Source: Nitrospinae bacterium CG11_big_fil_rev_8_21_14_0_20_45_15 (lineage in GTDB: Bacteria > Nitrospinota > Nitrospinia > Nitrospinales > VA-1). From it: 64,000 nt of DNA. The stretch's first letter is position 1. Every line of letters begins with the position of its first letter. The stretch lies in the NCBI GenBank assembly GCA_002787235.1, contig PCWG01000028.1, forward strand, positions 1-64,000, read 5' to 3'. The translations under genes were made by a program, and so were the position numbers. A model generated the notes under the pieces. That model had not been told where the DNA came from, ran no database searches, and worked only from the letters and a program-made list of their open reading frames with translations. Shown one piece after another: positions 1-64,000 of this stretch.

Positions 1-2693
1 GCCGCGTCACAAGCGGTCCATGTAACTACCGTCGTGGTGCTCGCGGTGTAATTCGCAGGAGCGTCACTGGAGATAGAAACAACGCCAACCGCGTCGGTCG
101 CCGTAGCGGAACCGATAGCGACAGCCGTTTGTGGACCGGTCGCTTCCGTCGTTACATCCGCCGGAGCGGTGATGACCGGAGCGGTGGTATCCGTAACCGT
201 TACGTTTTGCGTGCCGGTTGATGTGTTACCCGCCGCATCCGTTACAGAGTAGTTGACCACGGTGGTTCCCACAGGGAATGTCGCCGGAGCGTCATTGGTT
301 GGCGTCACAGCACCATCTACTGCGTCAATGGCCGTTGCGGTACCAATCGCAACTGCAGTCGCCGCACTAGTGGCTTCAACCGTCACATCTGCCGGAACCG
401 TGAGGACCGGAGGTGTGGTATCGGTTACGGTCACCGTTTGTGTGGCTGTACCGGTATTGCCGTTAGCATCGGTCACACTCCAGGTGATTGTTGTTGTTCC
501 ACCCGGGAAAGGACCTACGTTGTCGGGCGTAGGTGTCAAGGGGCCATCCACCAGATCAACTGCCGAGGCTGTCCCCAGAGGGATCGGACTCAAGGCCGCT
601 GTCGCTTCCTGGGTGATGTTCGCCGGAGCGGTCACTACGGGAGGCGTGGTATCGGTTACGGTCACGTTTTGCGTACCGGTTGATGTGTTGCCCGCCCCAT
701 CGGTTGCCGAGTGGGTGACCACGGTGGTTCCCACAGGGAAGGTTCCTGGAGAGTCATTGGTGGTAGGCAAAGAACCGCTTACCACGTCAGTCGCCGTTGC
801 GAAACCTGTGTGAACCAGAGTTGCTGGACCGGTGGCTTCAGTTGTTATGTCAGCTGGAACCGTGAGGACCGGTGCTGTTGTGTCTCGCACTGTAACCGTG
901 GTGGTGTCAAGTGGAGAACTAACCAGGCCATCACTCACAGTCAGTTGGATTGTATGGACTCCCGCAGGGATCAACACCGTTGGTGTCGCTCCACTTGCTG
1001 TTCCAAAGGGGCCTATCCATGAGTAAGTCAGAGGATCGCCGTCCGGATCGGAGGAACCTGTTCCATTCAATGTGACGCTGGATCCTGGAGGGCCCTGTTG
1101 CTCTACCGTTTGATTGGGACCGGCATCCGCTGTTGGAGCCTGATTCAAGACGACAGAGCCCGAAAGGGTGATGGTCGTGGTTCGGCCAAAGGCGTTTCGG
1201 CCCACGGCTTTGATGACGACCGTTTCACCATCGGCGAGATCCGTCACTCCAAACGATGAAGTGAATGGAGCCGAAGAGTCGGTTCCCAATGCAGTCGATC
1301 CAGAGCTTGCAGATTCTCTGAAGAAGCTGACTGTTACAGGAGGATTGCCCGAGTCCAGAATGTTGATACCGATCGGGATGCCTGTTCCAGAGAACGCCGT
1401 GCCGTTGGCAGGAGTGCTGAAGGACATGGGAGGCCCTGCGTTATCAACCGTTACATTTGAGGTTTTCTCAATGGATTGACCACTGGAAAAACGTGCAATG
1501 GCCTTCAATGTAACCGGGCCATTTGCCAAAGGACGTGAATCAAACGTGGTCTGGAAGACTCCGCCTGCATCCGGGCTGGTGTCGGTTCCTACGAAGACAC
1601 CATTCACATAGAAGTCAATCTTCGTCGTGTTTGGAATATCGTCCGTAGTTGCCTGAAAAATGATGCCCGTACCCGATACGGTACCGGTGGGTTGAAGGAT
1701 AGTCACTGCCGCCAGAGACCCTAACGCGCTGGTCAAATCTCCCGCATCAAGGATGTAGGCGTAGTCTATGGAAGTGGACTGACCCGGAGCCAGCGAACCG
1801 AGATCGTAAGCCAATACGATGGCGGCATCGGCATAGTTAAGAGATGCAGGTTGGTTCGGATTGTTCAATATAGAGTCCGTGTCACGGTTTGCAAAGCCAT
1901 GGGATGCCGCGACAACGGCTCGTGGATCGATGGTTCCCAATCCAAGGGTCAAATCATTGTAGCCCGATCGTTTTGCGATGGCTATTGATAGAGCCTTGTC
2001 GAGATTTCCTGCCGGACGTGCGGCCAGGTTAACCCGGGGACCGGAAGCGGGACGGGGAGGCTGGAATTGAACAAAGTTGTATGTTGAATATCCATATCCC
2101 CAAGGTTGCCCTTGATCGGGATCGACATTACGCATGTATTCCAGTGAGTTCAAAGTCGTGCTACCAACGTTGGTCATGACCACGTTGATGACGAAGTACA
2201 GGTCATTCTGGTTCAGCGTGATTGTCTTGGTGATTTGCAGTTGGTCCGGACCAGAGCTTGCGGTGCCTTGCCAAACGGCCTGTTCGGTGGCTCCCGAACT
2301 GGTTTTGGTGAGGCTGGAAACGGGAACCTGGAAGGAACCGCTCAATCCAAAGTTGCCGAAATTCTTCTCACTGGTGGTGGTCCATTCAACAGCCCAACCC
2401 TCTTCAGGCGAACCGGGAACAAAGAAGTCGCCCGAATAAGCGGGAGTTCCAACGCCCCAGCCATCGCGACCGTAGTCGGCCACAAAGCCCAGACGGCAAC
2501 AAGCTCGGGGATGATATCCCGCAGGTGCGGAACCGGACGTTCCGAAAGACGCCGAATTATGAATACCAACTTCTACATAGTTGCCTTTCAAAAAAACTTC
2601 AGCGGATGCCATGTTGGTGAAGAAACCAACGATCAACAAGGCCATGAAAGAAATAAAAAGAGTCTTCTTCTTCAACAGGTTTAAATGTTTCAT
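1..2693 (-). CDS. Secreted PKD/HYR-repeat surface protein (3' end beyond the window)
   Basis: An open minus-strand frame of 897 codons runs off the left edge without a stop. The N-terminus (MKHLNLLKKKTLFISF...) is a typical signal peptide ending near ASA-E at about residue 31. Residues about 32-350 form a secreted domain with GNYVEVGI and GTSGSAPAGYH motifs that I recognise only loosely. Ig-like stretches follow, then a PKD domain at about 516-598 (DAGPNQTV, SSDPDGDPLTYSW). From about 599 there are at least four HYR repeats of about 78 residues, each opening with TxPPVxTxPAD and ending SVTDxxGNT. HYR and PKD domains are known as extracellular adhesion or spacer modules; the role here is inferred as a cell-surface or matrix protein. 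Its ATG overlaps the stop of the small secreted gene upstream (ATGA), so the two are probably translated together. All plus-strand frames here are antisense shadows. Confidence 0.85.
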   Translation of the reverse strand, partial: MKHLNLLKKKTLFISFMALLIVGFFTNMASAEVFLKGNYVEVGIHNSASFGTSGSAPAGYHPRACCRLGFVADYGRDGWGVGTPAYSGDFFVPGSPEEGWAVEWTTTSEKNFGNFGLSGSFQVPVSSLTKTSSGATEQAVWQGTASSGPDQLQITKTITLNQNDLYFVINVVMTNVGSTTLNSLEYMRNVDPDQGQPWGYGYSTYNFVQFQPPRPASGPRVNLAARPAGNLDKALSIAIAKRSGYNDLTLGLGTIDPRAVVAASHGFANRDTDSILNNPNQPASLNYADAAIVLAYDLGSLAPGQSTSIDYAYILDAGDLTSALGSLAAVTILQPTGTVSGTGIIFQATTDDIPNTTKIDFYVNGVFVGTDTSPDAGGVFQTTFDSRPLANGPVTLKAIARFSSGQSIEKTSNVTVDNAGPPMSFSTPANGTAFSGTGIPIGINILDSGNPPVTVSFFRESASSGSTALGTDSSAPFTSSFGVTDLADGETVVIKAVGRNAFGRTTTITLSGSVVLNQAPTADAGPNQTVEQQGPPGSSVTLNGTGSSDPDGDPLTYSWIGPFGTASGATPTVLIPAGVHTIQLTVSDGLVSSPLDTTTVTVRDTTAPVLTVPADITTEATGPATLVHTGFATATDVVSGSLPTTNDSPGTFPVGTTVVTHSATDGAGNTSTGTQNVTVTDTTPPVVTAPANITQEATAALSPIPLGTASAVDLVDGPLTPTPDNVGPFPGGTTTITWSVTDANGNTGTATQTVTVTDTTPPVLTVPADVTVEATSAATAVAIGTATAIDAVDGAVTPTNDAPATFPVGTTVVNYSVTDAAGNTSTGTQNVTVTDTTAPVITAPADVTTEATGPQTAVAIGSATATDAVGVVSISSDAPANYTASTTTVVTWTACDA

Positions 2694-3100
2694 TCGGCAC
2701 CTCCTGCGGTACTCGTTGCGGTACTGACAACCGTTGATCCAGAACCGTCCGTGGCTACGACGGAAACATAAAGATCACCGGATAGCATCGCTCCGATTTG
2801 CGGGCTTGCGCCTGTTGGCAAATCCCAGTTTGCTGTTGCTGTCGCTCCTGCCGTCAGAGAACCAACGGACAAGGCGTGGGTGGAAGCCGCAGGAACATAA
2901 ATAGGGCCTGTGGCGATCAGTTCAACACCGGTCAAATCTCCCGTCCCGGTGTTGGTCACGCTCACTTCCAGGCTGACCACGGTTTGGTCGCCCGAAGGGG
3001 TCTCTCCCAGGTAACGATGCTGGATCGACACTCCGGCGTAGGCCGTGGATGCAAAAAATAATGCGAACACAGCGAGGGTTGAAATTAATTTCTTTAGCAT
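2690..3100 (-). CDS. Small secreted protein, first gene of the PKD/HYR operon
   Basis: This 136-residue protein starts MLKKLISTLAVFALFFASTAYA, a clear signal peptide cleaved before GVSIQ. The mature part (about 114 residues) is rich in Ser, Thr, Gly and Val, with a beta-sandwich-like pattern (VSLEVSVTNTGTGDLTGVELIATG), as in CARDB/DUF11-like domains. I cannot assign a family with certainty. An ATG four codons upstream is possible, but GGAGAG lies about 6 bases before the ATG at 3100, so that start is preferred. The stop codon overlaps the start of the PKD/HYR protein, suggesting the two secreted proteins work together at the cell surface. Confidence 0.75.
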   Translation of the reverse strand: MLKKLISTLAVFALFFASTAYAGVSIQHRYLGETPSGDQTVVSLEVSVTNTGTGDLTGVELIATGPIYVPAASTHALSVGSLTAGATATANWDLPTGASPQIGAMLSGDLYVSVVATDGSGSTVVSTATSTAGGAE

Positions 3101-3160
3101 TTCTCTCTCCATTTAAAAATCTAAAGTTTACAAAGGGGTACTGCAAAAACAAAAAATCAT

Positions 3161-3194
3161 AAGAAGTTTTACCTTTCATAAGGCAAAACTTCTT
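3161..3194 (-). terminator. Long hairpin with minus-strand T tract
   Basis: AAGAAGTTTT (3161-3170) pairs perfectly with AAAACTTCTT (3185-3194). An inner CCTT/AAGG stem and a TCAT loop continue it, with a single A/C mismatch between the stems. On the minus strand it is followed by ATGATTTTTTG, so it resembles an intrinsic terminator for the operon ending at 3481. It could instead lie in the 5' leader of the secreted-protein operon that starts at 3100 and act as an attenuator. Confidence 0.55.
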
Positions 3195-3480
3195 ACTGAT
3201 AGAGGAACCTGGATTTTTTTATTTGATCGCAAACGTTGTGAAATCTTTTGTTTGCAGGGTGGGGGTGTTTTTCAATTTAGTAATATGCAACACCCAAAGC
3301 TGTAAATGTAATGTTTGAAAGGGGCAAAAAGGGAACTCCCTCCAGAGATCTCCTATGACCCTTTTGCTTATTATCTATGTTAAGGCTTGTGGGGGAAAAA
3401 GCAAATAAAAAGATACATTTGTGTGAAAAAATATAAAATTGTTGTTTTTAGACAAAGGGGGGTGCTTGAAAAACAGAGAA
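3195..3480. other. Intergenic region, no gene seen
   Basis: An AT-rich spacer between two minus-strand operons. It contains an imperfect inverted pair, GCAAAAAGGG (3324 region) and CCCTTTTGC (3357 region), with a loop of about 25 bases, and several A runs. No reading frame with a ribosome binding site and no recognised RNA gene was found. Confidence 0.4.
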
Positions 3481-3987
3481 TCAGGAGGTCTTTTTTAGGC
3501 GGGAAGAGATGAGCAGACCCAACGCCAAAGCCAGCGGGACATACAGAAGGAAAGGGCGGCCGATTTGAGTGAAACCTGCGAAAAAAGTAACCAGCCCTAC
3601 TATGAAGCCATTGTTTTCATGGAAGAAAATGCTGTCGGTGGGCATGGATTTGTCAAGCATGGTCACAAAGAAATGACCGGCCCATAATCCAGAAATGGCC
3701 ACTCCGATGCTGGCAACGGGCAGGGTGAGAGGGGAAAAAGGATTGTAGGAGACCAATGTGTATACAATATAATAACTTATGGTGCCCAGACCCACTCCCA
3801 GAGGCATGCTCAATCGGGGAATCCAGAGTCCGGAGACCGTTCCCGTCATCCACGAGAGGGTTATGACCATGTAAGTCAGGTATGCCGACGAGATGTTTAT
3901 CTGTAATAACATCAGGAATCCGAATTGCAGTACGGCAAAAAACCATCCGGTAAAAAATGCGGTGAGAGAGAGTTTGAGTTTGATCAT
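3481..3987 (-). CDS. Small polytopic membrane protein downstream of the spermidine-synthase-like gene
   Basis: This 168-residue protein is mostly hydrophobic, with about five membrane segments (for example LTAFFTGWFFAVLQFGFLML and FVGLVTFFAGF-like stretches) and a basic C-terminal tail (SSRLKKTS). The start at 3987 (MIKLKLSL) is chosen because it lies one base after the upstream TAA, with GAGGAT just before it. The frame extends 31 codons further upstream, but that part overlaps the neighbouring gene and is unlikely to be translated. I do not recognise the family. The tight spacing implies it is co-translated with the membrane-bound aminopropyltransferase-like protein and may partner it in the inner membrane. 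Confidence 0.65.
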   Translation of the reverse strand: MIKLKLSLTAFFTGWFFAVLQFGFLMLLQINISSAYLTYMVITLSWMTGTVSGLWIPRLSMPLGVGLGTISYYIVYTLVSYNPFSPLTLPVASIGVAISGLWAGHFFVTMLDKSMPTDSIFFHENNGFIVGLVTFFAGFTQIGRPFLLYVPLALALGLLISSRLKKTS

Positions 3988-3988
3988 C

Positions 3989-5488
3989 TTAATCCTCAAA
4001 ATAGCGTCCCATAAACCGTTCCCAACCTCGGCGCAAGACAAGATCGAGGGTGTCGATTTGCAGGGCTTCTGCTTTGACAAGGTAAAAGGGGATATCGCCA
4101 GGGGGAATGATTTTCAAACTGTCTTCATCTTCAAAAGATGCGGCTATGCGTCGTACATCGGCGACTGTGAATGGCAGTTTGTCTGAAGCGTAAGCAAAAC
4201 TGCGGTCGCCTTCTTCGCTGTCTAAAACCATCACTTCTTTGAATGCCATGGCAAGAGCCGCCGTTACCCGTGCGGGAGTGCGATTGTTTTGTTGCAGGGG
4301 GCCACTCAATTGCACAGCGATCACCCCCTTTTCATCCATGCGGCTACGCACCAGCTTGTAGAACTCTGCGGTGTGCAATATGGCTTCCTGCACTGTAAGG
4401 GGAGAGGGGATGTCCATGATGACGAGGTCAAACTTTTCCTTGCTTGTTTTCAGGAAATGCTTGCCGTCGTCGATGATAAGGTCCCATCGATCCAATCCTT
4501 GCAGGGTCTCTGGCGGAGTGAAAAATAGTTGCCCCGCTTTTAATACGCCGGAGTCCAGTTCCACCGAGGTCAGTTTTCTGGTATAGGGGTAAACTTTGGA
4601 TACGGAGGACAAGGTTCCGTTGCCGATGATGAGTGCTCGTTCAGGCTGAGTCAGTTTGGCGGGAACTTTGGCGATGTAATAATTCAATACTTCGAGGTCG
4701 CTGGAGTTCAGGTTTTGTAGACCATCCAGGTACAAATATTTGCCACCATTGGGCTTTTGCAACACTTCCACTTTTTGATAAGGGGAATTGATGGAATACA
4801 AGAGTGCGATATCATCTTGACCGTGTTTGTACTGGTACAAGAGTTCGGTGCTTTTCATATCCCTGGCATCAAGACCGAAGGAAGCCCCGATGGCGAGGGC
4901 GGCAAACAATCCGGTCAAAATCCTGTTTTTCAGAGCCAGGTACAAAATCACCGTAAGAAAAGTCCAGTAGACCATCAATAAAGGGCTCAATACTTTATTC
5001 CAGCTCCAGCCTATGATGATGAAACCGACCACAAATCCAGACAATTCTACCGAGTAAAAAATTTTCAATCTTTGTCGGGAATCCGCACCATCGTCTTCGC
5101 CGTGAACCAGTTGCGGTAGAAAACAGGCGAACATGGAACTGAATAACAGTGCGTAAACGAACATCAATCCCATATAAGCGGCACCGGAATCGCCGTTATT
5201 GCTGATAAAGACAGCTAAGTATCTATAAGAAAAGGGAAAGCTGAGGTGTATGAAAATTGAGGCGAGAAACAGATATTTGAAAACGGAACGGGACAATCGC
5301 CGTGACAATACATAGCCAATGGAAAGTCCTGTGAAGAAGGCCGCAGTGACTAAAACGATAACGACTTCTTCGCCATAAAGGATGGCGACAAAGTCGCGAA
5401 TCATTAAAAATTGAGCAATGCTCAGGCAGATTCCAACTAAAAATAAAAGAACACATTCTCTTATTAGTTGGAGAGTGACGCGTTTCAT
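3989..5488 (-). CDS. Membrane-anchored spermidine-synthase-like protein
   Basis: A 499-residue protein in two parts. Residues 1-215 contain about seven hydrophobic segments. Residues about 225-440 resemble the Rossmann-fold PABS domain of spermidine/spermine synthases: a SPYQKVEV entry motif, YLYLDGLQN, ALIIGNG in place of the usual glycine-rich loop, SVELD for the cosubstrate-binding acid, and DLVIMDIPSP near the active site. Family members transfer aminopropyl groups from decarboxylated S-adenosylmethionine to amines. The glycine loop here (IGNGTLSSV) is weaker than the canonical GGGDG, so the substrate may differ. It lies 31 bases after a lysine 2,3-aminomutase, suggesting an amine-modifying pathway at the membrane. 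Confidence 0.7.
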   Translation of the reverse strand: MKRVTLQLIRECVLLFLVGICLSIAQFLMIRDFVAILYGEEVVIVLVTAAFFTGLSIGYVLSRRLSRSVFKYLFLASIFIHLSFPFSYRYLAVFISNNGDSGAAYMGLMFVYALLFSSMFACFLPQLVHGEDDGADSRQRLKIFYSVELSGFVVGFIIIGWSWNKVLSPLLMVYWTFLTVILYLALKNRILTGLFAALAIGASFGLDARDMKSTELLYQYKHGQDDIALLYSINSPYQKVEVLQKPNGGKYLYLDGLQNLNSSDLEVLNYYIAKVPAKLTQPERALIIGNGTLSSVSKVYPYTRKLTSVELDSGVLKAGQLFFTPPETLQGLDRWDLIIDDGKHFLKTSKEKFDLVIMDIPSPLTVQEAILHTAEFYKLVRSRMDEKGVIAVQLSGPLQQNNRTPARVTAALAMAFKEVMVLDSEEGDRSFAYASDKLPFTVADVRRIAASFEDEDSLKIIPPGDIPFYLVKAEALQIDTLDLVLRRGWERFMGRYFED

Positions 5489-5519
5489 AGACGCAGAGTA
5501 TTATATGACATCGTAGAGG

Positions 5520-6638
5520 TCAAGCGGTCATTCTGCAGATATTGTCCTCGTTGGAAGCTATTTTGTCTGAAGCGTCTGTTGTGGGTTGAGGATAGCGATA
5601 CACTTTGCCGTCGTAATTTCTCAACAGTACCTCTTTATCGTTAAATTCAACGACCGAATCGGGAAGCAAACGTACTTTGCCACCACCGCCGGGTGTATCG
5701 ACAACAAAGGCAGGTACGCCCATGCCGGAGGTATGGCCCTGAAGATCGCGAATGATGTCCAGACCCTTTTGCACCATTGTGCGGAAGTGGTTGCTTCCCA
5801 AGGTCATATCGGCCTGGAACAGATAATAAGGTTTCACTCGGTTTTTCAAAAGTTTCTGAAACAGTTCCTTCATGATAGCGGAGTCATCATTGACACCTTT
5901 GAGCAATACCGTTTGACTGCCCAGAGGGATTCCTGTATCCGCCAGCATACCCAGAGCTTTTTCCACTTCGGGAGTGATTTCTGCAGGGTGATTGAAATGA
6001 ATGTTGAAAAACAGAGGCGAGTATTTTTTCAGAATGGCACAAAGCTCTTCGGTGATCCTTTGTGGAAGCGTACCCGGGACACGAGTCCCGATGCGAATGA
6101 TTTCGAGATGCGGAATGGCGTGCAAATCGCCGAGGATACGGTCCAGTTCATTATCGGGTACCAATAGAGGGTCACCGCCCGACATGATGACATCGCGGAC
6201 TTCCGGGTGATTGCGGATGTACTCGATGCCTTGACGCAAAGTCTCACGTGTGACAATGCCGGGGAATCCTATTTTTCGTTTGCGTGTGCAAAACCGGCAG
6301 ATGATCGGACACTGGTTGTTGAGCATCAGTAGAACCCGGTCGGGATAACGATGCACCAGCTCCGGTACGGGCATATCGCCTTCTTCATTGAGAGGATCGG
6401 CGGTGAGTTGTTCTTCTTCGTCAAAAAAGTCGTCCAGCTCTTGCATTGTGGGAACCACTTGTTTCCACAATGGGTCATCCGCGCTCTTTATTTGGTCGAG
6501 AAAATAAGAGTTGATTCGAATGGGAAAAACTTCTGCAACTTTTCTCAAACGTTCCCGGTATTCCTCTGAATCTGGGATAAAAGGTAAGTCTTCAACTTTT
6601 ACCACGCTACTGCTTAAAAGTTTTTGCCATTCTTGCAT
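5520..6638 (-). CDS. kamA: Lysine 2,3-aminomutase (radical SAM, PLP)
   Basis: A 372-residue radical SAM enzyme. C110, C114 and C117 form the CxxxCxxC iron-sulfur motif (CPIICRFC). SGGDP at 153-157 is the SAM-binding element. K321 in PGGGGK is the expected pyridoxal-phosphate lysine. D277 (ADMTLG) and D314 (VVDTPGG) match the two aspartates that bind the lysine epsilon-amine in KamA, so L-lysine to beta-lysine is the likely reaction rather than glutamate mutation. It is shorter than clostridial KamA because the cysteine-rich C-terminal tail is missing, and longer than EpmB. No beta-lysine acetyltransferase (ablB), epmA or efp is in the window, so the fate of beta-lysine is unknown. AAAGGC lies before the ATG at 6638. 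Confidence 0.85.
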   Translation of the reverse strand: MQEWQKLLSSSVVKVEDLPFIPDSEEYRERLRKVAEVFPIRINSYFLDQIKSADDPLWKQVVPTMQELDDFFDEEEQLTADPLNEEGDMPVPELVHRYPDRVLLMLNNQCPIICRFCTRKRKIGFPGIVTRETLRQGIEYIRNHPEVRDVIMSGGDPLLVPDNELDRILGDLHAIPHLEIIRIGTRVPGTLPQRITEELCAILKKYSPLFFNIHFNHPAEITPEVEKALGMLADTGIPLGSQTVLLKGVNDDSAIMKELFQKLLKNRVKPYYLFQADMTLGSNHFRTMVQKGLDIIRDLQGHTSGMGVPAFVVDTPGGGGKVRLLPDSVVEFNDKEVLLRNYDGKVYRYPQPTTDASDKIASNEDNICRMTA

Positions 6639-6718
6639 TGATTTGCCTTTAATAAGTATCAGATATAAGGTTTAGGCCAAAGGTCTATGAACACTTTTCA
6701 GTGAAAACGATAAAGTCA

Positions 6719-6973
6719 TTAAGAGGTCTTCGGCGAATAGTTTTTTTTCAAATGATCGATGATGTCGTACTCGTCGTCGAGAATAATTTCACCGTCGACC
6801 AGTACAGGGACTGTGGTTTGACCAGAGATTTCGAAGACCTCTGTTCTTTGGCTGTGCGACCAGGGGACATCTATTGTTTCGTAATCAAGATTCAAACGTT
6901 TCAATTCATTGCGTACCATGGCGCAATAACCACAACCGTCGATGTTATAAAGTATGAGTGTTCCCATGGTCAT
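6719..6973 (-). CDS. Glutaredoxin-like protein
   Basis: An 84-residue thioredoxin-fold protein with a CGYC redox motif near residue 14, TVPVLVDG (cis-proline region) at about 54-61 and a C-terminal helix (YDIIDHLKK). Glutaredoxins reduce disulfides or glutathione adducts in the cytosol. The start at 6973 overlaps the stop of the ATP-grasp-like gene (ATGA), with another ATG two codons inside. The coupling suggests a thiol step or redox control of the neighbouring pathway. Confidence 0.8.
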   Translation of the reverse strand: MTMGTLILYNIDGCGYCAMVRNELKRLNLDYETIDVPWSHSQRTEVFEISGQTTVPVLVDGEIILDDEYDIIDHLKKNYSPKTS

Positions 6974-8412
6974 TGAAGATCTTTATCAGGGGTAAGTTTT
7001 ACGGCACATGGAACCATAATAGCAGTGGTCATGCCATGAATTTTCTTTTTGTCACTGGGACATATAGTAGCGAGGATGCCTCCCAGCCGGGCCTGATCTT
7101 CCACCACGAAATAATAAGGTGTCAATCGAACTCTCCCTTGCATTTCTTTCAGGGTACTTGATTTCCAGTCCCAAAAAGGGACAGGGTACTGTTTGCCTTT
7201 GTGAAAATCCTGCAGGATAGACGGGTTTTGGGAAAAATTTTCCAAGCCCTCCTTAAGAGCAAACTTCCACTCTTCAGAAGAAACATCGTGTCCTACGGTC
7301 ACTCCCCGACTTCCCCATGATAGCGGAGAAAATCCAGAAGGTTTCAATACCAATTGCCGTTCTTTCTGCGTTAAGTCATTCAACACTCCCCAATTCTGAA
7401 CGGGAGTTCCTTTTACTTTCAAATCAGGGATCACGCCATGAGGGGGTAATTCGCGATTGTCCAGAGTCCAGGTCTTGGGAATTAGATGAGCTAGAATCTC
7501 AAAAGTTTCAGACCCCAGTTCTTTTTTCCATAAAGTGTGCAGAGCGGGATGATGAAAGAGAGAAAATACCAGCTTTTCTTCAAGAAAGGGCTTGTAAGGT
7601 GGAGAAACGGAAACGGTTCCCTTTTTAATGGCGTATTGGATCAATTCGGCCTTGGGAATGTTGAGCAAATCAAACAATTCATAAAATCGGTAAACCGCAG
7701 AGACTGCAATTTCAACGCCATCTTCTTCAAGATATAAACCGGATTCTCGAAAAACAAGTTCTCGCGGATGTTTGACGTAAACAGGATGGCCTGCTTTTCT
7801 CAGAACCCGTCCGAGGTACTGCATTTCACTACGATAATCTTCTGCTTCGTCGGATACGATCAATGCCACGACACAGTCTTTTTTACGCGCAACGCTTTCG
7901 AGCATTTTGTAAAAAAGACTGACAATGCCGCCATTCTCAGAGCCAATGATATTTTCGATTTCAACATTGCTGTACAAGGCCGCCAAAGCGGCTGTCAAAC
8001 CAAAGCCACCGGGAACCGAATCCAGCTCGGTCACAGCAAAACCGTTTTCGGTCGGGATCACATCGGGCCGGATGATGCCGGGCAAGTGATTGCGAAATCG
8101 TTTCATGCGGGAAAAATTAAGTAAATCCGCCGGTTTGCCACGATTCAGATATTCGGCAAACCAGGGGGCCAACTTCCCGCTCATGCTGTCGAAGTAAAAT
8201 TGATTGAGGGTTTTGTAAAATTTAAGAAGATGCGGACCGAGATCCACAAAAAAGTCACGATCTTCGGGAGAGATGTAAAAAGGGCAGGGCGAAACACGCC
8301 ATGAGTTGACCTTTTCTCCGGTATCACCGGGCCCTCCTGGAAGTGAAAAAAGTCCTTCGGAGGTTAGGGAATCCTTAATTTTTATGCAAGTATCTTCGAG
8401 CTGAGAGTTCAT
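6970..8412 (-). CDS. Conserved protein with ATP-grasp-like features
   Basis: A 480-residue soluble protein. Two stretches recall circularly permuted ATP-grasp (glutathionylspermidine-synthase-like) proteins: RPDVIPTENGFAVTELDSVPGG at about residues 115-135, and LVLKPSGFSPLSWGSRGV at about 355-372, followed by an ILQDF strand. ATP-grasp enzymes join a carboxylate to an amine or thiol. I infer a ligase, without proof. The ATG at 8412 is used; a TTG twelve codons upstream is possible, and neither has a strong ribosome binding site. It is the first gene of the operon with glutaredoxin, KamA and the SpeE-like membrane protein. An alternative is a non-catalytic relative of the fold. Confidence 0.5.
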   Translation of the reverse strand: MNSQLEDTCIKIKDSLTSEGLFSLPGGPGDTGEKVNSWRVSPCPFYISPEDRDFFVDLGPHLLKFYKTLNQFYFDSMSGKLAPWFAEYLNRGKPADLLNFSRMKRFRNHLPGIIRPDVIPTENGFAVTELDSVPGGFGLTAALAALYSNVEIENIIGSENGGIVSLFYKMLESVARKKDCVVALIVSDEAEDYRSEMQYLGRVLRKAGHPVYVKHPRELVFRESGLYLEEDGVEIAVSAVYRFYELFDLLNIPKAELIQYAIKKGTVSVSPPYKPFLEEKLVFSLFHHPALHTLWKKELGSETFEILAHLIPKTWTLDNRELPPHGVIPDLKVKGTPVQNWGVLNDLTQKERQLVLKPSGFSPLSWGSRGVTVGHDVSSEEWKFALKEGLENFSQNPSILQDFHKGKQYPVPFWDWKSSTLKEMQGRVRLTPYYFVVEDQARLGGILATICPSDKKKIHGMTTAIMVPCAVKLTPDKDLQ

Positions 8413-8668
8413 TGAAAGAAGCCTAAACAATCTCTGGATAAAAGTCAATTAGGTCGAGCGATGTCTGGAAAAATTACCAAAACAATGTGATTTTTTTTAA
8501 ACTGCCGAGCCGAAAGTTATTCCAGATTTGTGCTGTCGACGGCTGAGATATGGATTCATTGATTAGAGTCAAATGGCAGTGTTTTATTGGTGTTGAAGTG
8601 GTTATGATAAAATCAGATGCTATTTATCAGTATTTTGATTTTTTTCAAATGCAATTAAAGGGGTTGTG

Positions 8669-9442
8669 ATGATAATTTTGACCCATGGCGGTGCCGGTTC
8701 CAAAAATGAACATCGTACAGGCACCGATAGTGCTGTAAATGAGGCCGTGGCGGCATGGGAAAATGGAATGTCGCTCACGGATACGGTCTGTCTGGCGGTT
8801 TCGGTTCTTGAGGATTGTCCGCATTTCAATGCGGGAACAGGATCTCATGCCCGTTCCGATGGCTCCGTGCAAATGGATGCCGCTCTGATGGACAGCCGGG
8901 GACGATTCGGTGCGGTTGCATGTCTGGAGAATTTTAAGAATCCAATTTGCGTCGCTCGAAAACTTTTGGATTCTCCTAATAATCTACTATGCGGTCGTGG
9001 GGCAGGGGATTTTGCGAAAGAGTGGAATTGCGCACCATACCCATTGGATGCGCCGCAACATACCGGGATTGATTTTTCGTTGGAAGATACTGTCGGTTGC
9101 GTGGCTTATGATGGCAATGAATTTGTTGCAGGACTCAGCTCGGGAGGAACGCATTTGTCTCCGCCCGGTCGTGTGGGCGATGTGCCACTCATTGGATGCG
9201 GCCTTTATGCGGGCGCGAAGGGGGCCGTGGCCTGCACAGGGAGCGGGGAAGCGATCACATTGAGGATGACAGCTTTTCGCGCCTGGCAATTGATAGAGAA
9301 GGGGGCTTCCGCGACAGAGGTGCTGGAAGAAACTCTATCCTGGTTTGATGAGGATACGGCGTTCGGTATTATTCTTGTCACGCAAACCGATTATGCCGGT
9401 GGTGCCAATCGCAGCATGGCCTGGTCCAGTCTGAAGCTGTGA
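8669..9442 (+). CDS. Isoaspartyl peptidase / L-asparaginase (Ntn-hydrolase)
   Basis: A 257-residue member of the asparaginase_2 family. HGGAG near the N-terminus and HFNAGTGS at about 50 are family landmarks. DTVGCVAYD at about 137 contains the nucleophilic threonine exposed by autocleavage, and GSGEA follows in the beta chain. These enzymes cleave isoaspartyl dipeptides or asparagine. Length fits a compact member; plant-type enzymes are about 320 residues. The ATG at 8669 has AAAGGGG five bases upstream; a GTG one codon earlier is also in frame. The gene diverges from the KamA operon, so a link to that pathway, such as hydrolysing an amide, is only a suggestion. Confidence 0.8.
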   Translation: MIILTHGGAGSKNEHRTGTDSAVNEAVAAWENGMSLTDTVCLAVSVLEDCPHFNAGTGSHARSDGSVQMDAALMDSRGRFGAVACLENFKNPICVARKLLDSPNNLLCGRGAGDFAKEWNCAPYPLDAPQHTGIDFSLEDTVGCVAYDGNEFVAGLSSGGTHLSPPGRVGDVPLIGCGLYAGAKGAVACTGSGEAITLRMTAFRAWQLIEKGASATEVLEETLSWFDEDTAFGIILVTQTDYAGGANRSMAWSSLKL

Positions 9443-9466
9443 TCTGCGGCTTACTCCATCCCTGAT

Positions 9467-9976
9467 TCAAGAGACCGGCTTGCCAAGTTGGGAACCGTTC
9501 AGTGCCAAATCTATTTTCCCCATCAGATGCTCATAAATTTTTTCCATATCGTTTGAAAACTGCGAGGGGATGGACCCAAAGGTGGAAAGGATCTCCTTGG
9601 TTTCGCAGAAACCCTCATTGACGGCATGCAGAGCCTGAACTAAAAATTCGTTGGCACAATATTGCGAATTTCTATCATCCCTGTTCCGGGAAAATTTGAC
9701 CAAAAAATCAGACATCATGAGTGCCATATCCGTTGCAAAAGCTTCTGGTGTTGGGTTGCTTTTATCGATTTCTTTGCTTTTTGGTTCTTCCAGTGTGTAT
9801 CCAAATTGGGAATTCAATTTTTCCAGAAGGGTCTGGCTCAACAACTTATAGGGATTGCCTCTTGCTGAAAGCAGTACACTGGACAAGCTCGATTGAAGCG
9901 TCGCATCCAGCATATAAGGGATGGCGGGATCGGTCTGTGTCTTTTTGTTGATTTTTTCAGTGCGAGCGATGTTCAT
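9467..9976 (-). CDS. DUF5610-like protein
   Basis: A 169-residue soluble protein with no signal peptide. The C-terminal 110 residues (TPEAFATDMALMMSDFLVKF, then a helix ending EGFCETKEIL, then a YEHLMGKIDLAL helix) resemble DUF5610, a helical domain of unknown function. The first 45 residues are polar and probably disordered. The start at 9976 (MNIARTEK) is chosen because GGAGA lies six bases upstream; the frame extends 42 codons further but without support. It converges on the asparaginase gene with only 24 bases between. Confidence 0.5.
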   Translation of the reverse strand: MNIARTEKINKKTQTDPAIPYMLDATLQSSLSSVLLSARGNPYKLLSQTLLEKLNSQFGYTLEEPKSKEIDKSNPTPEAFATDMALMMSDFLVKFSRNRDDRNSQYCANEFLVQALHAVNEGFCETKEILSTFGSIPSQFSNDMEKIYEHLMGKIDLALNGSQLGKPVS

Positions 9977-10213
9977 TGCAATCTCCGTATTTTTATTTAA
10001 AGAGCCAAAATAGTTATCCTGTTCATAGGCTTTAACGGTTTTCGCGCAAAAAAGGCTTAGCGAAAAATGCATGTCTTTAAAAATTGAGCAAGGCAGACTC
10101 AAAGCTGGATGCTCCAGGGCAAGCGGCAGGTCGATGGGAGGGCGTGTTGCGGTGAGAAATTCTAAAGAAAATTAAAAATATATTAACGATATATTAAAAT
10201 TTTTTTAGAAATA

Positions 10214-10241
10214 TTGACGAATGGATTTTAGATTTTATATT
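10214..10241 (+). promoter_or_regulatory. Predicted promoter of the small secreted protein
   Basis: TTGACG (10214-10219) and TATATT (10236-10241) are separated by 16 bases within a very AT-rich stretch. This gives a leader of about 140 bases before the gene at 10390. Confidence 0.45.
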
Positions 10242-10333
10242 TATTTTATAACGTTTTTTGAGGCAGATGTTGTTTGGAACCAATGGATCGTAATTCAAAT
10301 ATTTGCCATACTTTTCCCATCAGTAAGGTCGAT

Positions 10334-10348
10334 CTGTTTGTCAAACAG
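10334..10348. promoter_or_regulatory. 15-bp palindrome in the leader, possible operator
   Basis: CTGTTTG and CAAACAG flank a single T, forming a perfect 7-bp inverted repeat. The loop is too short for a stable RNA hairpin, so a protein-binding site is more likely. It sits between the predicted promoter and the ribosome binding site of the gene at 10390. Confidence 0.35.
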
Positions 10349-10389
10349 CATCCGTCAATTATTAATCCTCTACTTAAAGGAGGTTGGTT

Positions 10390-10689
10390 ATGAAAAAGAC
10401 AGTATTGATTGCGATGGCCCTCTGCATTTTAAGTGCGGGAAATGTACTGGCACATACCTCTAAAACAAATCCACTGGATCGCAATGCAGTGTGGACCAAT
10501 CGGGCTGGCCATTCTGGCATTTATCAGAAAGGCCACATGGATCGATCGGACTCTAAAATTTCGCAGTCCCAAAAATCTTCCAAGAGATCGTCTGCAACTA
10601 TGAAAGTGGATGGAAAACACAAGAAATTTGATTTCATTCACGAGACCAAGTCCTACGATTACAACAAGGACAAAGGGCATTCCGCTTGA
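10390..10689 (+). CDS. Small secreted basic protein
   Basis: A 99-residue protein with a signal peptide (MKKTVLIAMALCILSAGNVLA) cleaved before HTSKT. The mature 78 residues are rich in Lys, Ser, His and Asp, have no cysteine, and look mostly disordered; no family was recognised. A full AAGGAGG ribosome binding site lies six bases before the ATG, and a 14-bp hairpin follows the gene, so it is probably a monocistronic, well-expressed transcript. The many His and Asp residues might bind metal, but this is speculation. Confidence 0.75.
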   Translation: MKKTVLIAMALCILSAGNVLAHTSKTNPLDRNAVWTNRAGHSGIYQKGHMDRSDSKISQSQKSSKRSSATMKVDGKHKKFDFIHETKSYDYNKDKGHSA

Positions 10690-10709
10690 TTTGCGGGTTC
10701 TTCAATGAG

Positions 10710-10747
10710 TTTCGGGCTCCTGAGTTTTAATATTCAGGAGCCCGAAA
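10710..10747. terminator. 14-bp perfect hairpin after the small secreted protein
   Basis: TTTCGGGCTCCTGA (10710-10723) pairs exactly with TCAGGAGCCCGAAA (10734-10747) around a 10-base loop. The following GTTCTCTT is only a weak T tract, so it may terminate inefficiently or protect the mRNA 3' end. Confidence 0.7.
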
Positions 10748-10909
10748 GTTCTCTTCAAAGGACTTTCCCCATTCATTATTCATTTCTCAGCACAGCCTTC
10801 CGTCATAGATCGTTTAAAAAAATAAAATAAAAATTAAAGTATTGGCGCAATCGGACGTTAGGGAAGATACGGCTTGTTGTATCTTTTAATTTTTTTGGCA
10901 GACAGTCCT

Positions 10910-11785
10910 ATGGTTGCAATTGTCCAAGCCGCTCCGGTTGTTGTTTCTACGGGGTGCAAAAATTGTAAGAAAGAGGAAGGGCTGAAGAGCGGGGGAACTC
11001 CGACGCTGGAGGACCGCATCAGCCTTTCGCAAAAATCGAAAGAACTGGTGGCCAGTCTCAACGAATCTACCTCGACGGGAAAAACTTCTGCAACGCCTGA
11101 TGGTAAAGAAGGAAAACCTGCAAGTCAGGCGGCTCCGGCGGGAGATTTGCAACTCACGGAGGAAGAACGGCAGGTCGTTCAGGACTTAAAGGCGCGCGAT
11201 CAGGAGGTGAGGGCGCATGAGGCGGCACACAAAGGTGCGGCCGGACCCTATGCCAACGGTGCCCCGACTTATCAGTACCAGACCGGACCCGATGGCAAAC
11301 GCTACGCAGTGGGCGGCGAAGTCTCTATCGATGTGTCACCGGTGGCAAACAATCCCAGTGCCACCATCCAGAAAGCCCAAACCATTCGGCGTGCGGCCAA
11401 CGCGCCCCAAAATCCCTCTTCACAAGATCGTGCGGTTGCGGCTCAGGCCTCGCGACTGGAAGCCGAAGCCCGTAAGGAATTGCAGAAACAACGCGCTGAA
11501 GAGCAAACTCAAAAACTTCAAGATATTAAAGGAGAGGGATCGGCTACGCTCGGTGGGTTGTCCTCCCAGACTGCAAATCCCGCTTCCTCCATAGCCGATC
11601 CTTCTGCCAGCACTTCTGCGCTGAAATCCGGGCCAAAGGTTGAAAATGAAGATCCTTCTGATTCTAAAGAAAAGGATACGAAACGCGATCAAGCTGTAAA
11701 GACTCAAGTCTCATCGGCTTTCCGGCAGGCGTTTTCCGAGAGCGATTCTTTTCAGTTGGGCTCCCTGCTCAATGTGATTTCGTAA
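10910..11785 (+). CDS. SprA-family putative metalloprotease
   Basis: A 291-residue protein whose central part matches the SprA-related family: LKARDQEVRAHEAAHKGAAG with an HEAAH zinc-type motif at about residue 105, then TYQYQTGPDGKRYAVGGEV and DRAVAAQASRLEAEAR. The family is predicted to be a metalloprotease, but to my knowledge no substrate is established. Flanking segments are low-complexity (Ser, Pro, Ala, Lys) and probably disordered. Two cysteines at about 17-20 (GCKNCKK) precede the domain. No clear signal peptide was seen. The ATG at 10910 is used; a TTG twelve codons earlier is also in frame and neither has a good ribosome binding site. Confidence 0.7.
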   Translation: MVAIVQAAPVVVSTGCKNCKKEEGLKSGGTPTLEDRISLSQKSKELVASLNESTSTGKTSATPDGKEGKPASQAAPAGDLQLTEEERQVVQDLKARDQEVRAHEAAHKGAAGPYANGAPTYQYQTGPDGKRYAVGGEVSIDVSPVANNPSATIQKAQTIRRAANAPQNPSSQDRAVAAQASRLEAEARKELQKQRAEEQTQKLQDIKGEGSATLGGLSSQTANPASSIADPSASTSALKSGPKVENEDPSDSKEKDTKRDQAVKTQVSSAFRQAFSESDSFQLGSLLNVIS

Positions 11786-11805
11786 AACGCAGTCCGTCCG
11801 ATGTC

Positions 11806-13074
11806 TCAGCTGGATGGACGCTGACCAATGTCCTTGCGGTAGTGGATGCCATCCCAAGTGATTTTTTCAACCGCCTTGTAAGCGTTTTGGATTGCGGTAT
11901 CGCGATCGGCTCCCAGAGCGGTCACGCCGAGTACGCGCCCCCCGTTAGTGAGGATGTTTCCCGAAACTGATTTTGTTCCCGCGTGAAAGACCTTGACTCC
12001 GATTTCTTTATCAGCATTTTCAATACCAGAGATGATTTTGCCCTTTTCGTAGGATTCGGGATAACCTTTCGCGGCCATCACCACACAGACAGCGGTTTCT
12101 TGTGCCCACTCCGCGCTGATTTTGTCGAGGGTGCCGTCGATGGAGGCATTCATCAAATCGATGAGGTCGGTTTTGAGTCGAGCCAGTAACGGTTGCGTTT
12201 CGGGATCGCCCCAGCGCACGTTGAATTCGAGAGTTTTGGGGCCGTTTGCGGTCAGCATCAGTCCTGCGTAGAGAATCCCTCGAAACAGACGGCCTTCTTT
12301 GGCCATTGCATCGACAGCGGGTTGCAGGATTTCGCGCATGACCTGTTCTTTCAAAGCCGGGGTCAACAAAGGTGCGGGAGAATAAGCTCCCATTCCGCCG
12401 GTATTGGGGCCGCGATCGCCATCGTAAGCGGCCTTGTGATCCTGCGCCGAGTCGAGAGCCAGCACGTTCTTGCCGTCGGCGAATGCCAGCACAGAGATTT
12501 CTTCTCCGACCAGAAATTCTTCAACAACGATGCGTTCTCCCGCCGAACCAAAGCTTTTTTCTTTCATGATGCTTTGGATCGCATCGCGCGCCTCTGCCGG
12601 GCTACTGCATAAAATCACGCCTTTGCCAGCGGCAAGTCCATCGGCTTTGACAACCTGTGGACCTGATTTTTTATCAACGTATTCCAGTGCGGGTTCCAGT
12701 GCGTCGAACACTTCGTAGTCGGCGGTGGGGATGCCGTATTTTTTCATCAGGTTCTTGGAGAAGGCTTTGCTTCCTTCCAACTCTGCCGCAAGGCGACTGG
12801 GTCCAAAAACGCGCAGTCCTTTGGACTCGAAGAGATCGACAATGCCCAGCACCAAAGCCTGTTCGGGGCCGACCACGGTCAGGTCGATCTGGTTCGTCAA
12901 TGCGAATTCAAGCAGAGCCTGAATGTCGTCGGCGGGAATGGGAATGTTTTCGGCCTGATCGCTTGTGCCTGCGTTGCCGGGAGCGCAGAATATTTTTTTC
13001 ACCCGTGGACTTTGTGCGATTTTCCAGACCAGGGCATGTTCGCGTCCGCCACTGCCGATCACTAATATCTGCAT
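11806..13074 (-). CDS. purD: Phosphoribosylamine--glycine ligase
   Basis: A 422-residue GAR synthetase, the second enzyme of de novo purine synthesis, which joins glycine to phosphoribosylamine using ATP. MQILVIGSGGREHALVWK and CAPGNAGT form the N-terminal domain; VVGPEQAL, VVKADGLAAGKGV (ATP-grasp), DRGPNTGGMGAYSP and EFNVRWGDPETQPLL are all present, as is the C-terminal domain. Length is normal and the gene looks intact. It stands alone, convergent with the SprA-family gene. Confidence 0.95.
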   Translation of the reverse strand: MQILVIGSGGREHALVWKIAQSPRVKKIFCAPGNAGTSDQAENIPIPADDIQALLEFALTNQIDLTVVGPEQALVLGIVDLFESKGLRVFGPSRLAAELEGSKAFSKNLMKKYGIPTADYEVFDALEPALEYVDKKSGPQVVKADGLAAGKGVILCSSPAEARDAIQSIMKEKSFGSAGERIVVEEFLVGEEISVLAFADGKNVLALDSAQDHKAAYDGDRGPNTGGMGAYSPAPLLTPALKEQVMREILQPAVDAMAKEGRLFRGILYAGLMLTANGPKTLEFNVRWGDPETQPLLARLKTDLIDLMNASIDGTLDKISAEWAQETAVCVVMAAKGYPESYEKGKIISGIENADKEIGVKVFHAGTKSVSGNILTNGGRVLGVTALGADRDTAIQNAYKAVEKITWDGIHYRKDIGQRPSS

Positions 13075-13245
13075 ACTCTTTTCCTGCCTTGTTGTTGGGT
13101 TGAAATAATGAGGGGTATGATACCGATCAGAATTTATATAAAATGCCGCACGGATGCAAGTTTTTCCCGGAGACCCAGAGATGCAGGGGGTTGTTGTATG
13201 ATAGTGAAGCCGATTCCATATTTTTTATCTGTGAAGGTATTCTGA

Positions 13246-14328
13246 ATGATTCGTATTGAAGCACTTTCCAAATCCTTTGATGGCAAGACCGTTCTCAGTG
13301 ATTTTTTTCTGGAGATCAAGGCTGGAGAACGTTTTGTTCTTTTGGGACAGAGCGGATGTGGCAAGACCACCTTGCTGAGATTGATCGCCGGATTTGAAAA
13401 ACCTTCTTCCGGGAAGATTTGGATCGAAGGTGAAGAGGTCACGAATCTTCCCGTTGAGAAACGTCCCGTCGGTTTCATTTTTCAAAATTATGCCCTGTTC
13501 CCGCACATGTCGATTTTCGACAACATTGCGGTCGGACCGCGTTTGAAAGGGTTCTCCGAGCAAGAGGTCGCGCAGAAGGTGAACACGCTTTTGGAAACGA
13601 TGCGTCTGATGGATTTGCGCGACGCCTATCCCGGTCGCCTGAGCGGTGGTGAATCGCAACGAGCGGCCATCGCCCGCGCCATTGCCAATCAACCGAAAGT
13701 GCTCCTGCTGGACGAACCGCTCTCGGCACTGGATCTTGAATTGCGCCAGTCCCTGCGTCATGAGTTGGTGGAGTTGCAACAAATTTTACAAACCACTTTT
13801 TTGTTTGTGACGCACGATCAGGAGGAGGCGATGAGTCTGGCAACGCGCATGGCGATCATGAAAGACGGGGTCTTACTGCAAGCGGGAACGCCGGAAGAAC
13901 TATACGATCGGCCCAACTCTCCAGATGCGCTTGAGTTTCTGGGTGATGCCAATCGTCTGGAAGGCGGAGTCCTGCGCCGCGAAGGCGGGCGCATTGTTGT
14001 GGTGTTGAATTTAGGGCAAGCCTTGGAATGTGAGACTGAGAGCCACTTTGAATTGCGTCAGGAGGTGGCTTGTTTTCTCCGACCCGAACGCTTGTTTCTC
14101 ACACCGCATCAACCCGATGCCCTGTATCTGGAAGGAAAACTGATGGGGCAGGAATTTTTGGGCGATTGTTTGGTACTGCGTGTCGAGCTTGCCCATGAGG
14201 TGTGTGTCAAAATTCGACTGCAACGCGGAAATTTGGACGGGACGATAGGGCCGATGGGGGATGCGATAAAACTTTATTACGATCCCAGACAGGTGCAAGT
14301 CTTTGCCGTTCCTGAAAAGGCGTATTGA
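13246..14328 (+). CDS. ABC transporter ATP-binding protein, PotA/CysA-type with C-terminal TOBE-like domain
   Basis: A 360-residue ATPase. Walker A is GQSGCGKTT at 34-42, the signature is LSGGESQR, Walker B is VLLLDEPLSALD and the switch histidine is in THDQEEA. Residues about 240-360 form a TOBE-like substrate-regulation domain, typical of PotA, CysA, FbpC and MalK ATPases. The next two genes, three bases away and then overlapping, encode a polar-amino-acid-type binding protein and permease, which normally pair with a short GlnQ-type ATPase of about 245 residues without this domain. The transporter therefore looks like a hybrid; uptake of an amino acid or related solute is inferred. Confidence 0.85.
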   Translation: MIRIEALSKSFDGKTVLSDFFLEIKAGERFVLLGQSGCGKTTLLRLIAGFEKPSSGKIWIEGEEVTNLPVEKRPVGFIFQNYALFPHMSIFDNIAVGPRLKGFSEQEVAQKVNTLLETMRLMDLRDAYPGRLSGGESQRAAIARAIANQPKVLLLDEPLSALDLELRQSLRHELVELQQILQTTFLFVTHDQEEAMSLATRMAIMKDGVLLQAGTPEELYDRPNSPDALEFLGDANRLEGGVLRREGGRIVVVLNLGQALECETESHFELRQEVACFLRPERLFLTPHQPDALYLEGKLMGQEFLGDCLVLRVELAHEVCVKIRLQRGNLDGTIGPMGDAIKLYYDPRQVQVFAVPEKAY

Positions 14329-14331
14329 ACG

Positions 14332-15147
14332 ATGAAATCTGTTCTCGTTTTTTTGATTGGTCTGATCGCGCTGATTGGGTTGATGTCCTGCGACGAACCG
14401 TCTTTGCAGAAAAAATCACCTGCGGGCAAAGAATTGTGGATTGTAGCGACCGACACCACGCTCATCCCCATGTCTTTTGTGAACGATAAAAATGCTTACG
14501 ATGGTTTTGAGATCGAATTGATTGAGAAAATTGCAGAACGTGCGGGTGCGAACATCGAGATCGTATCGGTCGAATGGCCGGGATTGTTTGGTGGTCTGCT
14601 CACCGGAAAGTTTGACATGGTCATCAGCTCGGTCACGATACTGGAAGAGCGCCAGCAGAAAATGGCGTTCAGTATTCCTTACCTTACGAGCGGTCTGGCA
14701 TTGGTGGTGCGCAAGGATCGCAATGACATTCATTCGATGGCAGATGTGCGAGCCAAGCAATTGCAAGTGGGAGCGCAAACCGGGACCACCGCATTTTTCT
14801 ATCTGGAAAAGCAGAACGGATTGCGCATAAAAGGCTATCAGGTTTATGGTCACGCGATCACCGATCTCATCAATGGCGAACTGGATGCGGTTCTTGGCGA
14901 AAGCAGTGCGACCTTGTACATAAAAAATCAAAAGGAAGATTATTTTAAAAAAATAAAGATGGTTGGCGAAATCATGACAGAAGAAAATTACGGCATTGTA
15001 TTGCGCAAAGAAGATACCGCGCGACTGGAGAAGATCAACACCCTGCTTGACGGGTTACTGCGCGATGGCACCGTTTCTCGTTTGCATGAAAAATGGGAAC
15101 TGGGAGCCTCCTCTAAAGTTCCCCCTGCCTCTGGGATTCAGAAATGA
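14332..15147 (+). CDS. Amino-acid ABC transporter substrate-binding lipoprotein
   Basis: A 271-residue SBP_bac_3 protein. The signal peptide ends in a lipobox, GLMSC, with C20 as the acylated cysteine. Typical elements follow: WIVATDTTLIPMSF, YDGFEIELIEKIAERAG, FDMVISSVTILEERQQKMAFSIPY, VGAQTGTTAFFYLEK and GELDAVLGE. It would capture a polar amino acid or small amine in the periplasm. It begins three bases after the ATPase gene and overlaps the permease gene by four (ATGA). Confidence 0.88.
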   Translation: MKSVLVFLIGLIALIGLMSCDEPSLQKKSPAGKELWIVATDTTLIPMSFVNDKNAYDGFEIELIEKIAERAGANIEIVSVEWPGLFGGLLTGKFDMVISSVTILEERQQKMAFSIPYLTSGLALVVRKDRNDIHSMADVRAKQLQVGAQTGTTAFFYLEKQNGLRIKGYQVYGHAITDLINGELDAVLGESSATLYIKNQKEDYFKKIKMVGEIMTEENYGIVLRKEDTARLEKINTLLDGLLRDGTVSRLHEKWELGASSKVPPASGIQK

Positions 15148-15881
15148 AAAAAATTTCGCACAGTCAGTGGGCCTGGAATCTTGCCGTGGGATTCAGTCTT
15201 TTTTTTCTGATCTTTTTGCCCGCGCGCGATGCCTTCAATGGCGGAGAGCAGGGCGATTACCTCACACTTGCGCGTCTTCTGCCTGCGGGTATCGGTTACA
15301 CACTGGTCGTTACATTTCTGGGAAGCGTGTCCGCGATTTTTGTCGGGATGATTGTTGCGCTCGGGAAAATGTCGTCACGCCCGGTACTCAATCGTCTGTC
15401 TTCCTTCTATACCGAGATTTTACGCGGAGTTCCTCTGCTGGTTTTGTTGTTTTATATTTATTACGCGCTGGGCGAGTTCCTTAAAATTCCCGCACTGGTA
15501 TCTGCCGTGTTGGGTTTCGGATTTTGTTACGGAGCGTATATGGCCGATGTGTTTCGCGCCGGAATCGAGGCGATCCCCAAAGAACAGGAAGAGGCGGCGC
15601 GTAGTCTGGGCATGACACAGGCGCAGGCTTTGCAACAGATTGTTTTCCCGCAGGCGATGAAAACCATTCTGCCCGCCGTCGGCAATCAAACCCTGGGCAT
15701 GCTCAAAGATACCAGTCTGGTTTCGGTGTTGGCGATCAGCGATATCCTGCGCGTGGGCAACGAATACGCGACCAAACATTTCAATTATTTTGAAACCTAC
15801 ACCTATGTCGCGCTCACCTACCTTGCACTCACACTGCTGTTGTCGCGCCTGCTGATCGCAATGGAATCACGCTTGAAATGA
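15144..15881 (+). CDS. Amino-acid ABC transporter permease (HisM/GlnP type)
   Basis: A 245-residue inner-membrane permease with an N-terminal helix (LAVGFSLFFLIFLPA) and a five-helix core. The EAA loop contacting the ATPase is EEAARSLGMTQAQALQQIVFPQA, followed by LPAVGNQTLGMLKDTSLVSVL, which is characteristic of the polar amino-acid uptake family. It is translationally coupled to the binding-protein gene. No second permease gene is present, so it probably forms a homodimer. Confidence 0.88.
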   Translation: MKKISHSQWAWNLAVGFSLFFLIFLPARDAFNGGEQGDYLTLARLLPAGIGYTLVVTFLGSVSAIFVGMIVALGKMSSRPVLNRLSSFYTEILRGVPLLVLLFYIYYALGEFLKIPALVSAVLGFGFCYGAYMADVFRAGIEAIPKEQEEAARSLGMTQAQALQQIVFPQAMKTILPAVGNQTLGMLKDTSLVSVLAISDILRVGNEYATKHFNYFETYTYVALTYLALTLLLSRLLIAMESRLK

Positions 15882-15938
15882 AGGATTGGGGAACGAACAT
15901 TTGATTTTAAACGAGGGGGTGTCCGTAGAGACAGCTAC

Positions 15939-16850
15939 TCAGGCGGGTCCGATCCATTGCCGCCAGTCTTCGCCGATCATGCCTTTGTCCTTGTAGCGTT
16001 GCATGGAGTTTTGACAATGACAGGAAAGCTCTGTCTGGGGCAAACGATGGAAGGCTCCTTCCATCAGTGACGGGAAATGGCGGATGGCTTGCTCGACCCG
16101 GTTGCGTTCCTCATCGTTTTGCATTCCCTCAAACAACGTGCCCTTTTGAAAAGCGCGCGGTTCGACCCCTTCGGCGTAATTGGTGAGATAACAAATCGCG
16201 GCGTAACACATTTCCAACTCGCGGGCGAGGAAGGTTTCTGGAATGAGTGTCATCCCCACCAGATCAGCACCGAGTAATCGGAATTTACGAATCTCCGCCG
16301 GTGTTTCCAGTCGCGGACCCTGGGTGCAGACGTACACGGCCCGGTCGTCGTGGATCAATCCCTTTTCATGCAAGGTATCGTGCAGGCTTGCGCGGAGCGT
16401 GGCGCAGAAGGGCTGACTTTGCCGGATGAATCCCCATCCGCAATTTTTGAAGAAGGTGCTTTCGCGACCCTGTGTTTCGTCAAGCACATCGTGCGGCAAG
16501 GCAAATTCACCGGGCTTGAAGCGCGGATCGATGATGCCGGGTCCGGACCATGCGATGATTTGCTTGATCCCGCAAGCTTTCAGTGCGTAGATGTTGGCGC
16601 GGTAGTTGACGTAGGGTGCGGTGAGAGAATAATCGTTTTCGCCATGTCGCGACAGGAACAGGTAATCGAATTCACCTTGTGAGAAATAATGGACCGGTGC
16701 GCTGTCGCCAAAGGGAGTGGAAATGGTTTGGCAATCTTTTTCCTCGCCCAGAACGCCGTCGGCAAGCAGATGGTAGGCACCGCTTCCGCCAATGATAGCA
16801 AGGGTGGGAGGTGTAGAGGTCTTGGCGTTCGTATTCAAGGGAGAAGGCAT
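15939..16850 (-). CDS. mtnP: S-methyl-5'-thioadenosine phosphorylase-like protein
   Basis: A 303-residue protein of the PNP/MTAP family. AIIGGSGAYHL near the N-terminus, SRHGENDYSLTAPYVNYRANIYALK, VCTQGPRLETPAEIRKFRLLGADLVGMTLIPE and CYAAICYLTNYAEG are all present. The family cleaves methylthioadenosine with phosphate, recycling the adenine and methylthioribose made by polyamine synthesis. The family usually reads VGMT or VGMTxxPE, so the active site looks intact. It starts three bases after the Sel1-repeat gene ends. The SpeE-like gene and apt elsewhere in the window are metabolically consistent: MTA would come from polyamine synthesis and adenine would go to Apt. Confidence 0.85.
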   Translation of the reverse strand: MPSPLNTNAKTSTPPTLAIIGGSGAYHLLADGVLGEEKDCQTISTPFGDSAPVHYFSQGEFDYLFLSRHGENDYSLTAPYVNYRANIYALKACGIKQIIAWSGPGIIDPRFKPGEFALPHDVLDETQGRESTFFKNCGWGFIRQSQPFCATLRASLHDTLHEKGLIHDDRAVYVCTQGPRLETPAEIRKFRLLGADLVGMTLIPETFLARELEMCYAAICYLTNYAEGVEPRAFQKGTLFEGMQNDEERNRVEQAIRHFPSLMEGAFHRLPQTELSCHCQNSMQRYKDKGMIGEDWRQWIGPA

Positions 16851-16853
16851 GAA

Positions 16854-19298
16854 TTATTTATTTTTAAGCTGTTCGCTCTCCCGGGGAGTGGGGTGCCAAT
16901 GAGAAATTTCGTCCGCAGAAAGTTTGTGCAGGTAAGCCAGTGCGATGAGGCAGTCTTGTTCTGCGGCACGTCGAAACCAGCGATACGCTTCCTCGGTTTT
17001 TCCACCTTTGCCCATTTTTAAAAGTCTGCCCAGTTCCAGTTGCGCCTTGCGGTCGCCCTGTTCTGCGGCGCGCCGCAACCAGAGAGCCGCTTCGGAAAAA
17101 TCATTTTCCGCTCCGGGGTTTTTACGGTGATAAAGCCCCAATTCTCTTTGCGCAGAAGGATTTCCAGCCGTGGCAGATTTGATGAGCCAATGCAGACTTC
17201 CCTCAATGCCTCTTTCTTTGGCGATGAGTTGCGCGAGTCGAAACTGTGCGGTATCGCAGTTTTTATTGGCCGCCAGACGGTACCATTTTTTACTTTCAAG
17301 GATGGAAAATCGATCCGAATCGAGCGACTCGTAATACATTCCCAATTGCAATTGAGCGGGTGCAGAACCTTCGCGAGCGGCATTCCTGAGCCAGTCCAGA
17401 GAGCGCGTGGATTGATCCGCTTCATTTTTTTTATTTTTCCCTGCCCGTCGATACCAGTGCGCGGCGGTTTCGTAACTTTGTTCCACACCTTTGCCGACAA
17501 AATAAAGGATGCCTAGATTGTTCTGAGCTTCGGCGCAACCCTGTTCGGCCGATTTTCGATACCATTGCACGGCTTTGCTGTAATCGAGGAATCCGCCATA
17601 AGCGTTTTCATAGAGAACTCCCAACAGATTTTGCGCGAGCGCATTGCCCTGCTCTGCCGAGCGTTCGGCCCAGAAAAGAGCTTGATTAAAATCGCGAGCG
17701 GTTCCTCTGCCGTAAAAGAACATTTTAGCCAGACTGTATTGCGCGAAGTCGTGGCCCTTTTCGCCTGCTTGACGAAACCAGAATTCCGCCAGTTTGCAAT
17801 CCTCTTCCATCCCCTCGCCGTTCAGGTACATGCGTCCGAGATTGTATTGCGCCAAATCGTTGCCCTGCTCAGCCGATTTTCGATACCAGTCCACGGCTTT
17901 GATGAAATCTCGGGGAGTGCCTTTGCCGTGATAATGCATGCGGGCCAAGTGGTATTGCGCAAAGGCATCGCCTTTCATGGAGGCTTTACTGTACCATTCC
18001 AAGGCCATTGGATGATTTTCCTGTGTCCCCTGACCGCGTTCGAACAAAACACCAAGGAAAAGCTGAGCCCCGGCAACATCGTTTTGAGCGGCGAGATTCA
18101 ACCAGAAGAAAGCCTGTGCATCGTCCTGCTCAACCCCTTCACCGAGGAAGCAGAGCAGTCCCAATTGATAACAGGCCCCGGAATGACCCGCGGTTCCTGC
18201 TTTGCGGAACCATTGCGTAGCTTCTTCGGGACGAGGTTCTATCCAGCGACCGTTGTCCAGAAAGACTCCGGTGCGGTACTGCGCTTCGATATGATTTTTT
18301 TGAGCGGCCCAGCGGTACCATTGAAAAGAATCTTCGATTTCGTTTCGTTTGAAAAAGTAATTTCCTTTTTCAAAGAGTTCGTCGCCGTTGGGTACGAAAT
18401 TATTTCCTGTTGTCTCCAGGAAGTATTGCGCCATTTCGTTGCCTTGCTCGGCCGATTTGCAAAGCCATTTGAGGGCTTCGCGTGAGGATTGCGCAACGGT
18501 GTCACCTGTGTAGTGCAGTGTCGCCAGTTTGAATTGAGCCAGATCAAGCCCCAATTCTGCGGAACGACGGTACAGTTCGTAGGCGGTGTTTTCATTGCGC
18601 TCAACCCCCTTGCCCCACTCGTAGAGAGTCCCTAAATTGTACAGACCTTCGGGGTCGTCCTGGCGTGCGGCTTTGAGATACCATTCGCGGGCGATACTGT
18701 AATTTTTTTCAATGCCATCGCCATTTTCGTACAGCACACCCAGATGATTTTGCGCCATGGCGTTGCCTTGCTCGGCCACTTTACGGAACCAGTGCGCCGC
18801 TTTCACGGGATCGCGCTGGACTCCCTTGCCTTGAAAATACAAACGACCCAGATTGAATTGAGCGGTGGTGTTGCCTTGTCGTGCGGCTTCTTCGTAAAAT
18901 TCTGCGGCCAATTCAAAATTTTCAGAGGTTCCAATACCATTTTCATAAAGAATACCAAGGAATCCGCCGGCATTGGGAGAGCCCTGATCTGCGGCTTTTT
19001 TGAACCATTTGAAAGCTTCGTTGGGATTTTTTTCGACACCCACACCCTGAAAATACATGACTCCCAAATTGTATTGAGCAAACGGTTTGCCACGTTCGGC
19101 TTCTTTGGCCCAGCGTGCGACTTCGCGCAGACTGATAGAACGTCGATTGCCGTCGCTGTTCCGGTAATCGAGATTCTTTTGATTTGAGTCCAGATTGTTT
19201 TTTGCGAGAAACTCAAGGCTTCGGCGCGTCAGGGCGGTTTGAGCGGGATTTGAGGATTGGCCGGGTGATGAGAGTGTGTCTATCTGGCTGTGTCTCAT
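16854..19298 (-). CDS. Large Sel1-like repeat protein
   Basis: An 814-residue protein built almost entirely of about twenty Sel1-like repeats of 36 residues (AQYNLGxMYxxGxGVxxDxxxAxxWFRKAAEQG). Sel1 repeats stack as alpha-solenoids that hold protein partners. No signal peptide or membrane segment is visible, so it is probably cytoplasmic or exported by an unusual route. The first 70 residues are polar and the last 25 end in a charged tail (RESEQLKNK). The repeats differ from one another enough to be old. It lies between a J-domain protein and mtnP on the same strand; a scaffold or stress-related role is only inferred. Long plus-strand frames opposite it are repeat-driven shadows. Confidence 0.88.
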   Translation of the reverse strand: MRHSQIDTLSSPGQSSNPAQTALTRRSLEFLAKNNLDSNQKNLDYRNSDGNRRSISLREVARWAKEAERGKPFAQYNLGVMYFQGVGVEKNPNEAFKWFKKAADQGSPNAGGFLGILYENGIGTSENFELAAEFYEEAARQGNTTAQFNLGRLYFQGKGVQRDPVKAAHWFRKVAEQGNAMAQNHLGVLYENGDGIEKNYSIAREWYLKAARQDDPEGLYNLGTLYEWGKGVERNENTAYELYRRSAELGLDLAQFKLATLHYTGDTVAQSSREALKWLCKSAEQGNEMAQYFLETTGNNFVPNGDELFEKGNYFFKRNEIEDSFQWYRWAAQKNHIEAQYRTGVFLDNGRWIEPRPEEATQWFRKAGTAGHSGACYQLGLLCFLGEGVEQDDAQAFFWLNLAAQNDVAGAQLFLGVLFERGQGTQENHPMALEWYSKASMKGDAFAQYHLARMHYHGKGTPRDFIKAVDWYRKSAEQGNDLAQYNLGRMYLNGEGMEEDCKLAEFWFRQAGEKGHDFAQYSLAKMFFYGRGTARDFNQALFWAERSAEQGNALAQNLLGVLYENAYGGFLDYSKAVQWYRKSAEQGCAEAQNNLGILYFVGKGVEQSYETAAHWYRRAGKNKKNEADQSTRSLDWLRNAAREGSAPAQLQLGMYYESLDSDRFSILESKKWYRLAANKNCDTAQFRLAQLIAKERGIEGSLHWLIKSATAGNPSAQRELGLYHRKNPGAENDFSEAALWLRRAAEQGDRKAQLELGRLLKMGKGGKTEEAYRWFRRAAEQDCLIALAYLHKLSADEISHWHPTPRESEQLKNK

Positions 19299-19356
19299 AG
19301 ATATACGTTGAGATTTCAGGAGTCTCGGTATTTGTTATTTAATAGAAGATTTGTTT

Positions 19357-20142
19357 TTAAAGATCTTCTGTCAGGTCGCGTACCCGTGCTTTGATGCGCA
19401 GGATTTTTTCTTCCACATTGGTCATCAATTCGTAGAGCACATCCTTGCCGACTTTGTCGCCCTGAGCGGCCTTTTCTTTTAAGATGAACATGGGCGAGTT
19501 GAAAAGTTTGTCCAGTTCCCATTCAATCGAATTCAAACGTTTTCGAACCTGAGCGACTTGCTTCAAGGTGCGCATCAATTGTTGCCCGAGGGTCAGATTT
19601 TCTGCCGGTTCGCCCGCTTCCCATTCAACGAGAATGGCGCGAATGCTATCGTCGTCCTGACAATCGTAAGCCTTGTTGAGTTTGGCCATCAATTCGTGGC
19701 GGCGTTCTCTTTCGCTGGGATCCGACGCAAGATCCGGGTGAATTTTTCTGGCGACGTGACGGAACAGTTTTTTAAGATCTTCGGAGGGCTTGAAATCTTT
19801 TGCCGATTCCTCCGTCCCAGTTTCTGATTCTTCTGAATCATGTGCGGAGAATTCAGATTGACGTGCCTGTTCCTGAGCATTTTCCGCGTGAGCGCGAAAC
19901 TCGTCTGATTTAGGATAGATCTGTGAGGCGAAATTGAAAATCTGGGCTTTTAAAGCATCCAGCTCGGCGTATTTGATGCCGACGACATTCTGGTAACGCT
20001 TTTCAAAAAAATGCATTTCGCTATGAACGGTGGAAAGTTCCAGTTCCTTTTCCGTCAATTCCTTTTCAAGGGAGAGTAAAGTCTGTTTTTGCTGTTCCAG
20101 TTCTTCCGCTTCGGGTGAGGCGACAGGTGTTAGGGTGAGCAT
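19357..20142 (-). CDS. J-domain-like protein with coiled coils
   Basis: A 261-residue protein. Residues about 12-50 form a coiled coil rich in Glu and Leu. Residues about 115-165 (LKKLFRHVARKIHPDLASDPSERERRHEL) carry the HPD motif of a J domain, which stimulates DnaK ATPase activity. A second helical region closes the protein (KQVAQVRKRLNSIEWELDKLF). It lacks the Gly/Phe and zinc-finger parts of DnaJ. The ATG at 20142 has GGAG six bases upstream; a TTG four codons earlier is less likely. It is 58 bases upstream of the Sel1 gene on the same strand, so the two may be co-expressed. Confidence 0.75.
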   Translation of the reverse strand: MLTLTPVASPEAEELEQQKQTLLSLEKELTEKELELSTVHSEMHFFEKRYQNVVGIKYAELDALKAQIFNFASQIYPKSDEFRAHAENAQEQARQSEFSAHDSEESETGTEESAKDFKPSEDLKKLFRHVARKIHPDLASDPSERERRHELMAKLNKAYDCQDDDSIRAILVEWEAGEPAENLTLGQQLMRTLKQVAQVRKRLNSIEWELDKLFNSPMFILKEKAAQGDKVGKDVLYELMTNVEEKILRIKARVRDLTEDL

Positions 20143-20675
20143 GGCGTTCTCCAAAAAAGGACACAGATCTCAGAACAAAAGCTTCTGTGTGAGTGATCTG
20201 TCGGTAATTATTTGTTATTCAATAGGTTTCGTAAAAACTGGAAAAAATCTTTAGCTTTTAGGGGCAGAAATAAAAAGTCCACGGGATTGAATCCAGACCC
20301 ACGTGCCCCTTAGAACTCTATAAATCCAATTAAAACAATAATATGGCAATATTAAACCAAAAACTTTCAATAAAATCAATGACTTAGAGATATTGTTTCA
20401 GTGATTATTTTACTAGTTATTTATAAATATACTAAAATAAATAATATTTTAAATTTATTTTTCTGTGCGGGAAGTGATGGTTTGCGGTTGAAGTGCCGAA
20501 GGTTGGGAGGGAAGGCCGGGTTTCTGTGAATGCTTGTAATGCGGTTGAACTTTAAGTTAATATGAAATAAGGGATTTTATTAGTTTTAGCTTTGGTGGTT
20601 TCAGCGAAACGATGAGCCTGACGTGCATCATTAAAAAAACATTGCAGGCTTCGTCTGCTCTTTCAGGTGGAAAAT
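20143..20675. other. Divergent intergenic region, AT-rich, no gene seen
   Basis: About 530 bases separate the divergent J-domain and TlpA-like genes and should hold promoters for both. Positions about 20330-20460 are very AT-rich. ACAGATC near 20163 and GATCTGT near 20194 form an inverted pair upstream of the J-domain gene. No promoter could be assigned with confidence and no RNA family was recognised. Confidence 0.35.
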
Positions 20676-21197
20676 ATGATAATGAACTTTTTTCGTAAAA
20701 CGTTGTGTGTGTTTGTTGCGGTCTTTTTTCTACTGGTGCCTCTGTCCTCAGCATTTGCCGAGCAGCAGGAAGAAGTATGGGCTCCCGATCTGTCCTTGAA
20801 CGCGCTGGATGGGAGAGAAGTTTCTCTTCAACAATATCGTGGGAAGTACGTTCTTTTGAATTTCTGGGCCACCTGGTGTGGACCTTGTAAAATGGAAATG
20901 CCTTCGCTGGAACGACTGCATCAGCGTTTCAAGTCCAAAAATTTAGAAGTGGTTGCGGTTTCCAACGACATGTTTGGTGCTCGTGTTGTGGTTCCTTATA
21001 TTAAAGCCAACCGATTGAGCTTTACTATTTTATTGGATCAGAAAATGCGGGCAAGTTCCGACTATGGAGTTGTCAGTTTGCCGACCACTTACCTGATTGA
21101 TCCACAGGGTCGTATCATTGGTGCCCTTTATGGTGCAGAAAATTGGGATGAGCCGTCCACTCTGAAGTACTTTGAGGAATTATTGGCTCGCAGTTAG
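20676..21197 (+). CDS. TlpA/ResA-like periplasmic thioredoxin
   Basis: A 173-residue protein with an N-terminal signal peptide or anchor (RKTLCVFVAVFFLLVPLSSAFA). The thioredoxin fold follows, with the redox motif WCGPC at 67-71 and the cis-proline loop in SLPTTYLIDPQG. TlpA/ResA proteins reduce disulfides of exported proteins such as apocytochrome c, using electrons from a CcdA-type membrane protein. The next gene encodes exactly such a CcdA-like domain. The ATG at 20676 has AGGTGG about five bases upstream; a GTG three codons earlier is possible. Confidence 0.85.
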   Translation: MIMNFFRKTLCVFVAVFFLLVPLSSAFAEQQEEVWAPDLSLNALDGREVSLQQYRGKYVLLNFWATWCGPCKMEMPSLERLHQRFKSKNLEVVAVSNDMFGARVVVPYIKANRLSFTILLDQKMRASSDYGVVSLPTTYLIDPQGRIIGALYGAENWDEPSTLKYFEELLARS

Positions 21198-21238
21198 TTG
21201 CTTCTCACCCCACCCACTTTCTGAATGTAGAAATTTAA

Positions 21239-23059
21239 ATGCCTGTGATTAAAATTATTTCGAATAAATTCCACGCTCGAAACTTTGCTGGAATTTTGGG
21301 AGCAATCCTTTTGGGAGCCTGCGTGGCTTCGTCTGCATTAGCTCAACAGGAGTCACCTAAGAATCTGGCTCTGGAAGGGGACATGGTGCTCATTGCCGCA
21401 GGACCCTTCAAATTTGGGACCAACAAGACGGACGATGAGGCGGAAGCCCTTTCGATGGGAATTCCCAAGCCCTGGTACGTTGATGAAGGGCCAGAGCAGA
21501 CGGCATTTCTCAAAAGTTTTTACATCGACCGTTTCGAAACGACGAATAAGAGATTCAAAGTTTTTGTGGATGAGGTTTACAGCAAGATACCGCCCAAGGG
21601 TTGGAATGGAACCGATTATCCTGAGGGCCAGGGGGACTTTCCTGTGACAGGGGTGACCTGGTTCGATGCGGCGAATTTCTGCCAATGGGCAGGAAAAGAA
21701 TTGCCGACCGAAAAACAATGGGCCAAGGCCGCACGCGGGAAAGAGGGCCGAGAATACCCCTGGGGCAATGAATTTCAGACGGGCCTTGCAAATTTACCTT
21801 CCAAGGCCGGCAGTAAAACGTTGCCCGTGTCGGTCGGTTCTTTTCCCAGGTCGGCGACACCGCTGGGAATTCATGATCTGGTGGGCAATGTCTGGGAATG
21901 GACGGCGGACGATTATCAGGCTTATAAGGGCAGTGCCTTTACAAGTCCAGACTTCGGTGCGGGTTATAAAACCTTGCGCGGAGCTTCTGCTTCTGACATC
22001 GGTCATTTCCCGGGTCCGCTCTATCTGCGTGCGCTCGAAAAATTTGCGCGAGCAGGGTTTCGACAATACGCCGATCCCGAAAGTTCGAGCGAAGATGTCG
22101 GCTTCCGATGCGTGAGCAATGAGATGCCCGCGCAAATGAGCAAGTCGCAGGCTTTGGCCGAAATGGCTAAAAAGCCTGCGCCAACACTTGGCAAACCGAA
22201 CATTGATGTTACGGAGAAATCGGTGGATGGTGGGCAAGCCGGGACGTCACTGAAATCTACTTCTGCTACAGGCAATCCTTTTCAAGCCAAGTCGAATTTG
22301 CCATCGAGTCTCATGGCGGTGATCATTCTTTCTTTTGTCGCGGGTTTGTTCAGTTTTCTTTCGCCCTGCACCTTGCCGATCTTACCGGCTTATTTTGCGA
22401 TCACCGCACAGGCAGAACGAGCTCGGATGAGTTTGATGTCGGTGGCTTTCTTTTGTGGTTTGGCAACCTTGTTTGTTTTGATGGGCGCATCTGCGAGTTT
22501 CCTGGGCCAGTTTTTGCGGGACTATATCTTTTCGATCACCCAGTTCAGCGGAGCCTTGATTGCTATTTTTGGTGTCATGACCTTTTTTGGAAAAGGGTTT
22601 TCCGGAGCGACGTTTCAAGGCCGACCGGCCTCCAGTTTTCTGGGTTATTATCTATTTGGAGCCGCGTTTGCTTTAGGTTGGACCCCTTGTGTGGGGCCCG
22701 TGCTTTCCGGCATTCTCCTTTTGGCGGCTTCCGATCGAACCGTTATGCAAGGTGCGCTTCTGTTATTCTTTTATGCGATGGGGCTTGGTTTGCCACTCAT
22801 TGTCATCGCTACCTTTTGCAGTCGGTTGTCGAAGGGGCATTTGTTCTGGCGTATTTTACGCGGCAAGGGCTGGGATGTTAAGGTTGCAGGACGTACTTTT
22901 TTTCTCCACACAACCAATGTTGCGAGTGGTATTTTGCTCGTAGCCTTGGGCTACGCTCTGGCAATGGGTTATATGACGTATGTCAACAGCCTCATACCCA
23001 TTGAGGTGCAACTCTGGTTCAGTGAGTTTGAAGAGTCGGTTCTCCATTGGTTCAAATAA
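21239..23059 (+). CDS. Fusion of an FGE/SUMF1-like domain with a CcdA/DsbD-type membrane domain
   Basis: A 606-residue protein. A signal peptide (about 1-36) precedes a formylglycine-generating-enzyme-like domain at about 45-295: MVLIAAGPFKFGT, FETTNKRFKVFV, PVTGVTWFDAANFCQWAGKELPTEKQWAKAARG, NVWEWTADD, TLRGAS and DVGFRCVS. The linker (about 296-355) is polar. Residues 356-600 form about six membrane helices with C377 (LSPCTLP) and C484 (GWTPCVGP), the cysteine pair of CcdA/DsbD that carries electrons across the membrane. The FGE fold often serves as a binding or oxidase module; I see no clear FGE copper-site cysteine pair, so catalysis is doubtful. The TlpA-like gene just upstream is its likely electron acceptor. 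Confidence 0.85.
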   Translation: MPVIKIISNKFHARNFAGILGAILLGACVASSALAQQESPKNLALEGDMVLIAAGPFKFGTNKTDDEAEALSMGIPKPWYVDEGPEQTAFLKSFYIDRFETTNKRFKVFVDEVYSKIPPKGWNGTDYPEGQGDFPVTGVTWFDAANFCQWAGKELPTEKQWAKAARGKEGREYPWGNEFQTGLANLPSKAGSKTLPVSVGSFPRSATPLGIHDLVGNVWEWTADDYQAYKGSAFTSPDFGAGYKTLRGASASDIGHFPGPLYLRALEKFARAGFRQYADPESSSEDVGFRCVSNEMPAQMSKSQALAEMAKKPAPTLGKPNIDVTEKSVDGGQAGTSLKSTSATGNPFQAKSNLPSSLMAVIILSFVAGLFSFLSPCTLPILPAYFAITAQAERARMSLMSVAFFCGLATLFVLMGASASFLGQFLRDYIFSITQFSGALIAIFGVMTFFGKGFSGATFQGRPASSFLGYYLFGAAFALGWTPCVGPVLSGILLLAASDRTVMQGALLLFFYAMGLGLPLIVIATFCSRLSKGHLFWRILRGKGWDVKVAGRTFFLHTTNVASGILLVALGYALAMGYMTYVNSLIPIEVQLWFSEFEESVLHWFK

Positions 23060-23162
23060 CCATGAAGAAGTGGGTGAGGACTCGTGCTGTACAAGCGTCG
23101 TTTCAAGAGTATGCGTTGTGATTGCAAATCGTTTTCTCCTTGAATTTGACCTATTTAAGTGT

Positions 23163-23192
23163 TTGAATTTTTTGTAAAAACTTTGTTAGAAT
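23163..23192 (+). promoter_or_regulatory. Predicted promoter of the lipoprotein gene at 23229
   Basis: TTGAAT (23163-23168) and TAGAAT (23187-23192) are 18 bases apart, about 36 bases upstream of the start codon. The match is moderate. Confidence 0.4.
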
Positions 23193-23228
23193 AATCGCTC
23201 GAATGTTTTTTAACTGGGAACATTTATT

Positions 23229-23702
23229 ATGAACAGACCAATCATCTATCTTATTTGTATTCTGTTTTTGGTGTCTGCTTGTTCTGGCGCGGAAACGGTG
23301 GTCAAGAAAAACTGGGTCAATAAGGAAAATACCCTCGTTTTACAGGACTTGACGCCCAGTGATTTGGCTTTCAAAGATTCGGGACCGGCTCTGATGAATG
23401 CGTTGGAAGATTCATTGTTGGCTCATACCAGCTTTGTTCTTTCTACAGATGAGGGCCAATATCAGTTGAAATACAAAATCCTTGAATACACTAAGGGAAG
23501 TCGGGGAATGCGTCTTGCTACCATGGGTTTGCTGGAGTCTGCGAAAAGCAAATTGACGGTCAAAGTTGCCTTGTACAATAAAGGGAAACTGGTGGGTGGC
23601 TGGGCGGTTGAATCCTGGCTTAAAGACGGTCTTCGCTCTGAAGACGCTTTATTCAAGGAAGCGGCTGATGACATTGTATATCACCTGCGTGGTGGTTACT
23701 GA
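23229..23702 (+). CDS. Lipoprotein, DUF4410-like
   Basis: A 157-residue lipoprotein with lipobox LVSAC and C18 as the acylated cysteine. The mature domain alternates strands and helices (LALxDLTPSDLAF, FVLSTDEGQYQLKYKILEY, KSKLTVKVALYNKGKLVGGWAVES, LFKEAADDIVYHL), a pattern found in DUF4410-type outer-membrane-associated lipoproteins. The family has no firm function. It appears to be transcribed alone from its own promoter. Confidence 0.65.
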   Translation: MNRPIIYLICILFLVSACSGAETVVKKNWVNKENTLVLQDLTPSDLAFKDSGPALMNALEDSLLAHTSFVLSTDEGQYQLKYKILEYTKGSRGMRLATMGLLESAKSKLTVKVALYNKGKLVGGWAVESWLKDGLRSEDALFKEAADDIVYHLRGGY

Positions 23703-23839
23703 TCCTGTGACAGGACTGTCGATTGGAGGGTATTTGTTACGGTGATCAGCGTTTAAAAGAAGCTCTTTGATTTTTTCTGGGCAAGTATCCGCAGTTTCCA
23801 ACATTTCTGACAGATTCTCTCCTCCTGTCCTTTGTCCTC

Positions 23840-24574
23840 ATGCGTTATGTTGTTCTCTTATCATTTTTGTTTCTTTCGGCTTGTCAGGGACTGGCGAATC
23901 TCGGCGATATTTTTTCAGAGACCGGAATTGGGGTTTATCACAGTGTGCAAAAGGGGCAGACCCTTTTTAGCATTGCCCAGGCCTACGGCAAGAATCCTGA
24001 ATATCTTGCCAGATTGAATGGCATCAGTGATCCCAAGCGATTGCAAGTAGGAACCCGTTTGTGGATTCCGGATGTTTATCGTGTGTTGGATGTTCCCGTT
24101 CCCGGCGAATCGGAATCGGAGTCGGCGGAAGCAAAAAGTCCTGCATCCGTTCAGAAAAAAGGCAGTGAAATCCCGTCGGCAGGAGAGGCGAAAAAATTCG
24201 CATTCATCTGGCCTCTCAAAGGCGTTTTGACCTCTGGCTTTGGAATCAGAGATGGAAGGAAACACGATGGTATAGACATTGGCGCGGAAAAGGGAACGCG
24301 CATTGTTTCAGCCGCCAAGGGTCAGGTTGTTTTTAGCGGTTGGGGGCCAACAGGTTATGGGCGAATGGTGATCGTCAAGCATGAATCGAAACTGATGACT
24401 TTGTACGCCCATAATAATACGAATTTGGTGAAAGAAGGAGACCTTGTTGTGCAAGGGCAGGGCATTGCTTTGGTAGGCAGTACGGGACGTTCATCCGGGC
24501 CTCATTTGCATTTTGAGGTGAGAGAAAAATCGCGCCCTAGAAACCCACTGCACTATTTACCCGCAATAAGATGA
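23840..24574 (+). CDS. NlpD-like lipoprotein: LysM plus M23 peptidase
   Basis: A 244-residue lipoprotein (LSAC, C15 acylated). Residues about 32-78 are a LysM peptidoglycan-binding domain (YHSVQKGQTLFSIAQAYGKNPEYLARLNGI). Residues about 120-235 are an M23/LytM domain with HDGID and HLHFEVR, so both zinc-binding motifs (HxxxD and HxH) are kept, unlike degenerate NlpD/EnvC activators. It may cleave peptide cross-links directly or activate amidases at division. A Ser/Glu-rich linker (about 85-115) joins the domains. In other genomes this type often sits near pcm or surE; neither is here. Confidence 0.85.
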   Translation: MRYVVLLSFLFLSACQGLANLGDIFSETGIGVYHSVQKGQTLFSIAQAYGKNPEYLARLNGISDPKRLQVGTRLWIPDVYRVLDVPVPGESESESAEAKSPASVQKKGSEIPSAGEAKKFAFIWPLKGVLTSGFGIRDGRKHDGIDIGAEKGTRIVSAAKGQVVFSGWGPTGYGRMVIVKHESKLMTLYAHNNTNLVKEGDLVVQGQGIALVGSTGRSSGPHLHFEVREKSRPRNPLHYLPAIR

Positions 24575-24629
24575 GTCAGCATTTAAGTTTTCATTGAATT
24601 CAACAGACCGCTTTTAAGAAAGGAAAATT

Positions 24630-25151
24630 ATGGAGTCTATAAAAAACGTTATTCGAGATATTCCCGACTTTCCCAAGAAGGGAATCATGTTCAAAGATAT
24701 TTCGCCTCTTCTGGCGAACAGTGAAACGCTTAAAAAAACGATCGATATTTTTAGAGATCGTTACGTTGATAAAAACGTTCAGACGATAGTGGGTGTGGAA
24801 TCCAGAGGCTTTATTTTTGGAACCGCGTTGGCTTATGCTTTGGGAACGGGGTTTGTTATGGTTCGCAAGCCGGGCAAGCTTCCTTATAAAACCTTTCAGA
24901 AAACTTACAGTCTGGAGTACGGTGAGGACACCATCCAAATTCATCAGGATGCCATTTGGCCCGGTCAACGTTTGGTTTTGATTGACGATTTGCTGGCCAC
25001 AGGCGGGACGATGGCGGCAACGCTGGATTTGATACGGGAAAATTTTGATGCGGAGATTGTAGAAGCAGCGTTTATAGTCGAACTGGATTTTCTGAACGGT
25101 CGTGAAAAATTCAAAGACGTTCCGGTTCATTCTCTCGTTCACTTCGATTGA
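24630..25151 (+). CDS. apt: Adenine phosphoribosyltransferase
   Basis: A 173-residue enzyme converting adenine and PRPP to AMP. IPDFPKKGIMFKDI near the N-terminus, VGVESRGFIFG, FVMVRKPGKLP and the PRPP-binding loop VLIDDLLATGGTM are all intact, and length is typical. AGGAAA lies before the ATG. It would salvage the adenine released by the MtnP enzyme encoded at 15939-16850. It is 55 bases after the M23 lipoprotein gene and may be read through from it. Confidence 0.93.
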   Translation: MESIKNVIRDIPDFPKKGIMFKDISPLLANSETLKKTIDIFRDRYVDKNVQTIVGVESRGFIFGTALAYALGTGFVMVRKPGKLPYKTFQKTYSLEYGEDTIQIHQDAIWPGQRLVLIDDLLATGGTMAATLDLIRENFDAEIVEAAFIVELDFLNGREKFKDVPVHSLVHFD

Positions 25152-25395
25152 GCTCGGGTCGGTTTGCAGACAATCGGGGTGCTAAGATGCGAGCGATGAT
25201 TTGTTTGTAGAATTGAAAAAGTCCGGGGCACCTTGCTGGAGTGCCCGTTGGACATCTTTCAGTCAAGTTTGGGTCCAGCATCGCACTGGTTTAGGTTCGG
25301 GTGAATTCAACCTCTGACCTCTTGTGTATATTTCCAATTCCCGGGAGTTCCTGCTGGATTACAGCTATTGTTAGGAAAGGTGCAAGAGGACGGTG

Positions 25396-25941
25396 ATGAC
25401 ATCTACTTATTTCATTCGCATCCTGATTCTTATGAGTATTTTTTTGGGAGAATTGGCCCCCGCTTCCGCGAATGTCAGTTCACCCGCCCATTTAAAATTA
25501 AACAACGTCTCCTGGATTCACCATTCATCAGGAATTCGTTCTTACAACTTCGTGGATATCTATCAATGCGCGCTTTATTTCCCCGACAAGGGCAAACCGT
25601 TCGAGTCCCTGGATCTTACGAAACTCGAAAATCCGGTTGCCATACGCGTAGAGGTTTTGACCTCAATGCTTCCCGATCATATGCCGGATGTTTGGAGAGA
25701 AACCATCAAGCCGGAAATCATAGATAAAGCTTTCCGCCGATTCCAAAAAGGGTTTTTGAGTCTGGAGGAAGGTGACGTTTTAATATTTATGTATCTCCCT
25801 GGGGAAGCGACGAGTTTGTTTCTAAACGAAAAGCTTCTATTTGCAGACCCCGGTCCGGGATTGATGGAGGCCTTGATCGAACAGTGGGTTGGTTCTCATC
25901 CGATCTCAGAAGATTTGAAGGAAGCCCTTATGAGAAAGTGA
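25396..25941 (+). CDS. Secreted chalcone-isomerase-like protein
   Basis: A 181-residue protein with a signal peptide ending near ASA-N. The mature part matches the bacterial chalcone-isomerase-like family (GIRSYNFVDIYQCALYFPDKG, FLSLEEGDVLIFMYLPGEATSLFLNEK, PGLMEALIEQWVGSHPISEDLKEALM). Bacterial members are periplasmic and are not known to act on flavonoids; lipid or fatty-acid binding has been proposed for the fold. The ATG at 25396, one codon inside a GTG, has AGAGGA seven bases upstream. It precedes the succinate dehydrogenase genes by 111 bases. Confidence 0.75.
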   Translation: MTSTYFIRILILMSIFLGELAPASANVSSPAHLKLNNVSWIHHSSGIRSYNFVDIYQCALYFPDKGKPFESLDLTKLENPVAIRVEVLTSMLPDHMPDVWRETIKPEIIDKAFRRFQKGFLSLEEGDVLIFMYLPGEATSLFLNEKLLFADPGPGLMEALIEQWVGSHPISEDLKEALMRK

Positions 25942-26052
25942 ATTTTCCGTTTTCCAGGAAACTTAATAAAATACATCTGTCATTTTTCTTCTGTAGTTTG
26001 CTGAAAAATAAAAAATCTTGTGTTTATATGAAAGTTTCGCCAAAATGTTGTC

Positions 26053-26733
26053 ATGAACTGGTTGACTAGGGATCAAATTCACTATCTTGTCCTGAAGACC
26101 CATTCGCTTACTGGATTGGTACCCGTTGGCGCGTTTCTGGTTTTGCATCTATTTGTCAATTCCTTGCGCACAGTAGGTGTTTGGCAATATCAGTTGAGCA
26201 TTGATCTCATCAACAACCTCCCCTTCCTTATCTGGATAGAAATCGGTTTCATTTACATCCCCCTGCTTTTTCATTCCGCTGTCGGATTCTATATTCTCAA
26301 AACCGGAACACGCAATGTCAACGTGTACCGTTATCCCCGAAATGGGCTTTATACTCTGCAACGTTTGTCGGGCGCAGTCGTGTTTGTTTTTATCCTTTAT
26401 CATTTGGGAACAACGGTTGTGCCCAAGTTGTTCAACGGGAAAGAACATTTTGAAGCCGCGCCGTATTTGATCGGCATAATGAATACCGAGTTCGAGTCCT
26501 GGTTGGTTCGTTTGATTTATATCGTTGGCATTGCTTCGGCGTCATTTCATTTCGCGAATGGACTTTGGGGTTTTTGCATGTCCTGGGGAGTTATTGTTGG
26601 GAAAAACGCACAACGCAATGCGAGCATTTTGTTCATGTTGTTTGGTTTGGTGTTGATGTTCATGGGATTTGCGACTGTTGCTGAATTTTCGTTGAACCCG
26701 ATTGAAGTGAGCCCGACAGTTCCTGGAGTGTAG
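26053..26733 (+). CDS. sdhC: Succinate dehydrogenase / fumarate reductase cytochrome b subunit
   Basis: A 226-residue membrane protein with five hydrophobic helices, the size and pattern of type B di-heme subunits (Bacillus SdhC, Wolinella FrdC). H17 (KTHSLTG), H32, H74 (LFHSAVG), H117 (LYHLGT) and H166 (FHFANGLWGF) are candidate heme ligands. It anchors the catalytic subunits and exchanges electrons with the quinone pool. Gene order C-A-B fits type B complexes. Direction cannot be read from sequence; in an organism using the reductive TCA cycle it could act as a fumarate reductase. Confidence 0.88.
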   Translation: MNWLTRDQIHYLVLKTHSLTGLVPVGAFLVLHLFVNSLRTVGVWQYQLSIDLINNLPFLIWIEIGFIYIPLLFHSAVGFYILKTGTRNVNVYRYPRNGLYTLQRLSGAVVFVFILYHLGTTVVPKLFNGKEHFEAAPYLIGIMNTEFESWLVRLIYIVGIASASFHFANGLWGFCMSWGVIVGKNAQRNASILFMLFGLVLMFMGFATVAEFSLNPIEVSPTVPGV

Positions 26734-26881
26734 TGCGATAATCTCGCTTGCTTTGGTGACTCATGGATGGGCGCAACTCACAAACACCTGGTTTTATTAA
26801 GTAGCGATCCAGATCGGAAGCAATTTTTAGAGGTTCCTTTGAGTTAATAAACGATTGGTCCTATTTCGATAGAAAGTCCTC

Positions 26882-28819
26882 ATGCCGCAACGCAGAAAAA
26901 AAATAATCATTATCGGGGGTGGGCTGGCGGGATTGTCAGCCGCCATGAAGCTGTGCGAGAGAAATGCCGACGTTGTCATTGTTTCATTTCAAAACCTCAA
27001 ACGCTCGCACTCGGTTTGCGCGCAAGGGGGTATCAATGCCGCCGTGGATGCCAAAAATGAAGGCGACACTCCCGAAAAACATTTTTATGACACCATCAAG
27101 GGCGGCGATTTTCTTGCGCATCAGCCTCTGGTTCGCGATATGTGTCATCAAGCCCCGGCCATCATTCATCTGCTCGACCGAATAGGCGTTGCTTTCAACC
27201 GAACCGAAGAAGGGCGTCTGGCTTTCCGCAGATTTGGTGGAACACTCTATTCCCGTACTGCATTTGCAGGTGCCACCACCGGCCAGCAATTGGTGTATTC
27301 ACTGGACGAACAAGTTCGCCGCTACGAACACGACGGCATGGTAGAGCGGTTGGAGTGGCATGAATATCTCTCTGCGATCATTGACGAAGAAGGAATCTGC
27401 CGTGGAGCGGTTTTACAAGACCTGAGAACGAATAAAATATTTTCGGTAAAAGGCGATGCGGTCATCCTTGCGACCGGTGGCCCCGGGCAAGTGTATGTAC
27501 GCTCAACGAATTCCGTTGTCAATACAGGAGCGGCGGCGACCACGGCTTATTTGCAGGGCGCAAAGTACGGCAATGGTGAATTCATCCAGATTCATCCCAC
27601 CGCGATACCCGGTCAGGACAAACTGCGCCTCATGAGCGAATCGGCACGTGGCGAAGGGGGACGTGTGTGGGTTCCTCGCAAGGCAGGCGATAACCGCGAT
27701 CCGATGAAAATACCTGAATCCGAACGCTATTATTTTCTGGAAGAAAACTATCCGCTTTATGGCAACCTCGTTCCGCGTGATGTTGCGTCCCGCGAAATTT
27801 ACGAAGTGGTCTACAGCAAGTCCATGGGCATTGGCGGCGAGCCAATGGTCTATCTGGATTTGACGCATAAATCGGAAGAATACCTGCAAGACCGATTGGG
27901 TGGCATCCTCGATATTTATCGAAAATTCACAGGTGTTGATCCCAAAAAAGTTCCCATGCGTATTTTCCCCGCCGTGCATTATTCGATGGGCGGACTCTGG
28001 ACCGATTACCAGCGCGACAGTGCCGGTTTCATAGATCATGGTTCACCGCGCAATCAGAGTACATCCATTCCAGGGCTTTATGCGGCGGGCGAGGCTGATT
28101 ATCAATACCACGGGGCCAATCGACTGGGCGCGAATTCCCTGCTGAGTTGTATTTATACCGGATTGATGATGTCCCGTGCGGTCATCAACTTTTCAGACAA
28201 CCTCAAAAAATCATATACCGATGTGTCGAGCACCGTTTTCGATCAGGCGGAGTCGCAATGGGTCAGCCGATTCAAAGAAATCAAGCAAATGAATGGTTCC
28301 GAGAATCCGTACAAGTTACATAAGGAACTGGGCGATGCGATGATGGCCGGTGCGCTGATTGTTCGTGATAACAAGACGCTGGAAAAAACCATCGCTTCGA
28401 TCAAAGACATTGAGGTGAGATTCAAAGACGTGAAATGTGTCGATACCAGCAACTGGGCCAACCCCGTGCCCAGTTTTATCAATCAGCTTTCGTGTATGAT
28501 CGAGTTATCAAAGATCATTGCCAAAGGTGCATTGTTGCGTGACGAATTTCGCGGTGCGCATTTCAAACCCGAATTTGATCTCAACCAGCCGAAAAATTTT
28601 GATCCGTATGAGTACATCGATTATCTGGAGCGCAAGGAAAACCGTGAAGAGCTTTCAAATTATCCCGAAGGCCATTTGGAATACATGCAGAAATTCGAAG
28701 AAAATAATAAAAAATGGTTGAAGTCAACCATTGCAGAATACAAAAACAACGAGCCGGAGATCAGTTACGAGGATATTGATACCTCTATTCTGACACCCCG
28801 TCCCAGAAAATACGATTGA
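26882..28819 (+). CDS. sdhA: Succinate dehydrogenase / fumarate reductase flavoprotein subunit
   Basis: A 645-residue flavoprotein. IIIGGGLAGLSAAMKL binds the FAD ADP moiety; SHSVCAQGGINAAV includes the expected FAD-linking histidine; HPTAIPG and SARGEGGRVWV are active-site segments; HYSMGGLWTDY and GLYAAGEADYQYHGANRLGANSLLSC complete the FAD-binding core. It interconverts succinate and fumarate. Length and motifs fit the Bacillus/epsilon-proteobacterial type B branch. It is nine bases upstream of the iron-sulfur subunit gene. Confidence 0.95.
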   Translation: MPQRRKKIIIIGGGLAGLSAAMKLCERNADVVIVSFQNLKRSHSVCAQGGINAAVDAKNEGDTPEKHFYDTIKGGDFLAHQPLVRDMCHQAPAIIHLLDRIGVAFNRTEEGRLAFRRFGGTLYSRTAFAGATTGQQLVYSLDEQVRRYEHDGMVERLEWHEYLSAIIDEEGICRGAVLQDLRTNKIFSVKGDAVILATGGPGQVYVRSTNSVVNTGAAATTAYLQGAKYGNGEFIQIHPTAIPGQDKLRLMSESARGEGGRVWVPRKAGDNRDPMKIPESERYYFLEENYPLYGNLVPRDVASREIYEVVYSKSMGIGGEPMVYLDLTHKSEEYLQDRLGGILDIYRKFTGVDPKKVPMRIFPAVHYSMGGLWTDYQRDSAGFIDHGSPRNQSTSIPGLYAAGEADYQYHGANRLGANSLLSCIYTGLMMSRAVINFSDNLKKSYTDVSSTVFDQAESQWVSRFKEIKQMNGSENPYKLHKELGDAMMAGALIVRDNKTLEKTIASIKDIEVRFKDVKCVDTSNWANPVPSFINQLSCMIELSKIIAKGALLRDEFRGAHFKPEFDLNQPKNFDPYEYIDYLERKENREELSNYPEGHLEYMQKFEENNKKWLKSTIAEYKNNEPEISYEDIDTSILTPRPRKYD

Positions 28820-28828
28820 GGTTAGAGA

Positions 28829-29581
28829 ATGAGCACCCACAAATCTGTGCGTCTGACTGTCAAAAGACAAAACGCACCCAGTGCGGAATCGTATTGGGAA
28901 AGCTTTGATATCCCCTGGAAGCCGCATGCGAACATCATTTCCTGTCTGCAGGATATTCAATGCCGCCCTGTGACCGCAGAAGGCAAGGAGGTGAACCCGG
29001 TTGCCTGGGATTGTAATTGTCTGGAGGAAGTTTGTGGTTCCTGCACCATGGTCATCAACGGCAAAGTCAGACAGGCTTGCACGGCTTTGATCGATCAGCT
29101 GGAGTTGCCTATTTACCTTGAGCCGATGTCGAAGTTTCCAACGCAAAGAGATTTGCAGGTGGACCGGAGCCGGATTTTTGAAAATTTGAAAAAGGTCAAG
29201 GCCTGGGTGCCCATTGACGGGACGCATGATCAAGGCGAAGGCCCTGTGATTTCAGATCAGACACGAGCGCAACGCTACGTGCTTTCCGAATGCATGTCTT
29301 GTGGGTGTTGTCTGGAAGCGTGTCCGCAGTTTTCTCTCGATAATAAATTCATGGGAGCCGCAACTTTCAGTCAGGTCCGCTTGTTCAATCTCCATCCCAC
29401 AGGCGCGATGCATACCGAAGAACGATTGGAAGCGGTCATGGGCGAAGGAGGAATCACCGATTGCGGGAATGCTCAGGTCTGCGTCGAAGTTTGTCCGAAG
29501 AACATTCCATTGACCGAGTCCATTGCCGATATAGGAAGGCAGACGACCCTTCAGGCGATTAAAAACATCTTTCAAAAATAA
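28829..29581 (+). CDS. sdhB: Succinate dehydrogenase / fumarate reductase iron-sulfur subunit
   Basis: A 250-residue protein. The [2Fe-2S] ligands are in CNCLEEVCGSC with a later cysteine in RQAC. The [4Fe-4S] and [3Fe-4S] ligands lie in CMSCGCCLEACP and CGNAQVCVEVCPKNIP. It passes electrons between the flavin of the A subunit and the hemes of the C subunit. All cluster cysteines are kept. It is the last gene of the sdhCAB set; 208 bases separate it from ispH. Confidence 0.95.
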   Translation: MSTHKSVRLTVKRQNAPSAESYWESFDIPWKPHANIISCLQDIQCRPVTAEGKEVNPVAWDCNCLEEVCGSCTMVINGKVRQACTALIDQLELPIYLEPMSKFPTQRDLQVDRSRIFENLKKVKAWVPIDGTHDQGEGPVISDQTRAQRYVLSECMSCGCCLEACPQFSLDNKFMGAATFSQVRLFNLHPTGAMHTEERLEAVMGEGGITDCGNAQVCVEVCPKNIPLTESIADIGRQTTLQAIKNIFQK

Positions 29582-29789
29582 GAGTACGGGAATTTTATTT
29601 GATTGCCCCCGGGGTTTTGTTATTATGAAGCCTGAATGTCAAACTGAGCGTGAAACAGGCTCTGGCGACAAATAAGGTTTCTTGTTGCTCCCGCCTGAAA
29701 AATATACACCCCAGTCTGCTCATTCTAAGGCATAATGGGATCAGCACCAGATCCACCACCTTTGAATTCCTCCTTTAAGGATTTGATAT

Positions 29790-30680
29790 ATGAAAGTATC
29801 GCTCGCCAGTGCTATGGGCACGTGTTTTGGAGTGCAAGACGCCATCAATTTGGCGATGAGTCCCGAATTCAGCTCAGATTTGACCATTGTGGGACAGCTG
29901 GTTCACAATTCGCAGGTCAATAAATCCTTGAAGGAAAAAGGAGTTTCTCTGGTCAAGGGAATAGAAGAGATCAGCGAGATCAAAACCAAAAAGGTAATGA
30001 TCACTGCTCATGGAGCCGCTGAAAAAACCAAGCAGAAACTCCACGAAGCCGGTTTCATTGTGTACGATGCCAGTTGTCCTCTCGTTATGCGAGTGCACAA
30101 CACGATCAAATCCATGGTCGCCAAAAATTATTTTCCCGTGGTCATCGGTCAGCAAGACCATGTCGAAGTACGAGGCATTGTCGGTGATCTGGAAGAATTT
30201 CTGGTGGTGAGTCAGGATACCGATCTGGACAAAATCCGCCAATCAGGCAAAAGGAAGCTGGGCATTGTCAGCCAGACGACCTTGCAGGTTGAAAAAGTGG
30301 AGACTCTGGTGGGAAAAATCAGAGCCATGGATTGCGTTGATGAAGTTTCCTTTGTAAATACCATTTGCCAACCGACACGCGACCGCCAGATTGCCGTGCA
30401 CGACCTGGCGGAACAAGTGGATCTCATGATTGTGGTTGGCGGTTACAATTCATCCAATACCAAAAAACTGGTTCAGGTCTGCGACGAAAAAAACATCGAA
30501 TCGCACCATATCGAATCGCATTCAGAATTGGAGAAATCCTGGTTTTACGATAAAAAACACGTTGGCATCACCGCAGGTACCAGTACCCCGGAATATGTTA
30601 TCAATCAGGTTCATGCCGAGATTCTGGTGATCGCTAAAGAAATGAATGCTGGAGTAGAACCCGAATCGGTTTCCAACTGA
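29790..30680 (+). CDS. ispH: 4-hydroxy-3-methylbut-2-enyl diphosphate reductase
   Basis: A 296-residue enzyme for the last step of the MEP isoprenoid pathway, forming IPP and DMAPP. Three cluster cysteines are seen in GTCFGVQ, ASCPLV and NTICQPT. The substrate residues in AHGAA, SQTTLQ, GGYNSSNT, ESHSELE and GITAGTSTP are also present. Length is normal. It is followed after 14 bases by squalene synthase, so it directly feeds the hopanoid pathway encoded partly here and at 47165. Confidence 0.95.
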   Translation: MKVSLASAMGTCFGVQDAINLAMSPEFSSDLTIVGQLVHNSQVNKSLKEKGVSLVKGIEEISEIKTKKVMITAHGAAEKTKQKLHEAGFIVYDASCPLVMRVHNTIKSMVAKNYFPVVIGQQDHVEVRGIVGDLEEFLVVSQDTDLDKIRQSGKRKLGIVSQTTLQVEKVETLVGKIRAMDCVDEVSFVNTICQPTRDRQIAVHDLAEQVDLMIVVGGYNSSNTKKLVQVCDEKNIESHHIESHSELEKSWFYDKKHVGITAGTSTPEYVINQVHAEILVIAKEMNAGVEPESVSN

Positions 30681-30694
30681 AGAGCACTTTGCAA

Positions 30695-31795
30695 ATGGAC
30701 GATTGGAATTACTGTGTTTCTACTCTGCCCAAAGTATCCCGCACCTTTGCGCTGAATATATCTGTTCTGAAGGGCGATTTGCATCGCAGTATCCTGGTGG
30801 CATATCTGTTTTGCAGAACCGTTGATACCGTTGAAGATGCCGCCAAGCTTGACCCCCAGGCAAAAATAAATCTGCTGACAGAATTTGTACCCCTCATTCA
30901 GTCCACCGACCGTTCGCATCGATTGCAAAAATGGGTTTCAGCGTGCTCCATTGTCGATGGCACTGTCAACGATTTGGACCTGCTTAAAAACATTGACCGC
31001 GTCTTTCGCGTGTACGACACCCTTGCCCCCGCGCATCAAACGCCCATTGCCGAATCTGTGAGCCGAATGGCTCTGGGAATGGCACATTTCCAAAAGAAAT
31101 TCACATCCGAAGGGCTGACACCTCTTGAGAACGAGCAGGAGCTGGAAGAATATTGTTATTTTGTTGCCGGCGTCGTTGGGGAAATGTTGTGTGAATTGAT
31201 GATTGCTTGTCTGCCCAATTTATCTGCTGAGGGCCGGGAAACGATGAGAAACTGCGCGGTTTCTTTTGGTCTGGGATTGCAGATGACGAATATTTCCAAG
31301 GACGTTATTGTCGATCAAAGTCGCGGCTGGTCTTATATCCCCAGAAGTTATATCGAAGAGACAGGGATGACGCTGGAGGAATTTCAGTCGGGAAGCAATC
31401 CTGTCAAAAATCTGGAGGTCATCGAAAAGATTCTTCTCAAAACGACCGGTCATTTGCGCGATGCCTTGAAATACACTTTGGCGATTCCCAGAAACGAGAT
31501 ACGATTGCGTCTGTTTTGCATTTGGCCGCTTTGGATGGCTGTCGAAACCGTTGCAACCCTGCACAACAATAAAAATCTTCTCAGCTCCGACGCTCCGGTA
31601 AAAATTTCTCGCGCCACTGTCCGTAGAATATTACGGCGAACCCCGTTGATTGCATATTCAAATTTCCTTTTACAGCAGTCTTTTGATGACATACTCAAGG
31701 CACCCGAGTTGAATTCTCCCCCTCCATTTCAGAGGCAGAGCTTGGTAGCGCGTTTAGAGAGAATACAACTCACCCCATCCATAGAGGCTGAATAA
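30695..31795 (+). CDS. Squalene synthase, single-enzyme type
   Basis: A 366-residue protein of the squalene/phytoene synthase family. SRTFALNI at 15-22 and the first aspartate motif DTVED at 44-48 are intact; YCYFVAGVVGEMLCEL marks the squalene-synthase branch. The second motif reads D203-V-I-V-D207 (KDVIVDQSRGWSYIP) where most relatives have DxxED, so one acidic position is replaced by Val. The enzyme would join two farnesyl diphosphates head to head. It lacks the C-terminal membrane anchor of eukaryotic enzymes. No HpnC/HpnD/HpnE set is in the window, and a squalene-hopene cyclase is at 47165. The ATG at 30695 is preferred to a TTG two codons upstream. Confidence 0.8.
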   Translation: MDDWNYCVSTLPKVSRTFALNISVLKGDLHRSILVAYLFCRTVDTVEDAAKLDPQAKINLLTEFVPLIQSTDRSHRLQKWVSACSIVDGTVNDLDLLKNIDRVFRVYDTLAPAHQTPIAESVSRMALGMAHFQKKFTSEGLTPLENEQELEEYCYFVAGVVGEMLCELMIACLPNLSAEGRETMRNCAVSFGLGLQMTNISKDVIVDQSRGWSYIPRSYIEETGMTLEEFQSGSNPVKNLEVIEKILLKTTGHLRDALKYTLAIPRNEIRLRLFCIWPLWMAVETVATLHNNKNLLSSDAPVKISRATVRRILRRTPLIAYSNFLLQQSFDDILKAPELNSPPPFQRQSLVARLERIQLTPSIEAE

Positions 31796-32220
31796 TGACC
31801 GCACCTGTTGAACGATTTACTGATAATGGAGACGGCTCCATAACCGATAACGTCAGTGGCTTGATGTGGGCTCGCCAAGATTCCTGGCAAGTCGATGGCA
31901 AATGGTTTTCTTGGGATGAAGCGATTGAATACGCCAAGCATATGAATTATATACGCCTTGCAGGTTTTCAGGATTGGAGGCTCTCCTATGTGGATGAAGT
32001 GAAAACCCTGTATTCTCCTGATTGGGAGAACAGTGACAAATATGGCACAGTCATCAATTTGCATCCTATTTTCCCCGAAGGCTGTCTCCCGACCATTTGG
32101 CTAAAAGATGATGGCGGCGGTCACGATGGATTTATTTTTGATTTTCGTGACGGAGAGTCCCGCGAACTTTATAAAAGCAAAACGGGAAGAATGGCCGCCC
32201 GTCCAGTGCGAAAAGGTTAG
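31795..32220 (+). CDS. DUF1566-domain protein
   Basis: A 141-residue protein matching DUF1566 (Lcl C-terminal-like): ERFTDNGDGSITDNVSGLMWARQD, SWDEAIEYAKHMNYIRLAGFQDWRLSYVDEVKTL and a C-terminal ARPVRKG, a C-type-lectin-like fold. No signal peptide is visible although many relatives are secreted. The start overlaps the squalene synthase stop (TAATG), implying coupled translation. Its role is unknown. Confidence 0.75.
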   Translation: MTAPVERFTDNGDGSITDNVSGLMWARQDSWQVDGKWFSWDEAIEYAKHMNYIRLAGFQDWRLSYVDEVKTLYSPDWENSDKYGTVINLHPIFPEGCLPTIWLKDDGGGHDGFIFDFRDGESRELYKSKTGRMAARPVRKG

Positions 32221-32374
32221 AACGTCCATCAGAGAGCTCCGTTTCGGTCGGTTCCTGTACACAGAGGTTGCCGGGAAAATATTATTTTTGCTCTTTCGGT
32301 AGAAACGCAATGGTGCCAGACAGCATCCAATAATCAAGTGATTGAATTTTATTCAGGTATAGGGAGATAAGATT

Positions 32375-32836
32375 TTGGAAAATAACCAGTTAATAAAATA
32401 TGCAGGAAGTCTTTGGGTGGTGATCGGAGCTTTCCTCGTTATTCGCGGAGGAAATCTTTATTTTCTGGCGCAAAGCGAACAAAATGCGACCCAGTCGGCC
32501 ATTATTTTATCGCTTGTTCTGGGCTTGGCCATCGGTTGGGCCAAAGGTAATTTTGTGTTGACCAAAACAGCACAGCGCAACATGAAGCGCATTGAGGGAT
32601 TGACCGCTCCGGTCCAATGGCACCAAATGCTGGCCAAACCTTTTTACGGTTTTATTTTTCTGATGATGTGTGCGGGATTTGCGATGAGACATTTCAATGA
32701 ATATCTCGGAGGCTATGTTGTTGTTGCCGCCATCTATTGTGGCATTGGAGCGGCCTTGCTGGTTTCCAGCCGAATCTACTGGAAGGCAAGCAGTAAAGCG
32801 GAAAAGTTCGCAGAGGAATGTGTCGAGGAGCAATAA
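32375..32836 (+). CDS. Four-helix membrane protein of unknown function
   Basis: A 153-residue protein with four hydrophobic segments (WVVIGAFLVIRGG, AIILSLVLGLAIGW, FYGFIFLMMCAGF, VVVAAIYCGIGAALLVS) and a charged cytoplasmic tail. The start is TTG at 32375, supported by AGGGAG eight bases upstream; no nearer ATG exists. No family was recognised. It heads a run of four small membrane-protein genes. Confidence 0.6.
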   Translation: MENNQLIKYAGSLWVVIGAFLVIRGGNLYFLAQSEQNATQSAIILSLVLGLAIGWAKGNFVLTKTAQRNMKRIEGLTAPVQWHQMLAKPFYGFIFLMMCAGFAMRHFNEYLGGYVVVAAIYCGIGAALLVSSRIYWKASSKAEKFAEECVEEQ

Positions 32837-32933
32837 ATCTCAGGCTTGCATTCAACCCTTGAAAGAATACTTTTATTTTAACGCATTGCCCATTGAGCCT
32901 TTTAGGGTTTGCTGGGAAGGAAATATATAGTTC

Positions 32934-33341
32934 ATGAAAAATTTTTTTTTGACCCTGCACATGTTGTCGATGTGTCTGGTGGTAGGGACCCTTTTTTTAC
33001 AGTCTTTGACCGTTGTTTTTCGTTTGCGCTTGAAATCCCATGACGAAGTGGTTGGGGTCAGGAAAATTCAGAAACGCATTCATAAATTCATTTACTATCC
33101 AATTTTGGTGGTCACCCTGTTTTCCGGTGCTTATTTGGCTGTCAAGACCGAAGCGTTTGCCCACGGCGCATGGCTGGGACCCAAATTGGGATTGCTGGTT
33201 GTTTTGATCGCGCTTGGTTTTCAAAATGGCAGGCAAATCGAAAAAGACAGCTTGCCAAAGAAGTATGCGATGATGGTCCATATTGGTATCTTTTTGATCG
33301 CAGGCGCAATGATTTATTTGGCTACAGTCAAACCCTTCTGA
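32934..33341 (+). CDS. Four-helix membrane protein, CopD/DUF2269-like
   Basis: A 135-residue protein with four hydrophobic helices. An N-terminal LHMLSMCLVVG, a central HKFIYYPILVV with GAYLAVK, KLGLLVVLIALGFQNGRQ and a C-terminal MMVHIGIFLIAGAMIY recall the CopD/DUF2269/HemJ-like group of heme- or quinone-associated membrane proteins. Histidines at about 9, 44 and 116 might bind heme. The assignment is by pattern only. Confidence 0.5.
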   Translation: MKNFFLTLHMLSMCLVVGTLFLQSLTVVFRLRLKSHDEVVGVRKIQKRIHKFIYYPILVVTLFSGAYLAVKTEAFAHGAWLGPKLGLLVVLIALGFQNGRQIEKDSLPKKYAMMVHIGIFLIAGAMIYLATVKPF

Positions 33342-33352
33342 GGTCGGGCGCA

Positions 33353-33508
33353 ATGGACATCATTCTCACCGCAATTGCCAGCGTGCTCATGATCATTGGT
33401 TTTTTTGTTATCTGCAGGACCAGCGACGATGAAGACGATGAGGAAACCGAAGATGAGGAGACGACATCAGTCGTTGCAGAAGATAAAAAGGGACCGAATG
33501 CAAGTTGA
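33353..33508 (+). CDS. Short membrane-anchored acidic peptide
   Basis: A 51-residue product: one hydrophobic helix (IILTAIASVLMIIGFFVI) followed by a strongly acidic tail (SDDEDDEETEDEE). It starts 11 bases after the previous stop with GGTCGGG upstream, and its stop overlaps the next start (TTGA). The tight packing on both sides argues that it is real although short. Confidence 0.6.
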   Translation: MDIILTAIASVLMIIGFFVICRTSDDEDDEETEDEETTSVVAEDKKGPNAS

Positions 33509-33879
33509 AAGGCCCATTTTCCGGTGGTTTCTCTTTGAATTCTGAATGGCAAGACATTCCAGAAGATGACGGTCTTACCCTGGGGCCGGAAGAAGCCCTT
33601 TTTCGCGAGATCCAAAAGTCGAAATCTCTTAAAGTCGAACGTCTGAAACTGCGCGACGACATCGAAAAGTTACAGGCAAAAAACCAAAAGCTGGAACAGG
33701 TCATAGAGAAACTTGAGCGGGAAAAGTTGGCGTTGAGAAAATCCATCGAAGCTACAGGTGTTTCCAATGAGACTCCTGTCTTGCCCCCGACCACGCAATA
33801 TCCCCCCTTGTGGATACGGGTTCTGCTGGTTTTTAATCTCCTGGCCTGTGTCTGGTTGATTTTTGAATCAAGAATTTAA
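33505..33879 (+). CDS. Coiled-coil protein with C-terminal membrane anchor
   Basis: A 124-residue protein. Residues about 35-85 form a coiled coil (heptads rich in Leu, Lys and Glu) and residues about 103-120 are a single membrane helix (WIRVLLVFNLLACVWLIF). The start is TTG at 33505, overlapping the TGA of the acidic peptide gene, so translation is probably coupled. Tail-anchored topology with the coiled coil in the cytoplasm is inferred. Family unknown. Confidence 0.6.
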   Translation: MKGPFSGGFSLNSEWQDIPEDDGLTLGPEEALFREIQKSKSLKVERLKLRDDIEKLQAKNQKLEQVIEKLEREKLALRKSIEATGVSNETPVLPPTTQYPPLWIRVLLVFNLLACVWLIFESRI

Positions 33880-33925
33880 AATATCCAGATTCTATTTGCG
33901 CAGGTAGGTGCAGGCAATACAGAGC

Positions 33926-33954
33926 TTGACACTCGTTTTGGGTTCAGAAATAAT
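33926..33954 (+). promoter_or_regulatory. Predicted promoter of the Moco-proteasome operon
   Basis: A perfect TTGACA (33926-33931) and AATAAT (33949-33954, one mismatch to TATAAT) are 17 bases apart. The expected transcript start is near 33961, giving a leader of about 57 bases before the mobBA start. That leader contains a weak GAGAG/CTCTC hairpin at 33985-34004. Confidence 0.6.
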
Positions 33955-34017
33955 AACTCAATCGTTTATTTTTAAACCATTTAAGAGAGTTTTTATTTTC
34001 TCTCCGCGATCGATCCT

Positions 34018-35145
34018 ATGGACAGTTATTGGGTTCAGTTCAAAACGCCGTTTCTTTGCTTCGCTGGTTTTTCGGGTGTTGGGAAAACGACCCTGCTTGA
34101 GAAGCTGATTCTACGCTTTTCCGCAGATGCGACGCGTGTCGGTTATTACAAGCACGATGCCCATCGATTCAGCATGGACAAACAGGGCAAGGACACGGAA
34201 CGTTGTTTCAAGGCAGGAGCCGGCATCATCGCCATCAATGATCCCCGGCATTTTGCGGTGGTCGCGCACGATGCGTTCAAGCAACAAACCATCACCCACG
34301 CGCTGGAACAATGCGACTGCATATTGATCGAAGGTTACAAAAAGTCCCCTTACGATAAAATAGTATTTCTCGATGAAAGAGGCGCAATGCCCATTCCCGA
34401 GGACAGTGAGAATATCAAGGCCGTGATTCATCAAGGCGTCCCCAGCACAAACCCGGCTCTTCAGGTTCCCCAGTTTCACCGCGATTCCATTGATGAAATT
34501 TACGTTTTTGTGAGAGATCTTTTCAGGGCGCGATCGGCCCCGCTGTTTGGCGGCGTGTTCATTGGCGGGCAAAGTAAAAGGATGGGACGACCAAAATTCT
34601 CATTGACCTACAATGGGACTTCCGAAGCCGAGCGAATGGCAGGGCTTCTGCAGGAATTTTGTGAAAAAACCTGTTTCTCCTCGCGTTCCGATCTGGATAC
34701 AGAATCCTTGAATCATTTGCAGGGCATTGAACGCATCAACGACGAACATATCGGCATGGGACCCGTTGGAGGATTGGCCACATTGATGGGGCGTTACCCC
34801 GACCGGGCCTGGATGATCGTTGCTTGCGATATGCCGTTGTTGACGCGAGAGAGTTTTGAGACCATCATTCGCCAGCGTGATCCGCTCCGCTATGGAACCT
34901 GTTACGTCCAGAAGGGACGGCTGGGTTCCGAACCGATGTGTGCGATCTACGAGCCCAAATTCATTTCACCCTTATACAAAGCCATGTCGCGCAGGGAACT
35001 GTCCCTGAAGCGTATCATCAACGAATTGCCATTTCAGGAAGTCGGCATCGCGCCCGATTCCCGATCCCATTTCATGAACGCCAATACTCCCGATGAGTAT
35101 GAGTATGCCCGCACCCGACGGGAACAGGAGAACGAAATAGAATGA
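34018..35145 (+). CDS. Bifunctional MobB-MobA fusion for molybdenum cofactor synthesis
   Basis: A 375-residue fusion. Residues 1-170 are MobB-like, with P-loop GFSGVGKTT at 17-25 and a YYKHDAH motif. Residues about 175-375 are MobA-like (molybdenum cofactor guanylyltransferase), with GGQSKRMGRPK at 183-193, GMGPVGGL and VACDMPLL. MobA attaches GMP to molybdopterin to form the dinucleotide cofactor of DMSO-reductase-family enzymes; nitrite oxidoreductase would be one in a Nitrospina-like host. The P-loop domain is N-terminal, and no linker of low complexity is obvious. It overlaps moeA by four bases. Confidence 0.88.
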   Translation: MDSYWVQFKTPFLCFAGFSGVGKTTLLEKLILRFSADATRVGYYKHDAHRFSMDKQGKDTERCFKAGAGIIAINDPRHFAVVAHDAFKQQTITHALEQCDCILIEGYKKSPYDKIVFLDERGAMPIPEDSENIKAVIHQGVPSTNPALQVPQFHRDSIDEIYVFVRDLFRARSAPLFGGVFIGGQSKRMGRPKFSLTYNGTSEAERMAGLLQEFCEKTCFSSRSDLDTESLNHLQGIERINDEHIGMGPVGGLATLMGRYPDRAWMIVACDMPLLTRESFETIIRQRDPLRYGTCYVQKGRLGSEPMCAIYEPKFISPLYKAMSRRELSLKRIINELPFQEVGIAPDSRSHFMNANTPDEYEYARTRREQENEIE

Positions 35146-36356
35146 GTCTGATTAAAGTTGACGAAGCACGAGAAATCATCCTGTCCAGAATCCAGTTTAT
35201 GGGAGCTGAGAAGATACCCCTCACAGAAACACTCGGAAGAGTTTTGTGCGAAGACATCATCGCGCGGCGCAACAACCCGCCCATGGACAACTCAGCGATG
35301 GATGGTTACGCTTTGATTGCAGAAGATGTCAAAACCGCAAGCCCGGAAAATCCCGTTATTTTGCAGGTCGTCGGCGAAGTCGCCGCCGGTTATACCGCGA
35401 CAGGCGAGCCTTTGAAGTCGGGTCAAGCCCTGCGCATCATGACGGGAGCCCCCATTCCGCCCGGCGCCAATGCCGTCATCATGCAGGAAGACACCGAACG
35501 CGATGGCGACCGATTGCTGGTCAAAGACATGGCAGAGGTGGACGAAAATATTCGTGAAGCCGGTGAGGATGTCAAAGTCGGTGAGTTGGTTGTTCCCAAG
35601 GGAACCGTCATTCGCCCTGCTCATATTGGCATGATGGCGACTGTGGGTCGCTCGCAAATTTTTGTCGGCCGTCGTCCGACTGTAGCCGTATTGTCCACAG
35701 GCGACGAAATCCTCGATTTGGATGACCAACCCGAAGGGCCCTGCATCTACAATAGCAACGGTTATATGCTGTCCGCGCAGATCCGTTCCGCAGGCGGCAT
35801 TCCTCATTATCTGGGCATCGCACGTGATACCGAAGAAGATTTGATGGAGAAATTTCGCTGGGCATTGCAATGCGATCTCATCGTTTCATCGGGTGGTGTT
35901 TCGGTTGGTGACTACGATCTCGTCAAAGCCAGCCTGAAAAAAATCGGGCAAGAGATGTTGTTCTGGAAGGTTGCGATGAAACCCGGCAAGCCTCTGGCGT
36001 TTGGACAAATCGGGGACACTCCGATTTTTGGACTCCCCGGTAATCCGGTATCCTCTTTCGTTTCATTCGAGCAATTTGTACGACCTTCGATTCGCAAGAT
36101 GACAGGTCGAGACGATTTGCTCAGCACATGCGTGCAGGCGAAACTCACTCATTCGGTCAGTAAAAAAGCCGGACGACAACATTTCCTGAGTGCCCGAACG
36201 GTTTGGGAAAAGGATGGCTACATCGTTACACCTGAGGGCGCGCAAGGTTCCGGCATACTGAAATCTGCCGCACAGGCCAACAGCCTCATGATTTTCCCTC
36301 TGGAAGCAACCGATCTGGCAGAAGGCGAACAAGTCACCGTTCAGCTTTTAGAATAA
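35142..36356 (+). CDS. moeA: Molybdopterin molybdenumtransferase
   Basis: A 404-residue MoeA inserting molybdate into adenylated molybdopterin. RNNPPMDNSAMDGYAL, IMTGAPIPPGANAVIMQED, VAVLSTGDEI, SSGGVSVGDYD, KVAMKPGKPLAFG and FGLPGNPVSS are all conserved, with the C-terminal domain after about residue 330. Length is typical. It overlaps the mobBA fusion by ATGA and is separated from the proteasomal ATPase by only 58 bases. Confidence 0.95.
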   Translation: MSLIKVDEAREIILSRIQFMGAEKIPLTETLGRVLCEDIIARRNNPPMDNSAMDGYALIAEDVKTASPENPVILQVVGEVAAGYTATGEPLKSGQALRIMTGAPIPPGANAVIMQEDTERDGDRLLVKDMAEVDENIREAGEDVKVGELVVPKGTVIRPAHIGMMATVGRSQIFVGRRPTVAVLSTGDEILDLDDQPEGPCIYNSNGYMLSAQIRSAGGIPHYLGIARDTEEDLMEKFRWALQCDLIVSSGGVSVGDYDLVKASLKKIGQEMLFWKVAMKPGKPLAFGQIGDTPIFGLPGNPVSSFVSFEQFVRPSIRKMTGRDDLLSTCVQAKLTHSVSKKAGRQHFLSARTVWEKDGYIVTPEGAQGSGILKSAAQANSLMIFPLEATDLAEGEQVTVQLLE

Positions 36357-36378
36357 GACGGGCTGTTCAAACACAAAC

Positions 36379-36397
36379 AAGCGCGAAGATTGCGCTT
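36379..36397 (+). other. Intercistronic hairpin between moeA and the proteasomal ATPase gene
   Basis: AAGCGC (36379-36384) pairs with GCGCTT (36392-36397) around a 7-base loop, followed by TAAAATAA. The stem is short and has no T tract, so an mRNA-processing or partial attenuation site is more likely than a full terminator. The AAGGG ribosome binding site of the next gene follows. Confidence 0.3.
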
Positions 36398-36414
36398 TAA
36401 AATAAGGGTTACCA

Positions 36415-38034
36415 ATGGGAGATCCCATTCACATTATAGAATTGATCGATCAGGTACTTGAGGAAACGGCAGATCGCCCGAACCTTCAGGAAAAAATATA
36501 CGACTTGCGCGACGCCTTGTATCAGGCTCAGCAAATCGCAGGACAATTTGAAGCGAAGATCAAAACGCTTGAAGAAGCCATCGACAAATTAAAATCACCC
36601 GCTCATCGGGTGGGTACCGTGCTGGGCAGGGGACAGGGTGAATTGTATCGCATCAATATCGGCGGTACGGAGTACCAGGCGCAAGTGGCTCCCGATGTAT
36701 TGGAAAAGGATGTTCTCGAACCCGGAGATCAGGTCGCTCTGAACGAGGGCTTCGTTGCCATTGCCAAACTGGATCAGGCGGGCAGTGGAGTGTTGTCACG
36801 CATCAGCACACGCCTTGCCGACGGTAGCTGGCTGGTCTCATCTGGCGGTACGACGGGATCGGAGACCATGGTGCAGGCACGGCCGGGACTCGATGTTTCT
36901 GCCCTGCGTGAAGGCGATGAGGTTTTACTGGACCCGAGTCAGAAAGTGATTCTGAACCGTTTGCCGAAACGCGAATCAAAATCTTTCGTGCAGGACGATT
37001 TTGTCCAAACGGATTGGACGCAAGTGGGCGGACAGGAAAAAGTGATCGAAGAAGTTCGCAAGGTCATCGAGTATCCCATCCTGCATAAAGAGCTCATCGC
37101 CGAGATGGAATTTCAACTGCCCAAAGGTTTTCTGTTTTATGGACCTCCCGGTTGCGGCAAAACCCTTATAGGCAAAGCCATCCTCACCGAGGTTATTAAA
37201 CGCATGGGAGAAGATTCCAATCGCACACTGGAGGGTCGATTCATCCACGTCAAAGGTCCAGAAATTCTGAACATGTGGTTGGGTGAGTCCGAACGCAAAG
37301 TCCGGGAAATTTTTGCCCGGGCCCGTGACTATAAAGAAAAAGGACACGTTCCCTTCATCTTTATTGATGAAGCCGAATCGGTTCTTGGAACGCGCCAGGC
37401 ATGGCGCGGAAACAATATTTCAAATACGCTCGTGCCGATGTTTTGCGCCGAGATGGACGGCATCGAATCACTCAACGACACCGTTGTGATTTTGGCCACC
37501 AATCGGCCCGATCTCATCGACCCCGCCATTTTGCGACCGGGGAGAATCGACCGCAAAGTCAAAGTGGGTCGACCCGACCGCGAGAGTTGCAAATCGATTT
37601 TGCGCGTTTACCTCAAAGAAACACTTCCGCGAGAGTTTGCAACCTTTGATGAAATGGCGGAGCCCTTCTTGGATCAACTGTTCAAAAAAACCAGCGATCA
37701 GGAAACACTGGTCATGACTTTGAAAAGTGGCGGATTCAAAAAACTGTATTGGAAGGATTTCATCTCGGGCGCGGTCATTGAAAGTATTGTCAAGCGCGCC
37801 AAAGAGAAGGCCGTTGAGCGAGCGATTGAAGGCGAAAAACTGGTCGTGCGTGTCGATGACTTGCTGGAATCCCTGAAGACAGAATTTACAGAGAGCCAGT
37901 TGTTGCCCGCAGAATCAAATATGGAAGACTGGCTGAGACTACTCGATGTGGACCCGCGTCACGTGGCCCGTGTGCGTCGTCCGAGTGAAAGCGATCAGGC
38001 CGCACAGTCTACCCTCAACCGGTCCATCATATGA
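36415..38034 (+). CDS. Proteasomal AAA+ ATPase (ARC/Mpa)
   Basis: A 539-residue ring ATPase that would recognise tagged proteins, unfold them and feed the proteasome. Residues about 20-62 form the N-terminal coiled coil that binds Pup-like tags. Residues about 64-185 hold two OB domains. The AAA module has Walker A GPPGCGKT (243-250), Walker B FIFIDEAES (314-322) and the arginine-finger region LRPGRIDRK. Family members usually end in a short motif with a penultimate tyrosine that docks in the alpha ring; this one ends LNRSII, with no tyrosine. It overlaps dop by four bases and has AAGGG upstream of the ATG. Confidence 0.93.
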   Translation: MGDPIHIIELIDQVLEETADRPNLQEKIYDLRDALYQAQQIAGQFEAKIKTLEEAIDKLKSPAHRVGTVLGRGQGELYRINIGGTEYQAQVAPDVLEKDVLEPGDQVALNEGFVAIAKLDQAGSGVLSRISTRLADGSWLVSSGGTTGSETMVQARPGLDVSALREGDEVLLDPSQKVILNRLPKRESKSFVQDDFVQTDWTQVGGQEKVIEEVRKVIEYPILHKELIAEMEFQLPKGFLFYGPPGCGKTLIGKAILTEVIKRMGEDSNRTLEGRFIHVKGPEILNMWLGESERKVREIFARARDYKEKGHVPFIFIDEAESVLGTRQAWRGNNISNTLVPMFCAEMDGIESLNDTVVILATNRPDLIDPAILRPGRIDRKVKVGRPDRESCKSILRVYLKETLPREFATFDEMAEPFLDQLFKKTSDQETLVMTLKSGGFKKLYWKDFISGAVIESIVKRAKEKAVERAIEGEKLVVRVDDLLESLKTEFTESQLLPAESNMEDWLRLLDVDPRHVARVRRPSESDQAAQSTLNRSII

Positions 38035-39506
38035 TCGAATTGCCGCCCTTGATGGGAATTGAAACCGAATATGGGATCATTCGCGAATCGGCGCAACATT
38101 CCGATCCCGTCGAAGAATCGATGGAATTGCTGAAACGTTGCGATGCGCCGAGTGTGTACGGGGCCTGGTCGTACGGTCGAGAAAACAGTCACCTCGATCT
38201 GCGTGGATTCCGCGTCGGCTCATTGGCGCAGGATGAAGAAGAAGACGCGTTCTGCGCAGAAGACCGCAAACGACCCTACAGTTATCTGGAAATGAAATGC
38301 GATCGGGTTCTGACCAATGGAGCCCGGTTTTATAACGACCACACCCATCCCGAATACAGCTCTCCCGAATGCAACGATCTGTTTCAGCTCGTCGCCCATG
38401 ATGTTGCGGGAGAGCATATCGTGGCCCGTGCCGCGAAATTGCGCAATCAGGATCTCGGGGGCTCGCATGTGCAGTTGTTCAAAAATAACACCGACTACAT
38501 CGGTCACAGTTATGGAACGCATGACAACTATCTCATTGCACGCGAAATTCCATTCGATGACATCGTCACCGCTCTGGTTCCCTTTCTAGTGACCCGACAA
38601 TTGTATGCAGGCGCAGGGAAGGTGGGTTATGAAGGCGGCGGTGTGCCGTTCCAGGGTTTGCAGTTATCGCAACGAGCGGATTTTGTAGAAACCGTATTGA
38701 GTATCGAAACCATGACTCAGCGGCCGATCATCAATACCCGTGACGAGCCGCACGCAAGCAGTAAGGACTACCGGAGATTGCATTTGATACTCGGCGACGC
38801 CAACATGTCGGCCTACGCTACTGCTCTTAAAGTCGGGACGACCCGGTTGGCGCTCGGTCTCATCGCCAGAGGTTCCGCACCCCTTTTCGAATTGGAAAAT
38901 CCCGTTGCTGACGTGCCCCGAATTTCACGCGATCCGCATGTACCGTTGAAGCAAACAAACGGGAAGACAATCAGCGCACTCGATATACAGTTTGCATATC
39001 TTGAGCAAGCGCAGAAAATCTGGTTGGGACACAATGAAGAATGCAACTGGGTGCTCAGCGAATGGAACCGGACTTTGAACGATTTTCAGCAAGATCCTGA
39101 AAAACTTTCCGACCGCATCGACTGGGCCATCAAGCAGAAACTGTATCGACAGTTCATGGAGGCTGAGAATATAGGCTGGGAAGACCCCTGGCTACAAAGC
39201 CTCGATCTGGAGTATCATAATCTGGATCCCGAACGCGGACTCTACAGAGCTCTGGAACAAGAAGGCCAGGTGCTGGAATTGTTCAAAGGGAGTGAAATCG
39301 AGTCGGCAATCGAAACACCACCCGTGGGAACCCGAGCCTGGATTCGTGGGCAGATGGTTAAATATTATGGCAACGACATACAATCCATCCACTGGACGGG
39401 GATCAAACTGAAGGACGGCAACGTTCTGGACTTGACCTCCGTGATCAAATCTGCTGAAGTAGATACGTGGATCAACGATAACAAGGAGCAATGGCAATGG
39501 AAATGA
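38031..39506 (+). CDS. dop: Dop-type deamidase/depupylase for the UBact tag
   Basis: A 491-residue protein of the Dop/PafA carboxylate-amine ligase fold. MGIETEYGI holds the catalytic glutamates. GARFYNDHTHPEYSSPEC matches Dop; PafA reads more like DDxxHLEYASPEC. RDEPHASSKDYRRLHLILGDANMS is also Dop-like. Dop converts the C-terminal Gln of a Pup-like protein to Glu and removes the tag from substrates. This agrees with the Gln-ending UBact encoded next. An insertion after GIETEYGI (about residues 17-50) corresponds to the Dop loop region. No second paralogue (PafA) is in the window. Confidence 0.9.
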   Translation: MIELPPLMGIETEYGIIRESAQHSDPVEESMELLKRCDAPSVYGAWSYGRENSHLDLRGFRVGSLAQDEEEDAFCAEDRKRPYSYLEMKCDRVLTNGARFYNDHTHPEYSSPECNDLFQLVAHDVAGEHIVARAAKLRNQDLGGSHVQLFKNNTDYIGHSYGTHDNYLIAREIPFDDIVTALVPFLVTRQLYAGAGKVGYEGGGVPFQGLQLSQRADFVETVLSIETMTQRPIINTRDEPHASSKDYRRLHLILGDANMSAYATALKVGTTRLALGLIARGSAPLFELENPVADVPRISRDPHVPLKQTNGKTISALDIQFAYLEQAQKIWLGHNEECNWVLSEWNRTLNDFQQDPEKLSDRIDWAIKQKLYRQFMEAENIGWEDPWLQSLDLEYHNLDPERGLYRALEQEGQVLELFKGSEIESAIETPPVGTRAWIRGQMVKYYGNDIQSIHWTGIKLKDGNVLDLTSVIKSAEVDTWINDNKEQWQWK

Positions 39507-39673
39507 ACGATCCCCTGCGTCGGGAAGAACGTGACGCACCGAAACCAGATAAATCCGATAGCGGACCGAAGTCACCCGATTCGGCTCGACCCGGACGCGA
39601 CAATATCCTCAAGCGCATGAAGCGTGTGGATCCAAAACAATCAGAAAACTACAAACAGCGCACCGGCCAATGA
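39497..39673 (+). CDS. UBact, a Pup-like ubiquitin-like protein modifier
   Basis: A 58-residue, highly charged and probably disordered protein. The C-terminal half (RPGRDNILKRMKRVDPKQ, then SENYKQRTGQ) carries the features of the UBact family described from several Gram-negative phyla, including the terminal R-T/S-G-E/Q. Ending in Gln means it must be deamidated by Dop before its glutamate can be linked to substrate lysines. The ATG at 39497 is eight bases after AAGGAG (39483-39488) and is preferred over the ATG at 39491, only two bases away, or 39503. It overlaps the dop stop and the proteasome beta start, placing it in one translational unit with them. Confidence 0.88.
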   Translation: MEMNDPLRREERDAPKPDKSDSGPKSPDSARPGRDNILKRMKRVDPKQSENYKQRTGQ

Positions 39674-40464
39674 TGGAACGAAAAGAAATGCCTCGCCCCT
39701 CCTGTGATTTTCTGGGATTACTGGAGCAGTCCGGCTATCGCTGGCGCGATAGAATACAAACCCACGCAGGTTCTCAGACTGTATTGACACAGGGAACCAC
39801 CGTCATGGCATTTCATTTTGATGGAGGCATCCTCATGGCAGGTGATCGCCGGGCAACAGCCGGGAACGCCATCATGTACGAACGTTGCGACAAAGTGATT
39901 CCCGTGGACGATTATTCACTCATGGCAATCGCAGGCGTGCCCGCAACGGCGTTTGAAATGGCACGCATCATGTCACATAATTTTGAATTTTTCCGACGCT
40001 CGCAATTACAATCCATGAGTGCCGAAGGCAAAGTAAGATCCCTTTCACGCCTGCTGAAAGACAACGCAGGCATGGCTTTGCAAGGTATCGGTGCTGTAAG
40101 CCCTATTTTTGCGACATACGACTTGCAAGCAAAGCGGCCCCTGATTTATTTTTACGATATATTGGGAGCCGAGTTTCAAATAAAAACACACACCGCTACC
40201 GGCTCAGGCTCTGGAATGATTCGTGGTATTTTCGAGCACGAAGACCTGTGGGGTGCGAAACCTTTGCGAGAAAGGAATCAGGACGAAGCCGCCCAGCTAG
40301 CGATCCGTCTCCTGCAAACCGCCGCACAATTCGATTCAGCTACAGGTAAAGCCAGACCCGAAGACGATATTTTCCCTACCATTGCCATAGTCTCAGAACA
40401 AGGTTACGAATTTCTGGATAGTGACCGCATACGAAAACTTTTTGAGCAGGCAATGAAGAGGTAG
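39670..40464 (+). CDS. prcB: 20S proteasome beta subunit
   Basis: A 264-residue Ntn-hydrolase. A propeptide of about 42 residues ends in QG, and T43 is the expected nucleophile after self-cleavage (GTTVMAF). MAGDRRAT supplies the active-site aspartate and ERCDKVIPV the lysine. SGSGM and RPEDD segments complete the fold. The mature protein (about 222 residues) would form the catalytic rings. Its start overlaps the UBact stop (ATGA). The alpha-subunit gene expected beside it is not found; 180 bases later an unrelated secreted protein begins. Either prcA lies elsewhere or the particle is assembled differently. Confidence 0.9.
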   Translation: MMERKEMPRPSCDFLGLLEQSGYRWRDRIQTHAGSQTVLTQGTTVMAFHFDGGILMAGDRRATAGNAIMYERCDKVIPVDDYSLMAIAGVPATAFEMARIMSHNFEFFRRSQLQSMSAEGKVRSLSRLLKDNAGMALQGIGAVSPIFATYDLQAKRPLIYFYDILGAEFQIKTHTATGSGSGMIRGIFEHEDLWGAKPLRERNQDEAAQLAIRLLQTAAQFDSATGKARPEDDIFPTIAIVSEQGYEFLDSDRIRKLFEQAMKR

Positions 40465-40644
40465 TTATCCGCATCAGAGAAAACATGCGTGAAACAGTGC
40501 AACGTGTTGCGCATTTGTTAAAGATTGTTCTAAGTTGCTTAAAATTTATCTTGATGATTCTTTGCGCCAGAAATATCGGATGGATGTTGATAAAGCCAAG
40601 TCAAAAATACTGACATTTTAAAATACATCGAATGTTGAATATAA

Positions 40645-42531
40645 ATGAAATCAAGATTTGACCCCATCGCAGAGTTCCTGAGAATAAATTTTAAATTCCT
40701 GACGCAGGTTTTCTCTGCGTACGCGATCCTGCCATTAATAGGGATTTTCTTTTTTTCTAGCTTGTCTCTTGCGCAGGAAAACGCGACGGTGGATAAGATA
40801 TCCGCTCAAATCGAATCCTTGTTCCCCTTGCTGGAAGGCTATGTGGTTTCTGTAGAAGGCGATAAACTTTTTCTGGATTTGAAGCAAGGTCAGAATATAT
40901 CCAAAGGGGATCATTTCAAATTGATTCGCTACGGTGAAGATATCATCCACCCTGTCAGTAAGGAAAAAATAGGACGCAAGGAAACCGATATGGGAGAGGT
41001 CGAAGTGATCGAGGTTCGACCCGACTTCACAATCGCCCGCGCGTTGACACCTGATACAGCGGTGCAAGTCGGCGATGGTGTTCGACTGCCATTCAAGCAA
41101 ATCACTCTTTTAGTAGCCCCGCCTCAGATCAACAGCCAAAAGAAAATTGATGCACAACAACTGCAAGCCAATCTACAGCAGAGCCTGGGAGAACGCGCCC
41201 GATTCAAGGTGCCCACGTTCGATCTGGGTTTGTGGATGCTGGAGAACGATCTTGATCTCGCAAGACTGCTCAATCCCGAAAGCCTTGCACGGTTGCAGAA
41301 AGATATTTCCGTCAACTTTATACTGGCCCCGGAAGTCAAGACGGTTAAGGGGAAAACAGTACTCGGCTATAACTTGTATTCAGCGGTTGACGGTGCCAGC
41401 AAGAAGAATGCGCGTCTGTTGGCAGAACGATTGCCGGAAGCGTCTGCAGCGGAGAATAACCGTGTCGCTTCAAACAAGCGTAGCAATAGGGAACAGCGTG
41501 ACGATGGCCCCTTTGAACTCATCACCAAACAGGAATTTAAATTTACGTTGGTAGATCTGGACGTAGGCGATGTCACGGGTGATGGTAAAAAAGAACTCAT
41601 CCTCATCAATGAAAATCGAGTGATGGTTTATCGTCTGCAAGAAGATGGAAAACTAAAGGGCATAGCCCAGTACAAGCCACGCGCAGATAATTTGGAATTT
41701 ATTTCCGTAGATGTGCTAGACCTCAATGGCAATGGCAAAGACGAGATTTTTGTTACTTGCAGGGAGGGTGATAGTCGTTTGGCATCTTTTGTTTTGGAAG
41801 TCAACGACAGACGATTTCAACCTATATGGAGCGATGTGAATAGGTACTTCCGCGTCATGCGTTCTTTTGGTGACGCTCCGGTTATGATGACACAAACTCC
41901 GGGATATCAGGATCCCTTCAACGGCCCGATAGAAACCGTTAAATTTGAAGGCGGGAAGTATCAAATCGGTCCAGCCTTAAAAATACCCGAGAAATATGGC
42001 GTGGAATTCATACTTTATGGATTCGCTCAAGGCGACTTCTCAAATAAAAAACAAGATGATACAATAACGCTTGACAAGGACTTTCATTTGAAGGTATATT
42101 CCGCGGACGGTCGTATAGTTTATAAGTCGGAGGAGTATTACGGGCAAGATCCACGTGTGATTGCTCTGGGGATTCACGAAGATGCTACCGGCCTTGTTCG
42201 CGAGGGTGAAACGGTAAAGTATAAGGGAAGAATCGGGTTGGTTCTGCATAACAAGGAACGTTTCATTGTTCTCCCCAAGAACCATATGATGGGAGGTTCC
42301 CTTTTTGACCGTTTGGTAATTGTGAATAGCAATAGCCTGGTGATCCAATCCATTGAAAGAGATGGCGTAGAAAGATATTTCGAGACCCGAAAGCAAAAAG
42401 GCTATCAGGCCTCGTATCAGATTGTTAAAGGGCAGGGGTTGGGTGATGTGGTGTATATCGGCTCTGTGGAAAAAGCCGGTCGGGGTACAGATGGAATCAG
42501 TTCAGTGGTTGTGTATAGCTGGAATAAGTGA
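40645..42531 (+). CDS. Secreted FG-GAP/VCBS-repeat protein
   Basis: A 628-residue protein with an N-terminal signal or anchor segment (hydrophobic at about 22-42, cleavage near SLA-Q). Residues about 55-150 form a beta domain resembling the FlgT C-terminal type (GYVVSVEGDKLFLDLKQGQNISKGDHFKL). Two calcium-binding FG-GAP loops follow: DVTGDGKKELIL and DLNGNGKDEIFVT at about 311-375. The rest is likely beta-propeller. A cell-envelope role is inferred. It occupies the place directly after prcB where prcA and pafA are often found in related clusters, but has no evident proteasome link. The gap before it shows no terminator. Confidence 0.7.
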   Translation: MKSRFDPIAEFLRINFKFLTQVFSAYAILPLIGIFFFSSLSLAQENATVDKISAQIESLFPLLEGYVVSVEGDKLFLDLKQGQNISKGDHFKLIRYGEDIIHPVSKEKIGRKETDMGEVEVIEVRPDFTIARALTPDTAVQVGDGVRLPFKQITLLVAPPQINSQKKIDAQQLQANLQQSLGERARFKVPTFDLGLWMLENDLDLARLLNPESLARLQKDISVNFILAPEVKTVKGKTVLGYNLYSAVDGASKKNARLLAERLPEASAAENNRVASNKRSNREQRDDGPFELITKQEFKFTLVDLDVGDVTGDGKKELILINENRVMVYRLQEDGKLKGIAQYKPRADNLEFISVDVLDLNGNGKDEIFVTCREGDSRLASFVLEVNDRRFQPIWSDVNRYFRVMRSFGDAPVMMTQTPGYQDPFNGPIETVKFEGGKYQIGPALKIPEKYGVEFILYGFAQGDFSNKKQDDTITLDKDFHLKVYSADGRIVYKSEEYYGQDPRVIALGIHEDATGLVREGETVKYKGRIGLVLHNKERFIVLPKNHMMGGSLFDRLVIVNSNSLVIQSIERDGVERYFETRKQKGYQASYQIVKGQGLGDVVYIGSVEKAGRGTDGISSVVVYSWNK

Positions 42532-42669
42532 GCGAATTCAGTGACTTTCCTGTCAAAATCATGTCAGATGGTATGAGTGGATTTGATGAATTAAATTGGG
42601 AAAGTGAGTGAGTTTGAAGGTTCGCCTGTCTAAAGGTGAATTTTTTTTAATGAAAGGGTAAGAATTTTG

Positions 42670-42699
42670 TTGATTTCTGCTTGCGGTTAAGGGTAGAAT
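42670..42699 (+). promoter_or_regulatory. Predicted promoter of the outer-membrane porin gene
   Basis: TTGATT (42670-42675) and TAGAAT (42694-42699) are 18 bases apart, giving a leader of about 100 bases. Moderate match only. Confidence 0.4.
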
Positions 42700-42806
42700 A
42701 ATCCCTAAAATTGATCTTTGTCCTTTTTAATCAAGGTTTTGTATAAAACGATTTTAGTAAAAACGAGTAGAATTTTAAAAGACCTATCTTCTTGGAGGAG
42801 ACGAGC

Positions 42807-44246
42807 ATGAGGAAAAACTTTTTACTGGTAGGGGCCATGTTGGTGGCCGGGACGTTCTTGGGTGCGGATGTAGCCAAGGCGGCAGATATTAAATTCAGTG
42901 GTTCGGCAATGGCGCGTTACGAAGCATTGGGTCGAGATTTCAATGACTCAACTGCGATTGACAGTCAAGTTGGTTCTCGTATTCGATTGAATGCTACGGC
43001 AAATATTGATGAGAAAACAAGCGCGTTCCTTCAATTGCAAAGTGCAGGTGTCTGGGGTGATACGGCGGCAACAACACCAACCAACGCAAACCCGAGTGGT
43101 TTGAATCGTGGTGGTGCGGCAGCAAGTGACGGACTGGCAGACGTTGGTTTCCATCAGGCCTATTTTACCTTGAAAAATTTCTATGAACTGCCCGTTGATG
43201 TTCAAGTGGGTCGTCAGGAAGTAATCTTGGACGGTCATCGATTGCTCGGTAACACCGTTTGGACTCTCGGTATGCAAGCGCACGACGCGATCCGAGTGAC
43301 TCATTCTGCCGGCGATCATACGTTAGCTTACGTTTGGAGTGCTGTTCAAGAGGGTGGTACGGATGCTGGTAACAATAAAACCGATTTCAGTGCTCATATC
43401 TTCTGGGGTAATTTCAAGGGTATTGGCGGCGGCGCATTGTCTCTCTATTACATCCTTGCTGATATCAATGACAACGTTTTGAATGCAGGTTCTACATTCA
43501 GTGATAATGATTTCCACACGGTAGGTTTTCGTCAAGCTGGTACCCTTGCAGGCTTCGATTACCGAGGTGAGTTCTACTACCAGTTCGGTGCTGCTGATGG
43601 TGCTGCTGCACAACAAACGATTAAAGCAGGTAGTTGGGATCGATCGGCATTCATGATCGGCGCACGAATTGGCAAGAAATTCGGCCCTTTGAGTGCAACC
43701 CTGTGGTATGACTATCTTTCTGGTACCGATGAGAAAGATATCGATAGTAACAAAGTGGGATCATTTGATACTGTGTTTGACACAGGTCATAAGTTTTACG
43801 GTTTGATGGATCGTTTTCTGACGATCGGTACAACTTCTCGAACTGCTGGTGGTAGCGTTCAGTCTGACAACGTCAAAGGTTTGGGTTTGCAGGACTATGC
43901 TTTGAAACTCGGTTACACCGTGAATTCACAGTGGACTGCAAAAGTAGATGCACATTCTTTCTACACAGCTGAAGATTCGTATACTGCGGCTGACACAGTC
44001 GGAGCAACTGGTGCGGTAGCAACGACATTGGCAAATGGAAAGAGCAATGACAACAAGAATCACTTGGGTGAGGAAGTTGACCTGACCGTGATCCATAAAT
44101 ACAGCGCAAGCACCAACATCGTTTTCGGATACTCGCATTTCTTTGCGGCTAGTCTCGGAAACGAATTGCTGGGTAATCTGTCTGCGACATCAACAGTCAA
44201 TGATGACGCTGATTGGGCATACATCATGATGGATGTTAAGTTCTAA
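42807..44246 (+). CDS. Outer-membrane beta-barrel porin, alginate-export type
   Basis: A 479-residue protein with a signal peptide (MRKNFLLVGAMLVAGTFLGADVAKA) cleaved before ADIKF. The rest is amphipathic beta strands with GSRIRLNATANID, FHQAYFTLKNFYELPVDVQVGRQEVILDGHRLLGN and a C-terminal strand ending in aromatic Phe (MMDVKF), a usual barrel-assembly signal. The pattern matches the alginate_exp (AlgE-like) domain, which in nitrite oxidisers and relatives is common among abundant porins. The substrate is unknown. GGAGGAG six bases before the ATG and a strong terminator suggest high expression. Confidence 0.82.
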   Translation: MRKNFLLVGAMLVAGTFLGADVAKAADIKFSGSAMARYEALGRDFNDSTAIDSQVGSRIRLNATANIDEKTSAFLQLQSAGVWGDTAATTPTNANPSGLNRGGAAASDGLADVGFHQAYFTLKNFYELPVDVQVGRQEVILDGHRLLGNTVWTLGMQAHDAIRVTHSAGDHTLAYVWSAVQEGGTDAGNNKTDFSAHIFWGNFKGIGGGALSLYYILADINDNVLNAGSTFSDNDFHTVGFRQAGTLAGFDYRGEFYYQFGAADGAAAQQTIKAGSWDRSAFMIGARIGKKFGPLSATLWYDYLSGTDEKDIDSNKVGSFDTVFDTGHKFYGLMDRFLTIGTTSRTAGGSVQSDNVKGLGLQDYALKLGYTVNSQWTAKVDAHSFYTAEDSYTAADTVGATGAVATTLANGKSNDNKNHLGEEVDLTVIHKYSASTNIVFGYSHFFAASLGNELLGNLSATSTVNDDADWAYIMMDVKF

Positions 44247-44264
44247 TCATAACAGGTAGAATTG

Positions 44265-44298
44265 AAACCCGGCGGGTTATCCCGCCGGGTTTTTTTTT
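44265..44298 (+). terminator. Strong intrinsic terminator after the porin gene
   Basis: ACCCGGCGGG (44267-44276) and CCCGCCGGGT (44281-44290) form a perfect GC-rich stem with a TTAT loop, followed by a run of T. This is a textbook Rho-independent terminator. Confidence 0.95.
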
Positions 44299-45044
44299 GT
44301 CCTGAAAAGCAGAACCGGTAAGACCATCGTTGGAAGTGCAGGATCTGAAACGTAGTAAATAAAAATTTGCTAAAGGTGGTTGTTGAAAGATGCAGATCAT
44401 TGATTTTAAAAGGTATTATTTCTGATTTATCAGTTCAAGGCTTCATCAAACAAGCCATGAAGAATCATTGATCAATTATGTATCAAAATCAGTATCCATA
44501 AATTTGATTCCTCAGAGAAAAAGGCTGGATGCCAACGACTTGACCGATGCAAGTATAGGCGTTGATACCCGCCCGCCCCGCTCGGGGGGTGAGGTCCCCT
44601 CTCTCTAAAGTAAACATCCACGTTCACACTGTCTTCAAATAATTCAGATCACTTGTGGTAACCAAGAGTCAGGCTTCCAACTACGATCTCCTCCCCGTTT
44701 TTTTAGTACTCCACCCAGTAGAGAGATAAATCCCATTAAGTTCATTTCAAGGATAGAGAACCTTGGGAGAGCAAGGCCATGATTGCGGTTGACTGAAAAA
44801 TAGACAATGTAGGGCAATTAAAGGAAGTGCAAATAGGGAGGAGGCCTTCTTGTGACAAGTTAAGTCAAACAGATAAGTATCTGTCAGGGTTATTAATTAA
44901 AGGAGAAGTGATAATGATGAAATAGGGTACTACAGGTGGGAAAAGACGGGGTTGCTGATCTGTTAACTAAAAAAACAGATGAGAAGTAAGTGGAGATTGA
45001 CGTGGTAAGGGGGTAGTAGGGAATTGCAGTGTAAAAGAGGATCT
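44299..45044. other. 746-base intergenic region without a recognised gene
   Basis: No reading frame of useful length is present. Visible elements are a CAACG-CTTG / CAAG-CGTTG stem near 44534-44564 followed by CCCCGCTCGGGG (44576-44587), and an inverted repeat ACAGATA-AG-TATCTGT (44869-44884). There is also a full ribosome binding site AAAGGAG (44899-44905) in front of the three-codon frame ATG ATG AAA TAG (44914-44925). It may hold an unannotated RNA, a leader peptide or a decayed gene; I could not match it to 6S RNA, tmRNA, SRP RNA or RNase P RNA. Confidence 0.4.
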
Positions 45045-46424
45045 CTATTGAACAGACTTTTTCAACAGATAATAAACTTCTCCGCGTTCGTGAAACCTTC
45101 CCGCTTTGGCACCCGCCTGGTCACCCGCACCGAAATAAAGATCTGCCCGAGCGGGTCCACGAATAGCACTACCGGTATCCTGATCGACTACAAATCGTGA
45201 AAAGGATTCCCACTTTTCAATGTCATTATTTTCGTCAAGTATAGGTTTGCGCAAGCGGATAAAGGCAAGTCCCCCAGCGGGATAAATGGATTTATCCGTA
45301 GCAATGGATCGTCCCCCAACCACTTCAGCACCCCCTGAACCGCGTGGATTGCCTTGCGAAAGATTGAAGAAAATATAACGGTTGTTGTTGTACAGATATT
45401 TTGGGATATCTTCGGGATGGTCGCGAAAATATTGTTTGATCCCTTGCATGGAACCCTGAGAAACCTCGATGGCACCTGATTCAATCATCATACGGCCAAT
45501 GCCGTTGTAGGGATAGTTGTTGGCACCTTGAAAAAGTGCCTGTGCCATAGTCCCGTCGGGAAATTGTAAGATACCGGAACCTTGTATATGCAGGAAATAG
45601 CGGTCCAAATCATCTTTAAGCCAGGCAATTTCTAGATTTTTATCGGCCAGTGCCTGGGTGCCATCGATATCCTTCCGGGTCAGTTGGCGCACTACCTGAG
45701 AGAAAGATTGCGAAGAATCATTCCAGGCAACGTTTTTAAATTGTCCGGGGGGTAAACTTTGCGCGGAATCTTCTGGCAATTTATAAATGGGATACTGATA
45801 GGGGCCTGTACGAGTTCTGCTCGCTTGCATCACAGGTGTGTAATATCCTGTGACAAGAAATTGTTTTTTATTGTCACCCGCTTTGATCATTCGAAACTCA
45901 TTGCGAATACGTCGCATAAATTCATCAGCAGGTAAATTTTCGTGCAAGATTGCAAGGAACGATTCTAACGTTTCAACAAGCTCCATCCGGGAAACGGCGG
46001 TGTTTCCAAACCGGAGTGTTTCTGCAGGGTCCTGAACGTAAAGAGATTCTAATTGATTGTTGATGGCTTTTACAAGAGACGCTGAATCCATGTCATCGAA
46101 TAGATCGAAATCCAATTCATCGGTGGACGAAATACCCTGACTGCTTTCGATGAGAGTATCGCCAGCAGGATGTTGAGGAAGAGTGGATTCTACATCGACC
46201 GCAGGTTTGTTTTTCAATTTTCGTTCCCGGTACCAGTAAGGGTCCCGGTATTTCCAGGTGTTTTCATCATCAGGAACGTAGTTGGAGTAACGTGGGGGTC
46301 GTTCCCGTTCAAAAGCGGGAGCAGGGCGCATGGTCGTGCAGGAAGCAGTCAGCGTGAACACTTCAAATAAAATCAGCCAAGAGACAAGTGCTTTTGAAGT
46401 CAATTGTATTGGAGCTGAAGGCAT
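45045..46424 (-). CDS. mltA: Membrane-bound lytic murein transglycosylase A
   Basis: A 459-residue lipoprotein with lipobox LTASC (C29). After a variable region (about 30-165) come the MltA domain (FLVTGYYTPVMQASRTRTGPYQYPIYKLP, DRYFLHIQGSGILQFPDG) and the 3D domain (DQDTGSAIRGPARADLYFGAGDQAG), whose aspartates form the active site. It cleaves the glycan strands of peptidoglycan, yielding 1,6-anhydro ends. It is longer than E. coli MltA because of the charged N-terminal insert. It lies 73 bases downstream of rnhA on the same strand. Confidence 0.9.
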   Translation of the reverse strand: MPSAPIQLTSKALVSWLILFEVFTLTASCTTMRPAPAFERERPPRYSNYVPDDENTWKYRDPYWYRERKLKNKPAVDVESTLPQHPAGDTLIESSQGISSTDELDFDLFDDMDSASLVKAINNQLESLYVQDPAETLRFGNTAVSRMELVETLESFLAILHENLPADEFMRRIRNEFRMIKAGDNKKQFLVTGYYTPVMQASRTRTGPYQYPIYKLPEDSAQSLPPGQFKNVAWNDSSQSFSQVVRQLTRKDIDGTQALADKNLEIAWLKDDLDRYFLHIQGSGILQFPDGTMAQALFQGANNYPYNGIGRMMIESGAIEVSQGSMQGIKQYFRDHPEDIPKYLYNNNRYIFFNLSQGNPRGSGGAEVVGGRSIATDKSIYPAGGLAFIRLRKPILDENNDIEKWESFSRFVVDQDTGSAIRGPARADLYFGAGDQAGAKAGRFHERGEVYYLLKKSVQ

Positions 46425-46497
46425 TTTGTTCTCTAAAAATCAGTAAAATGTGAACGCTTAAAGAAAGGTGACGGGACTTTAAGCGAAAATTAAGCGA

Positions 46498-46929
46498 TTA
46501 CAATTGCAGGATGGCTTCATTTGCGAGTTGATCGCAACGCTCGTTTTCAGGGTGCCCGGAATGGCCACGGGTCCAGATCCAGGTGATTTTATGTTCTTTG
46601 TTGAGACGAAAAACTTCAAGCCATAATTCTTTATTTTTGACAGGTTGCCGGGACGCTGTCATCCATCCCTTTTTAACCCAGTTGAACATCCACTCAGTGG
46701 CCCCTTTGACCAGATATTGCGAATCGGTGGTCAAGGAAACCTTGCAAGGTTCCTTCAACTCGTTCAAGGCCACGATAGCGGCTTTCATTTCCATGATATT
46801 GTTGGTGGTCATTTTTTCGCCACCTTTGATTTCCCGTGATTTACCAAGATAACGCAGAATACAACCATAACCGCCGGGCCCGGGGTTGCCTTTGCAGGCA
46901 CCGTCGGTAAAAATTTCAATCTCTTTCAT
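46498..46929 (-). CDS. rnhA: Ribonuclease HI
   Basis: A 143-residue enzyme that degrades RNA in RNA-DNA hybrids. The four acidic active-site residues are in TDGACKGNPGPGGYG (D), NIMEMKAA (E), LTTDSQYLVKG (D) and GHSGHPENERCDQLA (D). Length is typical. The ATG at 46929 (MKEIEIF) is chosen; the six extra codons of the longer frame do not match the family start. No good ribosome binding site is visible. Confidence 0.93.
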   Translation of the reverse strand: MKEIEIFTDGACKGNPGPGGYGCILRYLGKSREIKGGEKMTTNNIMEMKAAIVALNELKEPCKVSLTTDSQYLVKGATEWMFNWVKKGWMTASRQPVKNKELWLEVFRLNKEHKITWIWTRGHSGHPENERCDQLANEAILQL

Positions 46930-47007
46930 GATTATAACAAGTACCAAAATGTAAAAAGAAGAGCTTTGTGGATTTAACGGAAAAAGTCACTCAAACTTAA
47001 GGTCTAT

Positions 47008-47035
47008 ACTATAACACATTCTTTTTATTGGTCAA
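47008..47035 (-). promoter_or_regulatory. Predicted promoter of rnhA
   Basis: On the minus strand TTGACC (47035-47030) and TATAGT (47013-47008) are separated by 16 bases. The leader would be about 70 bases. Confidence 0.5.
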
Positions 47036-47164
47036 ACACGATCCGTAAGAGTTTTGAGTTTATATAACGCAGATCAAAAATAGGGGAACTGTCTCTTTTC
47101 TTTTAGACTGAAATGAGGTATGTTTGTGGCTTTGAATGATTGATCCCTTTCACCTCAGTAAACG

Positions 47165-49123
47165 ATGACCTCAGCTTCTCCTTCTTCGGATTCATCCCTA
47201 AAAAATTCTGAAACCCGTTCTTCATTGTCCGATCGTTTGGAAAAGTCGATTGAGGCCTCACGGAACTATTTTCTTTCGCAACAATACCCAGAAGGCTATT
47301 GGGTGGAGAAACTGGAATCGAACGCAACGATTACAGCTGAATATATTTTTTTCATGCATTTCATGGGGCGATTGGACCCCGTTAAAATTGAAAAGTGTGC
47401 CAATTACTTATTGCACAAACAGCGTGAGGATGGATCCTGGCCTTTGTATTATGGCGGTCCCTGCGATATCAATTCCACAGTCGAGTCTTATCTTGCCTTG
47501 AAGATGGCGGGAATTTCAGCAGACCGGGAAGAAATGGTGAAAGCGCGTGAAGTGATTTTTGCCAATGGTGGCATCCCGAAAACACGGGTATTTACAAAAA
47601 TTTTTCTCGCCATGTTGGGGCAGTGTTCCTGGGATGTGACGCCTGCGGTTCCCGTAGAAATCGTTCTTTTCCCCAACAGTTTCCCGTTCAATATTTATGA
47701 AATGTCGAGTTGGTCGCGCGGCACCGTTGTTCCGCTTTCTGTGGTTTGTTCGCATCGTCCGGTTTACCAACTGGAGCCTGAGAAAGGGATAGCAGAATTA
47801 TTTCGCCCCGAGGACAAGGTCGAAGCGATTCAACCGACGGGTCATCTTTTCAGCTCGTTGCCCAATTTTTTTACGTATCTGGATCGGGCGGTCAAATACC
47901 TTGGCAAGTCCTCCTGGAAGCCCTTGCGCAAGAAAGCTTTCAAGGCCGCCGAACGCTGGATTCTGGACCATCAGGAAGAGGAAGGCGATTTTGCGGGCAT
48001 TCAACCGGCGATGTTCAATGCCATGCTGGCCTTGCATTACATGGGTTATGACCACAAGCATCCTGCGATGGTCAAGGGATTTGAAGCGATCGAACGCTTT
48101 GAAATTGATTACGGCGACCGACTCGTTTTTCAGGCCTGTGTTTCGCCCTTATGGGACACCGCGATTGGTATCAATGCCCTGCTCGATTCGGGTGTGCCCG
48201 CCGATCATCCCGCGCTGGTCAAGGGTGCGGAGTGGATGCTCAACAAGCAAGTGGTCAAAACCGGAGACTGGAAGGTCAAAAATCCGAACGGAGAACCGGG
48301 AGGCTGGGCCTTTGAGTTTTACAATCAGGCTTATCCTGACACTGACGATACGGCAGAAATTTTGATCGTTTTCAACCGGATGAAATTGCCCGACCTGCGT
48401 CACAAGTGGAGCGAATGCCAACGGGCATTGTCCTGGCTGTTGAGCATGCAAAGCAAGAATGGGGGCTGGGGTGCTTTTGACGTGGACAATGATCTGCAAG
48501 TGCTAAACAAAATCCCCTTTGCAGACCACAAAGCCATGCTCGATGAGCCGACGGCGGATGTGACCGGGCGGATTTTATGGTGTTTGGGCAGTATCGGATT
48601 CAAACGCGAACATCCTCAAGTGGCTCGGGCGTTACAGTTTGTGAAGGAGAAGCAGGAGCCAGACGGCTGTTGGTGGGGAAGATGGGGGGTCAATTATATA
48701 TATGGAACCTTTCTTGTTCTCAACGGATTGAAATCGATGGGAGAGAAGATGGATCAAGCCTTCGTTCAAAAAGCCGTTGATTGGTTGCTGGCGCATCAGA
48801 ACGAAGACGGGGGGTGGGGCGAAACTTGCGAAAGTTACGCCGATCCCTCACTGCGAGGTCGCGGAGAAAGCACCTATTCCCAAACAGCCTGGGCCATGCT
48901 GGGGCTTTTGACGAGTGCCGATGTGAAGCACCCGGCCTTGCAGAAAGGCGCAGAGTTTTTGATGCGCGGACAGATTGAGGAATCAGGAACCTGGTACGAA
49001 CCCCAGTTTACAGGGACTGGATTTCCCGAACATTTTTTCATCAAGTACCATATGTATCAGCATTTTTTCCCGCTGATGGCCCTGTCGCGTTACCGCAATG
49101 CTCTGCAATCTGCCAGCGAGTAA
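47165..49123 (+). CDS. shc: Squalene-hopene cyclase
   Basis: A 652-residue cyclase converting squalene to hopene, the first hopanoid step. The catalytic acid motif DTDD is at 392-395. Several QW repeats are present (QREDGSWPLYYGG, QSKNGGWGAFD, QEPDGCWWGRWG, NEDGGWGE), and the C-terminal part has GTGFPEHFFIKYHMYQHFFPLMAL. Length is typical. It would be bound to the inner membrane. Upstream substrate supply (ispH, squalene synthase) is encoded at 29790-31795. No other hpn genes flank it. The start lacks a strong ribosome binding site; the first 20 residues are Ser-rich and unconserved in look. Confidence 0.95.
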   Translation: MTSASPSSDSSLKNSETRSSLSDRLEKSIEASRNYFLSQQYPEGYWVEKLESNATITAEYIFFMHFMGRLDPVKIEKCANYLLHKQREDGSWPLYYGGPCDINSTVESYLALKMAGISADREEMVKAREVIFANGGIPKTRVFTKIFLAMLGQCSWDVTPAVPVEIVLFPNSFPFNIYEMSSWSRGTVVPLSVVCSHRPVYQLEPEKGIAELFRPEDKVEAIQPTGHLFSSLPNFFTYLDRAVKYLGKSSWKPLRKKAFKAAERWILDHQEEEGDFAGIQPAMFNAMLALHYMGYDHKHPAMVKGFEAIERFEIDYGDRLVFQACVSPLWDTAIGINALLDSGVPADHPALVKGAEWMLNKQVVKTGDWKVKNPNGEPGGWAFEFYNQAYPDTDDTAEILIVFNRMKLPDLRHKWSECQRALSWLLSMQSKNGGWGAFDVDNDLQVLNKIPFADHKAMLDEPTADVTGRILWCLGSIGFKREHPQVARALQFVKEKQEPDGCWWGRWGVNYIYGTFLVLNGLKSMGEKMDQAFVQKAVDWLLAHQNEDGGWGETCESYADPSLRGRGESTYSQTAWAMLGLLTSADVKHPALQKGAEFLMRGQIEESGTWYEPQFTGTGFPEHFFIKYHMYQHFFPLMALSRYRNALQSASE

Positions 49124-49142
49124 CTAATAAATTATTTTCAAG

Positions 49143-50462
49143 TCAAGGTTTCAAAGGCGCGCAGATGTCGATGGTGATATGGAAATAAGAAGTGGTTTCC
49201 GTATTGGGTTTATCACCTTTTTTTAACGTCACGATTTTCTGCTCACCCGGCTGACAGTTTGGAAAATTGCGTTCAATCAATTCTACAAATTTGAGCACAG
49301 TCCGGCCGTTGTCCTCTCGCGTTTGGTAAACTTCTTTGCCATTGGCGTTGATCGCAAGCAGAAGAACGACGCTGACCAGATGAATCCATCGCCAGGCTCC
49401 CTCCTTCCAGACCATGGATTTCAAGGCGACAAGAAACAAAAAGACAAACAGAATTTTAGACAGATAGGTGTACTGCACGCCCCAAACGGCAGAGAGGTAT
49501 TCCATCCCCAGATCACGCGATTGGATTCGGAACACGATCGCAACCGCGGCCGATCCTATCAAGTAAAATCCCAGCATTGCGACTGTGGTTTTTTCATTTT
49601 CTTCCATCCTTGCCCATTGTTTCGCCAAAGCTATCCCTAAAAGTGCGGTCAAAATAAATCCCAGAATGAGCAGAGCGGTCGTAGCACCCGCTTGCGCCCA
49701 ATCCACCCTGCGGACGGGTCCGATTGCGGATTCGGCAGAGACGCGGATGAAGAAAATTTGCAGGGTCTCCAGAAGATTGAAGCTGTGAAACTTCGCGTGC
49801 TGGGTTCCCCACAGATAATAAATCATTGCAGAGAGGCAGAGCAGGATGCGGTGCGGACGCTCTGCTTGTTCTTTTAAGATTTTGTAAAGCAGGGGCGGGA
49901 CGATGAGAACGGTTAAGGGATGCGACCAGATTGCTAAATGCAAAAAGACGATGTAAGGAACTCTCCATCCGATTTTATGAGGCAGAGGGAGCAGGATCGC
50001 AAGAAATAAGATCAACGTGAAGTTCCAGCTCTGATAGGCCAGCGTGCCGACGATCCAAGAATCTCCCAGCGGCAAAGCTGAAACAATCGCCACGCTGTAA
50101 AGTGCAAACAGGGGAGTGCGACCCATCTGCACCGATAGTTTGTATAGCAGGGCACTGGCTCCTGCGGTGATGCAGAGTGAAGCCAGGGCAAAGGCAGAGG
50201 GAATCCAGACTATGGGCAAGAAAACCAGAATATACGCAAGCAGATGGGGCAGGATGGAAATGTAACCTGAGTAAAACCTGAAGACATGGCGCAGTTCGTG
50301 TTGGTTATAAAAGATTTGAAAAAAGAAGGTTCCGTCTTCTGCGGGCAGGGTGGGATAAAAGACTTCTCGCAATCCATTTTTGGAAACGATGAATAGAAAT
50401 GCAATCGTAAAGGCGAACAGAAAGCCCCGTCGAATGAACATCCGTGCCAGGGACTCTTTCAT
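49143..50462 (-). CDS. Polytopic membrane protein, GT-C-like
   Basis: A 439-residue protein with about ten hydrophobic helices and a soluble C-terminal tail of about 60 residues containing two cysteines. An acidic pair in the first external loop (LPAEDGTFFFQIFY, about residues 40-53) resembles the AED motif of GT-C-fold glycosyltransferases that use lipid-linked sugars. Beyond this I do not recognise the family. It converges on shc with 19 bases between and lies ten bases downstream of the AsmA-like gene, probably in one operon with it. Confidence 0.55.
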   Translation of the reverse strand: MKESLARMFIRRGFLFAFTIAFLFIVSKNGLREVFYPTLPAEDGTFFFQIFYNQHELRHVFRFYSGYISILPHLLAYILVFLPIVWIPSAFALASLCITAGASALLYKLSVQMGRTPLFALYSVAIVSALPLGDSWIVGTLAYQSWNFTLILFLAILLPLPHKIGWRVPYIVFLHLAIWSHPLTVLIVPPLLYKILKEQAERPHRILLCLSAMIYYLWGTQHAKFHSFNLLETLQIFFIRVSAESAIGPVRRVDWAQAGATTALLILGFILTALLGIALAKQWARMEENEKTTVAMLGFYLIGSAAVAIVFRIQSRDLGMEYLSAVWGVQYTYLSKILFVFLFLVALKSMVWKEGAWRWIHLVSVVLLLAINANGKEVYQTREDNGRTVLKFVELIERNFPNCQPGEQKIVTLKKGDKPNTETTSYFHITIDICAPLKP

Positions 50463-50471
50463 TTTAAAGCG

Positions 50472-52325
50472 TTACCGTCCTGAAAATGAGAGGTCGAAAA
50501 TGTCACGCAGAAATTTTGCCGGTTTGGACAGTGTCTTGGGGTCTACGGTCAGGATCATGCGAGGTGTCTTGATGGGGCCTTCAATTTTCAGGTACACTGC
50601 TTCTTTCAATCCGCTTTGTTTGATGAGAGGTCCGAAATCGGGCAAGGGGCCGGTCATCTGCTCTAAAAGTCTGAGCGGCAGTCCGCGCACTTGAGCGTGT
50701 ACCGTTTGTTCGGGTAAATTGACATTCCCGTTGGCGCGGACATGCAAATGATCCGTTATCAGGGCCAGATTTGTAGAGCTCACAATGCCGCGCGTCATTT
50801 CGAGATCGCCGCCCAGACTCTGGTATGCGAGCCCTCTTTTCAACATCTCGGTTTCCTCATTGGGATCGAGCAAATGCATCACGGTTCCAATCAACTCCAG
50901 TGAAGGGAATTTGCCATCATTCATAAGAACAATTGCATTTCCGTTCATTTCCTGAAAAATAGATTTTTCGACGGATTGAGAATTCTCTCTGTTGGTTTGC
51001 GGCGAGGATTTGGGAAACGTGCCGTGCAGATTGCCCGAAATAATCACCGGGCCTTTGGCTTTGTTACCGACAAAATCTTCAATTCTCAAAGCGTCGCTGG
51101 AAAAATCAAAATCATAGCGGGATGTCTGAGGTTGGTAGACACCGTTGGCCTTCAAACTCCCGTTGCGGGGAAAGAGTGTTACCTGTTTGATAAGAACTTG
51201 ACCTTCTTTCCATTCCAGCTCGCCACGAACGGATTGGAACGATGTTTGGCCAGAGATGATTTGATCGGCGGTTGTTTGAGCCAAGGCCCGATCTGGAGAT
51301 GGTGCATTGAATGTGGTTTGAATGCTTCGGATAGTCAAGGCATTTTCTTTTCCGGGCAAGATCAGATTTTCTATATCGAGATGGCCGTCGAGAAAAGGTG
51401 GCGAGGCATTCGGGTCTGCAGTGGGGATGATTTTTGTGACAAGCTCGATTTTTCCGGTCGATCCCTCGGCATTTTTAGCAATCCATTTTTGCATCGAGTT
51501 GGAGAATAGCAATGCCATTTCATTGAGGCGTGCGACCTTGAAATCATCCAAATGCGCCCGAAATCGTATTTCTGTAGAGGGAGAAAGGATATCCACGATC
51601 TCCAGTTGACTGTTCACAAACAAAGAACCTGAACTGAATTCGAGACGGCTGGTTTTAAGGTCCAGATTTTCGAGCGAGCTTCTTTGCAGGGAAAGATTCG
51701 CAGAAACGGAAACAGGGGTTTCGACGGTCAGGCCATATTCTTCCCCGACGAAAAGCAATTTCCCACGGTCTATTTCGAGAGAATGGATGTCCAGATAAAC
51801 GTTCTTCAATTTGGATTGCAGGTCCGTCCAGCGGTTGCCCTTGTTTGAGGTCGCAGAAGCTGGGATGGCTTGCAATGACTCAGGCACGAAATTGGTTCGG
51901 GCAATCTGACCCTTTTGAGGTAGAAGGGCTGATTTTTCAGGTGCAACTTTGAGGTTGATCTTCAGAAGGGGTTGGATCAGTGCGGCGTGGAGGATTTTTA
52001 TTTCGCCGTCGAGAAGAGGCCTCCAATCGAGGGTTAGAATCAATTTTTCCGAGGAGAATAAATTTTCTGATTCGTTTTTTGGTTTTACCTCGACGCCACC
52101 CAGCTGAATTCCCAAACCACTGCTGAATTTGATGGATGCAAACTGGACATCCAATCCCGTTGCTTTGGATAAAGCCTTGGAAATTGGTTGCCGCAGAAAC
52201 TCAAGATTTGAGAAAAAGAGAAGACCTGCCAGACCCAAAAAAAACATTCCCAAAAACCAGCGGAATTTTTTGGACTTCGAGGTTTTTACCGTATGTTCAG
52301 GTTTTTCGACTCCGTCAGGTTCCAT
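50472..52325 (-). CDS. AsmA-like inner-membrane-anchored protein
   Basis: A 617-residue protein with one N-terminal membrane helix (FRWFLGMFFLGLAGLLFF, about 23-40) followed by a long periplasmic domain. FLRQPISKALSKATGLDVQFASIKF and the C-terminal VHAQVRGLPLRLLEQMTGPLP region, with LKIEGPIKTPRM, are AsmA-like. The family forms beta-groove bridges that carry lipids toward the outer membrane. Size is typical of AsmA (about 620). A possible role in hopanoid or phospholipid traffic, given the nearby shc, is speculative. The ATG at 52325 is used; a TTG four codons upstream is possible. Confidence 0.75.
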   Translation of the reverse strand: MEPDGVEKPEHTVKTSKSKKFRWFLGMFFLGLAGLLFFSNLEFLRQPISKALSKATGLDVQFASIKFSSGLGIQLGGVEVKPKNESENLFSSEKLILTLDWRPLLDGEIKILHAALIQPLLKINLKVAPEKSALLPQKGQIARTNFVPESLQAIPASATSNKGNRWTDLQSKLKNVYLDIHSLEIDRGKLLFVGEEYGLTVETPVSVSANLSLQRSSLENLDLKTSRLEFSSGSLFVNSQLEIVDILSPSTEIRFRAHLDDFKVARLNEMALLFSNSMQKWIAKNAEGSTGKIELVTKIIPTADPNASPPFLDGHLDIENLILPGKENALTIRSIQTTFNAPSPDRALAQTTADQIISGQTSFQSVRGELEWKEGQVLIKQVTLFPRNGSLKANGVYQPQTSRYDFDFSSDALRIEDFVGNKAKGPVIISGNLHGTFPKSSPQTNRENSQSVEKSIFQEMNGNAIVLMNDGKFPSLELIGTVMHLLDPNEETEMLKRGLAYQSLGGDLEMTRGIVSSTNLALITDHLHVRANGNVNLPEQTVHAQVRGLPLRLLEQMTGPLPDFGPLIKQSGLKEAVYLKIEGPIKTPRMILTVDPKTLSKPAKFLRDIFDLSFSGR

Positions 52326-52476
52326 GGTCAGGCTCAAGTTTTATATGGTTTTTCCCGATGTTAGAAGAGACTAACAATTTAAAATTCAAAAGGTATTGCC
52401 TGTAGTTTTCTCCGTGATTGTGCCGAGTGAATCTATGCTAGAATCAGGATAACCTTTTTTAGAGGAAAATTCTTTA

Positions 52477-53775
52477 ATGAAAATATCGGGCAAAGCCCGT
52501 TTTTTGATTTTTTTATGCTTGCTGGGCGGTGGTGCGTATGTGGCACATAGCCAAGGTCAGTTGATGCCTATCGTCAAGGAAATCCAAAAACTAGCAGGTG
52601 GCAAGGAAGAAAAAAAACTTCAGGCGAAAGATTTTGAATTCAATCCCGTTACACGTCAAGACGTCCGGCAGAAAGTTCTATCGACCGGGAGTGTAGCGGT
52701 TACGACTGGCGCGGAGGTTAAAATTGGGGCGCGTATCTCGGGTCAGTTGAGAAAATTGTTCGCCAAGATTGGTGATGTAGTGAAACAGGGTGACGTGATC
52801 GCGGTGATAGAGCACGACGATCTGTTGGCTCGCGTGGCTCGATTTTCTGCCGATATCCGTGCGGAAGAGGCTCGCCTCAATAAAATTCAGCGAGAAGGGC
52901 CTTTGGAAATCAGCAAGGCCCGTGCCGATCTGGAAGAACTGCAAACCCGGCTGGAGTTGGCGCAAAAAACTTTGAGCCGAAATCGGGAGTTGAGAAAACA
53001 GGGCGTGGTTTCAGATTCAGCCGTTGATTCCGCTGATGAAGCGGTCAAGGTGCTGGAGGCTCAAATCAAATCTTCAGGTGAGGACATCAAGCTACGGGAA
53101 ACCCGTCTGCAAATGGACGCAGAACTGGCTCGCACCATTGTAGAGCGCGCTAAAGCAGGTCTTCAGGAAGAAGAGACCTCCCTTTCCTATGCAACCGTCA
53201 CCGCTCCGATTGACGGCGTGGTCGCCTATATTTCGACGCAGGAGGGCGAAACGGTGGTGGCGAGTTTGAGTGCCCCTACCTTTGTTACCCTGATCGATTT
53301 GAGTCAACTGGAAGTGATCGCTTTTGTGGACGAGACCGATATAGGTCGAGTCAAAGTCGATCAAAAAGCCATTTTCACGGTCGATTCCTACCCTGAAAAA
53401 ATATTCAAATCCGTTGTTCATGAAATTCGCCCCAAAGCGGTCATCAAGGACAATGTTGTGAACTATGAAGTGATGCTTCAAATCGATCCCTCTTCGGTCA
53501 AGCTGTTGCGACCCGAGATGACAGCCAACGTGGTGATAACCACAGGCGTTCATAAAAAAGTTCTGACGATCCCGAAGGAAGCGGTCAAACGCACACAGGA
53601 AAAATCGTTTGTCATCGTTCGTGAAGCCGGCAAGCTGGTAGAAAAAACGGTGGAGACCGGGTGGCGTGAAGAGAAGATCATAGAAATCACCTCCGGATTG
53701 GAAGAAGGCAATGAGGTTGGCGTTCCGAAAAAGCCGGAAGTTGGTAAAAAAGAAGGACCGGCTCGAAGGCGATGA
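52477..53775 (+). CDS. MacA-like periplasmic adaptor (membrane fusion protein)
   Basis: A 432-residue HlyD/RND-type adaptor. One N-terminal anchor helix (RFLIFLCLLGGGAYVA) is followed by lipoyl half-motifs (KIGARISGQLRKLFAKIGDVVKQGDVIAVIE; YATVTAPIDGVVAYI) around a coiled-coil hairpin (about 115-240), then beta-barrel and membrane-proximal domains. It would bridge the inner-membrane transporter to an outer-membrane channel. It overlaps the ATPase gene by four bases. No TolC-like gene is in the window. Confidence 0.9.
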   Translation: MKISGKARFLIFLCLLGGGAYVAHSQGQLMPIVKEIQKLAGGKEEKKLQAKDFEFNPVTRQDVRQKVLSTGSVAVTTGAEVKIGARISGQLRKLFAKIGDVVKQGDVIAVIEHDDLLARVARFSADIRAEEARLNKIQREGPLEISKARADLEELQTRLELAQKTLSRNRELRKQGVVSDSAVDSADEAVKVLEAQIKSSGEDIKLRETRLQMDAELARTIVERAKAGLQEEETSLSYATVTAPIDGVVAYISTQEGETVVASLSAPTFVTLIDLSQLEVIAFVDETDIGRVKVDQKAIFTVDSYPEKIFKSVVHEIRPKAVIKDNVVNYEVMLQIDPSSVKLLRPEMTANVVITTGVHKKVLTIPKEAVKRTQEKSFVIVREAGKLVEKTVETGWREEKIIEITSGLEEGNEVGVPKKPEVGKKEGPARRR

Positions 53776-54452
53776 ACATTATAGAAATGGAGGCCGTTGG
53801 CAAATCTTATGTCAACGCCGAATTTGTAACCCATGTCTTGAAAAACATCACCCTCAACATTGAAGAGGGCGAATACGTCAGCATCATCGGCCCCTCAGGA
53901 GCGGGTAAAAGCACTTTGATGACGATCATGGGATGCCTGGGGCAACCGTCCACAGGAACGTATCGTCTGGATGGGGTCAATGTAGAAACCCTCAATGACA
54001 GGAGCTTGTCTCAGGTTCGCAATGAGAAAATCGGCTTTGTGTTTCAAGCCTTTCACTTGTTGGCAGGGGTCACTGCGCTGGATAATGTGATCTTGCCGAT
54101 GCTCTACAACACCACCATCCCGCGCGACAAAGAGGCCCGAGCCCGTGCCGCACTGGAACGAGTGGGACTGGGGCAACGCCTGCATCACACACCGGGGCAG
54201 ATGTCGGGCGGCGAACAGCAACGCGTGACGATCGCACGTTCACTGATCAACAATCCCAAAATTTTACTGGCCGACGAGCCGACCGGAAATCTGGACTCAA
54301 AAAACGGCGTCGAAGTGATGAAAATTTTCGACCAGCTCAACCGCGACGGAACCTCCATCGTACTGATCACTCACGACTCCAAAGTCGCCCGCCACGCCCG
54401 CCGGATTTTGACCATCAAAGACGGCCAAATCGAATCCGACGTTTTTTCTTAG
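53772..54452 (+). CDS. MacB/LolD-type ABC ATPase
   Basis: A 226-residue ATPase with Walker A GPSGAGKST at 40-48, signature MSGGEQQR, Walker B ILLADEPTGNLD and switch ITHDSKVA. The size and motifs are those of LolD-like mechanotransmission ATPases, which work with FtsX-type permeases. Here the ATPase is a separate polypeptide rather than fused to the permease as in E. coli MacB. The permease genes follow only after a minus-strand decayed gene (54498-55368). Confidence 0.9.
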   Translation: MNIIEMEAVGKSYVNAEFVTHVLKNITLNIEEGEYVSIIGPSGAGKSTLMTIMGCLGQPSTGTYRLDGVNVETLNDRSLSQVRNEKIGFVFQAFHLLAGVTALDNVILPMLYNTTIPRDKEARARAALERVGLGQRLHHTPGQMSGGEQQRVTIARSLINNPKILLADEPTGNLDSKNGVEVMKIFDQLNRDGTSIVLITHDSKVARHARRILTIKDGQIESDVFS

Positions 54453-54497
54453 ATCATAGAAAGGGAGCGGTTAGATTTCTATTTTAGTGGAAATGAA

Positions 54498-55368
54498 TTA
54501 GTCAAGCTGAAGAGATTGTTTGAACTTTTCGTAATTTGCTTTATTTGGAAAAACTACACTGGATGGAATTCTTGAAATAGCTTCTCTATTTCTTTTTACC
54601 TCCTGAAGATATTTTTCCCACAAAGGTTCAATTTGATTTAACTTTTTATCAAAAGCCGCTTCAAAATAAGTAGGGTACCCATTTTTTTTATCATTGCGGA
54701 TCAGGTCTATGTAGGTTTTTAGTTTCCCTTGTTTCCACAGAAAAACGGAAACCATCCTCAATTTGCTATTTTGTGTATTTTCATAATTTTCTTCAGCTTG
54801 AGTTAAAATTTGATGGAGATCAAGCTTGTCAATAGTGTTGCCGAGTGTACGTATTCGCCGTGGATTTTGAAATCCGAGTTCTAACTTTAAGTTTTCATTG
54901 TCCCGGTATCCGATGAACTTTTCGAAAAAACTCGGGATTCCTTCGATAGCCCATTGCGGGCGTTGCGGTAAATTGTACTCGACGAGAGGGTGCATGATTT
55001 CATGCGCAAAAGTGCCTAGCCCAGAATCCTCGAAAGTTGCGAATAAATGTCGTTCGGGTAAATATATTCCAAAATTGGGGGATATAGAATTTGGAATTCT
55101 TCATTTAGGTATTGCTGAAAAATTTTTTTATTAGGGAAAATCAATACGTTTATTGGATATTTGAAGTTCGGGGCAAAGTACTCTTTTTCAATAAAATCAA
55201 TAAAACCTTCTGAAAATGAAATTGTATCCTTAATTTTTTGAGTTTGAGCACCATTGAACTTAAAGACAAAATGTTTTGTCCGGATAGCATTGGAAAAGCT
55301 TTTGGGAATTGTCTGCCCCGCGCAAGCAAATGATGTAAGTAGAAAAAAAGAATTAATAAAGTTTTCAT
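54498..55368 (-). pseudogene. Decayed peptidase-MA-like lipoprotein gene with two frameshifts
   Basis: Three frames together read as one protein of about 290 residues. MKTLLILFF begins at 55368. After a run of seven T (A7 at 55343-55349) the sense moves to another frame with LLTSFACAGQTIPKSF, making a lipoprotein signal. After a run of five C (G5 at 55077-55081) it moves again to NFGIYLPERHLFATFEDSGLGT and FAHEIMHPLVEYN. HEIMH is a gluzincin zinc motif (HExxH). Adding one base to each homopolymer restores the frame. The gene is AT-rich compared with its neighbours. It is either a real pseudogene or carries two sequencing errors. It interrupts the MacAB-type operon on the opposite strand. Confidence 0.7.
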
Positions 55369-55520
55369 AGTCTTGCAATTTTTTTAAATTCAAAAGATCT
55401 AATTATCAGACTAGGTCACTTTACTGGTATCCCGATAATGTTGCAAAGTTTTAATTGAATCTTTTAAACAGTACCTTCTTTCTTGGGCACGATGAAATAA
55501 ACCACCTGTTAAAATGAGAC

Positions 55521-56729
55521 ATGAGAATATTTCGTAATTTAGGGCAGGCACTTCGTGGTTTGCGGCTGAATAAGGGCAATACCATTTTGATGACTCTGGG
55601 AGTTGTCATTGGCATTGCTTCGATGACGGTCATTGTCTCGATCGGCGAGGGTGCGAAGGCCAAGGTGTTGACCCGCATAGCGAACATGGGCTTTGGTCCG
55701 GAATCCTTTTCGGTGGTGGCAGGCGGCGGGCGACTCTTTTTCTCAAAGTCCAAAAATGTTGTCAGTCTCAGTTTTCAGGATGCCGACGATATTCTGGCGA
55801 TGTCTACGGTGCGTCTGGTGGTGCCTCGACAACGCAAGAGCCTGCGTACGGTGTATAAGGACAATAACACGACCATTCGGATTTATGGGGTGACGCCGGA
55901 TTGGCAGTTGGCGCGCAAATGGGAGATGGCAGACGGTCGCTTTTTGAATGAGGATGATCTGCGCCGCAAGCAAAAGGTCATTGTATTGGGTGCGACACCA
56001 GCCAAAAAATTATTCGCGGGTGAGGACCCTATTGGTAAGGATATTCGGCTCGGGCAGGTGTTCTTTAAGGTGATCGGCCTCCTTCAGGAGAAGGGGTTGA
56101 CGGAGAGTGGCTATGATCCGGATGACCGTGCGGTGATTCCGATCACGACCTCAAGTTCCCGTTTGTTCCGGCAGACACATCTGGACAGCATCAAAGTGGT
56201 GACGATGCATCCGGACCAGGTTCCAGAAACGATGGAAGGAGTGAGTCAGATTTTGCGGAGGAATCACAATCTTTCCTTTTTGGCGGACGATGATTTTCGT
56301 TTTGTGACTCCAGAGGGGATCATGCAATGGGTCACGCAATCTGCTCAGGCGATGAATCGTATGCTGGTTTTGATTTCGACGATTTCGTTATTGGTCGGTG
56401 GCATTGTCATCATGAATATTTTGCTGGTGTCTATTCGCGAGCGCGTGCGTGAGATTGGTGTGCGTCGTTGTTTTGGTGCGCGGCGATCTGACATCACCCA
56501 ACAATTTCTGTTTGAGTCGGTTTTTGTTTCTCTTTTGGGCGGTGTGCTGGGGGTGACTCTGGGATTGACTCTTTCTTTTGGATTAAAGTATTTCGACTGG
56601 TTGCCCACACGCATCACCTGGGAACCGTTTGCCTTGTCGGCAGGATTTTCTATTCTGGTTGGACTGGTGTTCGGGATACAGCCGGCGCGCAAAGCGGCGA
56701 GATTGAATCCCGAAGAAACCTTGCGCTGA
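55521..56729 (+). CDS. MacB-type ABC permease, first copy
   Basis: A 402-residue FtsX/MacB-family protein: one N-terminal helix after NKGNTILMTLGVVIGIASM, a large periplasmic domain (about 45-270), then three helices (MLVLISTISLLVGGIVIMNILLVS; FVSLLGGVLGVTLGLTLSF; SAGFSILVGLVFGIQPA). VREIGVRRCFGARRSDI is the conserved coupling segment facing the ATPase. It would use ATP hydrolysis to drive periplasmic movements and export. It is separated from its probable ATPase gene by about 1 kb of opposite-strand decayed DNA. Confidence 0.88.
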   Translation: MRIFRNLGQALRGLRLNKGNTILMTLGVVIGIASMTVIVSIGEGAKAKVLTRIANMGFGPESFSVVAGGGRLFFSKSKNVVSLSFQDADDILAMSTVRLVVPRQRKSLRTVYKDNNTTIRIYGVTPDWQLARKWEMADGRFLNEDDLRRKQKVIVLGATPAKKLFAGEDPIGKDIRLGQVFFKVIGLLQEKGLTESGYDPDDRAVIPITTSSSRLFRQTHLDSIKVVTMHPDQVPETMEGVSQILRRNHNLSFLADDDFRFVTPEGIMQWVTQSAQAMNRMLVLISTISLLVGGIVIMNILLVSIRERVREIGVRRCFGARRSDITQQFLFESVFVSLLGGVLGVTLGLTLSFGLKYFDWLPTRITWEPFALSAGFSILVGLVFGIQPARKAARLNPEETLR

Positions 56730-56757
56730 GTTTTACTGTGAGCATGGAAAGTCAATT

Positions 56758-57978
56758 ATGAAAATTCGACATTCATTGTCCATTGCTTTGACGGCACTGG
56801 GGGCGCGAAAGTCGCGAACCTTTCTTTCGTCATTGGGAATTGTGATTGGCATTGCCTCCGTTATCATTATGGTAGCGATTGGCAAGGGGTCACAAAAAGA
56901 GGTGATGGATATCATCGCGGGTATGGGAGAAAACCTCATCACCATCAATGCAGGGGAAATGAAGGTGCGTGGCGGTCAACTTCGTTTGACCGGGAATGTA
57001 TCCACATTGAAACCGGAAGATGTGAAAGCGATTGTGGATGATGTCCCCGGTGTTGAACTTGCGGTCCCTTTCGAGATCAAGCAAATGCAGGTGAAATTCG
57101 AGGAGGCTTCGGTTGAAACTTCAATCGGTGGCAGCTATCCCGATTATCAGAGTGTCAGGAATTATTCGGTTGCCAGAGGACGTTTTTTTGAAGAGCGTGA
57201 TGTGAAAACCGCCAATCGGGTTGGGGTGATTGGGGAAACTGCGATCAAAAATCTTTTTGGCGATCAGGACCCACTCGATCAAACGATTCGCGTTCAGCGT
57301 GTCCCCATCAAGATCATCGGTGTACTGGATAGGAAAGGGCTGGATTCGAATGGATTGGATCAGGACGATATCATCCTCATCCCATTGACGACCCTGCAAA
57401 GACGTTTGAGCAATCAAACGTTTATCACGACGATATTCGCCAAGGCCACGAGGAGAGAAGTTATCCCCGGAGTGATTGCTGACATCACCGATTTGTTGCG
57501 CGAACGCCATAAACTTTCAGAAGGCAAGGAAGACGATTTCACGATCATCAGCCAATTAGAAATGGAAGAAATGAAGCGCGAGACCAGCGAAATGTTCACC
57601 CGCCTGATCGTAGGCGTGGCCGGGATATCCCTTGTTGTCGGTGGAATAGGAATCCTTGCGGTGTTGCTGGTCTCGGTGAAGGAACGCACGCGTGAAATCG
57701 GAGTGCGTCGAGCAGTCGGTGCTTCACGCTGGGATGTGGTGAATCAGTTCATTCTGGAGTCGATCGTTATTGGTTGTTTCGGTGGTTTTACAGGCATCGC
57801 CCTGGGCGTGGGGATCACTCTGGGAATGGCGGAATGGGGGAATTGGACTTTGGTCCTGGATTGGAATGCGGTTTTTTACGCGACAGGGGCCTGTATACTT
57901 ATTGGAGTCGTGTTCGGGATGTATCCTGCATTAAAGGCCTCACGATTGGACCCGATGAAAGCGTTGACCGTCGAGTAA
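56758..57978 (+). CDS. MacB-type ABC permease, second copy
   Basis: A 406-residue relative of the preceding gene with the same layout: N-terminal GARKSRTFLSSLGIVIGIASVIIMVAIG helix, periplasmic domain, then three helices and TREIGVRRAVGASRWDV. The two permeases share the overall plan but clearly differ in the periplasmic domain, so they may form a heterodimer instead of the usual MacB homodimer. It starts 29 bases after the first copy. A weak hairpin (AGGAC/GTCCT, about 57990-58009) follows. Confidence 0.88.
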   Translation: MKIRHSLSIALTALGARKSRTFLSSLGIVIGIASVIIMVAIGKGSQKEVMDIIAGMGENLITINAGEMKVRGGQLRLTGNVSTLKPEDVKAIVDDVPGVELAVPFEIKQMQVKFEEASVETSIGGSYPDYQSVRNYSVARGRFFEERDVKTANRVGVIGETAIKNLFGDQDPLDQTIRVQRVPIKIIGVLDRKGLDSNGLDQDDIILIPLTTLQRRLSNQTFITTIFAKATRREVIPGVIADITDLLRERHKLSEGKEDDFTIISQLEMEEMKRETSEMFTRLIVGVAGISLVVGGIGILAVLLVSVKERTREIGVRRAVGASRWDVVNQFILESIVIGCFGGFTGIALGVGITLGMAEWGNWTLVLDWNAVFYATGACILIGVVFGMYPALKASRLDPMKALTVE

Positions 57979-58102
57979 ACTTCCTAAACAGGACGTAGTT
58001 TTGTCCTTTAAAAGTAAGGAGAGTTGTTTGCAGGCGACTTACAAGTGACTAAAAAAAGATTTGGCAAATCAATGCAAAAACACAAGATGCTGAATTTTTA
58101 TA

Positions 58103-58131
58103 TTTACAAGTAAATTAGCTGTTAATATAGT
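58103..58131 (+). promoter_or_regulatory. Predicted promoter giving a leaderless mRNA
   Basis: TTTACA (58103-58108) and TATAGT (58126-58131) are exactly 17 bases apart. The -10 box ends six bases before the ATG at 58138, so the expected start of transcription coincides with the start codon. No Shine-Dalgarno sequence is present. Confidence 0.6.
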
Positions 58132-58137
58132 ATTGAG

Positions 58138-59265
58138 ATGAAAAAGAAATATTCTATTTTATTGATAGACGACGAACAGTCAATTGTTGAAAGCTTGGGA
58201 TATAGCTTGAGTAATATGGGTGGGTTCCGTGTCGAGGTTGCTTTGAGTGGCGATGAAGGTGTGCAAAAATTTATCGACCGGAAGTTTGACCTTGTGATAA
58301 CAGATTTGATGATGGGTACGAAGGACGGAATTCAGGTTTTAAAGGAAGTCAAACGTCTCAATCCAGAATGCCCCGTCGTTATACTGACAGGGCATGGCAC
58401 GATGCATACTGCAATCGAGGCTTTGGCGGAGGGAGCTTCCGATTATCTTCTCAAACCCTGCAGTTCTGAAGAATTGTTCATAAGGACGCGAAGATGTCTT
58501 GAGCAACTGGAGATGAAAGAAAAGATGGAAAGGCAGTCGGAGGATTTGGCGGCCGTTAATGAAAAATTGGAAAGAAATAATGCGGAATTGGAAAACTTCG
58601 CCTCATTAGCTTCGCATGATTTGCAAGAACCGTTGCGAAAAATCAGTGTTTATGGAAGCCGATTGCAAATCGCTTTCGCAGACAATGATGATTTTACCAA
58701 AAAAAATATCGAACGCATTCTCAGTGCCGTGGATAGAATGCAAAATTTGATTGCGGATCTTTTGAGCTTATCCCGGGCAACAACAAAAGGGGGACCCTTA
58801 AAGTCGGTCAAACTCAGCAAAGTGGTCAAAGAGGTATTGGACACACTGGAAGTCAGAATCTCCCAGACTCAGGCAAAGATACATTGTGAAGATTTACAAC
58901 ATGCGATCAATGCGTATCCCACTCATATAAATCAATTGCTTCAGAATTTGATTGGCAATGCTCTTAAGTACCATAATGAAAACTTTCCCCCTGTTGTCAC
59001 CGTAAAATCTCGATGGCTGGAAAATTCATTTTTGGAAATTACAGTTGAAGATAACGGAATCGGTTTTGATGAAAAATACGCTGAAAAAATTTTTCAACCC
59101 TTTGAACGTCTGCATGGTCGAAGCGTCTATGAGGGGACAGGCATGGGCCTCGCAATCTGCAAAAAAATAGTGGAATTTTACGGAGGTAAAATCGAGGCTA
59201 AAAGCGAAGTGGGGAAAGGAACCCGATTTATAGTGACCCTTCCAATGAATGGCAAAGTGGATTAG
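58138..59265 (+). CDS. Response-regulator receiver domain fused to a histidine kinase
   Basis: A 375-residue soluble hybrid. Residues 1-120 are a receiver domain with D56 as the phospho-acceptor (DLVITDLMMG) and K107 in LLKPCS. A coiled coil (about 122-150) leads to a HisKA region with H160 (LASHDLQEPLRKIS), a bacteriophytochrome-like dimerisation type. HATPase_c follows with N (NLIGNALKYHN), G1 (DNGIGFDEKY) and G2 (GTGMGLAICKKI) boxes. The receiver precedes the kinase, so input probably arrives as phosphoryl transfer from another kinase. No membrane segment or separate output domain is present. Target unknown. Confidence 0.9.
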   Translation: MKKKYSILLIDDEQSIVESLGYSLSNMGGFRVEVALSGDEGVQKFIDRKFDLVITDLMMGTKDGIQVLKEVKRLNPECPVVILTGHGTMHTAIEALAEGASDYLLKPCSSEELFIRTRRCLEQLEMKEKMERQSEDLAAVNEKLERNNAELENFASLASHDLQEPLRKISVYGSRLQIAFADNDDFTKKNIERILSAVDRMQNLIADLLSLSRATTKGGPLKSVKLSKVVKEVLDTLEVRISQTQAKIHCEDLQHAINAYPTHINQLLQNLIGNALKYHNENFPPVVTVKSRWLENSFLEITVEDNGIGFDEKYAEKIFQPFERLHGRSVYEGTGMGLAICKKIVEFYGGKIEAKSEVGKGTRFIVTLPMNGKVD

Positions 59266-59280
59266 GCGTCAAATTGAAAA

Positions 59281-59328
59281 AAGGCGCCTCTGAATCCAGG
59301 GGGAAAGCCCTAAACTCAGAGACGCCTT
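59281..59328. terminator. Hairpin terminator between convergent genes
   Basis: AAGGCG-c-CTCTGA (59281-59293) pairs with TCAGAG-a-CGCCTT (59316-59328), with one mismatch. An inner AGGG/CCCT stem lies in the loop. On the minus strand it is followed by a run of six T, so it best serves the gene at 59354-59818; for the plus-strand kinase the T tract is poor. Confidence 0.75.
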
Positions 59329-59353
59329 GATTAAAGAAACTGCTTAAAAGTTC

Positions 59354-59818
59354 TTAGAACCCAATCCCGCCATGGTTGGCCGCAACCATACAAACGAGCA
59401 TAGGGAGAGATAACCAGGCATTGGTTCTGCTGGCAAGGAAAGCCTGTCGTTTGGCTTTATTGAGAGCATCGCCTTCCAGTGCGCCCGCGATTATTTTCTT
59501 CTGATTTGGCCAAATGATGAACCATACGTTGAAGGCCATAATCGTTCCCAAAAGCATTCCGGTGTGGATGAGGTGACTTGGAATACCTTCGACTCGAGTC
59601 ATACCCGCCCCATAATAGATGATCCCTGTCACAAAAGTGAGGAGTGCCGTGTAGCGAAAATAGAAAAGAGCCTTGGGAAGGATGATCTGAGTGTAAGGCT
59701 TTGCGGCCCCAGCTTCAAGCATCTTGGGCATGGCCTGCACTTGAATCATGTTGAAAAAATAAAGAAGGCCAATCCAAAAAATTCCGAATAAAACGTGTAG
59801 AAATTCAAGTACCCACAT
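59354..59818 (-). CDS. Four-helix membrane protein, urate-oxidase-N (PuuD-like) family
   Basis: A 154-residue membrane protein. FLHVLFGIFWIGLLYFFNMIQVQ, a central FRYTALLTFVTGIIYYGAG, MLLGTIMAFNVWFIIWPNQKKII and a C-terminal NAWLSLPMLVCMVAANHGG match the membrane domain called Urate_ox_N, found in PuuD but also common alone in bacteria lacking purine breakdown genes. Histidines at about 8, 85 and 149 might bind heme. Urate oxidation is therefore not implied; an electron-transfer membrane role is a guess. A clear terminator follows. Confidence 0.7.
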   Translation of the reverse strand: MWVLEFLHVLFGIFWIGLLYFFNMIQVQAMPKMLEAGAAKPYTQIILPKALFYFRYTALLTFVTGIIYYGAGMTRVEGIPSHLIHTGMLLGTIMAFNVWFIIWPNQKKIIAGALEGDALNKAKRQAFLASRTNAWLSLPMLVCMVAANHGGIGF

Positions 59819-60436
59819 TGTCTTTTACCCAACCCTTTCCTTTGAAGATATCTATCGTATGGAGGATATCAAACTACCCAGAGCAATGTCCTACCCCCTG
59901 CCCAAGAGTAAATCCCGATAGATAGATAACTTAGATTATAAAATAACGACGTCTTGCGTCCATTAATACGTCTTTTGCAACTAAGATGGCATTGTTTGCC
60001 CGAACGATTCATACTTTTATAAGAAAATATCATTTTTGACACAGGAATAGGAGGAAAATATATAGTCATCAAAAATTTTTATTAAAATTTAAGTACAAAG
60101 TATTATTTGCAAAAGCCTTTTGTGTACCATTGAGTTTTTAGCGTAAAGGGATAAAGCGCATTGACTTCCCGAAACATATCTTCTAAAGGAAAAAGCTATT
60201 TACGTATTACGAGATGGCCGAAAGTTCTTAAAGCAGAAATTTAAGAATTTCAATAAATTCTGGCAAGCTCTTGCTGGCAAGAGCCCATATTCAGGATACT
60301 AACCCGTAAAAAAAATGTTTGGAAAGCGTCGTAAATTAACTAGAATGGATTTTAATAGCATCGTCGAGTCTTTTATTAAGGTTGCTTTTGTGAAAAATAT
60401 GATAGATTTAAGTCATCAAAACAATATAAGTTTAAA
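59819..60436. other. 618-base divergent intergenic region, AT-rich
   Basis: It separates the divergent membrane-protein and ferritin-like genes. It contains the hairpin GCTCTTG-ctgg-CAAGAGC (60267-60284) and, just before it, AGAATTT/AAATTCT flanking CAAT. There is no reading frame with a ribosome binding site. A small RNA or regulatory region is possible but not supported further. Confidence 0.35.
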
Positions 60437-60949
60437 ATGACTCAGAACGACGATACGCAGATTTCCAGTTTGCAGTGTGCTGATGCCATAGAGATCAGTC
60501 TGTATATAGAACTCAAAGGTATCAAATTCTATGAGCGAGCGATTAAAATTGCCAGTACCCCCCGTGTGCGCGAAATATTCACACGGCTCATGAAGGAAGA
60601 AAAAGAACATACCACGGCCCTGCAAGAGAAAGCACAGTTTTTGCAACCGGCCCTGGGAGGCAAATATACCAGAAAAAAGCCATTGGACCCTAGGATCAAG
60701 AGTCTGATCAAAGAACACATCTTTCCGGATAGATTTTTTGAGGGTGAAGGAAAGCGGCAAGTGAGCACGGATCGAGAAGCATTAGAAATTGGAATCGAAT
60801 CTGAAAAGCAATCCATCGTAATGCTTGAAAAACTTTTGGCAATGGAGCGGAAGATGGAGGTTCGAGCCGTTTTTAATCATCTTCTGGCAGAAGAGAAAAG
60901 ACATCTGCAGATCCTGCAAGTCGCCCAAAAGGAATGTTTTGGAAACTAG
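60437..60949 (+). CDS. Rubrerythrin-like ferritin-fold protein
   Basis: A 170-residue protein predicted to be a four-helix bundle binding two irons. E-rich motifs ELKGIKFYE, EEKEH, ESEKQS and EEKRHLQIL place Glu and His at the spacing of the ferritin-like/rubrerythrin family. A basic insertion (about 70-112, GGKYTRKKPLDPR) separates the two helix pairs. No rubredoxin cysteines (CxxC) are present, so it is the erythrin part only. It may detoxify peroxide, sensible next to an oxygen-sensitive oxidoreductase operon. The pairing of Glu ligands was judged by eye. Confidence 0.75.
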   Translation: MTQNDDTQISSLQCADAIEISLYIELKGIKFYERAIKIASTPRVREIFTRLMKEEKEHTTALQEKAQFLQPALGGKYTRKKPLDPRIKSLIKEHIFPDRFFEGEGKRQVSTDREALEIGIESEKQSIVMLEKLLAMERKMEVRAVFNHLLAEEKRHLQILQVAQKECFGN

Positions 60950-61132
60950 TTTGTCAGAGCGACAGAATCGCAAATTACAATTCTTCATTGTAAGACCAAC
61001 ATGTAACGTTGTGATAAATATTGTATGATTTACGTCGCCAGATGTTTGTATGATAGACTGAATTAACTGTTGAGACCTGTTCGGCAAGGTCGATCGTCGT
61101 AAGTTAGAGAAAAAGACCCTACCCAAAAAGTT

Positions 61133-61161
61133 TTGACAACATTTTTAACCTGGTTTATAGT
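61133..61161 (+). promoter_or_regulatory. Near-consensus promoter of the 2-oxoacid:ferredoxin oxidoreductase operon
   Basis: A perfect TTGACA (61133-61138) and TATAGT (61156-61161, one mismatch) are separated by 17 bases. The transcript would begin near 61168, about 47 bases before the first gene. Confidence 0.75.
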
Positions 61162-61214
61162 AACGAGTTTTCAGCTCTAAAAGCTAATCAACCAATAAAA
61201 GAGGGAAACTAAGG

Positions 61215-61847
61215 ATGAGTCAATATAAGGTTCAGCCCGGACCGGAGGCGTTTTTATCCCCGTCCGCCGCATCGATGGGAATTGTTCTTCCAGACCCGGG
61301 AGAAGCGCACATTGAAGGTACAATTGTTCCAGAAGAAGAAGCTTTTGAGGAAGCGGCAAGGAAGTTTTTGGCCGCTAAAGTCCCTACCATATTTCCGGGA
61401 CCCCTTGTGCTTTGGCATTGGAACGAAAATGCAGCAAAACAAGCGACCGCAATTCGTAAACTTGCCAACGCTATACCGGCCCGACTGATACCGATGGCGG
61501 ATTACCGTCCCAAATACCCGAAGATTGACCCCGAAGTAGAGATCAATCCAAATCATCCTAATCTTACAATTTGGCACAACAAAATTGACGTTTGCATATT
61601 TGTAGGTGTACACTGCCATCAAGCTAATCTGGCATTGAAAATTATTCGAGGTGGTACAAATTGTTATACCATGGCGATGTGTGCGCAAGCAGGACACGAA
61701 GATGCATGTCTTTCTTTTAGAGATGCGTCGGTGGAAAAAATTGAACGCCTTACTGCAGCGGTATTAAAATTGAAAAGTGAAGGCGTTGAAAGCCAGGCGG
61801 AGGAATTCACGCAAATCAAGCTCAATCGGCAAGGGCGTATCGCCTGA
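61215..61847 (+). CDS. 2-oxoacid:ferredoxin oxidoreductase epsilon subunit (CdhB-like)
   Basis: A 210-residue protein related to the CdhB family (CO dehydrogenase/acetyl-CoA synthase epsilon subunit), which in Nitrospirae, Nitrospinae and Aquificae relatives occurs as the fifth subunit of pyruvate or 2-oxoglutarate:ferredoxin oxidoreductases. The core (about 50-190) is a Rossmann-like fold: FPGPLVLWHWNENAAKQATAIRKLA, NKIDVCIFVGVHCHQANLALKIIR, CAQAGHEDACLSF. Cys and His here could bind metal. The complex fixes CO2 in the reductive TCA cycle. A strong promoter and GAGGG upstream of the ATG suggest high expression. Whether the substrate is pyruvate or 2-oxoglutarate cannot be told. Confidence 0.75.
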   Translation: MSQYKVQPGPEAFLSPSAASMGIVLPDPGEAHIEGTIVPEEEAFEEAARKFLAAKVPTIFPGPLVLWHWNENAAKQATAIRKLANAIPARLIPMADYRPKYPKIDPEVEINPNHPNLTIWHNKIDVCIFVGVHCHQANLALKIIRGGTNCYTMAMCAQAGHEDACLSFRDASVEKIERLTAAVLKLKSEGVESQAEEFTQIKLNRQGRIA

Positions 61848-61928
61848 ATATTTTTTCAGGCGTCATATAAACTAAACTTCAGGTCTTTACCGGCCTGAGA
61901 TAAAAACCTAATAGAGCCAGCTTTCCGC

Positions 61929-61946
61929 AAGGAGGCGAGCCTCTTT
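61929..61946 (+). other. Intercistronic hairpin before the alpha-subunit gene
   Basis: AAGGAGG and CCTCTTT pair around a CGAG loop (61929-61946), with one G-T pair. It ends just upstream of the true ribosome binding site (GGGAG near 61950). It may slow RNA decay or tune the ratio of epsilon to alpha subunits. Confidence 0.35.
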
Positions 61947-61960
61947 CAGGGAGAAATCCT

Positions 61961-63175
61961 ATGAATAAAGAAGTAGATCTAAAGGGCAAAAAAGTAAAGT
62001 TGTCCCAGCATGTAAAGATTGGACAAAAGAACAAGATGAATCAGACCTACACTGACGTCAGCGATATGTTCGCGGCGAAAGGGGCTCCTTCTTTCTTGAC
62101 CGGCAGCGAAGTTATTCGTGATGCCGTCAAAGTAGCTGGCGTGGATATTTCGGTGGCTTATCCAATCACCCCGCAAAGCGAAGCGGCGGCTTTGATTGGT
62201 GAATTGTACGCCGAAGGCTATCTCCTGGATTATTTCCGCGGAGAAAGTGAATTTGCTGTAATGGGTCAATGTGCGGGTGCCGCATTCGGTGGAGCACGCG
62301 TTTTCACCACCACAGCGGGTCCAGGTACCTTGCGCGCAATGGAAAACTTCCCGATGTGGGCAGGTTCCCGTTTGCCGATTCAGGTTGTTGTGACCTGTCG
62401 TGGTATCAACTCACCTCTTAGTATTCAGCCCGATACTTTGGAAATGGCTTACCTTTTGGAAACGGGTATGCTCGTTTGGCATGCAGAAACGGCTCAGGAT
62501 CTCTATGATTTTATTCTCGCTGGTTTCATGGTGTCCGAACAACCCGATGTTCATCTTCCTTTGGCAAACTGTTGCGATGGATTTTTCGTAACGCATACTA
62601 AAGATACCGTCAACAAGGCACCAGAAGATCTTTGTCTGCCGCCTTACGATCCTTACAAATCACCCGTTCCATGTATGGATATGGAATGTCCTCCCGTACG
62701 AATGATGCGTGATCCCTTCGTAATGAAATCCAACTACATCAGTTACTCGACGCATGCCTCTTGGCAACAAGAAGTGAAAGCGGCGGTTGAGCGATCTCGA
62801 AAGCATACCATTGCTATTCTGGGTGGCTTGATTGAAACTGAGAATGTGGATCGGGAAATCCTGATTGTAAGCTCTGGAACCGCTGTGAGTCAGGGACGCG
62901 AAGCAATTCGTTTGCTGGAAGCAGAGGGTATTAAAGTTGGATTGGTTAAAATCAAAACCATTCGCCCCTTCCCCTATCAGGAAATTCTTGAAGCGACCGC
63001 GAATGCGAAACATATTTTTGTTCCCGAGTTTAATATGGCAGGATGGATGGCTCGTGAGATCAAAGCCCTTATTCCTAATAATGAAAGAGTGTATGCAGGC
63101 CCCCACGTTGCTGGCGGCATGACCATGCCTTCTGAAGTTATTGCAGAAGAGATCAAAAAGCACATAGGGGCTTGA
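61961..63175 (+). CDS. 2-oxoacid:ferredoxin oxidoreductase alpha subunit
   Basis: A 404-residue alpha subunit. After a charged N-terminal extension of about 45 residues come the pyrimidine-binding domain motifs: FLTGSEVIRDAVKVAGVDISVAYPITPQSE, the catalytic-type glutamate in YFRGESEFAVMG, FTTTAGPGTLRAMENFPMWAG, and the transketolase C-terminal domain (EILIVSSGTAVSQGREAIRLLEAEGIKVGLVKIKTIRPFP). With the beta subunit it carries out reversible reductive carboxylation of an acyl-CoA. GGGAG about eight bases upstream supports the start. The charged extension may contact other subunits. Confidence 0.92.
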   Translation: MNKEVDLKGKKVKLSQHVKIGQKNKMNQTYTDVSDMFAAKGAPSFLTGSEVIRDAVKVAGVDISVAYPITPQSEAAALIGELYAEGYLLDYFRGESEFAVMGQCAGAAFGGARVFTTTAGPGTLRAMENFPMWAGSRLPIQVVVTCRGINSPLSIQPDTLEMAYLLETGMLVWHAETAQDLYDFILAGFMVSEQPDVHLPLANCCDGFFVTHTKDTVNKAPEDLCLPPYDPYKSPVPCMDMECPPVRMMRDPFVMKSNYISYSTHASWQQEVKAAVERSRKHTIAILGGLIETENVDREILIVSSGTAVSQGREAIRLLEAEGIKVGLVKIKTIRPFPYQEILEATANAKHIFVPEFNMAGWMAREIKALIPNNERVYAGPHVAGGMTMPSEVIAEEIKKHIGA

Positions 63176-63269
63176 ACCGTTTTACAGGTTGAGCGTGCGA
63201 ACGCTGCTTGGGACGGTACATGATGGAAATAAAATGAACTTTACCATTAACTCAATATAAAGGCTCGCC

Positions 63270-64000
63270 ATGAGTAAAGATAAAATAAAAATTTGCGAAG
63301 ATTTGGCAGATATCATGCCGCCGGAGTATCAGGATCTCGTTGAAGACGCAACTTACGGAGACCAAGATCGTGGCTGGAAAGATGTTGGTTCTTCCAAAGA
63401 ACTTATAGAACAGCATTCTCTTTGTGCGGGTTGTCCCGAGTCTATAGCTTTCCGCTATGTTCTGGCCAGCTTGCCCGCACCCGAAGACACGGTATTTGTA
63501 GGTTCCACCGGTTGCACCAGTCTGGTATTCCCGCATGTGGCCGTACAAAACATCCATTCGCTTTTCGGGAATCAGAATGCAATTGCTTCAGGTTTGCACC
63601 GCGCTTTGAAAGTACGCTTTCCTGACAAAGTGAAAGATGTTGTGGTTTTGGCTGGTGACGGTGCAACCGTTGATATCGGCTTGGACATGACCCTTCAATC
63701 CTGGTTCCGTCAGGAAAAATTCACGACCATTTGTTTTGACAACGAATTGTATGCAAACACAGGTGGGCAGGAGAGTGGACTCATGCAAAAAGGCTTTGTT
63801 TCCAAAATGGCTCCCGTTGGGAAGCTGTTTGATAAAGTCCGATTGGCTGAAATCGCTCGTGAGTCAGGTTGTCATTATGTGGCATGTTTGACCGTAAGCA
63901 AGCCCAATCGTGTTGAGAAAGCATTGAAAAATGCAATTCTCGTTGCGCGTGAATTCGGACCAACCTTTATCCAGCTTTATACGCCTTGTATCCTCGAAAT
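63270..64000 (+). CDS. 2-oxoacid:ferredoxin oxidoreductase beta subunit (3' end beyond the window)
   Basis: The first 243 codons of the thiamine-diphosphate-binding beta subunit. C52, C55, C82 and C240 occupy the positions of the [4Fe-4S] ligands known in this family (HSLCAGCPESI, STGCTS, TPCILE). GDG at 129-131 begins the thiamine/magnesium motif, completed by NELYANTGGQ. The frame is open to the window edge. The gene is 94 bases downstream of the alpha subunit; gamma and ferredoxin-like delta genes are expected next, outside the window. Confidence 0.92.
   Translation, partial: MSKDKIKICEDLADIMPPEYQDLVEDATYGDQDRGWKDVGSSKELIEQHSLCAGCPESIAFRYVLASLPAPEDTVFVGSTGCTSLVFPHVAVQNIHSLFGNQNAIASGLHRALKVRFPDKVKDVVVLAGDGATVDIGLDMTLQSWFRQEKFTTICFDNELYANTGGQESGLMQKGFVSKMAPVGKLFDKVRLAEIARESGCHYVACLTVSKPNRVEKALKNAILVAREFGPTFIQLYTPCILE

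Follow-up and report, generated by a model that had tools for sequence, protein, structure and literature searches.

A UBact-proteasome gene cluster in a Nitrospinota bacterium is split into two pieces and retains all six components

The window, the whole 64,000-nucleotide stretch of DNA analysed here, carries four genes of a UBact-proteasome system, encoding a proteasomal ATPase, Dop, the UBact tag and the 20S beta subunit PrcB. The genes for the alpha subunit PrcA and the ligase PafA are absent from it, which raises the question of whether these are encoded elsewhere in the genome or whether the lineage has a reduced system, for example with beta rings docking directly to the ATPase. A preliminary description of the window had put forward both options; in the reduced system as considered here, Dop would also carry out all tag chemistry. 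A search of the open-access literature returned only passing mentions of UBact and, for Nitrospina proteasomes, a single useful paper, a Dop/PafA phylogeny (PMC7947786).

All four genes lie on the plus strand, and family models and structures agree with the identities proposed for them in the preliminary description. The first (36415..38034) encodes a 539-residue AAA ATPase of the Mpa/ARC family ending in RSII, which matched TIGR03689 with an E-value of 6e-115 in the family-model search of the window ORFs, contains AAA and proteasomal OB domains, and finds Mpa structures as its matches in the PDB. It is followed by dop (38031..39506, 491 residues), encoding a deamidase/depupylase-type enzyme that scored 433 bits with the Dop model TIGR03688 (under the cut-off of 492 of this actinobacterial model) vs 367 bits with the PafA model. 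Its best-scoring structures were likewise those of Dop and the Dop-loop is present, so the enzyme expected for a Gln-ending tag is indeed encoded here. The tag gene (39497..39673) encodes 58 residues ending in RTGQ, and scored 68.9 bits with NF033388 (cut-off 35) and above the cut-off of PF20513. An in-frame ATG further upstream (39491) would give 60 residues, but the start at 39497 is kept in most relatives and has an AAGGAG 8 nt upstream. The protein matched UBact models only and does not have the GG[E/Q] end of a Pup tag. Last comes prcB (39670..40464), encoding 264 residues (TIGR03690, E-value 2e-45), in which T43 follows a propeptide and aligns with residue 1 of the mature beta chains of bacterial PDB entries. 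The ATPase/dop and UBact/prcB pairs overlap by ATGA as had been described for the whole run, whereas dop and UBact, with the start at 39497, overlap by 10 nt. The gene 3' of prcB encodes, also as described, a secreted protein unrelated to the proteasome genes, here recognized as an FG-GAP protein.

Whole-genome searches were carried out in the window's own genome (G000), a 45-contig assembly that is 97% complete. Exactly two genes of the Pup_ligase family were found, the window Dop and a second one on contig C21, together with exactly three proteasome-fold genes, encoding PrcB, PrcA and HslV. The second ligase-family gene (G000:C21:12971-14398, 475 residues) and the alpha subunit gene (G000:C21:14616-15383, 255 residues) are intact ORFs adjoining each other, while the four-gene block is located on contig C15. 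The preliminary description was thus correct in that prcA and pafA are missing from the window, and of its two options the genes being encoded elsewhere is the one borne out; as it had itself argued, finding both intact reduces the case to a split operon.

The ligase-family protein on C21 matched PF03136 with an E-value of 3.5e-130. By score alone, its assignment as PafA rather than Dop is marginal, with 336 bits for the PafA model vs 324 for the Dop model (both under cut-off), and 242 bits for Dop vs 239 bits for PafA among structures. The assignment therefore rests on three other features: the protein is without the Dop-loop of ~40 residues, a feature that distinguishes Dop (PMC7947786); it is 77.5% identical to the gene product at the pafA position of the operon in a genome of the same genus (G001); and the genome encodes a separate Dop. 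On these sequence features the protein is assigned as PafA. The HLEY-type motif that had been guessed for PafA reads LDMGHLEYASPEC here vs NDHTHPEYSSPEC at the same place in Dop, with the aspartate conserved, and Nitrospinae homologs have been noted previously in a Dop/PafA phylogeny (PMC7947786). The alpha subunit matched TIGR03691 with an E-value of 2e-18, which is under the curated cut-off, as is the case in all 60 relatives; a profile built from ten such PrcA proteins matched the mycobacterial PrcA structures (E-value 4e-16). The prcA and pafA genes are separated by 217 bp containing a perfect 13-bp inverted repeat (TTTTGTGGAGCGT; G000:C21:14425-14492, locus L067), which may uncouple the two genes. 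The genome contains a single copy of the repeat with this spacing, and a dispersed element was ruled out on that ground.

All six components are accordingly present in G000, with the ATPase, Dop, UBact and PrcB encoded in the window and PrcA and PafA on C21. Comparison with a second species of the genus (G002) gave pN/pS values of 0.087 for the ATPase, 0.098 for both Dop and PrcB, 0.104 for PrcA (187 codons) and 0.189 for UBact (58 codons), and comparison with G001 gave 0.222 for PafA (for which only this pair was available) and 0.19–0.29 for the other genes; these values are rough, as synonymous sites are near saturation, and indicate purifying selection on both halves. The absence of prcA and pafA from the window is what speaks for a reduced system, but both genes are intact elsewhere and appear to be under selection, and the relatives carrying the system have both. 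The reduced system was rejected on the outcome of the whole-genome searches and we regard it as having next to no chance of being correct; with PrcA present, nothing supports beta rings that dock directly to the ATPase. We are instead highly confident that the UBact-proteasome system is complete and that its six-gene cluster lies in two pieces. UBact was found in 50 of the 60 relatives. It had been reasoned that loss of UBact in close relatives would argue against function, an argument that does not apply here since both same-genus genomes (G001 and G002) encode it. In a few relatives it is missing along with the rest of the system. Of these, two more distant genomes, G007 (95% complete) and G026 (90%), lack all of Dop, PafA, UBact, PrcA and PrcB and have HslV alone; other members of their genera carry the system, and the missing UBact looks like loss of the whole system.

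How the cluster came to be split can be read from the gene order in related genomes, a comparison also proposed in the preliminary description. In G001, a single contig, the order ATPase-dop-UBact-prcB-prcA-pafA forms one run (about 621830-628137), and mobA, moeA, the FG-GAP gene and a porin gene are contiguous ~720 kb away (about 1.346-1.352 Mb), with moeA directly adjoining the FG-GAP gene and no ATPase gene between them. In the window, exactly this site, between moeA and the FG-GAP gene, is occupied by the four-gene block. Judged against the G001 order, its left junction is the 58 bp separating moeA from the ATPase gene (36357..36414) and its right junction the 180 bp separating prcB from the FG-GAP gene (40465..40644), the ancestral neighbor of prcB being prcA. 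No repeats were found at these junctions (36300-36460 and 40400-40680). The other half has moved into new surroundings as well: on C21 prcA follows a histidine-kinase gene whose G001 ortholog (3.08 Mb) is distant from the UBact operon of that genome, which makes the left neighbor of prcA-pafA a new one, too. The contiguous six-gene order recurs in most deep Nitrospinota lineages and in two Nitrospirota loci (L104 and L106). In a tree built from a concatenation of the ATPase, Dop and PrcB sequences, G000 and G002 grouped with a support of 1.0 and G001 was their sister with 0.995, deeper nodes being weak. Together, the tree and the orders in G001 and the outgroups identify contiguity as the ancestral state. 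A single event split the six-gene cluster in the common ancestor of the source species and G002.

Given that G000 is a multi-contig assembly and the operon is contiguous in G001, the split could in principle be an artefact, with a chimeric contig or a misbinned C21 obscuring a truly contiguous operon. However, the separate assembly of G002 has moeA, the block and the FG-GAP gene on one 8.8-kb contig, with ~90% identity in the shared proteins, and prcA after the same histidine-kinase gene on another. Furthermore, C21 is collinear with contig C16 of G002 over more than 20 kb at 70–92% protein identity. The prcA gene of G002 runs to the contig end, and no pafA was seen in that genome. As both new junctions are common to G002, the split is no misassembly and is older than the divergence of the two species; an artefact was rejected on this basis and we consider it very improbable. 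A further reading would be an addition to, rather than a competitor of, the split of a complete system: that the fission was adaptive, placing the tag, Dop, the ATPase and the beta subunit under the moeA promoter and the ligase and alpha subunit under another, so that tagging capacity is tuned separately from the other functions. The gap between moeA and the ATPase gene is only 58 bp, no plus-strand consensus promoter or terminator was found within it, and the new neighbors differ between the two halves. Against this, the consensus scan carries little weight, as promoter matches were no commoner than in shuffled sequences, and gene order is plastic among these UBact clusters, neutral rearrangement explaining the split equally well. 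We therefore regard an adaptive role as rather unlikely.

Gene presence, intactness, location and order, as well as the polarity of the order change, are shown by the present analysis. From homology, the mechanism is likely the standard one, with deamidation by Dop, conjugation by PafA and an ATPase feeding an alpha/beta 20S core. Dop would convert the C-terminal Gln of UBact to Glu and also remove the tag, thereby reversing conjugation, and PafA would use ATP to join UBact-Glu to substrate lysines. The ATPase hexamer would then unfold tagged proteins and thread them via the alpha rings of PrcA into the beta rings of PrcB, in which propeptide cleavage is predicted to free the active-site T43. 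The same six components make up the UBact conjugation-proteasome system that is known from Nitrospinota, Nitrospirota and further Gram-negative phyla (NF033388, PF20513). The single cluster that is usual for that system, though not essential, is not found in G000: in the source species and in G002 it is split between prcB and prcA. The G001 operon consists of the same six genes, contiguous there and split here, and its five large proteins are 66–81% identical to those in G000. The Pup-proteasome system of Actinobacteria is similar in its homologous ATPase, Dop/PafA pair and alpha/beta core, and in a C-terminal Gln tag needing deamidation; in contrast to Pup, which ends in GGQ, the tag here is UBact with an RTGQ end.

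Other variants were observed among the related loci. The order dop-prcA-UBact-prcB-pafA occurs in 13 of them (L075, L077-L082, L084, L086-L089 and L108), and this placement of prcA between dop and UBact is a second, separate gene-order change among these clusters. One Nitrospinaceae clade (genus g5; L073:4659-5459, L074:8380-9180 and L083:9488-10297) has an extra, divergent prcB located between dop and prcA; its product is 47–49% identical to the window PrcB, which suggests beta rings of mixed or alternative composition. The C-terminal residue of UBact also varies, being Glu (RTGE) in a single Nitrospinia genome (L092:9479-9649) and in the Nitrospirota loci L104 and L106, and Gln in the remaining Nitrospinota loci; Dop is kept in all, including the RTGE loci.

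The C-terminus of the ATPase differs from that of its actinobacterial counterparts, which end in GQYL, the docking motif of mycobacterial Mpa (PMC8755798). The RSII end of the window protein lacks this motif, and a tail of the form R-[S/A]-[I/V/M]-I, without the penultimate tyrosine, was found in 38 Nitrospinota sequences (window positions 38020-38034 and 37 other loci). Two Nitrospirota ATPases end in RTIE. It is tentatively proposed that the ATPase uses a motif other than the mycobacterial GQYL and the eukaryotic HbYX to dock on the alpha ring, and that in this sub-lineage the alpha subunit and the ligase are no longer co-regulated with the other components, a combination we consider possible and somewhat doubtful.

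The locus is a split but complete member of an already known system, which removes the claim of a bacterial proteasome without an alpha subunit and a ligase. What it offers in its place is a well-polarized operon fission in which the encoded machine has been kept whole, with the operon still in one piece and the receiving site still unoccupied in the same-genus genome G001. In addition, the conserved ATPase tail without GQYL provides a testable lead on docking in the UBact proteasome.
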